From positions 1-33,351 of the forward strand of contig JACRFA010000012.1 of NCBI GenBank assembly GCA_016218065.1: DNA of 33,351 nt. The letters run 5' to 3'. Within the stretch, counting starts at the first letter, position 1. Each line of letters opens with the position of its first letter. Positions 1 to 33,351 of this stretch are shown here, one piece after another. The position numbers and the translations under genes were made by a program. The DNA comes from Ignavibacteriota bacterium. Its GTDB lineage: Bacteria > Bacteroidota > Ignavibacteria > UBA10030 > UBA6906. The notes under the pieces are model-generated. The model made no database searches, had not been told where the DNA came from, and worked only from the letters and a program-made list of their open reading frames with translations.

Positions 1-90
1 ACCAATGGAGCGTCGGTCATAATTCTAAGGGACATCGTGCTTGATTGCATCTTAGGGACTGTGCAGGAAGATATGGAGAGTTTCTCGTAA
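1..90 (+). CDS. 3' end of an upstream cassette gene, function unknown (partial)
   Basis: The first base opens a reading frame that runs 29 codons to a TAA at 88-90 and ends in ...QEDMESFS. Only the C-terminus is inside the window, so no family can be named. It is called a gene because it lies in the same orientation as, and 28 bases before, an attC-like site. That is the arrangement of the next two genes as well, so it is most likely the ORF of the preceding integron cassette. A chance open frame of this length cannot be excluded. Confidence 0.45.
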   Translation, partial: TNGASVIILRDIVLDCILGTVQEDMESFS

Positions 91-118
91 ACAAGAATCG
101 GGCGAAGCCAGATGGGTC

Positions 119-310
119 GCCTAACCAGCGGCTCAAGCTGATCCCGACAGAATGCGTCGGGACTGACTGGGAAGCGTCAGCGTGGCATCAGATGAAGAGT
201 CGAAGTCCGATGCAAACAGATTAAATCAACCCACGCTCGCGGTGTACGATGCGGAGAGTTCTCGTTGCCGCTCTACGAGTCATAGACAGCTTAGCCGCGA
301 ACCGTTAGGG
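119..310 (+). other. attC-like integron recombination site 1 (192 bp)
   Basis: The site begins with R'' GCCTAAC (119-125) and ends with the complementary R' GTTAGGG (304-310). Inside these, the L'' arm GCGGCTCAAGCTG pairs with the L' arm CAGCTTAGCCGC. The only irregularity is one extra C in L'', directly before AAGC. Canonical attC sites have their unpaired base at this same place (for example TTCAAGCC against GGCTTAA in aadA cassettes). The central part holds a hairpin, CCCGAC...GTCGGG at about 142-159. At 192 bp it is longer than the usual 57-141 bp attC. The interior is repeated, diverged, at about 1670-1835, which suggests that a dispersed repeat lengthened it. Confidence 0.75.
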
Positions 311-320
311 CGCAAAACAA

Positions 321-749
321 ATGAATACTTCGCTCCTAATAGTACTGATCGACGTTGTCGTGGTGGTAATCAGTGGCACATTGCGCCCGCCGTTTCATCT
401 TCTTGTGTCACTGCTTGTGATCCTTCTCGTAGTAGCGGCACTCAACACTGTTTTGTACGAAGAGCATTTACGGAAAGCGATCTTACTCAACTACGGTCTG
501 TTGTTGATCAATTACGTTGTCATAAATACATTCAACGGTGTTGGCAAAGACTACGAATCTTGGGGCGTAGTGAATCTGTTCTTCTTCATGGAATTCACAC
601 TTGCATCGCTGATCATGATTGTGTATTGCTTCGTCTTTGAATCGCGCACGACCAATATCCTTCTCAAATCTGGCTCTGTCGTATTTTACTCGATGCTTGC
701 ATCATTCTCTGCATTCTATGTTATCGAAAACTACGTGTTTGCGCCCTAA
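321..749 (+). CDS. Cassette-encoded small integral membrane protein, function unknown
   Basis: The product has 142 residues and I do not recognise its family. It is very hydrophobic, with four to five probable membrane helices at about residues 4-20, 26-45, 53-72, 84-107 and 117-137. The loops are short and charged (YEEHLRK, NGVGKDYES, ESRTT). There is no signal peptidase site, so it should sit in the inner membrane. The ATG lies 10 bases after the R' box of the preceding attC-like site. The TAA stop is embedded in the R'' box (CCCTAAC) of the following one. This layout is typical of integron cassettes, which hold one gene and little else. No clear ribosome-binding site precedes the ATG, as in many cassette genes, so expression probably depends on the array context. 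Confidence 0.7.
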   Translation: MNTSLLIVLIDVVVVVISGTLRPPFHLLVSLLVILLVVAALNTVLYEEHLRKAILLNYGLLLINYVVINTFNGVGKDYESWGVVNLFFFMEFTLASLIMIVYCFVFESRTTNILLKSGSVVFYSMLASFSAFYVIENYVFAP

Positions 750-920
750 CCAGCGCATCAAGCTGACGGATTTGAGCGTGGAGAAGTTTAATGCTCACCC
801 GCCTACGTTCAAAATCAACTCCGGCGGGCAAGCGCACGAAAATAATTCATTCATATCAACGCTCGGTGCAGAGCATGCCGGAGAAATTCTACTCCGCAGC
901 TTAGCCGCGAGCCGTTAGGG
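744..920 (+). other. attC-like integron recombination site 2 (177 bp)
   Basis: R'' CCCTAAC (744-750) and R' GTTAGGG (914-920) are perfect inverted complements. The L'' arm CATCAAGCTG (757-766) pairs with the L' arm CAGCTTAG (897-904), again leaving one unpaired C before AAGC. The terminal boxes match site 1 closely, but the interior between about 770 and 890 is unrelated to it. Conserved ends with a variable middle is the signature of attC sites in one array. Weaker internal pairing (CCCGCC with GGCGGG, about 798-831) would extend the hairpin. The stop codon of the preceding gene lies inside R''. Confidence 0.78.
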
Positions 921-929
921 CGCATTGAA

Positions 930-1565
930 ATGGCGAACATCGATCTTATGAAGACAGTGGCGTGTTGGACGCTAGTCCTGATATTCGCGGGAAGAGTCAA
1001 TGCCCAAGAAATCGGGATTGCACCAACGAAGATTTGGACTGATAACAAAGAAATTGGAAATCCTATTGGATTCAGCGTTCATTTGTTTCAGCCAATTTGG
1101 AAAATCGGATTGAAGCTTGAATATTCCTTTGCGCGCAATGAGCGAAGCTACTACGGAATTCTGGTATCGGGTTTTATGATGTATCCCAGTCAGTATTCGC
1201 CCGAACCAATACTAAGTCAATCCTCATTTTGGTCGGTCGAATTGAGTCTCATCATTCCAAGAATTGTTGCCTATCAAGAGTTCGCTATGAATGTGGGTGG
1301 TGGTGGTTCGGTGAACAGGTTCAAAGGTGAGAGGTTGGGCACGCTCTCAAAAAGAAAGGTGTCTCTATTTAGAGAAGACAAGTTTGGTGTCTTCTATGCG
1401 ATATCAGTTTCAAGAGAGAAGGTATTTGGAGTTCCGCTGAAGCTAGAGGTGTTGTTCAAGCATAAGAATCTGATGGGAAGTGTGTATGCAACCGACATTG
1501 AACAATCATTCGAAGGTTCGATGGATATGAAAGAAATCCAGTTCAATATCTCATACGTTTTCTAA
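930..1565 (+). CDS. Cassette-encoded exported protein, probably outer-membrane beta-barrel
   Basis: The product has 211 residues and matches no family I can name. The N-terminus is a signal peptide: a hydrophobic run TVACWTLVLIFAG ends in VNAQ, a likely signal peptidase I site near residue 25. The mature part has alternating hydrophobic and polar residues, many Tyr, Phe and Gly, and ends in an aromatic strand (IQFNISYVF). A terminal Phe is typical of outer-membrane barrels, so a small barrel is inferred. The ATG at 930 lies nine bases after the R' box of attC-like site 2. The internal ATG at 948 would give a more standard signal peptide and is an alternative start. This is the last gene of the visible array. 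Confidence 0.65.
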   Translation: MANIDLMKTVACWTLVLIFAGRVNAQEIGIAPTKIWTDNKEIGNPIGFSVHLFQPIWKIGLKLEYSFARNERSYYGILVSGFMMYPSQYSPEPILSQSSFWSVELSLIIPRIVAYQEFAMNVGGGGSVNRFKGERLGTLSKRKVSLFREDKFGVFYAISVSREKVFGVPLKLEVLFKHKNLMGSVYATDIEQSFEGSMDMKEIQFNISYVF

Positions 1566-1570
1566 CAATG

Positions 1571-1850
1571 CGCCCTAAACCAGCGGCTCCCCGACAGAAA
1601 GCATTGGGCTCCCGCTCCAGACCAGCGGGATGCAAAAAGCGCATTTCGCACATGGCGCTCAACAAGGAAAAGCTGATCCCGACAAAATGCGTCGGGACTG
1701 ACTGAGCAACGTCAGCGTGACCTCAGATGAAAGAGTTGAAGTCCGGTACAAACAGATCAATCATCAATGCTCGTGGTGTGTACGATGGGGAGAGTTTTCG
1801 TTTGCCGCCCGCTCTACGAGTCGTAGACCTGCTTCAGAGAATTTTGTGGC
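1571..1850 (+). repeat. Decayed attC-like site with diverged copy of the site-1 interior
   Basis: Six bases after the preceding stop, CGCCCTAAACCAGCGGCTC repeats the left end of attC-like site 1, with one extra A in the R'' box. About 80 unrelated bases interrupt it. From about 1670 to 1835 the sequence again follows the interior of site 1 (139-285) with clear but imperfect identity, including the hairpin CCCGAC...GTCGGG. The matching right end with R' GTTAGGG is missing, so the site is probably inactive. The pair GCCGCCCGC (about 1804) and GGCGGGCAGG (about 1849) adds another possible stem. This looks like the ragged end of the array. Confidence 0.6.
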
Positions 1851-1886
1851 GGGCAGGCAGCTGCAACCAAAGGCGAAAAGCGTAAA

Positions 1887-1987
1887 CCACAGATTACACG
1901 GATTTCCACAGAAGTTGTGTACTGTTATCCTCCAGCGAAAGTCGTCATGACCTGAATCATATATGTGTGTGTCTGTGAAATCTGTGG
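1887..1987. repeat. Inverted repeat with CCACAGATT ends
   Basis: CCACAGATTACACGGATTTC at the left is matched in inverted form by TCTGTGAAATCTGTGG at 1972-1987. Together they bound about 70 bases of non-coding DNA. This is a short, probably non-autonomous dispersed repeat. I see no gene in the whole stretch 1566-2079 beyond this and the decayed attC-like site. Confidence 0.5.
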
Positions 1988-2079
1988 CTCAAAAAGTCTT
2001 TGATGTGTAAGATGAGTCATTTAACAAATCAATCTCCTGATGACCCTTCGGGATGTTAGTTTCAAACAAAGGAGTTCTC

Positions 2080-2550
2080 GTGACCATACATGTTGTTCGA
2101 TCAGTTTTCCTCGCTTCGGCGCTCATTGTCGTTTCTGCTTTTCTGGTTTCGTGCTCAACCCGCGGGCCGGCAGAAGACTCCACGCTTGCGGCTTCATTGT
2201 TACGAAAACAGGCCGATGCCTGGGATCAGGCCATCATTCAGAAAAATGAAAACGCCATCGCATCAAACATGAGCGAGGATTTCAGACATATCGATAAACG
2301 CGGTTCCATTTCAGACAAGAAAACGTTTCTGCGCGAAATCATGTCTCCGGACCTTGTCATTCATCCATACACAGTCCAAGACTTCGATATGAGGATTTAC
2401 GGCACGTGTGCGTTGCTCTGCGGCAGAACGCAAATGACCGGCACGTATCAGGGCAAACCTTTTCAATCTCATTACCGATACATCGATACGTACTCGTATT
2501 CTAACGGCAGCTGGAAAGTTGTGAACGTACAGATCACTGCCATCCCATAG
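2080..2550 (+). CDS. Lipoprotein with SnoaL/NTF2-like (DUF4440-type) domain
   Basis: The protein of about 157 residues has a membrane-spanning signal followed by a lipobox ending at FLVSC (Cys near residue 25), so it should be lipid-anchored outside the inner membrane. Residues about 40-157 look like the cone-shaped NTF2/SnoaL fold of DUF4440 proteins: a helix with QADAWDQAIIQKNENAIASNMSEDF, then strands, and a closing SYSNGSWKVVNVQIT strand. Such domains bind small ligands or serve as enzymes, but no specific activity can be inferred. I chose GTG 2080 because GGAG lies at 2071-2074, five bases upstream. An in-frame ATG at 2053 has no such site. It is convergent with aroK. Confidence 0.7.
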   Translation: MTIHVVRSVFLASALIVVSAFLVSCSTRGPAEDSTLAASLLRKQADAWDQAIIQKNENAIASNMSEDFRHIDKRGSISDKKTFLREIMSPDLVIHPYTVQDFDMRIYGTCALLCGRTQMTGTYQGKPFQSHYRYIDTYSYSNGSWKVVNVQITAIP

Positions 2551-2584
2551 TCATGTGCGACTCACACTCCCCCGCCGCGGCGCG

Positions 2585-3142
2585 CTATCGCTTCATCGCA
2601 TGCAGCCTTCGTACAATCTCATCGACGGTGATGCCCACGCGCTGCTCGTCCGTATGAATAATCAAGTTGGCTTGCGAGTAGAGCGGTTCACGCGCGGCGA
2701 AGAGGTTCATCACTTTCTCGCGAAGCTGGTCGGCTGAAAGGCGCTCGCCTTCACTCGATGCAAGAACGGGGCGATCGGATTTGTGTTGAAGACGCGCAAG
2801 CAGATGTTCGGGAGTAGAGTAGAGATAGATCAGAATGCCGGTGTTGCGGACTGTCGCGAAGTTCGTTTCATCAACAACCGTCCCGCCGCCAAGCGAGATA
2901 ACGTGATGATCGAGCGCGCTCAACTCGGCGATCACCTGCCGCTCCACGGCGCGAAACGCCTTCTCGCCATCTTCGCGAAAAATCCGGTTTACGCTCTTGC
3001 CCGCCCGCGCTTCGATGATGCGATCGACATCGCTGAAGCCATAGCCGAGCGTGTTCGCGAGTATCGGCCCGATCGTGCTCTTGCCGCTTCCCATGAAGCC
3101 GGTCAAATAGATGAGCGTTTTGCGTCGGCGTTGATCAGACAT
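2585..3142 (-). CDS. aroK: Shikimate kinase
   Basis: The enzyme phosphorylates shikimate at the 3-hydroxyl using ATP, in the chorismate pathway to aromatic amino acids, in the cytoplasm. The 185 residues are of normal length. The Walker A loop GFMGSGKS is at 15-22. Asp38/Asp40 and Arg64 are in the shikimate-binding positions, the Walker-B-like GGG is at 85-87, and the lid carries KSDRPVL with the expected Arg. It starts at an ATG six bases after the stop of the methyltransferase gene and is the last gene of a four-gene minus-strand operon. Linkage to a chaperone, an outer-membrane protein and a methyltransferase is probably only transcriptional. Confidence 0.95.
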   Translation of the reverse strand: MSDQRRRKTLIYLTGFMGSGKSTIGPILANTLGYGFSDVDRIIEARAGKSVNRIFREDGEKAFRAVERQVIAELSALDHHVISLGGGTVVDETNFATVRNTGILIYLYSTPEHLLARLQHKSDRPVLASSEGERLSADQLREKVMNLFAAREPLYSQANLIIHTDEQRVGITVDEIVRRLHAMKR

Positions 3143-3148
3143 TCGTGT

Positions 3149-3877
3149 TCATCCGAACAATGGGCGGATAATGACGCGTCGAACGTCGCTCCGCTTTCCC
3201 CCGCGCTCGACCGTGTGATGCGTCAGATTGAGCCCGAATCCTTCCTCTCTCAGCATCTGAAGAAAACGATCCCCGATCGTGCGCCCCGGCTCGGTGAGCA
3301 CGACGTGCCCGCCGGGCTTGAGCAGCCGCGCGAAGGCATCAACAAGCGGAAAGAAGTTGCGTCGCTCATACACCACGTCTGCGGCAATGATGCAATCAAA
3401 CGGTTCGATGTCGGGCAGTGATCGCCAGTCGAGTTGGAGAAATTGAACTTCCCGGGCGAAGGCATCCGGCGCAAGATTGCGAGCGGCGTTGTATCGCGCA
3501 AAGTCGAGCGCGTCCTGTTCGTAATCGGAAAACGTCACATTCGCTCCTGCCGTCGCTGCGGCAATGCCGCCGAGACCGAGACCGCAGCCAAGCTCAAGCG
3601 CGCGTGTTCCCCGCAGGTTTGCTTCAGTCAAGCAGTAGCGCGCAAGCTCAAGAGATGAAGTCCAGATGTCGGCCCAATACGGCAGCCGTTCATCCACAGC
3701 AAACTCCTCAGGCCGCAACGCGTCGACAAGCGTGTTCGTGTCGCGCACCCGCAGGAGCGTGAATGTCGCATCGGCAACGCTGATGTCTTCATCGACAACT
3801 TCGAAGCGTGAGGCAAGCGACGCACGGAGATCTGGAAGCGAAAGAGCCGGGGAATGAGCGAGTGACAACGGATTCAC
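3149..3877 (-). CDS. Class I SAM-dependent methyltransferase (Methyltransf_16-like, probable protein lysine methyltransferase)
   Basis: The protein has 242 residues. The SAM-binding motif I ELGCGLGLG lies at about 95-103 and is followed by an acidic strand end, FSDYEQDAL (about 117-124). A second core motif, CIIAADVVYERRNF, is at about residue 163, and the post-core strand GGHVVLTEPGR follows. The motif ADVVYE and the N-terminal LPYWADIWTSSLELARYC segment resemble the METTL/Methyltransf_16 group, which methylates lysines of proteins such as ETF-beta or ribosomal proteins. The substrate here is unknown. The start is GTG at 3877, seven bases after the preceding gene, with only a weak ribosome-binding site. 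Confidence 0.8.
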   Translation of the reverse strand: MNPLSLAHSPALSLPDLRASLASRFEVVDEDISVADATFTLLRVRDTNTLVDALRPEEFAVDERLPYWADIWTSSLELARYCLTEANLRGTRALELGCGLGLGGIAAATAGANVTFSDYEQDALDFARYNAARNLAPDAFAREVQFLQLDWRSLPDIEPFDCIIAADVVYERRNFFPLVDAFARLLKPGGHVVLTEPGRTIGDRFLQMLREEGFGLNLTHHTVERGGKRSDVRRVIIRPLFG

Positions 3878-3883
3878 GTCGGA

Positions 3884-4606
3884 CTAAAACTCAATGACAG
3901 CCCCAAGCTGGATAATCATGCCGTCGGTATGCACGCGTGATTCGCCCGGGTCCGACAGGTTGATCACTGTTGAGCGGTATCGGATTTGAGTGGAGGAAAA
4001 ATGATTGACGGAATTGAACTGCAGGTCGCGGAACTTCAACTCCGCGGTCAGCGAGAACATTTCGGTGAATCGATAGCTGAGTCCGCTCAGGACATGGATG
4101 CCGAACCCGCGGCCCTGATCGGTCGACGGCGCTTCAACGTCGGCAACACGATAGATGCGGCGACCGAGATACATTCCCGCGCCTCCGCCAATGTACACGC
4201 CAAACGTCTCGCCCGAGATGGGAATGAGAAAATATCCTGTCAGCTCAATGGGAATGACGCGGTAGCCATCGTCAATCGGGATCTCCACGCCTGAGACGCG
4301 AAACGAACGCGCTTCGGTCGCACGAATGTAGTCGGCGGAAATCCCGACGGCAAGATTGCTCTCGGGAAAGCGGTAGCGAAGCTCGGCGCCGTAGCCGAGA
4401 ATATCTTTCATCGAGAAGAATTGTGCTCGCTCGATTTCACTGGCAGATGTGGGTTTGGGGAAGAGTTGGGAGCCTGTGGTAAGGCTCCCTTTCAGAACGA
4501 GAGCGAAACGCTTTTCTTCCGCGTTCATCTCGCGAGTACACAGAAATGTCGCCGTCACGATGAGAATCAACCCGACAGAGCGGGCGCGCAACCCGGTTGT
4601 TCTCAT
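3884..4606 (-). CDS. Outer-membrane beta-barrel protein, function unknown
   Basis: The product has about 240 residues with a cleavable signal peptide (SVGLILIVTATFLC, then EMNAEEK). The mature part has alternating strands with glycine-rich turns (YIGGGAGMYLGRRIYRV, GIHVLSGLSYRF, FSLTAELKFRDLQF) and ends in IIQLGAVIEF, a terminal Phe strand as in outer-membrane barrels. It resembles the OmpA-like/OMP_b-brl class of eight-stranded proteins. I chose ATG 4606 because GAGGAG lies a few bases upstream; a GTG 12 bases earlier is in frame but lacks such a site. It follows the parvulin chaperone gene by about 20 bases. A chaperone of that type assists the folding of exported proteins. Confidence 0.75.
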   Translation of the reverse strand: MRTTGLRARSVGLILIVTATFLCTREMNAEEKRFALVLKGSLTTGSQLFPKPTSASEIERAQFFSMKDILGYGAELRYRFPESNLAVGISADYIRATEARSFRVSGVEIPIDDGYRVIPIELTGYFLIPISGETFGVYIGGGAGMYLGRRIYRVADVEAPSTDQGRGFGIHVLSGLSYRFTEMFSLTAELKFRDLQFNSVNHFSSTQIRYRSTVINLSDPGESRVHTDGMIIQLGAVIEF

Positions 4607-4625
4607 ATCACTCCTCACACAACGT

Positions 4626-6755
4626 TTATCGATAGAAAATATCGCGATTGTCTTCGATGTCGGCAGACTCTTTCATCTTCGTGAGCCACTCGCCGATGTA
4701 TCTGTTCCGCTTCTCCTGCAGCATCTGGCTCTGCAAAGTTTCGCGCTGCGCTGCATACGCCGTAGAGTCGAGCGTGCCTCTTGCGATAAGCTGAATGAGA
4801 TACACGCCGCGCGTACTTCCGACGGGCTGAGAGATTTCGCCGGGCTTCAGCGCTTCCGCCGCGCCGAAGAAATTCATGTCACGCCCGACGCCGGGTACAC
4901 CGCCGCTCATCACGAAGTCGCCGGTCCTTTGTACGTGTAAACGCGTATCGAGCGTCGAGAGTTTCGTGAGGCTGTCGCCGGCAGCGAGTTTCGACCGGAG
5001 CTGCGAGGCAATCTCCTTTGTCTTTTCGGTCTTTTTCTTGCGGAGCGCCTGCGGCTTGAGGGCGTCTTTCAGCTCGTCAAACGATCGCACGCCTGCATCC
5101 TTCGCCTCGACGACCGTGAAGACTGCCCAGCCATTCGGAATGGAATACGGCTCGCTCACCTCGCCGACTTTTCCCTTGAACGCCCATTTCACCGCCGATT
5201 CGTTCATGCCGAGTCCGGGAATCATGCCGCCCTTTTCCTGCACTTCGGCTTCACGCGGCTCAACGTTGATGGACTTCGCTTCTTTCGTGAACTCAGATTC
5301 GCGCGCAATCACGGCAAAGTCTTTTGAGCGCTCATACACATCGTTGCGTGTTTGTGGACTTGCAATGATCTTGGAGATGATGCGCGAAACCTTCAGTTCT
5401 CTCGCGTCCTTGCCTGTCACTTTGATGATATGGAATCCGAACGCTGTGCGCACAGGCCCGACTACTTCACCAACCCTGGCGTTGAACGTGGCGTTTTCAA
5501 ATTCCTTTACCATTCTTCCTTTGGAAAACCAACCGAGGTCGCCGCCCTTCTGTGCGTTGCTGGGATCTTTCGAATACTTTGATGCTAGCTCGGCAAAGTC
5601 CTTTCCTGATTTGGCGAGCTTGGCGACTTCAGCCGCGGTTGCTTTCGCCTGCACGGAATCGGGTCCGGCCGGAATCTGGATGAGGATGTGACTCGCTTTC
5701 ACGAACTCCGTGGTCCCCTTCCGCTCCTCCAATACTTTCATCAGATGATAACCATCGGGCTGCGTCAAAGGCCCGACAACGTCGCCGACTTTGGCAGAGA
5801 ATACCGCCGCTTCAATGTCCGGACCCAGCTCGCCGTGTTTGAACCATGTGCCGCTATCCGGCTTTTCGGAACGCTCTAGCGTAAGCATAATGAAGTCCGC
5901 GCCGCCTGTCGCACTTTTCGCGTCTTCTTCAATCGACGACTTGGCCTCGGCCGAATCGCCGGCTGAAGGATTTTCATAGAATGCCACGTACTTGAGCTTT
6001 CGCGACGCTTCGACTTTGTACTGATCGAGGTTCTCCTGATAGAACGCCTTCACGTCGTCATCCGTAACGCTCACCTCTTCGTCCTTGACGAACGCATTCG
6101 GATCGAGGAACGCGAACAGCGCATCGTACTTCACGCTCTGATCGGCGAACCGGCGTTTGATCTCGCATTCGCTGACGTGAACCGATGCCGTAATGATGCT
6201 TTGCAGCTTTTCACTTAACCGGCGCTGGCGCAGATTTTTTTCATAGTTGACAAGCCACGCTGTACCTGCGGTCGGATTCCCTTCTTCGCGAATGAACTGA
6301 TTGGGATTGGCGAGAAATTGATCGTACAGGTCGCGTCGGAAGTTGCCGGTGGAATCGATGAAATTTCGTTTCAGGTCTTCGGGTGGATTCTCCCCGCGCA
6401 CCCAATCGGCAATCTCCTGATCGGGGACCATGAGTCCGAGTTTCTTGATTTCCCGCTCCACAAGAGTTTGTGTGACGAATTGATCCCACACCTGCTGGCG
6501 GATTTGCTTTTGCGCGTTTTCGTCCGGCTCAGCGCCGGTTTGTTGTTTCTGGGCGTCACTCGCGTTCTTGACCAGGTCGCTGAATTCCTGATACGTAATC
6601 TTTCTGCCTTCAACAGAACCGATATCGTTGGAACGACCTGAGCTAAGCCCAAGGTAGTCCATTCCCCATTCAAAAATAATCGTAATCAGAAACGCGATGA
6701 GAAGTCCGAAAAGGATAACTGGCATGCTCTCCCGCATGCGGGTCATGATAGGCAT
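4626..6755 (-). CDS. Membrane-anchored peptidylprolyl isomerase (PpiD/SurA-like, parvulin type)
   Basis: The 709-residue protein has one N-terminal membrane helix (about residues 12-32, VILFGLLIAFLITIIF) and a periplasmic body, as in PpiD. A SurA_N-like chaperone region covers about residues 45-215. The best parvulin domain is at about 350-450 (VKASHILIQIP, GGDLGWFSKGRMVKEFE, FGFHIIKVTG). A degenerate parvulin-like unit precedes it (DSGTWFKHGELGPDIEAAVF, GYHLMKVLEE), and one or two more follow (GGMIPGLGMNESAVKWAF; MNFFGAAEALKPGEIS). It should catalyse cis-trans proline isomerisation and act as a folding chaperone for exported proteins. It is the first gene of the minus-strand operon and diverges from secD, itself an export gene. 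Confidence 0.9.
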   Translation of the reverse strand: MPIMTRMRESMPVILFGLLIAFLITIIFEWGMDYLGLSSGRSNDIGSVEGRKITYQEFSDLVKNASDAQKQQTGAEPDENAQKQIRQQVWDQFVTQTLVEREIKKLGLMVPDQEIADWVRGENPPEDLKRNFIDSTGNFRRDLYDQFLANPNQFIREEGNPTAGTAWLVNYEKNLRQRRLSEKLQSIITASVHVSECEIKRRFADQSVKYDALFAFLDPNAFVKDEEVSVTDDDVKAFYQENLDQYKVEASRKLKYVAFYENPSAGDSAEAKSSIEEDAKSATGGADFIMLTLERSEKPDSGTWFKHGELGPDIEAAVFSAKVGDVVGPLTQPDGYHLMKVLEERKGTTEFVKASHILIQIPAGPDSVQAKATAAEVAKLAKSGKDFAELASKYSKDPSNAQKGGDLGWFSKGRMVKEFENATFNARVGEVVGPVRTAFGFHIIKVTGKDARELKVSRIISKIIASPQTRNDVYERSKDFAVIARESEFTKEAKSINVEPREAEVQEKGGMIPGLGMNESAVKWAFKGKVGEVSEPYSIPNGWAVFTVVEAKDAGVRSFDELKDALKPQALRKKKTEKTKEIASQLRSKLAAGDSLTKLSTLDTRLHVQRTGDFVMSGGVPGVGRDMNFFGAAEALKPGEISQPVGSTRGVYLIQLIARGTLDSTAYAAQRETLQSQMLQEKRNRYIGEWLTKMKESADIEDNRDIFYR

Positions 6756-6850
6756 AAAACAGACAACCTCTAGCTGAACATGGAAGGATACTGAACTAAG
6801 AAAGTAAAATGAATATAACCGAAAGGCTCAGTAGATGCAATGCTTAATTG

Positions 6851-6881
6851 TTGACTTTCAGGGGAGATTGGATTACATTTG
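6851..6881 (+). promoter_or_regulatory. Probable secD promoter
   Basis: TTGACT at 6851-6856, a 17-base spacer, and TACATT at 6874-6879 fit a primary-sigma promoter. The same -10 region reads TACATTTG, a perfect match to the TANNTTTG element of Bacteroidota promoters. The secD GTG follows 72 bases later. The 198-base gap also has to hold the promoter of the divergent parvulin gene, which I could not place. Confidence 0.55.
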
Positions 6882-6953
6882 ATCGCTTAAAAATTTGCAA
6901 AATGTTGTTCCTACCACACTCATTTCCCGATTTTTTGAATTCCGGAGGTTGTA

Positions 6954-8741
6954 GTGCGAAAGTATGCGTTTAGAATTAGTATTGTTGCTGCCGCGTTGCT
7001 CATCGGCATCTATTATCTGTGGCCGACGTATGTCGACTATCGCTTCCAGCAGCAACTCAAATCGCTCACGGGGGCAGACAGCCTGAAGTTCTATGAGGAA
7101 CATGAGGCTGATATCCGCGAGAACAGGGCACGCCGCATCAAGCTTGGGCTCGATTTGCAAGGCGGGATGCGCGTTGTTCTGGAGGTGAACACCCTGAAGC
7201 TGATTGAGGATCTCGCCAAGAACAAGGACGAGCAGTTCACGCAGCTGGCTCAGGAAGTGCGAAACGAACTCCTGACCTCCGAAGAGACTCCCGTCGCCAT
7301 CATGAAGCGCAAGTTCGATGAGCGGGGAATCCGGATGGGCAAGTACTATCGCTCCATTCGCGAAACCAACGACGAGGTCGCTTCCTATCTTGAAGATGAA
7401 TCGAAGAAGGCGATCGACCGTGCAATCGAAATCGTGCGCAACCGCGTCGACCAGTACGGCGTGTCGGAGCCGTCCATTCAGAAACTCGGCGGCACGCGTA
7501 TTATCGTCGAGTTGCCGGGCGTTTCGAACGAGCAAGAAGTGCGTGACCTGGTCGGGAAGACGGCGCTCCTCGAGTTCAAGTTGCTGAAAGAGCCTGAACA
7601 GGTCCAGCGTGCGCTCATGGAAATCGACCGCATCATTGCGGGCAAAACCGACACTACCGCGGCCGACACGACCAAAGCATTGAGCGACACTACCGCGCGA
7701 GCGCATCCGTTCACATCTCTGCTCACCGGTCTTGGCGGCGATATCGCCGTCTCGTCAGAAAACATCGATAGAGTGAAGCGCTTGCTCGCCCGCGATGATG
7801 TGAAGCGCGGCATGCCGCCGGACATGCAAGTTCTCTTCGGCGCAAAATCCACGATCGTGCAGGGCGTTGCCTACACGCCTATCTATTGCGTCAAAGCGCA
7901 GGCCGAGCTTGAAGGCGGCGTTGTCGTCAACGCGAAGGCAAGCATCGACCCCAACACGGCGGGTCATGTCGTCGATATGGAGATGAACAACGAAGGCTCG
8001 AAGGATTGGGCGCGCATCACCGGAGCAAACATCAAGAAGCGCATTGCGATTGTAATGGACAACGCTGTGTTCTCAGCTCCCGTCGTGCAGCAAAAAATCA
8101 TTGGCGGCCGCTCGCAAATCAGCGGCATGTCGAATCTCGACGAAGCGCGACTCATTGAGATTGTGCTGAAGGCCGGCGCGTTGCCCGCTCCCGTTGAGAT
8201 TGCTGAGCAGCGTTCCGTCGGTCCGTCGCTCGGCGAAGACTCGATTCGCAGCGGATTATTTTCGTCGGGTCTTGCCACGCTCCTGACCATTCTCTTCATG
8301 ATCATTTACTATAGAACAGGCGGCGCCGTTGCGGATGTCGCCGTAGTCTTCTGTCTGATTCTGCTGCTTGCTGTGCTCGCCGCATTTCAAGGCACACTGA
8401 CGCTGCCGGGCATCGCCGGTATTATTCTCACGTTAGCAGTGGCGGTCGACGCGAACGTGCTGATCTACGAACGCGTACGCGAGGAACAAGCAACGGGCAA
8501 AACGCTCCGCGCGGCAATCGACGCAGGCTACGAGAAGGCGTTCACCGCGATCTTCGACTCGAACCTCACGACATTCATCACCGGCGTTATTCTGTTTCAG
8601 TTCGGAACCGGGCCTGTACAAGGCTTCGCGTTGACGCTGATGATCGGTATCGCAGCAAGTATGTTCACCGCGATCTTCATCACAAGAATTATTTTCAACG
8701 TCATGACGGATAAGTCAGGCGCGAAGGTGAGCTTCGGCTAA
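6954..8741 (+). CDS. secD: Protein translocase subunit SecD
   Basis: SecD works with SecF and SecYEG, using the proton gradient to pull exported proteins across the inner membrane. The 595 residues hold an N-terminal membrane helix (about 7-23), the hallmark GLDLQGG (65-71) of the periplasmic P1 domain, and a large periplasmic region. Five C-terminal helices follow, starting near SGLFSSGLATLLTILFMIIYY. The proton-path segment has AVAVDANVLIYERVREE and GYEKAFTAIFDSNLTT, the conserved SecD signatures. The start is GTG 6954 with GGAGG at 6944-6948. secF follows after 51 bases and a STAS gene after that, all closed by one terminator. Confidence 0.97.
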   Translation: MRKYAFRISIVAAALLIGIYYLWPTYVDYRFQQQLKSLTGADSLKFYEEHEADIRENRARRIKLGLDLQGGMRVVLEVNTLKLIEDLAKNKDEQFTQLAQEVRNELLTSEETPVAIMKRKFDERGIRMGKYYRSIRETNDEVASYLEDESKKAIDRAIEIVRNRVDQYGVSEPSIQKLGGTRIIVELPGVSNEQEVRDLVGKTALLEFKLLKEPEQVQRALMEIDRIIAGKTDTTAADTTKALSDTTARAHPFTSLLTGLGGDIAVSSENIDRVKRLLARDDVKRGMPPDMQVLFGAKSTIVQGVAYTPIYCVKAQAELEGGVVVNAKASIDPNTAGHVVDMEMNNEGSKDWARITGANIKKRIAIVMDNAVFSAPVVQQKIIGGRSQISGMSNLDEARLIEIVLKAGALPAPVEIAEQRSVGPSLGEDSIRSGLFSSGLATLLTILFMIIYYRTGGAVADVAVVFCLILLLAVLAAFQGTLTLPGIAGIILTLAVAVDANVLIYERVREEQATGKTLRAAIDAGYEKAFTAIFDSNLTTFITGVILFQFGTGPVQGFALTLMIGIAASMFTAIFITRIIFNVMTDKSGAKVSFG

Positions 8742-8792
8742 ACGAAGCTTCCGGCATAACAAAGAAATTCTTACGTCAGGAGAAACTTCTAC

Positions 8793-9719
8793 ATGCGGCT
8801 TTTTGGAAAAACGAATATTGATTTCATGGGGAAACGAAGACTCTGGTACACAGTCTCCGCTTCCATCATTCTCATCGGCATGATTTCGCTTGTTATCAAA
8901 GGCCTGGACTACGGCATCGACTTCCTCGGCGGAACGGAAATCATTGTCCGCTTCAACAGCCCCGAAGAGATCGGGTCGCTGCGCGATGCGCTCGTCAAAG
9001 GCGGCATCGCCAAAGGCGAAGTGAAGTCGTACGGCAGCGAACGCGATTTCGTTCTTCGCACAACAGAGCAAGGCACGGGGACGACAGTCGGCGATAAAAT
9101 GCGAGCGGCGCTCACCCAAAGTTTTCCGACCAACAAATTCGAGGTGTTGAAGGAAGACAAGATCGGCCCGAAAATCGGCGCTGAGCTGCGGCAGAAAGCG
9201 TTCTGGGCGATCCTCTGGTCGCTCGTTGCCATCAGCATTTATGTCGGATTCCGGTTCAAGTGGATTTACGGGGTCGGCGCGGTGGTCGCGTTGTTCCACG
9301 ACGTGCTGGTCACGCTCGGCATCATCTCCATCTTCGACGGCATCACGCCCAGCTTCAATCTCGAAATCACGCAAGACATGATCGCCGCGTTCCTGACACT
9401 CGTCGGTTTGTCCGTGAACGACACAGTCGTTATCTTTGACCGTCTCCGCGAGAACCAGAAGATCTTCCGCAGCATGGGGCTCTTGCAGCTCATCAACAAA
9501 AGTCTGAACGAAACGTTGAGCCGCACCATCATCACCTCCGGCACGATCTTCGTCGTTCTGATCGTCATGTCGTTGTTCGGCGGCGAAGTGTTCCGCGGAT
9601 TCTCGTTCGCCTTGACGATCGGCATCGTGACCGGAACGTATTCGTCGATCTACATCGCGAGCGCCATTGTTCTTGAGTGGGCGAATCGCGCGAAGAAGGA
9701 AGCAAAGCTCATTGATTAA
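8793..9719 (+). CDS. secF: Protein translocase subunit SecF
   Basis: The 308 residues are typical of SecF. The first helix is at about 18-36, the hallmark GIDFLGGT at 41-48, then a short periplasmic domain, and five further helices from about 132. The conserved VGLSVNDTVVIFDRLREN lies at about 205-222, and LSRTIITSGT follows. SecF forms the inner-membrane SecDF complex with the upstream product, whose gene ends 51 bases before. AGGAGA at about 8779 serves as ribosome-binding site for the ATG. Confidence 0.97.
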   Translation: MRLFGKTNIDFMGKRRLWYTVSASIILIGMISLVIKGLDYGIDFLGGTEIIVRFNSPEEIGSLRDALVKGGIAKGEVKSYGSERDFVLRTTEQGTGTTVGDKMRAALTQSFPTNKFEVLKEDKIGPKIGAELRQKAFWAILWSLVAISIYVGFRFKWIYGVGAVVALFHDVLVTLGIISIFDGITPSFNLEITQDMIAAFLTLVGLSVNDTVVIFDRLRENQKIFRSMGLLQLINKSLNETLSRTIITSGTIFVVLIVMSLFGGEVFRGFSFALTIGIVTGTYSSIYIASAIVLEWANRAKKEAKLID

Positions 9720-9746
9720 CACCGCACTCTCCTGAACGAGGGAGCT

Positions 9747-10088
9747 ATGAAATTCAAAACCACACAGCAGGGCGGCGTCACCGTCATTGCCATCGAGGGG
9801 AACCTCATGGGCGGACCCGATGCCTCAACATTGAACGATAAGCTCGTTGAGTTGGTCGAGGTGAAGAAGAAACATGTTGTGATTGATCTGAGCGGCGTCT
9901 CCATCATCAACAGCTCAGGACTCGGCATGCTGATCAAAGGCGCATCGACGATGAAGGGCGCCGGCGGCGGCTTGAAAATCGCCAAGGCCTCGGACAAAAT
10001 TCTGGAGCTGATTAAGATCACCAAACTGACCGGCATACTCGACACGCACAAATCCGTTGCAGACGCCGCGGCGAGTTTCAAAAAGTGA
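9747..10088 (+). CDS. STAS-domain protein, anti-sigma factor antagonist-like
   Basis: The 113-residue cytoplasmic protein is a single STAS domain of the SpoIIAA/RsbV type. The conserved loop DLSGVSIINSSGLGML places the usual phosphorylated serine at 56 or 57. In such systems the unphosphorylated form binds an anti-sigma kinase and frees a sigma factor. No kinase or phosphatase partner is nearby, so its partner must be elsewhere. GAGGGAG lies just before the ATG. It begins 27 bases after secF and is followed by a strong terminator, so it is the last gene of the secDF unit. Confidence 0.9.
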   Translation: MKFKTTQQGGVTVIAIEGNLMGGPDASTLNDKLVELVEVKKKHVVIDLSGVSIINSSGLGMLIKGASTMKGAGGGLKIAKASDKILELIKITKLTGILDTHKSVADAAASFKK

Positions 10089-10108
10089 TTGATTCTCTCA
10101 ATGCAATC

Positions 10109-10146
10109 TCCGACCTTTCTTCCGTAGAGAGGTCGGAATTTTTTTG
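10109..10146 (+). terminator. Rho-independent terminator of secD-secF-STAS
   Basis: The stem CCGACCT (10110-10116) pairs with AGGTCGG (10130-10136) across a 13-base loop, and is followed by AATTTTTTT. It lies 21 bases after the STAS stop codon. Confidence 0.88.
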
Positions 10147-10188
10147 TCTTCGAAGAAGCAGATCTCTCACTGCGCGAGAAAGAAACAT

Positions 10189-11546
<1,358 letters not shown>

Positions 11547-11602
11547 CGCTCGCTTCACAACGAAATGATGTTCGACCCCTTAGTCAGCCGACTGGCCGCT
11601 TC

Positions 11603-12793
11603 GTGAAAGGCACTGCAAACTTCAAAATCCTTCTGCTCGTCATCGCCATTGCGATTGTCGTCGGCATGCTGTTTTACTCCCAGAACATGATCAACCGGCT
11701 GCTGGCGAAGGAGCGTGAAGTTGTCGATCTGTATGCGCGTTCACTCGAGTATCTCGCGAGCGAGCAATCATCCGCCGGCGATATCAGTTTTGTGTTTGAT
11801 GAAATTGTGCGGGCGATCGATTTTCCGATGGTGCTCACCGACGCGCAGAACAATCCCATCCAGCCCCTGCGCGCAAGCGCCCGCAACGTTAGCATCGATA
11901 CGAGCCTTTCGCACGAAGACCAAACTGCCCTTCTGCGCGACATCATTCGAAGTCTCGATGAACAGAACGCTCCCCTGCGCGTCGCACTCCAGGACACGAT
12001 CGTGCTCAACTATCTCCATTACGGCGAATCGGATCTGATCCGGCGGCTGCGACTGATGCCGTACATCCAGTTCGCGCTCGCCGGACTGTTCATTGTTGTC
12101 GCGTACGTCGGGTTCAGCTACATCAAACGGAATGAGCAAAGCAATATCTGGGTCGGCATGTCGAAGGAAACGGCGCATCAACTCGGCACGCCGCTCTCGA
12201 GCATGATGGGCTGGCTCGAACTCGCGAGAGAACACGCAGCCGGCAATCCGCAACTCAGCGAGACTGTTGTGGAGATGGGAAACGACATTGAGCGTTTGAA
12301 CAAAGTCGCGGCGCGGTTCTCAAAAATCGGGTCACGACCGGATTTGAAACAGGAGAATGTTCGTGAAGTGATTCAGGGCGTGATCGACTACATGTCGCGG
12401 CGTATCTCACGAACGCGCAAGGTCATCGATCTTGCCATCGTCACGCCGGGCGACTTCTACGCGCAGATCAATCGCGAGCTATTTGAGTGGGTGATTGAAA
12501 ACCTGATGAAGAACGCGCTCGATGCGATGGAAACACCAACGGGCAGAATCTCATTCCGCCTTGAGCAAGCAGGCAAAACCACTACCATCGATGTCAGCGA
12601 CACCGGAAAAGGCATCGATCCCAAATTCCACAAAGACGTCTTCCGTCCCGGATACAGCACCAAGAAGCGCGGCTGGGGACTCGGCCTGAGTCTTTCAAAA
12701 AGAATTATCGAAGATTACCACCGGGGGAAGTTGTTCCTGAAGCAAAGCGCGGTCGGCGCAGGGACAACGTTTCGGATTCGGCTGAGACTCTAA
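11603..12793 (+). CDS. Membrane-bound sensor histidine kinase
   Basis: The product of about 396 residues has two membrane helices (about 8-25 and 154-174) around an extracytoplasmic sensing region of about 130 residues. The H-box KETAHQLGTPLSSMMGW puts the phosphorylated His at about 192. The ATPase domain has the N-box NLMKNALDAM, DTGKGID, and the G-box GWGLGLSLSKRIIEDYH. It should autophosphorylate and pass the phosphate to a response regulator, but none is adjacent. The frame is open back into purA. I chose GTG 11603 because it follows the purA stop by 56 bases and precedes the first helix, though its ribosome-binding site is poor. Confidence 0.88.
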   Translation: MKGTANFKILLLVIAIAIVVGMLFYSQNMINRLLAKEREVVDLYARSLEYLASEQSSAGDISFVFDEIVRAIDFPMVLTDAQNNPIQPLRASARNVSIDTSLSHEDQTALLRDIIRSLDEQNAPLRVALQDTIVLNYLHYGESDLIRRLRLMPYIQFALAGLFIVVAYVGFSYIKRNEQSNIWVGMSKETAHQLGTPLSSMMGWLELAREHAAGNPQLSETVVEMGNDIERLNKVAARFSKIGSRPDLKQENVREVIQGVIDYMSRRISRTRKVIDLAIVTPGDFYAQINRELFEWVIENLMKNALDAMETPTGRISFRLEQAGKTTTIDVSDTGKGIDPKFHKDVFRPGYSTKKRGWGLGLSLSKRIIEDYHRGKLFLKQSAVGAGTTFRIRLRL

Positions 12794-12796
12794 ATC

Positions 12797-13070
12797 CTGA
12801 GCCTCGTTTTTTCACGCCAAAATCCTGAGCCTCGCTTTCTGAGGCGAAGGATCTTCTGTTAAAGAGATGCCATACCCTTCGCGAACAACGCTCTGGCTTG
12901 AGTGGAGGGATGCTAAACCCTTCGTGAAACAACGCTCAGGGTTACGTGGAGGAATGCTATACCCTTCGCGAAAAGCGCTCAGGGTTGCATATTCCTGAGC
13001 CTCGTTTTCTGAGGCGAAGGATCTTTCACTGTTGGGGTGATAGCCCCTTCGCGAAGTGCGCTCAGGGTCG
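12797..13070. repeat. Compound dispersed repeat with three tandem 43-44 bp units
   Basis: Units starting with ATGC at 12867, 12910 and 12954 each contain CCCTTCG-GAA...CGCTC-GGGTT and are 43-44 bases apart. They are flanked by copies of CCTGAGCCTCG...GAGGCGAAGGATCTT at about 12826 and 12993, each with a GCCTC/GAGGC hairpin. A shorter copy of the same type starts at 12797. A further half-unit, CCCTTCGCGAAGTGCGCTCA, is at about 13046. A related single copy lies at 22551-22578. The right part overlaps the 3' end of the patatin gene. Confidence 0.75.
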
Positions 13071-14145
13071 AAAGAGCCTTCATTCTTCCCATCTCAAACG
13101 TCTCCCCCAATTTCGGCTGCACGAACTCCGTGTCTTGTACAGGCAGCTCTTCGTCCGGCGCAATGATCACGGGATCGATGATCTGCTTATTGCCATGCTT
13201 GAACGAGAAGTGATACTCTTCTTCATCGAGAATTCCTTCGAGTCGAGAGCGACTTTCTTCGTCGCGCGCCGATTCGAGCAGACGCGCCTTCAATGTTTCC
13301 CAGCGGGTGAGGTCATTGTTCACGTCCTTCACGCTCTGCATGTCGCGATGGAAGTAGAGATTCGGCAGCAACTCCACTGCCGTCCTGACGAGCAGCGAAA
13401 AGACATTCGGGAATTTCGCTTTGATGCTCTCTTCGGTTTTGTTGGGATAGGTTGGATAGGTGTTGACGACATATAACTCGCTGATATCGCCGGTCGAGAG
13501 AATCGACTTCAGCGGCGTCTTGTTCGAGATGCCGCCGTCGGCGTAGAGCTGCGGTGTGTCCTGGAGATGCTCGGGGATTTCGGGATCGGCAACAACCGAC
13601 TGGACAGGCGGATAGGCGACCGTCGTGATCGTCGATGCCATGATGTACTCTTTTGCCTTCTGCAAATCCGGCTCGGTGGTAAGGCACGGAAGGTAGGCGG
13701 CCCCGGTCTGCAGCGATGTCAGCGAGACAAAGAAATCGTCCACCGTTCTGCGCGAGCGGATCGCCTCGAGATCGAGATAGTTCTCGATGTATGTTTGGTA
13801 AAGCGGCGTGTTATCGAAAATCGAATCGACGCCCGTGAGATGCGGCCATTGCTCGATGCGGTGTGTCGCGAATTTCGTAATCAGCTTGAAGATTTCCCAG
13901 CCGCGCACTTTGTAGATGTCGTCGTTCTTCAGCTTCTTCCATTGCGATTCGATTTCATCGCGCGCAGCCGCCAGACTCTCCGCCTGCGCGATGCTCATGC
14001 CGTTCAACGCGCCGACCGATGTGCCGGAGAGAATGTTGATGCGCTTGTTGTTCTTCTCGAAATAGTCGAGCAGTTCATACAGCGCGCCGGCCTGAAATGC
14101 CCCGCGTGCGCCTCCGCCCGAAAGCACGAGCGCCAGTTTTCCCAC
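12979..14145 (-). CDS. Patatin-like phospholipase
   Basis: The 388-residue protein begins directly with the patatin domain: the oxyanion loop SGGGARGAFQAG at about 9-20, the nucleophile elbow GTSVG at about 41-45, and the second catalytic residue in YADGGISNKTPL at about 206-217. Patatin enzymes are Ser-Asp dyad lipid acyl hydrolases. There is no signal peptide, so it is probably cytoplasmic or membrane-associated. The start is GTG with GAGG upstream. Oddly, about the last 30 residues (from STLSALREG to NMQP) are encoded by the dispersed repeat that spans its 3' end. The original stop was therefore probably lost and replaced. Confidence 0.9.
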   Translation of the reverse strand: MGKLALVLSGGGARGAFQAGALYELLDYFEKNNKRINILSGTSVGALNGMSIAQAESLAAARDEIESQWKKLKNDDIYKVRGWEIFKLITKFATHRIEQWPHLTGVDSIFDNTPLYQTYIENYLDLEAIRSRRTVDDFFVSLTSLQTGAAYLPCLTTEPDLQKAKEYIMASTITTVAYPPVQSVVADPEIPEHLQDTPQLYADGGISNKTPLKSILSTGDISELYVVNTYPTYPNKTEESIKAKFPNVFSLLVRTAVELLPNLYFHRDMQSVKDVNNDLTRWETLKARLLESARDEESRSRLEGILDEEEYHFSFKHGNKQIIDPVIIAPDEELPVQDTEFVQPKLGETFEMGRMKALSTLSALREGAITPTVKDPSPQKTRLRNMQP

Positions 14146-14261
14146 ACTTACCTCTGCATTGATTGGGTCAAAGATAGAAAAGTCTCGGAGGAGTTACAAC
14201 CTGAAACCCTGTAGAGATTCCTCATCGAAACTACCTAAGAACTGTCTTTCTGCCCCGACAT

Positions 14262-14430
14262 AGTCGGAATCACAGAGGCGCCGTGCCTGCCGCCTGCCTG
14301 CCGGTAGGCAGGGCAGGCAGGGAGGATCCAGAAACCCGACCTGGTTTCTCCCAAAGGGATGCCTGCGAAGCGGCATTCACTCCGTCCCGACTTGGGAGGC
14401 AGTCTGGACTCCGTTCAGAATGACAATCAA
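14262..14430. repeat. Dispersed-repeat DNA with strong hairpin between patatin and aminopeptidase genes
   Basis: The gap 14146-14484 holds no convincing gene. A long near-palindrome lies at about 14285-14321 (CTGCCGCCTGCCTGCC, then GGTA, then GGCAGGGCAGGCAG). Next is a small stem, GAAACC/GGTTTC (14331-14348), and then a segment ending in CCGTTCAGAATGACA at about 14410-14424. That end matches, inverted, the TGTCATTCTGAACG at about 24702, inside the DUF2085 gene. The hairpin could also serve as a transcription stop. Confidence 0.55.
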
Positions 14431-14484
14431 AAGATGTCGAGATGATCTTCTGGCGTTTTTCGGGAATCTCCAAGAAACTCTCAA

Positions 14485-16968
14485 TTATCTACGATGGTCG
14501 CTCCCCCCTCGCATCCGCGCGATCTTCCCCAACGCTTCCTTCGCCCCCACAGTCAGGTTCGCATCAAAATCCAAACGCTGAATCTCGCTGAGCGTCGGTT
14601 CGGCTTCGCGCACGTACAAATTGCCCAGCAGCTCGATCGCCTTTTGCTGCAAACGTAACGGAGAATTTCTCGCCGCGTCGATCAGAATGCGATGAAGCGC
14701 GCTGTCGTCCGGCGCAATTGCGCTCCAGGCAATGAACGCCGCTTCGCGAACGTATTGTTTGTACACAGAGCCCGTGTACTTTTTCAGGTAAGCGAGCGCA
14801 GCCGGGTTCTTCGTTTCGCGAAATGCATTCAGGCACGCGATAACAATTTCGTTGTACCAAGACGGTCGGGTGAGTTGCTGCGCAATGAAGTTGATGTCAG
14901 TGTTCCGCTCGACCCGCGCCAGTGCGACAATCGCTGCGCCCACAACATCCGAATGTGAGTCGCGCAGAATTGTTTCGCGAAGAATTCCTGCCGCTGCGGA
15001 ACCGAACTGTGTTAGTCCGAGCACGGCGGCTTTCCGCACGCGATACTCGTTCGATGCGAGCGCCTGCTTCGCAACCGTCAACGCAGCACCACTCCTGACA
15101 GCGCCCAGAAGCTGTGCAGCCTCGGAGGCATCGGCCCAACTCCGCGGCTCATCGATGATCTTCGCGAGAATGCTGAGCGTTGCTTTGCTCGTCGGATGTC
15201 GATCCGACATCTGCCGCATCGCCCAGAGTCTGCCAGGCAACTCATCGTGCGTTGCCTGATACGCAAGCTCCTCCACTTCTTTGTCGAAACGAATCTCGGC
15301 GACGAGACTTCCTTCCCCATCAAAACTCACCATCAGAGGCCGCTCATCACTTGGAATGACAAAGTGTTCGTCGTCTGTCTTGATCTGAATAGTGTCGGTC
15401 CGGGTTCGGTGTGGCGTCGCGATCGTGACTGTCGCCGGTATCGTGAAAACTCCCTGGCCTTCAACCCGCGGCTGAACTTGCTTCACGGAAAGATCGATGG
15501 CCCCTGCTGTTGGAACATACGTGTAGCTGACTTCGAACTGCGGATGTCCGGCGCCCGTGACCCATTCCTTGAAGAACCAACTGAGGTCCCGACCCGTCGC
15601 TTCAGCAACTGCAACGCGAAAGTCATCGCTCACGACGTTTTTGAATTCGTGCTTGCGAAGAAAGAGACTCAGGCTGCGGAAGAACTGCTCATCACCAAGT
15701 ATCCGCCTCAGCATGTGGAGTACGCACGCTCCCTTGAGATACGTATGTTGCTCGTTGTAGATGACGTCGGCGTTGTCGAAGCGATGGTATTCGAGTGGAC
15801 GAATAATGTTCTCCTTGTGAACATAATTCACGTAGTGTCGCTTCGCAAGGTCAAGATCAAACAAGAACTGATCGCGCCCGACGGATTCTTCATCCCACAA
15901 CATCATCGCGTAGCTGGCAAAGCTTTCGTTCAGCCAGATGTAGCCAAGACTCGCACACGTCGTATTGTCGCCAAACCAATGATGAGACAATTCGTGCGAG
16001 ATGGTTGCTTCGGCTGACCAATCAGAGTAATACTCGTCGAATGTTGGCGGACCGAAGTCAAGCGGCGCAGTTGCGTCGCGCAAGACGCAATCGCGATGTC
16101 CTGAGATGCCGGTGTGTTCCATCGCTCCGATGGTATAGTCGGGTGTCGCAATCAAATCGTACGCGCTCCACGGATATCGATAGCCGAATCGGTTCGAGAA
16201 AAACTCGACCATCTTCGGTGCGTTGCGGAAAGCATAAAGTCCCTCGCTCAGTCTGCCCCGCGGCGTGTATGCGCTCAAAGCAATGGAACCGAACGCCGGA
16301 GCCAACTTCCCTTCTTCGTAGTCCCCGACGTACAAAGCGATGAGATAGTTTGAATGCGGCAACGATTGCAACCAATGATACGTTGTGAATCCTTCGCCCT
16401 TCATGATCGTCTCAACCAGCTTGCTGTTCGAAATCACGGTGTACGGCGGCGGAACTGTCACAAGCATTTCCGACGTGAACTTGTCATTCACGTCGTTGTA
16501 GATCGGAAGCCAGTTGGCGTGGAGACCGCCTTCACCGTACGTATCAACAAAGTACTTTTCGGTCGATGGATCTTTTCGGAAATACAGGCCTGCACGCGGA
16601 GTTGCATCATACGCGATGGTCACGGCAAGCGTCTCACCAACTTCTGCTCGCGAGGGGAGCCGGATGTTCAGCGCCTTGCCCGTTGTTCGAAACTTCACAT
16701 TGCTTTTGGAACGCAGCGACACAGATCGCACATTGAGCGCGATTGCATCCAATGAGAGACTGTCAAGCTTCCGCAATGGCGTGAGCGTTACGGTAGCTTC
16801 GCCGAAGACGCGGCCTTTGGCAAACTCGAATTCCAACGAGGCTTTGAAATGCAACACATCATACGCCCGCTCACGCACTCGATTGAGCTTGCCTTCAGGG
16901 AGGCGTTGGGCAAGTATCCGCACGGGGCATGCAAAGGCAATCAACAACAGGATTATTGCGGCTTTCAT
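14485..16968 (-). CDS. Exported M1-family aminopeptidase with C-terminal HEAT-like repeats
   Basis: This zinc metallopeptidase of 827 residues should remove N-terminal amino acids from peptides. A signal peptide (AAIILLLIAFACPVRILA, cut near residue 20) sends it to the periplasm or outside. The M1 N-terminal saddle domain covers about 30-230. The substrate-binding GAMEH is at 281-285. The zinc site HELSH is at 325-329, with the third ligand Glu348 in WLNES, the exact HEXXH-18-E spacing. A Tyr proton donor is probable in the segment after residue 400. From about residue 590 the sequence becomes helical HEAT/armadillo-like repeats (RKAAVLGLTQFGSAAAG, VVGAAIVALARVE) instead of the ERAP1-type C-domain. 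Confidence 0.92.
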   Translation of the reverse strand: MKAAIILLLIAFACPVRILAQRLPEGKLNRVRERAYDVLHFKASLEFEFAKGRVFGEATVTLTPLRKLDSLSLDAIALNVRSVSLRSKSNVKFRTTGKALNIRLPSRAEVGETLAVTIAYDATPRAGLYFRKDPSTEKYFVDTYGEGGLHANWLPIYNDVNDKFTSEMLVTVPPPYTVISNSKLVETIMKGEGFTTYHWLQSLPHSNYLIALYVGDYEEGKLAPAFGSIALSAYTPRGRLSEGLYAFRNAPKMVEFFSNRFGYRYPWSAYDLIATPDYTIGAMEHTGISGHRDCVLRDATAPLDFGPPTFDEYYSDWSAEATISHELSHHWFGDNTTCASLGYIWLNESFASYAMMLWDEESVGRDQFLFDLDLAKRHYVNYVHKENIIRPLEYHRFDNADVIYNEQHTYLKGACVLHMLRRILGDEQFFRSLSLFLRKHEFKNVVSDDFRVAVAEATGRDLSWFFKEWVTGAGHPQFEVSYTYVPTAGAIDLSVKQVQPRVEGQGVFTIPATVTIATPHRTRTDTIQIKTDDEHFVIPSDERPLMVSFDGEGSLVAEIRFDKEVEELAYQATHDELPGRLWAMRQMSDRHPTSKATLSILAKIIDEPRSWADASEAAQLLGAVRSGAALTVAKQALASNEYRVRKAAVLGLTQFGSAAAGILRETILRDSHSDVVGAAIVALARVERNTDINFIAQQLTRPSWYNEIVIACLNAFRETKNPAALAYLKKYTGSVYKQYVREAAFIAWSAIAPDDSALHRILIDAARNSPLRLQQKAIELLGNLYVREAEPTLSEIQRLDFDANLTVGAKEALGKIARMRGGSDHRR

Positions 16969-17020
16969 GCTTCAGTTCCTCATTGTCTCGTCAACGTAAC
17001 AAAAGATCTTACCCATGGCA

Positions 17021-17725
17021 TCAGTTGTTTGGATGGCCCTGGAGGAATTCCTTAGCGGTGTCGAACACTTTGTCGAACATCGGCTCGGTAAGTTTTCCTG
17101 TGAATGTATTCTGCTGACTCGGATGGAACGATGCGATGAATGTGAGATCCTGAAACTTGCACACCGCGCCATGCGCGAATTTCGGAAGTGATGTGAAATC
17201 GATTTTACCCGCCTGCTTGTACGCCCGAAGCGCGGCCTCAAAGCCAATCCGCCCAAGGCCGACGACAACTCGGACGTTCTTGAGGAGATCGATTTCTTGC
17301 AGAAGATACCGACCGCACGTTGCGATCTCTTCTGCAGTTGGTTTGTTCTGCGGCGGCGCGCAGCGCAACGCGGCCGTTATGTAGCAATCGGTCAGCGTGA
17401 GTCCATCGTTGCGGCCAACTGAAGTCGGTTGGTTCGCGAATCCGGCTTTGTACAGCGCGCGGTAGAGCCAGTTGCCGCTGTTGTCGCCGGTGAACATTCT
17501 GCCTGTCCGATTGCCGCCGTGCGCGGCCGGTGCAAGCCCCATCAGCAGCAATCGAGCTTGCGGATCACCGAAGCTCGGAATGGGTTTTCCCCAATACTTC
17601 TCGGAAGCAAAACGCTTGACTTTCTCCTCGGCAACTTGCTCGCGCCAGTCAACGAGTCGCGGACACAGTCTGCATCGGATGATGTGTTGTTGAAGTGATT
17701 GCAGCTGTCGTTCGGGGGATCTCAC
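17021..17725 (-). CDS. Uracil-DNA glycosylase, family 5 (UDGb) type
   Basis: The 234-residue enzyme should remove uracil, and possibly other deaminated bases, from DNA to start base-excision repair. Cys18, Cys21, Cys122 and Cys137 (CRLC...C-x14-C) fit the four ligands of the iron-sulfur cluster in family 4 and 5 enzymes. Motif 1, GLAPAAHGGNRTGR (63-76), is the family 5 form, which has Ala in place of the family 4 acidic residue. Motif 2 is HPSQQNTF near residue 205. The start is GTG 17725, 12 bases after the sensor-kinase stop, so the two are probably cotranscribed. A shorter start is possible. Confidence 0.9.
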   Translation of the reverse strand: MRSPERQLQSLQQHIIRCRLCPRLVDWREQVAEEKVKRFASEKYWGKPIPSFGDPQARLLLMGLAPAAHGGNRTGRMFTGDNSGNWLYRALYKAGFANQPTSVGRNDGLTLTDCYITAALRCAPPQNKPTAEEIATCGRYLLQEIDLLKNVRVVVGLGRIGFEAALRAYKQAGKIDFTSLPKFAHGAVCKFQDLTFIASFHPSQQNTFTGKLTEPMFDKVFDTAKEFLQGHPNN

Positions 17726-17737
17726 AGTGGCGCGGCG

Positions 17738-20700
17738 TCAGGACTTGTCCAGAACTTCCCGGATCTTGTGCAGCACATGCGAAGGATGGTACGGTTTGCT
17801 GATGACGTGCTGCAATCCTTCGCGTGTCATACGCGCCTTGACGGCAGGATCGACGAACCCGCTCGCGAGAATGAATCTGACCGCGGGGTTTAACGACTTG
17901 AGCATCAGGAAAAGCTCGTCGCCGCCAAGCCGCGGAAGGCCGAGATCGGAAATGACCAGCGCGATTTCAGATCGATGCCGCGCATAGATTTCCGCGCCTG
18001 CGATGCCGTCACCTGCCATCAACACTTTGTAGCCCTGCGCAGTGAGGAACTCCGCCACAAGATCCATCAGCATCGGTTCGTCTTCCACAAAGAGAATCGT
18101 CTCGCTGCCGCGCACGTCGCCGCCTGACTGCTGCTCTCCGGTTTCGTGCGTCTCCTCGCGATGCAGCGCCGGAAAGAAGATGCTGAACGTCGTTCCTTCC
18201 CCCGACTCGCTTTGCACATCGATGAATCCTTTGTGCGCCTGCACGACGCCATAGACAATCGCGAGTCCCAATCCTGTTCCTTTGCCGCGTTCCTTTGTGG
18301 TGAAGAACGGCTCGAAGATACGTTCGCGCGTCGAATCGCTCATGCCGAAGCCGGTATCGCGTACGGTGACGACGACATACTCAGGCACCGATGCACCCGA
18401 CCATTGTGCGCGCAAAGCCTCGCCGCTTGTCGTTGCGGTGGCGATGGTGATTATTCCGCCGGCAGGCATTGCATCGCGGGCATTCACGCAAAGATTGAGC
18501 AGCACCTGATGCATCTGGTTTGTATCGGCAAGAATTGGAGGAACCTTCTCGGACAAAACTGCTTCCACATGAATCGACTTTGGAAACGTCTCCTGCAGAA
18601 GTTTCGCAAGCTCGGCGATCACATCGTTGACCCGAACAGACTCGAGCAACACTTCGGTCTTGCGCGCAAACGTCAGCAGTTGCTTGACGACGCCGACGCC
18701 GCGTTCCGTTGCTCGCAGAATTGCATCGACGTGCCGCGTCTCCTGATCGGGAAGCGCCACCGCTGTGCCAAGCAGCGATGCGTGTCCGAGGACGATGCCG
18801 AGAATGTTATTGAAGTCATGCGCGATGCCGCTGGCCAGCGTGCCGAGACTTTCCATTTTTTGGGATTGCAGCAACTGGTGCTCAAGTCGCTTCTGTTCGC
18901 TTTGATCGAACACATACCCCATGATTTGAAGTAATGTTCCTTCTTCGTCGAACGTGCCGATGATATTCTCGAGCACATGTACTTGCGTCCCGTCCACCTT
19001 CCGGAGCGTCAGTTCCGTATTCAGCAGTTTCTTCTTTTTGTAGAGCGACTCAATCATGAGCTGACGTTGTTCGGGTCCCTGATACAACACACGGGCGCCG
19101 ATCTCCAGCGCTTGTTCAAGAGAATTGAAATCGAAGATGCGAAGGAACGACGGATTGCAGTCAAGGAATCTCCCCTCCGGCGTCGAGACAAAGATACCGG
19201 TGAGATCCTCATGAAAGTACCGTCGGTATTTTTCTTCGGAAAGTCGCAGGGCGTTTTCCGTGTTCTTGCGATCGGAAATGCTGCGGGCAGATCCCATAAT
19301 GGATTTGAAATTTCCGGCATCATCATACACAGTGCTGGCCTTGATCTCAGTCCAGACTGTTGAGCCATCCTTCCGGCGCAATTCGACTTCAAATGAACGC
19401 ATGAGAAACTCGCGTTTTGCAATCGCCTCGCGCGCTTCGAGGATGTGTCTCCGTGCAATTGTCGCAGACTCGCGTGTGAGCAGATGCTCCAGGGAGAGCC
19501 TCACCGCGTCGTCGGGCGCATAGCCAAGCATGCTGGTGACTGAAGGACTCGCATACGTAAGCGTGCCGCTGGTATCCATCAGCCAGATAACGTCGCTGGA
19601 GTTTTCAGCAAGAAGTCGGTAGAGTTCTTCACTTCTCCGCAGCTTCTCTTCCGCCAGCTTCCGTTCGGTGATGTCGATCGCCATGCCGACGACGCCGTTG
19701 AGTCGTCCGGTCGAATCGTAGTAGGGCGAATAGATGATGTCGAAGATCGAGCCGGCGAGTGGAGTGACCGAGCGGCTTTGAGCACCGGCGAGCGCCTGCC
19801 GAATGCTCGCGATGATATCCGGATAGTCTTTGTACATTTCGAGCGCTGAAACCCCGACGACCTGTCCGGGTTTCAAGCCGAGCTTCGTCAGTCCGCGACC
19901 ATCGGAGAGTAGGAAGGTGCCGACCCTGTCGAGGATGAACACGATCGCCTCGGCGTTCTCGACAACCGTACGGAGCTTCTGCTCGCTTTCCCGAAGCGCT
20001 TCTTCCGCGCGCTTGCGTTCGGTGATGTCATTCGCTACCGACAACACGCCTGTCTCGCCGTTCGGCAGAGGCACACAGGTCTCGCGCAGCTCGATGATGC
20101 ATGTCGAACCGTCCTTCCGTAGGTTTGCCACTTCATGTTCAAGTGTTTGGCCTGAGAGAATTTTCTGGAGATGCCCGCTAACCGACTCGTGTTCCGAGGG
20201 TGGGACGAGCATCCGAACATTCTTTCCCAATAACTCCTCTTTGGTATGGCGATGCGAACGGCAGAAGGCTTCGTTCGCTTCGAGAATCTTTGCGTCTGAA
20301 TCGAGCAGCGTGATACCAGCAGGAGAAAGGTCGAACAACGTTCGATAGCGTTGTTCGTTGGCAACCAGTTGCGCCTCGGCGCGCTTGCGGTGAGTAATAT
20401 CGCGATCGCTGCCCCGGTAGCCGCGCAGATTGCCGGCGGCATCGATGATGGGAACGCCGCTTGTCTCCAGCACAATCTGATGACCGTCTTTGTGCAGATT
20501 GATGTTTTCCAGATTGTTGAATGCACGATTCGTCCGAACCGCATCATCAAAAATCTCGCGCACCCGACTCGCCTCCGCAGACGGCATCAGGTCGAACGGC
20601 GTCTTCCCAAGAACTTCGCCGGGTGCGTAGCCAAGCATCACCATGATTTGCGGACTGACATACGTGTACACGCCGGACGCGTCTGTCTCCCAGATAAAGT

Positions 20701-21664
20701 CATTCGTTGTTTCGACGAGCGCACGAAACTTCTCTTCGCTTTCGCGCAACGACTCCTGACTTCTCCTGCGCACTTCGGCATTTACCAGAATTTCCGCAAG
20801 CACCTGAAGCAACATCACCTCGGTATTGGTGAACTCGTGCACCTGGAGCACCGCATCGAAGCCCACGAAGCCCAGCAGGCGTCCGCCGTAAATCATCGGA
20901 ATCAGAATGAGCGACCGAATCTGTTGCGACTCGAGAATCTCGCGAAAGCGTCCTGCGGGCAGCGCGTCGACACGCGGCACGGTAAAGTAATCGCCGCGCC
21001 GATGCGCCTCAACAGCATCGGGAAGGACGTCGAAGGGGATATCCTGTGAGTTTTCGATTTCACGCGAAATGCCCTCCGCACACCATTCGTACGTGTTGCT
21101 CATCGTCCGCGCAACAAAATCATAATCAAACACATAGACGCGGTCAGCATGAATAAACGAGCCGACCGTTCCCAGCGCGTCGACGATGTATTCATCCAAC
21201 TGATCGATGGGCACGTTGACAAACTTCGTCGCCATGCGGATCAGAACTTGCTGCAACTGCACACTGTCGTATGGCAAAATCTCAGGCCGGCGTTTGACAT
21301 CGCTCTCACGAATCACCTGCAGCTCGACGCACGCACCGTTGCATTGGACTGCATGAGAAATCACATCGACGTCGAGAATGCGTTCGGCTTTCGTCTTGTG
21401 CTGAACGGAAATTCCGGCGCGTGGACTCTCCTGTTCGTCGGAACGAAGCTGCGGCGCCTTCTGCAGACAAATATCGTGCACGGTCAGCCGGAGGAATTCA
21501 TCGCGGCTGTAGCCATAAACTTTGATGGCGGCGTCATTCACGTCAAGAAACGCGAGGGAGGTCCGATCGAAGATCCACATCGGCTGGTGACTGCTGCGGA
21601 AGAAAAACTGAAACGCCTGGTCGAGCGGGAGTGGTTCCGTGCGATTGTTCGTACGTTGAGTCAT
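17738..21664 (-). CDS. Soluble hybrid sensor histidine kinase: PAS, GAF, five PAS, HisKA, HATPase, receiver
   Basis: This 1308-residue protein has no membrane helix and should be cytoplasmic. In approximate order it has PAS 15-120, GAF 135-305, PAS units ending near 430, 555, 680, 810 and 930, then HisKA with the H-box [11 protein letters not shown] near 945-955. The ATPase domain follows ([32 protein letters not shown]), and last a receiver with [19 protein letters not shown] (the Asp is the probable phosphate acceptor) and ISKPYHP. Several PAS units are joined by the usual DITERK-type linkers. Signals are unknown; redox, light or small ligands are typical. I chose ATG 21664 (AAGG just upstream). 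An in-frame ATG at 21751 adds 29 residues that do not look like a domain. The neighbouring glycosylase gene lies 12 bases downstream. Confidence 0.93.
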
Positions 21665-21790
21665 TGCACCTTGATGGTAAGGGAGTAAGCTCAGCAGCGC
21701 ACTGGGGGAAACGCCACGTGCCAAGTTAGTGCGAACAGCCGAGAGATGCAACTACCTCGCGGCTTTCGGAATCTCCATCCTCGCGCACAA

Positions 21791-22522
21791 TCAAAACCGG
21801 GTGCCGAGCACGTGCGGCAGCATCATACGCCAGGTGGGCCAGTCATGCGCAATATCGTGCCCCCAGAGATCGACCGCATGCGACACTCCTTTCGCTTCGA
21901 GAATCCGCCCCAGTTGCACCGACCGCTCCGGCGCTTCGTAGCTCCCCTGCCCGGAGAGAATGTAAATATGGCGCCGCGACCGGAGATGCCCGAGCAGATA
22001 CTCGTCTTCCAGATTCGGCAGGTAATCCACAGGCGAGTTAAAATAGCAGTTGTCGTCGTAGTAGCCGTCGGAGTACGACTTGATGTCGTACGAGCCGCTC
22101 ATCGCAATCGTGCCGGCAAAAATATCCGGCCGGCGGAAGAATAAGTTCGCGGCATGCAACGCGCCAAGGCTCGCGCCCGTAGTGATGATCTCAGTCTCAT
22201 TGCTCGTCGTGCTGCGAATGAACGGCACGACTTCATCGACGATGTATTGATTGTATTGTTGATGACGCAACGCGCGGTACGGAGGCGGAACATGTGGATT
22301 GAGCCAGCTTTCGTTGTTGATGCTGTTGACGGAAAACGCCTTAAGCTTTCCTGCGTCGATGAACGGCGCGATGGCATCGATGAGCTGGAAGCGTTCGTAT
22401 TCAAGAAAGTCCGCCGCCGCGGTCGGGAACATGAGCAGCGCAAAACCGTAGTGGCCGTACACGGCAATTTCCATCTGCTTGTTCAAACTCGGACTGTGCC
22501 ACTGATGGATTTCTCGGTTCAC
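21791..22522 (-). CDS. Putative esterase, alpha/beta hydrolase (Esterase D-like, PF00756)
   Basis: The 243-residue protein has the nucleophile elbow GASLG at 116-120 with Ser118, in the context TTGASLGALHAANLFFRRPDIFAG typical of the putative-esterase family. Candidate acid and base residues are in the C-terminal part (a His in LWGHDIAHDW near residue 220-228). Family members cleave short esters or sugar-linked esters; the substrate here is unknown. There is no signal peptide. The start is GTG with AAGGAG nine bases upstream. It precedes the sensor-kinase gene by 127 bases on the same strand. Confidence 0.85.
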   Translation of the reverse strand: MNREIHQWHSPSLNKQMEIAVYGHYGFALLMFPTAAADFLEYERFQLIDAIAPFIDAGKLKAFSVNSINNESWLNPHVPPPYRALRHQQYNQYIVDEVVPFIRSTTSNETEIITTGASLGALHAANLFFRRPDIFAGTIAMSGSYDIKSYSDGYYDDNCYFNSPVDYLPNLEDEYLLGHLRSRRHIYILSGQGSYEAPERSVQLGRILEAKGVSHAVDLWGHDIAHDWPTWRMMLPHVLGTRF

Positions 22523-22550
22523 GAATTGAACTCCTTGTGAAGTTGGTTCC

Positions 22551-22578
22551 GCAACCCTGAGCGTTGTGTGCGAAGGGT
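22551..22578. repeat. Single copy of the CCCTTCG/CTCAGGGTT dispersed repeat
   Basis: GCAACCCTGAGCGTTGTGTGCGAAGGG is the inverted form of the units at 12867-12987. It sits directly beside the nucleotidyltransferase relic at 22596-22640. Confidence 0.6.
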
Positions 22579-22595
22579 CTTACCTCAAGAAATAT

Positions 22596-22640
22596 GGACA
22601 ACGCGCGCCAAGAGTTCCTCTTGTGCCATTGTTGAAAGCG
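22596..22640 (-). pseudogene. Small relic of a nucleotidyltransferase gene start (second copy)
   Basis: Read on the minus strand, this stretch starts ATGGCACAAGAGGAACTCTTG and gives MAQEELLARVV before it breaks off. It is clearly related, base by base, to the start of the broken gene at 23204 (MAQQELLLNVV), including the bases before the ATG. Nothing else of that gene remains here. It lies beside a dispersed-repeat copy, which may have helped the deletion. Confidence 0.6.
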
Positions 22641-22701
22641 AGAAAGTCGGATAGTGCAGAGTTCGCGTTGACGCCACAGGCAGTTCGCGGCCGCATCGCC
22701 C

Positions 22702-22920
22702 TTACTCCATCTTCTCTTTCAAAATCTCCTGCGCTTCATTCAGACGATCTTCAACCACCAACACCTGCACTCCCTCCGTCCGCTGCAACGATGGGAACAT
22801 GCCGCCTGCATCGTCTTTGATGAGGCTAGCTTCAATTCCTGCCGCGCGAAGATGCCCGATCGCTATTTCGGCATCGAGTTCGCTCTCAAATTCCGCTACA
22901 ACAACCTTGTTGTCCGACAT
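22702..22920 (-). CDS. DUF2007 family small protein
   Basis: The 72-residue protein fits the DUF2007 (putative signal-transducing) family: VVVAEFESELDAEIAIGHLRAAGIEASLIKDDAGG followed by GVQVLVVEDRLNEAQEIL. The fold is ferredoxin-like and the sequence pattern resembles GlnB/ACT-like small domains. The function is unknown. A GGGAGAG ribosome-binding site precedes the ATG. It lies between the two relics of the nucleotidyltransferase gene pair. Confidence 0.85.
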   Translation of the reverse strand: MSDNKVVVAEFESELDAEIAIGHLRAAGIEASLIKDDAGGMFPSLQRTEGVQVLVVEDRLNEAQEILKEKME

Positions 22921-23031
22921 GGCTCTCCCGACGTTGTGTGTGTATGCTTTTCTGCATCTGTTGTTTAGAGTATGCCATCAGTACCTCAAGCATAGGAAAT
23001 CGACGAAAAGAACTTTCGACACATGCGTTGC

Positions 23032-23204
23032 CTATTGAAGGGGGTGACCTTCGTTTCGTAATCGCGCCCAGAGCGTTTCAACATTGAGAATCTTCGACCA
23101 TCGTTCAAGGTACTCTGTGACACAATAGAGCCGGTGAGCATGTACTCGACGCGGGCATCTGTCAGAGCCCGCACAACGTTTAGCAAGAGTTCCTGCTGTG
23201 CCAT
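23032..23204 (-). pseudogene. Internally deleted nucleotidyltransferase gene (probable toxin or Abi-type partner)
   Basis: The N-terminal 28 or so codons read MAQQELLLNVVRALTDARVEYMLTGS, like the start of the small nucleotidyltransferases often paired with a short helical protein (usual segment YMLTGS-VSS-QG-PR-T-DID). The DID catalytic part is missing. A second frame, starting at the same GTGTCACAG junction near 23115, gives EYLERWSKILNVETLWARLRNEG and ends HPLQ at a TAG (23032-23034), like the family's C-terminus. So about 100 codons appear to have been deleted and the ends joined out of frame. Left open, the first frame runs on to 22986. The gene cannot make an active enzyme. It overlaps the upstream partner by 25 bases. 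Confidence 0.7.
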
Positions 23205-23398
23205 TTTTTGAAGCAGTCCAGTCTTATTCTTCGCAATTCTTCCTCTGTCGCCTCGGGAAATCTTTTTCGCAGTCCTTGCTCAAATAGTGCTCGTGAGAAC
23301 TCTGTCAGGTCGAACGCCTTCTGCAGGCGCTGCGCGGGCGTCATCCTCGAGAGAATTTCCAAGTATTGTTTCCGATTGTGTTGTGGCTTAGGATTCAC
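23180..23398 (-). CDS. Small helical protein, partner of the broken nucleotidyltransferase (possible antitoxin)
   Basis: The 72-residue protein is predicted all-helical and charged: LEILSRMTPAQRLQKAFDLTEFSRALFEQGLRKRFPEATEEELRRI. I recognise this pattern as the small hypothetical protein commonly encoded just upstream of, and overlapping, a nucleotidyltransferase gene. Such pairs are regarded as possible toxin-antitoxin or abortive-infection modules; that role is inference. The start is GTG 23398 with GAGGGG upstream. It lies 19 bases after the stop of the membrane-protein gene, so it is probably transcribed with it. It appears intact although its partner is not. Confidence 0.65.
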   Translation of the reverse strand: MNPKPQHNRKQYLEILSRMTPAQRLQKAFDLTEFSRALFEQGLRKRFPEATEEELRRIRLDCFKKWHSRNSC

Positions 23399-23417
23399 AG
23401 CGCCCCTCGATGGCCGT

Positions 23418-23936
23418 TCATGGCATTTGTGTCGGTGGATTCGGCGGCGGCACGTTCATCATCTCTTGCTTCGGTTTCAGCACCGAGTACCCGATGAGTC
23501 CGCCGAGCAACCCAAAGATCGTGCAGAGAATCACCGACACGACGAGCGATACGATGATAGCAATTGGTGAGTCGATGAAGTTCCGCATCATCTCCAGAAC
23601 ATTCGCGCCGGGCTGTCCCTGCATCTGCTCGATCATCCTGTCGAATTCCGCCTTCGTCTCCTCGCCGGTGAAGAGTTGAAAGAACTGACCGATCACTGTG
23701 GCAATCACGCCGCCGATGGCGCCCGAGAGCGCGCCGAGCTTGATTCCATCGCTGCTCTGCAATGGCGGCATGCCGGGCAACAGATCCTTCTTGTAGAAGA
23801 ACACGCTCAGAAATCCTCCGAGCATCACCGGCGCGCAACAAAGGCAGTTGGCGTAATTCAGAATCGGCACACCAAAGAGCAGACCGATGATGAGTCCGCC
23901 GAACAAGACAGGCTTGGCAAAATTTGGTTTCAACAT
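23418..23936 (-). CDS. Small membrane protein with NCLCC motif, tandem paralogue 2
   Basis: The 172-residue protein has a first helix (PVLFGGLIIGLLFGVPIL) that runs into YANCLCCAPVMLGGFLSVFFYKKDL. Then come SSDGIKLGALSGAIGGVIATVIG and a last helix pair (AIIVSLVVSVILCTIFGLLGGLIGYSVL). The tail is proline-rich (PPPNPPTQMP). The layout suggests four membrane helices. It shares most of these motifs with the adjacent upstream gene (23961-24476), so the two are tandem duplicates. The family name and function are unknown to me. The NCLCC cysteines at the membrane edge could bind metal or be acylated; this is speculation. Confidence 0.75.
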   Translation of the reverse strand: MLKPNFAKPVLFGGLIIGLLFGVPILNYANCLCCAPVMLGGFLSVFFYKKDLLPGMPPLQSSDGIKLGALSGAIGGVIATVIGQFFQLFTGEETKAEFDRMIEQMQGQPGANVLEMMRNFIDSPIAIIVSLVVSVILCTIFGLLGGLIGYSVLKPKQEMMNVPPPNPPTQMP

Positions 23937-23960
23937 GAATCGCTCTTTCGTATCGGATGA

Positions 23961-24476
23961 TCACGCAGTTGGCTGTGACGGCGGCGGCATGTTCGCCATT
24001 TGTTGCTTCGGCTTCAGAATCGAATAGCCGATGAGGCCGCCGAGGAGTCCAAAGATCACGTCAACAATAAATCCGATGATCAGGTTAAATGCTGACACGT
24101 CTCCTTCACGAATCCCCTGCTCCATTTGTTCCCACGCCTCGGGCGGCATGTTTTCTCTGAAGCTCTCCATGAAGCCGAGCATCATTTCGCCTCCAACATT
24201 CCCCACCAATTTCAGGACGAGAATGGAGAGAATGCTGCCCACAATTCCTCCGAACACACCCGCCAGCGCTCCGAGCTGCAGGCCGTCGCTGCTGGTGAGT
24301 GTCGGCATGTCGGGCATCAGGTCTTTCTTGTAAAAGAAGACCGCCATGAACCCGCCGAACATCACCCCGGCGCAGCAGAGACAGTTGATGAGATTCAATC
24401 CCGGAACAGCCCCGATCACCGCCATAATAATTCCGCCGTATAGTGCAGGCATAAGCATGCTGGGTTTTTCACGCAT
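23961..24476 (-). CDS. Small membrane protein with NCLCC motif, tandem paralogue 1
   Basis: The 171-residue protein parallels its downstream neighbour helix for helix: PALYGGIIMAVIGAVPGLNLINCLCC, GVMFGGFMAVFFYKKDLMPDMP, SSDGLQLGALAGVFGGIVGSIL, VDVIFGLLGGLIGYSIL, and a Pro-rich tail. The middle soluble segment (about residues 90-125) differs most between the two. I chose ATG 24476, preceded by AAGGAATCTCC. A longer frame upstream runs into the DUF2085 gene and is not needed. The start overlaps the end of the DUF2085 gene by eight bases, which suggests translational coupling. Function unknown. Confidence 0.75.
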   Translation of the reverse strand: MREKPSMLMPALYGGIIMAVIGAVPGLNLINCLCCAGVMFGGFMAVFFYKKDLMPDMPTLTSSDGLQLGALAGVFGGIVGSILSILVLKLVGNVGGEMMLGFMESFRENMPPEAWEQMEQGIREGDVSAFNLIIGFIVDVIFGLLGGLIGYSILKPKQQMANMPPPSQPTA

Positions 24477-25140
24477 TGGAGATTCCTTTCTGATGGTCAA
24501 TGATGGTTGGTTTAGGTGATGATAACTGATAGACACCTTCGAGCGCAGTTGGAACAACGAAAAAAACCACAACGCAGCCAAACAACGCGCCAGTCAACGA
24601 ACGCGTGACAAAGGTCGATTCGTGCAGACCGAGCATATCCAATCCCACATCAATCACCATCGGAAGCAAAGCGGAGAACAAGATGAATCGTGGAGGCGTG
24701 TTGTCATTCTGAACGAAGTCCTGATTGCTTCTTGAATCAGGACGAAGTGAAGAATCTCGATGACTTGATCTGCGATCCCGTTGGGAGTCTTCCATCAAAA
24801 TCTGATCTCGCGAAGAGATGAAACTCCGGATTCTTCGTCCCCACAAAAAACGTCGGGACACGGAGTGAGAAGGTCGTGTCAGTAGCACAACGAGTGGATA
24901 TGCTAGCACACCGACAAGAAATGCAAAGTAAATCGACGCGCAGCGCGAACAGACGGCAAGCTTCTCCCCGAACATATAAAATGACCGCTCAGGCAACTGG
25001 TGACAGATCGGATGGAACGTGCGGTAGATGAACACGTTCATCGGCGACTCGACCGACGCAAGGTAGGGCGCGAGAAAAATGAGGCCGCACCAGAGAATAG
25101 CGCCGCCAAGAATCACAAAGTATGTCGTCCGCGAAGTCAC
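24469..25140 (-). CDS. DUF2085 membrane protein with an in-frame repeat insertion
   Basis: The family signature FHPICHQLPERSF-MFG-K-AVCSRCASIY is present, with its conserved Cys and His residues that probably bind a metal, followed by a membrane helix (FAFLVGVLAYPLVVLL). The C-terminal part, PPRFILFSALLPMVIDVGLDMLG and RSLTGALFGCVVVFFVVP, is also typical. Between them, about 50-55 residues rich in Arg, Ser and Asp (SVSRRFLWGRRIRSF to SNQDFVQNDN) have no counterpart. They are encoded by dispersed-repeat DNA at about 24700-24870. The start is uncertain: GTG 25140 fits just before the first helix, and TTG 25188 is possible. The role of the family is unknown. Confidence 0.75.
   Translation of the reverse strand: MTSRTTYFVILGGAILWCGLIFLAPYLASVESPMNVFIYRTFHPICHQLPERSFYMFGEKLAVCSRCASIYFAFLVGVLAYPLVVLLTRPSHSVSRRFLWGRRIRSFISSRDQILMEDSQRDRRSSHRDSSLRPDSRSNQDFVQNDNTPPRFILFSALLPMVIDVGLDMLGLHESTFVTRSLTGALFGCVVVFFVVPTALEGVYQLSSPKPTIIDHQKGISNA
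24700..24870. repeat. Dispersed repeat inserted inside the DUF2085 gene
   Basis: TGTCATTCTGAACGAAGTCC begins the element. Within it are AGTGAAGAATCTCGATGA, CAAAATCTGATCTCGCGAAG and GTCGGGACACGGAGTGAG. The left end matches, inverted, the end of the repeat at about 14424. The MITE-like element at 32187-32415 has a similar style (GTCATTTC..., AGATTCTTCAG...). It causes no frameshift or stop in the host gene. Confidence 0.55.
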
Positions 25141-25466
25141 ATGACGTGGAGGTCTGATCCGGAATTCGTTGTCAAGATTCGGCTGCAAAAAACAGGCGTG
25201 ACATTGAAGGCTGAATGAACTTAGAGGAAAATCGGGGGAGAAGCAAGAGCGCCCGCTGCTTTGACAGATTCCTTGGTCTGAGAACCGAAATCGTGTCCCG
25301 CGAAGGTTTGCGGAACAAGGCGAATGAGAAGAACACGAGTGAAGAACCGGAGAAAGAGAGCAAACATGATCGGCTGATGAGGGAATCGCCCGAGGCACCA
25401 GAAGGACGAGTGCCTTCGGGTGGATGTACCGAAGTTGCGCATCGCGTTAGGGTTGACGAGCTGAGA
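25141..25466. other. Intergenic region between DUF2085 and aguB, no convincing gene
   Basis: Open frames here are serine-, arginine- or lysine-rich without domains or good ribosome-binding sites. A hairpin, CCGAGGCAC with GTGCCTTCGG (about 25390-25419), resembles the dispersed repeats of the window. The region must carry the promoter of the minus-strand DUF2085 operon, which I could not place. Confidence 0.4.
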
Positions 25467-25495
25467 TTGATTCCTAAACAGACGTGGCGTATATT
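25467..25495 (+). promoter_or_regulatory. Probable aguBA promoter
   Basis: TTGATT (25467-25472), a 17-base spacer and TATATT (25490-25495) fit a primary-sigma promoter, 42 bases before the aguB ATG. Confidence 0.55.
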
Positions 25496-25537
25496 CACCA
25501 AGAATTTTCCCCTCGTCATTAGTACTCACTAAAAAGA

Positions 25538-26449
25538 ATGTCAGCCCATCCCGGAACATTCGCTGTCGGCCTCGTGCAGATTGCGCTCGAAGCAAATCCC
25601 GACGCAAACCTGAAGCATGGCGCGGCAAAAGTTGAAGAAGCAGCGAAACGCGGCGCACAGGTCGTTTGTCTGCCGGAACTTTTTCGTTCGCAGTACTTCT
25701 GCCAGAAGGAAGACGTGGCGCTGTTCGATCTCGCCGAGACAATTCCCGGCCCGTCAACCGACACACTCACGGCGGTTGCGCGAAAAGCCGGCGTGGTGGT
25801 GGTCGCACCGATCTTTGAAAAACGTGCGACCGGCGTGTACCACAACAGCGCCGCCGTCATCGACAGCGACGGAACAATTCTCGGCATCTATCGCAAGATG
25901 CATATCCCCGACGATCCGGCATTCTACGAAAAATTCTATTTCACTCCCGGCGATCTCGGATTCAAAACATTCCAGACCAGCAAGGGAAACATCGGAACGC
26001 TCATCTGTTGGGATCAGTGGTACCCGGAAGGCGCACGGTTGACTGCGCTACGCGGCGCGAGTATCTTGTTCTATCCGACGGCGATTGGCTGGCACCCGCA
26101 CGAGAAAGCACAATATGGGAAACAGCAACGCGACGCGTGGCAAACAGTGCAGCGAGGACATGCAATTGCCAATGGCGTGTACGTTGCCGCAGTGAACCGC
26201 GTCGGACACGAGCAGACTGTCGAAGGCGGCGCGGGATTGGAGTTTTGGGGAACCTCGTTCCTCGCCGACCCGCAAGGCGTGATTCTCGCTGAAGCATCCA
26301 TCGACAGGGAGGAAATCCTGATTGGCGAAGTGGATCTTGCGCGGATCGAAGATGTGCGGCGCAACTGGCCGTTTCTCCGCGACCGTCGTGTCGACGCGTA
26401 TCACGGTATCGAGCAACGCTTTCTCGACGAGGACAAATGGCAGCAGTAA
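25538..26449 (+). CDS. aguB: N-carbamoylputrescine amidase
   Basis: The enzyme hydrolyses N-carbamoylputrescine to putrescine, CO2 and ammonia, the last step of the agmatine route. The 303 residues are a single nitrilase-family domain. The catalytic triad is Glu47 (CLPELF), Lys120 (IYRKMHIPDDP) and Cys157 (LICWDQWYPE). The segments YRKMHIPDDPAFYEKFYFTPGD and CWDQWYPEGARL are characteristic of carbamoylputrescine amidases within the nitrilase family. It overlaps aguA by 13 bases, so the two are coupled and act in sequence on agmatine. A good promoter precedes it; the ribosome-binding site is weak. Confidence 0.94.
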   Translation: MSAHPGTFAVGLVQIALEANPDANLKHGAAKVEEAAKRGAQVVCLPELFRSQYFCQKEDVALFDLAETIPGPSTDTLTAVARKAGVVVVAPIFEKRATGVYHNSAAVIDSDGTILGIYRKMHIPDDPAFYEKFYFTPGDLGFKTFQTSKGNIGTLICWDQWYPEGARLTALRGASILFYPTAIGWHPHEKAQYGKQQRDAWQTVQRGHAIANGVYVAAVNRVGHEQTVEGGAGLEFWGTSFLADPQGVILAEASIDREEILIGEVDLARIEDVRRNWPFLRDRRVDAYHGIEQRFLDEDKWQQ

Positions 26450-27543
26450 ACCAGAGTCCTGCATCGCTCGGCTTTCGCATGCCGGCGGAATGGGAAGAGC
26501 ACGAGGCAACGTGGATCGGGTGGCCGCACAACAAATCCGATTGGCCCGGCAAGTTCAGCACAATCCCGTGGATGTTTGGCGAGATTGTCAGGAAACTGAG
26601 CGCGGGAGAGATTGTTCGCATCATCGTCAACTCGAAGGACCATGAAGCGAGCGCCCGGCGCGTGCTCAAGCACGTTCATGCGGATATGTCGCAAGTCGAG
26701 TTCTTCCGCTTCCCCACCAATCGCGGCTGGACGCGCGACTTCGGGCCAATGTTCGTGAGACGAGATACGCCAGAAAGCGACGTTGAGCGACGAGCCTCGT
26801 CGCTCTACAGGGAAGTTGCAGTTACCGGATTCCGATTCAACGCATGGGCAAAGTATTCTGATTGGAAGAAGGACCAGCACATTCACAAGCGAGGAGCAAA
26901 CGCGCTGGGTCTCCGCCTCTTCCATCCAACATACAAAGGGAACAATGTTGTGTTGGAAGGTGGCGCTCTCGATGTGAACGGCTGCGGTACATTACTCACG
27001 ACGGAAGAATGCCTGCTCGATCAGGAAACACAAGTGCGCAATCCGGGCTTCACGCGGCACGACATAGAAAAAATCTTTGCCGACTATCTTGGAGCAACGA
27101 ACGTCGTCTGGCTGGGAAAAGGAATTGCCGGCGACGATACGCACGGTCATGTGGATGATCTTTGCCGGTTTGTGAACGCGAATACCGTTGTGCTCTGCAC
27201 CGAAGAGAATCCGATGGACGCCAACTACTGTGCGCTGCAAGAGAATCGTGACCGACTCGACTCTGCGCGATTGGAAGACGGCTCCCGGCTGAACGTCGTG
27301 CCGTTGCCGATGCCGACGCCGCTGTTCTTTGACGATGTGCGTGTGCCGGCAAGTTACGCGAACTTCTACATCGCAAACGCGTGCGTGCTCGTCCCAACGT
27401 TCAACGATGTGAACGACCGGATTGCGCTCGGCATACTGTCGGAGTTGTTTTCCGATCGACCGGTGATCGGTATTCACGCGGTCGATCTGGTTTGGGGATT
27501 GGGGACATTGCATTGCTTAACGCAGCAACAACCAGCTCTCTGA
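26437..27543 (+). CDS. aguA: Agmatine deiminase
   Basis: The enzyme converts agmatine to N-carbamoylputrescine and ammonia, and its product feeds the aguB enzyme. The 368 residues form the guanidino-group modifying fold. Signatures include MPAEWEEHEATWIGWP at the start, NRGWTRDFGPMFV with the substrate-binding Asp, VLEGGALDVNGCGTLLTTEECLL, GDDTHGHVDDLCRF with the catalytic His and Asp, and GLGTLHCLTQQQPA at the end, with catalytic Cys360. The ATG lies inside the aguB end, an overlap of 13 bases. No arginine decarboxylase is in the window, so agmatine comes from elsewhere in the cell or from outside. Confidence 0.95.
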   Translation: MAAVNQSPASLGFRMPAEWEEHEATWIGWPHNKSDWPGKFSTIPWMFGEIVRKLSAGEIVRIIVNSKDHEASARRVLKHVHADMSQVEFFRFPTNRGWTRDFGPMFVRRDTPESDVERRASSLYREVAVTGFRFNAWAKYSDWKKDQHIHKRGANALGLRLFHPTYKGNNVVLEGGALDVNGCGTLLTTEECLLDQETQVRNPGFTRHDIEKIFADYLGATNVVWLGKGIAGDDTHGHVDDLCRFVNANTVVLCTEENPMDANYCALQENRDRLDSARLEDGSRLNVVPLPMPTPLFFDDVRVPASYANFYIANACVLVPTFNDVNDRIALGILSELFSDRPVIGIHAVDLVWGLGTLHCLTQQQPAL

Positions 27544-27586
27544 TACGCAACAAACAGAAATCATCACACATACAAGGAGAATTACC

Positions 27587-27688
27587 ATGAAGACATCTTT
27601 GAAATACAAGCTGCTGAATGCGATCATTCTCGTGTTGTTGGTTGCACTCGCGCCAGGATGCCCCTGGTGCTGGGGACATCCGTACTAA
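27587..27688 (+). CDS. 33-residue lipoprotein-like small protein
   Basis: A short gene with an ideal ribosome-binding site (AAGGAGA at 27574-27580) starts at ATG 27587. The product is MKTSLKYKLLNA, then a hydrophobic run IILVLLVALAPG, then CPWCWGHPY. It looks like a signal peptide with a lipobox ending in APGC, which would leave a mature lipopeptide of nine residues with two Cys, two Trp and one His. Resemblance to bacteriocin-release or entericidin-type peptides is only general. It begins 43 bases after aguA. No homologue is known to me. Confidence 0.6.
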   Translation: MKTSLKYKLLNAIILVLLVALAPGCPWCWGHPY

Positions 27689-27696
27689 GAAAATAA

Positions 27697-27732
27697 TAAA
27701 CGGGAGCCGGGCCATGCGACCCGGCTCCCGTG
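27697..27732 (-). terminator. Rho-independent terminator for the NifX-like gene
   Basis: CGGGAGCCGGG (27701-27711) pairs perfectly with CCCGGCTCCCG (27720-27730) across an 8-base loop. On the minus strand the stem is followed by TTTATTATTTTC, so it ends transcription of the gene that stops at 27762. On the plus strand no T-run follows, but the strong stem may also slow the small lipoprotein transcript. Confidence 0.85.
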
Positions 27733-27761
27733 ATGCAGTTGTGTCTGACTTGTGGAAGGCT

Positions 27762-28241
27762 TTAGTGTCCTCTCCCTCCGTACTGTTGCAGATGATGGTG
27801 ACCGCGTGAAGAATCGGAGGAATATCCTGTTGTGCTGTACACTGATTTTGCTCTTCGAAATCTATTCTCCTCTCGCCGAACAGTTGCCACAGCAATATCT
27901 TTCTCGCTCTCCAATTCCGCCGTCGTCAACACGGTACCCTGTTCAGTCCGAATATGTTCCAGCGCCTCCCGCACAGTCATTGCATGCAGAAGTGCAACAC
28001 GAACTGAACTTGTCCGAAGAAACTTTCGCGTCGTGTCGCCGAACTTTCCTGCGACGAGCAGATCGAACTCCCCGGCGACAGCGCGCTGCATGAGTGCGTG
28101 ACGATCGTGAGGAGATTGGTGCCGCGCAGTTTCAAGAATGTGAAGATCGCTATCAACCACCAAATACCAGGCTGCATGTTCGAAGCGCTTGGCGACAAAG
28201 CTGTCCATCGTTTGTCCGAGCGCTGCAACGAGAACTTTCAT
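27762..28241 (-). CDS. NifX/NafY-like dinitrogenase iron-molybdenum cofactor family protein
   Basis: The 159-residue protein matches the PF02579 family. It starts MKVLVAALG and goes on with ETARHQSPHDRHALMQRAVAGEFDLLVAGKFG and RKFLRTSSVRVALLHAMTVREALEHI, the usual pattern of a sheet fold that binds iron-sulfur or molybdenum-type cofactors. Outside nitrogen fixers the role is unclear. The C-terminus is a tail, RGHHHLQQYGGRGH, that could bind metal. ATG 28241 has GGAGGG just upstream; frames upstream are not needed. The gene is divergent from the pyruvate oxidoreductase gene, and a terminator lies after it. Confidence 0.82.
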   Translation of the reverse strand: MKVLVAALGQTMDSFVAKRFEHAAWYLVVDSDLHILETARHQSPHDRHALMQRAVAGEFDLLVAGKFGDTTRKFLRTSSVRVALLHAMTVREALEHIRTEQGTVLTTAELESEKDIAVATVRREENRFRRAKSVYSTTGYSSDSSRGHHHLQQYGGRGH

Positions 28242-28555
28242 GGTACCCTCCGTGATTATTGAATCATGTCGGATGAGAAAGAACGTATGCTGCTGTCCAG
28301 ACTGATAGTAGAAGAGTTGAACAACAGAGTCAAGTAAATATGTCAGTCGCCGCGAGAATCTGCTTCTCATTCATCATAAAATGAGTTGGTGGAATTCTCA
28401 AAACTTGGAATGAACTTGTCGATATTTCCTTTTTCGGAGCGTTTGCGCCAATTGCTGGTGGCACGCATTTCGCAAAGTATGGGCATTGGAATATTACTGA
28501 CATTTCAACAGAGCGAATACTAGTTCGATCAATTTCAAACATGAGGTTAGAAACG
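28242..28555. other. Divergent intergenic region between the NifX-like gene and the pyruvate oxidoreductase
   Basis: The 314 bases should carry two promoters. I found no strong pair by eye. A frame in phase with the downstream gene is open from about 28384 but contains no start codon before 28541, so it is probably not translated. No repeat or hairpin stands out. Confidence 0.4.
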
Positions 28556-31500
28556 ATGAAGCGCCAAATGGTCACAATCGACGGCAACGAAGCCGCCGCC
28601 TACGTAGCACACAAGCTCAATGAAGTGATCGCCATCTACCCCATTACGCCCTCCTCCAACATGGGCGAATGGGCCGATGAGTGGTCGGCTCAGGGGCGAA
28701 AGAATCTCTGGGGGACTGTTCCCTCCGTGACGGAGATGCAGAGTGAAGGAGGCGCAGCAGGTGCAATCCATGGTGCACTGCAAACCGGCGCGCTCGCCAC
28801 AACATTTACCGCATCGCAAGGTTTGCTGCTGATGATTCCCAACATGCTGAAGATTGCCGGCGAGCTTACATCGACCGTCTTTCACGTCTCGGCGCGCGCC
28901 GTTGCGTCGCATGCATTGTCGATCTTCGGCGATCACAGCGATGTGATGATGACGCGACAAACCGGGTTCGCCATGCTCGCATCCAATTCCGTACAGGAAG
29001 TGATGGACACTGCGTTGATTGCGCAAGCTGCGACGCTCGAAGGCCGGATTCCTGTCCTCCACTTCTTCGACGGCTTCCGCACATCGCATGAGGTGATGAA
29101 GATCGAACAACTCACCGATGAAGACATGCGGGCGATGATCGATGACGAGCTTGTGCAACACCACCGCTTGCGCGCATTGAATCCGGAGAAGCCGGTACTG
29201 CGCGGCACTGCTCAAAATCCTGATGTGTTCTTCCAGGCACGCGAAACCGTGAATCCGTTCTATGCCGCGTTCCCTGACCTCGTGCAGAAGGCCATGGATC
29301 GATTCGCCGCCGTTGTCGGGCGACAGTACCGACTGTTCGACTACTACGGCTCACCGACGGCTGATCGCATTATTGTGATTATGGGATCGGGCGCAGAAAC
29401 CGCGCAAGAGACGGTGGACTTCCTGAACAAGCGCGGCGAAAACATCGGCATGATCAAAGTTCGTCTGTTCAGGCCGTTCGATATGAGCCGGTTCATCGCC
29501 GCCATCACGACGACCGTGAAGACGATTGCCGTGCTCGACAGAACGAAGGAACCCGGCGCATCCGGCGAGCCGATGTATCAAGACGTGCTCACGGCGCTTA
29601 CCGAAGCGTTCGTCAACAACAAGCTGCCGTTTGCCTTCCCGAAAATTATCGGCGGACGCTACGGATTGTCGTCGAAAGAGTTCACTCCTGCAATGGTCCA
29701 GGGTGTGTATGATGAGATGAAGAAAGCGTCGCCGAAGAATCACTTCACGGTCGGCATCAATGACGATGTGACGTTCACGAGCATCGACTACGATGCAGCG
29801 TTCAGCACAGAGCCGGATGACGTTGTGCGTGCGATGTTCTACGGACTTGGCGCAGACGGAACAGTCGGTGCGAACAAAAATTCTATCAAAATTATTGGTG
29901 AAGATACCGAGAACTACGCGCAAGGGTACTTCGTCTATGACTCGAAGAAATCCGGCTCGACGACCACCTCGCATTTACGTTTCGGCCCGCGGCCGATTCT
30001 CTCAACGTATCTGATCGAACGGGCAAACTTTGTCGCATGCCATCAGTGGTTCTTCCTTGAGAAGTATGATGTGTTGCGGAATGCAATTCCGGGCGCGACG
30101 TTCCTGCTGAACAGCTTCTACGGTCCCGAGCAGGTGTGGGATCAACTGCCGCGCATCATTCAACAACAAATCGTTGACAAGAAAATCAAGTTCTACGTCA
30201 TCGACGGTTACAAAGTCGCACAAGCCACGGGCATGGGCGCTCGCGTGAACACGATCATGCAGACCTGCTTCTTTGCCATCTCCGGCGTATTGCCAAAGGA
30301 TGAGGCGATTGCAGCGATCAAGAACTCGATCAAGAAAACGTATGGTCGGAAGGGCGAGCAAGTCGTTCAACAAAACTACGCCGCAGTCGATCAGACGCTT
30401 GCTAATCTGTTCGAAGTGAAAGTGCCGGCGAGTGTCTCGAGCACGATTGAGATGCCGCCAACTGTTTCGGACAAGGCGCCTGAGTTCGTGAAGAACGTGA
30501 CAGCGCAGATCATTGCCGGCTTCGGCGACTCGCTGCCCGTGAGCGCGTTTCCCAAAGACGGCACATTCCCGACAGGAACAGCGCAGTGGGAGAAACGCAA
30601 CATCGCACTCGAAATCCCCATCTGGGATGAAACGGGCGTATGTATCCAGTGCAACAAGTGCGCGATCGTCTGTCCGCATGCATCCATCCGCATCAAAGTG
30701 TACGATCCGAAAGAGCTTGCCAATGCGCCGTCAACATTCAAGACGATGGACTACAAGGGCGTCGAGTACAAAGGCATGAAGTACACCGTGCAGGTAGCGC
30801 CAGAGGATTGCACGGGCTGCGGCATCTGCGTCGATATCTGTCCGGCTAAGAACAAGAAAGAGACGCGCCTGAAGGCGATCAACATGACCGAGCAGCCGTC
30901 GATTCGCGAACGCGAGCGCGCGAACTACGACTTCTTCCTCAGCCTGCCGGAAATCGATCGGCGCACGATCAAAATGGATTCCGTCAAAGGTTCGCAGTTT
31001 GCCCAGCCGTTGTTCGAATACTCCGGCGCATGCACGGGCTGCGGCGAAACGCCGTACGTGAAGCTTGCGACGCAAATGTTCGGCGATAGAATGGTTGTGG
31101 CAAACGCAACAGGTTGCTCGTCGATCTATGGCGGCAACTTGCCCACGACGCCCTGGACAGTCAATGACGAAGGTCGCGGGCCGGCGTGGAGCAACTCGCT
31201 GTTCGAAGACAACGCGGAATTCGGCCTGGGTATGCGGCTTGCCATCGACAAGCAAAACGGAATGGCAAAGGAACTCGTCGCCAAGATGCAGAATGAACTC
31301 GGCGAGCAGCTTGCCAACGCTATTCTTAACGCAAACCAATCCGATGAGGCAGGCATTTACGAGCAGCGTCAGCGGGTTGAAGATTTGAAGAAGAAGCTGG
31401 CAAACAACTCATCGCCCGATGTGAAGCGTCTGCTGAGTCTTGCAGACTACCTTGTGAAGAAGAGCGTTTGGATTATGGGCGGCGATGGCTGGGCATACGA

Positions 31501-32140
31501 CATCGGGTACGGCGGATTGGATCACGTGATCGCGTCAGGCAAGAACGTGAACATCCTCGTGCTCGATACGGAAGTCTATAGCAACACTGGCGGACAGATG
31601 TCGAAGGCGACGCCGCGTGCAGCGGTTGCGAAGTTTGCCGCCGCCGGCAAGCCGATGGGCAAAAAAGATCTCGGACGCATCGCGATGCAGTACGGCAACG
31701 TGTATGTCGCGCAGATTGCGATGGGCTACAACGACGCGCAAACCGTCCGCGCATTCATGGAAGCCGAAGCGTATGATGGACCGTCGCTCATTATCGCGTA
31801 CGCGCACTGCATCGCACACGGCATCAACATGACGAAGGGCATGACCAACCAGAAGCTCGCCGTCGAGTGTGGCCACTGGCCGATGTATCGTTTCGATCCC
31901 CGTCAGATTGCAGAGGGAAAGAATCCGTTGAAACTCGACAGCAAAGCGCCGAAGATCAAGTTCGAAGAGTACGCTTACATGGAGACTCGCTACAAGATGT
32001 TGACGAAGAGTCATCCCGAAGAGGCGAAGCAACTGATGAAACTCGCGCAGGAAGATGTTGACGCGCGATGGAAAGCGCTGCAAGAGCTGGCGTCGGATGG
32101 AAGCGGCAACGGTGCAAAACCTTCGCCGACATCGAACTAG
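28556..32140 (+). CDS. nifJ: Pyruvate:ferredoxin (flavodoxin) oxidoreductase, single-chain
   Basis: The enzyme oxidises pyruvate and CoA to acetyl-CoA and CO2, reducing ferredoxin or flavodoxin, with thiamine diphosphate (TPP) and three 4Fe-4S clusters. The roughly 1194 residues are all domains fused in the usual order. The pyruvate-binding domain I has IYPITPSSNMGEWADEW, and GSGAETAQETVDFLN and MIKVRLFRPFD follow. The gamma domain is followed by the EKR segment TAQWEKRNIALEIPIW. Next are the two ferredoxin clusters, CIQCNKCAIVCPH and CTGCGICVDICPAK. The TPP domain has the proximal-cluster motif GACTGCGETPYVKL and GDGWAYDIGYGG...NTGGQMSKATP. ATG 28556 is chosen because GAGG lies nine bases upstream; ATG 28541 has none. 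It is closed by a strong terminator. Confidence 0.96.
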   Translation: MKRQMVTIDGNEAAAYVAHKLNEVIAIYPITPSSNMGEWADEWSAQGRKNLWGTVPSVTEMQSEGGAAGAIHGALQTGALATTFTASQGLLLMIPNMLKIAGELTSTVFHVSARAVASHALSIFGDHSDVMMTRQTGFAMLASNSVQEVMDTALIAQAATLEGRIPVLHFFDGFRTSHEVMKIEQLTDEDMRAMIDDELVQHHRLRALNPEKPVLRGTAQNPDVFFQARETVNPFYAAFPDLVQKAMDRFAAVVGRQYRLFDYYGSPTADRIIVIMGSGAETAQETVDFLNKRGENIGMIKVRLFRPFDMSRFIAAITTTVKTIAVLDRTKEPGASGEPMYQDVLTALTEAFVNNKLPFAFPKIIGGRYGLSSKEFTPAMVQGVYDEMKKASPKNHFTVGINDDVTFTSIDYDAAFSTEPDDVVRAMFYGLGADGTVGANKNSIKIIGEDTENYAQGYFVYDSKKSGSTTTSHLRFGPRPILSTYLIERANFVACHQWFFLEKYDVLRNAIPGATFLLNSFYGPEQVWDQLPRIIQQQIVDKKIKFYVIDGYKVAQATGMGARVNTIMQTCFFAISGVLPKDEAIAAIKNSIKKTYGRKGEQVVQQNYAAVDQTLANLFEVKVPASVSSTIEMPPTVSDKAPEFVKNVTAQIIAGFGDSLPVSAFPKDGTFPTGTAQWEKRNIALEIPIWDETGVCIQCNKCAIVCPHASIRIKVYDPKELANAPSTFKTMDYKGVEYKGMKYTVQVAPEDCTGCGICVDICPAKNKKETRLKAINMTEQPSIRERERANYDFFLSLPEIDRRTIKMDSVKGSQFAQPLFEYSGACTGCGETPYVKLATQMFGDRMVVANATGCSSIYGGNLPTTPWTVNDEGRGPAWSNSLFEDNAEFGLGMRLAIDKQNGMAKELVAKMQNELGEQLANAILNANQSDEAGIYEQRQRVEDLKKKLANNSSPDVKRLLSLADYLVKKSVWIMGGDGWAYDIGYGGLDHVIASGKNVNILVLDTEVYSNTGGQMSKATPRAAVAKFAAAGKPMGKKDLGRIAMQYGNVYVAQIAMGYNDAQTVRAFMEAEAYDGPSLIIAYAHCIAHGINMTKGMTNQKLAVECGHWPMYRFDPRQIAEGKNPLKLDSKAPKIKFEEYAYMETRYKMLTKSHPEEAKQLMKLAQEDVDARWKALQELASDGSGNGAKPSPTSN

Positions 32141-32149
32141 AACAAGAAC

Positions 32150-32184
32150 AAACATGAGGGCGCAGCGGTGCGCCCTCATTGTTT
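32150..32184 (+). terminator. Rho-independent terminator of the pyruvate oxidoreductase gene
   Basis: TGAGGGCGCA (32155-32164) pairs perfectly with TGCGCCCTCA (32169-32178) across GCGG and is followed by TTGTTT. It lies 14 bases after the stop codon. Confidence 0.88.
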
Positions 32185-32186
32185 AG

Positions 32187-32415
32187 CAGGCTGTTGAAAA
32201 ACTGAGGTCAATGTCATTTCCCCACAGGGGTCCTTCTCACGAAGTGATGCCTTCGGCAGGACGAACCCCGACGCTCTTTGGCGGGGTGAGCGCCAAAGGC
32301 GTCCCCTCGGGAGAATCTGATCCCCAAAGAGAGATTCTTCAGTCGCGCAGCCTGTGCTGAGCGAAGTAGAAGCGCTCGTTCGGGATGACATGAGCGCCCT
32401 TTTTCAACGTCCCTG
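32187..32415. mobile_element. MITE-like element, 229 bp, with imperfect terminal inverted repeats
   Basis: The left end CAGGCTGTTGAAAAA (32187-32201) matches, inverted, the right end TTTTTCAACGTCCCTG (32400-32415), sharing CAGG and GTTGAAAAA. The interior has no gene but several small hairpins (CCCCGACG...GGCGGGG, CGCCAAAGGCG). No clear target-site duplication is visible. A non-autonomous miniature transposable element or a dispersed palindromic repeat fits best. Confidence 0.55.
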
Positions 32416-32484
32416 TTAGAACAAGAATTTTCCTATACTTTTCAATCGCGTGCGAGAATTCTCCAACGTACATTGTTGACTTTC

Positions 32485-33063
32485 ATGTTCAGAATAGCTC
32501 TCGTCACTATTGTCATAGTCATATCTTCCGTCAGTTGCAATTCCGATGGACCATTCGATCTGGTAACATTTGCGTCAACTGGAGACGTCCCTGTCGTGAC
32601 TGGCATCTATGTTACAACAATCGACAAGCCAGAAGGAACGGGCGAAATCATTGGAGCGCCATCGTACGAGTTCTCTCCGACATCAGCAAATGTCTTTCCG
32701 AATCCATATGTGCAGCCCGATGTGATTCGTCGGGGCGATCCCTGGGCCGAACATAGTTATCCGAAGTTCCCTCAACTTGAGCGGGTCCACGGAAAGGTAA
32801 CTATCGTGATCGTAGCGGCTCAGTTTAGCGGAGCAAGTGGTTCGCAGGTACTTGGCGGTTCGGTTCAAGTCAAACCGCGCGTCGTGAGAGTCATCCGAAA
32901 AACAGATCCCTCTCAATACTTCACATGGGATTTGAAGGACGATAATTTCGCCACCGTCCCGACAGGCGCTTATCGGATTTATATGACGAAGGATGGGACT
33001 GAAGATGTAACTTGGGTTGATCTATCCGTCAAACGCGGACGTATGCTCCTTGAAATCTACTAA
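32485..33063 (+). CDS. Lipoprotein with FlgD-like C-terminal domain, function unknown
   Basis: The protein of about 192 residues starts MFRIALVTIVIVISSVSCNS, a signal with a lipobox ending at Cys18. The rest has a pattern I know from the C-terminal Ig-like (FlgD-like) domains of exported proteins in this bacterial group: VFPNPYVQPDV near the middle, then VRVIRKTDPSQYFTWDLKDDNFATVPTGAYRIYM near the end. It shares the PNPY, WDL and P-GAYRIY marks. Between them lies a strand region (KVTIVIVAA). Its function is unknown. An in-frame TTG at 32473 is less likely than ATG 32485. The next gene begins 13 bases after its stop, so the two form an operon. Confidence 0.7.
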   Translation: MFRIALVTIVIVISSVSCNSDGPFDLVTFASTGDVPVVTGIYVTTIDKPEGTGEIIGAPSYEFSPTSANVFPNPYVQPDVIRRGDPWAEHSYPKFPQLERVHGKVTIVIVAAQFSGASGSQVLGGSVQVKPRVVRVIRKTDPSQYFTWDLKDDNFATVPTGAYRIYMTKDGTEDVTWVDLSVKRGRMLLEIY

Positions 33064-33076
33064 TTGCGGAATCACC

Positions 33077-33351
33077 ATGAAAAAATCTTTGAATACAATC
33101 TCGTTGCTGCTCGTCCTGTTCCTCTCGACGCAAGCGCAAGACCGGGCGGGCAAAATCGGTTTCACAGCAAGCGTGCAAAGCTCGCAGTTGGATTTTCTCC
33201 TTCCGGTTTGGATAAGCAATCAGTTCGTTGTGATTCCCGCGGTCGGGTTTCAAATTTCCTCGGAGAAAGCATCTGATTGGGCGTTGGGGGCCGCTGCACG
33301 ATACTATGTCGAAAAGGAAGATGTATTGCCGTTTGTAGGACTTCGCGGTGG
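33077..33351 (+). CDS. Exported beta-barrel-like protein (partial, runs off the window)
   Basis: Only the first 91 or so codons are present. The start MKKSLNTISLLLVLFLSTQAQD is a good signal peptide cut after TQAQ. The sequence then alternates as in outer-membrane barrels (KIGFTASVQSSQLDFLL, NQFVVIPAVGFQIS, WALGAAARYYV, LPFVGLRG). It is probably an outer-membrane barrel. It lies 13 bases after the lipoprotein gene, so the two may act together at the cell surface. The C-terminus lies outside the window. Confidence 0.75.
   Translation, partial: MKKSLNTISLLLVLFLSTQAQDRAGKIGFTASVQSSQLDFLLPVWISNQFVVIPAVGFQISSEKASDWALGAAARYYVEKEDVLPFVGLRG

Follow-up and report, generated by a model that had tools for sequence, protein, structure and literature searches.

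Integrons of Ignavibacteriae and Chlorobi have been reported previously (PMC9024848 and its predecessor). The attC sites of mobile integrons range from 56 to 141 bp, and those of sedentary integrons are mostly 120–129 bp, a distribution driven by Vibrio (PMC5371416). The window analyzed here is the whole of contig C15 (33,351 bp), part of a 5.17 Mb assembly of 319 contigs that is 97.5% complete. Its left edge is a genuine integron gene-cassette array in an Ignavibacteria-like chromosome. We are highly confident that, in this bacterium of the class Ignavibacteria, the array is the distal end of a sedentary chromosomal integron or else a group of attC sites that descends from such an integron and has no integrase. 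The cassette-array reading and the FCB-group host had both been put forward in an initial annotation of the sequence; the former is borne out by site anatomy, folds and gene order, and the latter by the class-level relatives, which are Ignavibacteria. The locus shares with the sedentary integrons of Ignavibacteriae and Chlorobi the host group, the IntI family, the attC architecture and single-gene cassettes in one orientation, but this assembly has no integrase and the sites are longer than both published size ranges. This kind of system was already known, also from this host group; what is new is this particular member, together with signs that the class commonly has long attC sites.

Two sites lie on the forward strand, at 119–310 (site 1, 192 bp) and 744–920 (site 2, 177 bp). 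Site 1 is made up of R'' GCCTAAC (119–125), L'' GGCT(C)AAGCTG (130–140, with C134 as the extra base), L' CAGCTTAGCC (287–296) and R' GTTAGGG (304–310). The corresponding elements of site 2 are R'' CCCTAAC (744–750), an L'' with extra base C759 followed by AAGCTG (760–765), L' CAGCTTAGC (897–905) and R' GTTAGGG (914–920). As in attC sites generally (RYYYAAC / GTTRRRY), R'' and R' are complementary in both sites, the pair GCCTAAC/GTTAGGG of site 1 having one mismatch, at the seventh pair. L'' and L' pair around an extrahelical base, C134 or C759, which is a G in the folded bottom strand. Folding of the bottom strands as single-stranded DNA paired the R and L boxes and bulged the G in both cases, with z-scores against dinucleotide shuffles of −3.56 for site 1 (0 of 200 shuffles as stable) and −2.51 for site 2 (1 of 200). 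The positions, matched R boxes, paired L arms, unpaired C before AAGC and site lengths given in the initial annotation were thus all recovered, and the fold that it had proposed as a check brings the R and L boxes together in both sites. The top strands are almost as stable when folded (z = −2.14 for site 1 and −2.46 for site 2), so the choice of the bottom strand rests on known attC biology and not on fold energies. When the window was compared with Rfam at gathering thresholds, no family matched.

Single genes in one orientation lie between the sites, as had also been noted initially. The first 304 bases are the 3' end of a further cassette on the forward strand that is cut by the contig edge; positions 75–141 are 96% identical to the sequence leading into a site on contig C201. 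One complete gene cassette (cassette 1, 305–914, forward strand) opens with TTAGGG and closes with the G of the R' that follows, includes site 2, and encodes a hydrophobic 142-residue protein (321–749) whose stop codon falls inside R''; this ORF matched neither Pfam nor PADLOC. Cassette 2 (915–1862) is the last of the array. It has lost its right boundary, the third site described below having no R', and carries an ORF for 211 residues on the same strand (930–1565) that has an N-terminal hydrophobic stretch and no Pfam match. Seven of the ten ORFs tested from cassette regions matched no Pfam family, and a PADLOC run on the cassette ORFs gave no match. Between the end of the array and a gene for a DUF4440 protein, an intergenic segment (1878–2040) contains inverted CACAGATT / AATCTGTGG motifs. 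Farther along the window (17738–21751) lies the gene for a large hybrid histidine kinase of 1337 residues with several PAS domains, one GAF domain and one receiver domain.

The ends of each cassette are complementary to one another, a feature that had gone unnoticed in the initial annotation and that reaches well past the 7-base core. The head of cassette 1, GTTAGGGCGCAAA, is the reverse complement of its tail, TTTGCGCCCTAAC, at 13 of 13 positions, and the head of cassette 2, TTAGGGCGCATTG, matches the reverse complement of CAATGCGCCCTAA equally (13 of 13). Comparable matches were found for cassettes on contigs C189 and C88. Across eleven cassettes from this genome and from G059, a genome of the same order, head and tail agree on average at 5.45 of the 7 positions outside the core when both belong to one cassette and at 2.6 when they belong to different cassettes, and none of 20,000 permutations reached the observed sum; a single cassette has a score of only 1, which probably reflects undetected sites between its ends. 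Such complementarity is expected of a unit that was once circular, with both ends in one folded site. We considered whether it is a peculiarity of this lineage and rejected the idea: the class 1 cassette aadB has 12 complementary head and tail bases and aadA1 shows the same with mismatches. The property thus belongs to cassettes in general and is not a novelty. Class 1 cassettes also share the R and L boxes, the bulged base and the cut site with the units studied here. In contrast, the attC of aadA1 is about 60 bp compared with 177–192 bp in the window, and the window's array is chromosomal, does not lie on a mobile element and contains no resistance gene. Each unit has a short gene and an attC site in the same orientation and ends like those of a circle. 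It is highly improbable that the sites are members of a small transposon family, or scattered palindromic repeats, that merely look like attC. They are indeed repeated and palindromic, with further small palindromes in their loops, but repeats of that sort would not account for head and tail complementarity specific to each cassette, for one gene per interval in one orientation or for the conserved bulged base; in G059, moreover, the same sites are arrayed with a true intI, and the intI-linked arrays of relatives contradict such an origin.

To the right of cassette 2 we found a degenerate third site on the forward strand (about 1573–1860) that had been overlooked initially. It is 82.6% identical to site 1 over 161 bp and begins with an R''-like CCCTAAA, but an insert of about 80 bases (1590–1669) splits L'', the remainder of which (AAGCTG) lies at 1670–1675, and R' is absent. 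The R''/R' complementarity of sites 1 and 2 is thus missing, and folding produced no attC structure (z = −0.59). Site 3 probably represents the right end of the array in a decayed state. Its insert has seven near-full copies, 93–98% identical, every one of them inside an attC-like site of this genome; 20 other genomes of the family contained no copy. An independent mobile element that targets attC was considered as the source of the insert and not retained: four copies have an identical deletion downstream of them, a pattern that points instead to descent of one attC variant.

The initial annotation had made its reading depend on an integrase and further sites to the left. No intact intI is present in the assembly; many further sites are, but on other contigs. 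About a dozen related sites are spread over at least six of these (C189, C88, C269, C264, C201 and C286). A first, looser attC detector gave 16 matches in a reversed control, and counts were therefore made with a stricter one that requires R pairing and an L stem with a bulge and that found 40 sites compared with 4 in shuffled sequence of the same loci. The strict detector reported site 1 and missed site 2 because the extra base is placed slightly differently, so that site 2 rests on manual reading and its fold. Contig C189 bears six related sites, some of them damaged. In the loops of the related sites, shared modules and small palindromes are combined in a mosaic fashion. The longest attC-like site (C189 9306–9648, locus L016) has 343 bases and several inserted modules; it is strongly folded (z = −4.58), but into separate hairpins, and R and L do not come together in the minimum-energy structure. 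This failure to pair, with the damage to site 3 and to several sites elsewhere, suggests that part of the array has decayed. About three copies of a dispersed repeat, CGCGGTTGGACGAATA...TGAACCGCAATGACGCAAAGGACGCGAC, lie immediately to the left of the C189 array (6540–7130, L016), and the repeat recurs at the contig edge of C286 (1–407, L021); it is probably one reason for the assembly breaks at these two contigs. A search for an overlap between the contig ends of C15 and C189 that would join their arrays found none.

In a profile search with TIGR02249 (cut-off 265), no protein of the 97.5%-complete assembly reached the cut-off, and an intI with the IntI-specific patch beside the array, as in a complete integron, is accordingly absent from it. 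The best integron-integrase match in the genome is a protein encoded on contig C263, and on that ground an XerC-like recombinase of this type might be thought to move the cassettes in place of IntI. We regard this as very unlikely, since the C263 protein lacks the IntI-specific patch and is only 34–36% identical to the IntIs aligned with it, its contig has no site of the window's type by the pattern used, and a real IntI is present in sister species. Judged by the content of the assembly, the array is a CALIN (a cluster of attC sites lacking an integrase): sites 1 and 2 lie about 430 bp apart on a contig without intI, and a CALIN comprises at least two nearby attC sites on such a contig. Here the array begins at the contig edge, however, and a split integron would look alike. 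An intI missed through assembly is possible, because the window is an entire contig whose array starts at that edge.

As a special case of the reading preferred above, the species may have lost intI and retained dispersed attC clusters that are decaying and immobile. The lack of an IntI above the cut-off in so complete an assembly would fit such a relic, as would sites distributed over at least seven contigs, some deep inside long ones (C88, C269), and the damage to site 3 and to the insert-bearing sites. Contig C286 shares synteny with the contig that bears intI in G001, a sister species; it likewise holds a site of the window's kind, and a search of 12 kb of C286 found no intI remnant. On the other hand, sites 1 and 2 show no damage, 13-base end complementarity is preserved in their cassettes, and arrays reach contig ends (C15 and C286 on the left, C189 on the right), where assemblies of near-identical attC sites break. 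With arrays at contig ends, loss of intI and a gap in the assembly have the same appearance, and the same artefact has been described for draft genomes (PMC9024848). We give the relic somewhat less than an even chance.

The array, whether distal end or derived cluster, has close counterparts with an integrase. Both other species of the genus encode a full-length IntI (467 bits in G001 and 433 bits in G002 with TIGR02249), as does G015 of the same family (436 bits), and in a class-wide sample 69 of 391 genomes have an IntI above the cut-off. The G002 protein aligns end to end with the solved Vibrio IntI4 (2a3v; 308 bits). Four aligned IntIs are 47–51% identical to the class 1 IntI1, and all have the IntI patch. 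The divergent integrase suggested in the initial annotation thus found no support: the IntIs of the two sister species are 50–51% identical to IntI1, possess the patch and exceed the TIGR02249 cut-off, and judged by their sequences the integrases of the relatives are ordinary IntI members. G059 links intI to the window's type of site: one of its contigs carries the gene together with at least six sites that share the consensus seen in the window (155–197 bp; GCCTAAC-CAGG-CGCT(C)AAGCTG ... CAGCTTAGCG ... GTTAGGC). The sites lie on the 5' side of intI and point away from it in the classical divergent layout, which was also seen in G015; several kilobases separate intI from the nearest attC reported by the detector. 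G002 also has one site of the window's attC type, and there intI faces, at the end of its contig, the sequence GCGCCCTAAC, which is complementary to the motif at the heads of the window's cassettes. In G001, intI (contig C38, 31569–32510; L026, L031) has an ordinary gene on its 5' side, and the contig stops only 163 bases past its 3' end; unlike the classical layout, the array of G001 may be on the 3' side. A GTDB scan for the 5' arm of the window's attC yielded 14 stretches, including Ignavibacteria, Chlorobi and Bacteroidetes records, and an IntI above the cut-off was found in five of the eight genomes searched from it. The records include the G002 genome, an uncultured Chlorobi bacterium; that of Ignavibacteriae bacterium fen_1300 appears to be the same as G211, a genome of the window's order (identical IntI contig, coordinates and score).

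Long attC sites, described initially as unusual, do exceed the usual size but are not peculiar to the window, as intI contigs across much of the class carry sites of 146–226 bp. On contigs with intI, lengths are 146–147 bp in G015, 150 bp in G211, 155–197 bp in G059, 185–201 bp in G295 and 186–188 bp in G316, and reach 221–226 bp in G138, G203 and G226; shorter sites occur in G053 (60 bp) and G182 (126 bp), and some single, low-scoring detections in this survey are probably due to chance. The window is therefore typical of its class. Loci L090, L094 and L096, from other families of the class, have sites of 185–226 bp with the conserved bulged C and an L box AACCCG or CACCCG on intI contigs, and are candidates for a class-specific attC model. 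The default size ceiling of IntegronFinder is near 200 bp, so sites of 221–226 bp would be missed. A search of the open literature for attC sites above 200 bp found none, which does not show that none exists.

In the preferred reading the array would work as follows. Each unit is a short gene with an attC site behind it, and the site's bottom strand folds into an imperfect hairpin with a bulged G; the tyrosine recombinase IntI would cut R' between G and TTAGGG, and the cassette would be inserted or excised as a circle. Judging from sequence, an IntI similar to those of the relatives probably acted on the window's cassettes. A large central loop can favor branched structures that fail to rebuild the recombinogenic site (PMC5371416). 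We tentatively propose, at rather less than even odds, that ordinary IntIs across the class work on attC sites of about 150–226 bp with large modular central loops, and that such loops hinder recombination less than has been thought. If so, the integron content of the class would be under-counted, since these sites lie beyond the sizes behind most folding and detection models. The array confirms that cassette reservoirs exist in non-proteobacterial FCB chromosomes and points to a frequent occurrence of attC sites near 200 bp in this class; sites of about 200 bp, if functional, would be useful test substrates.
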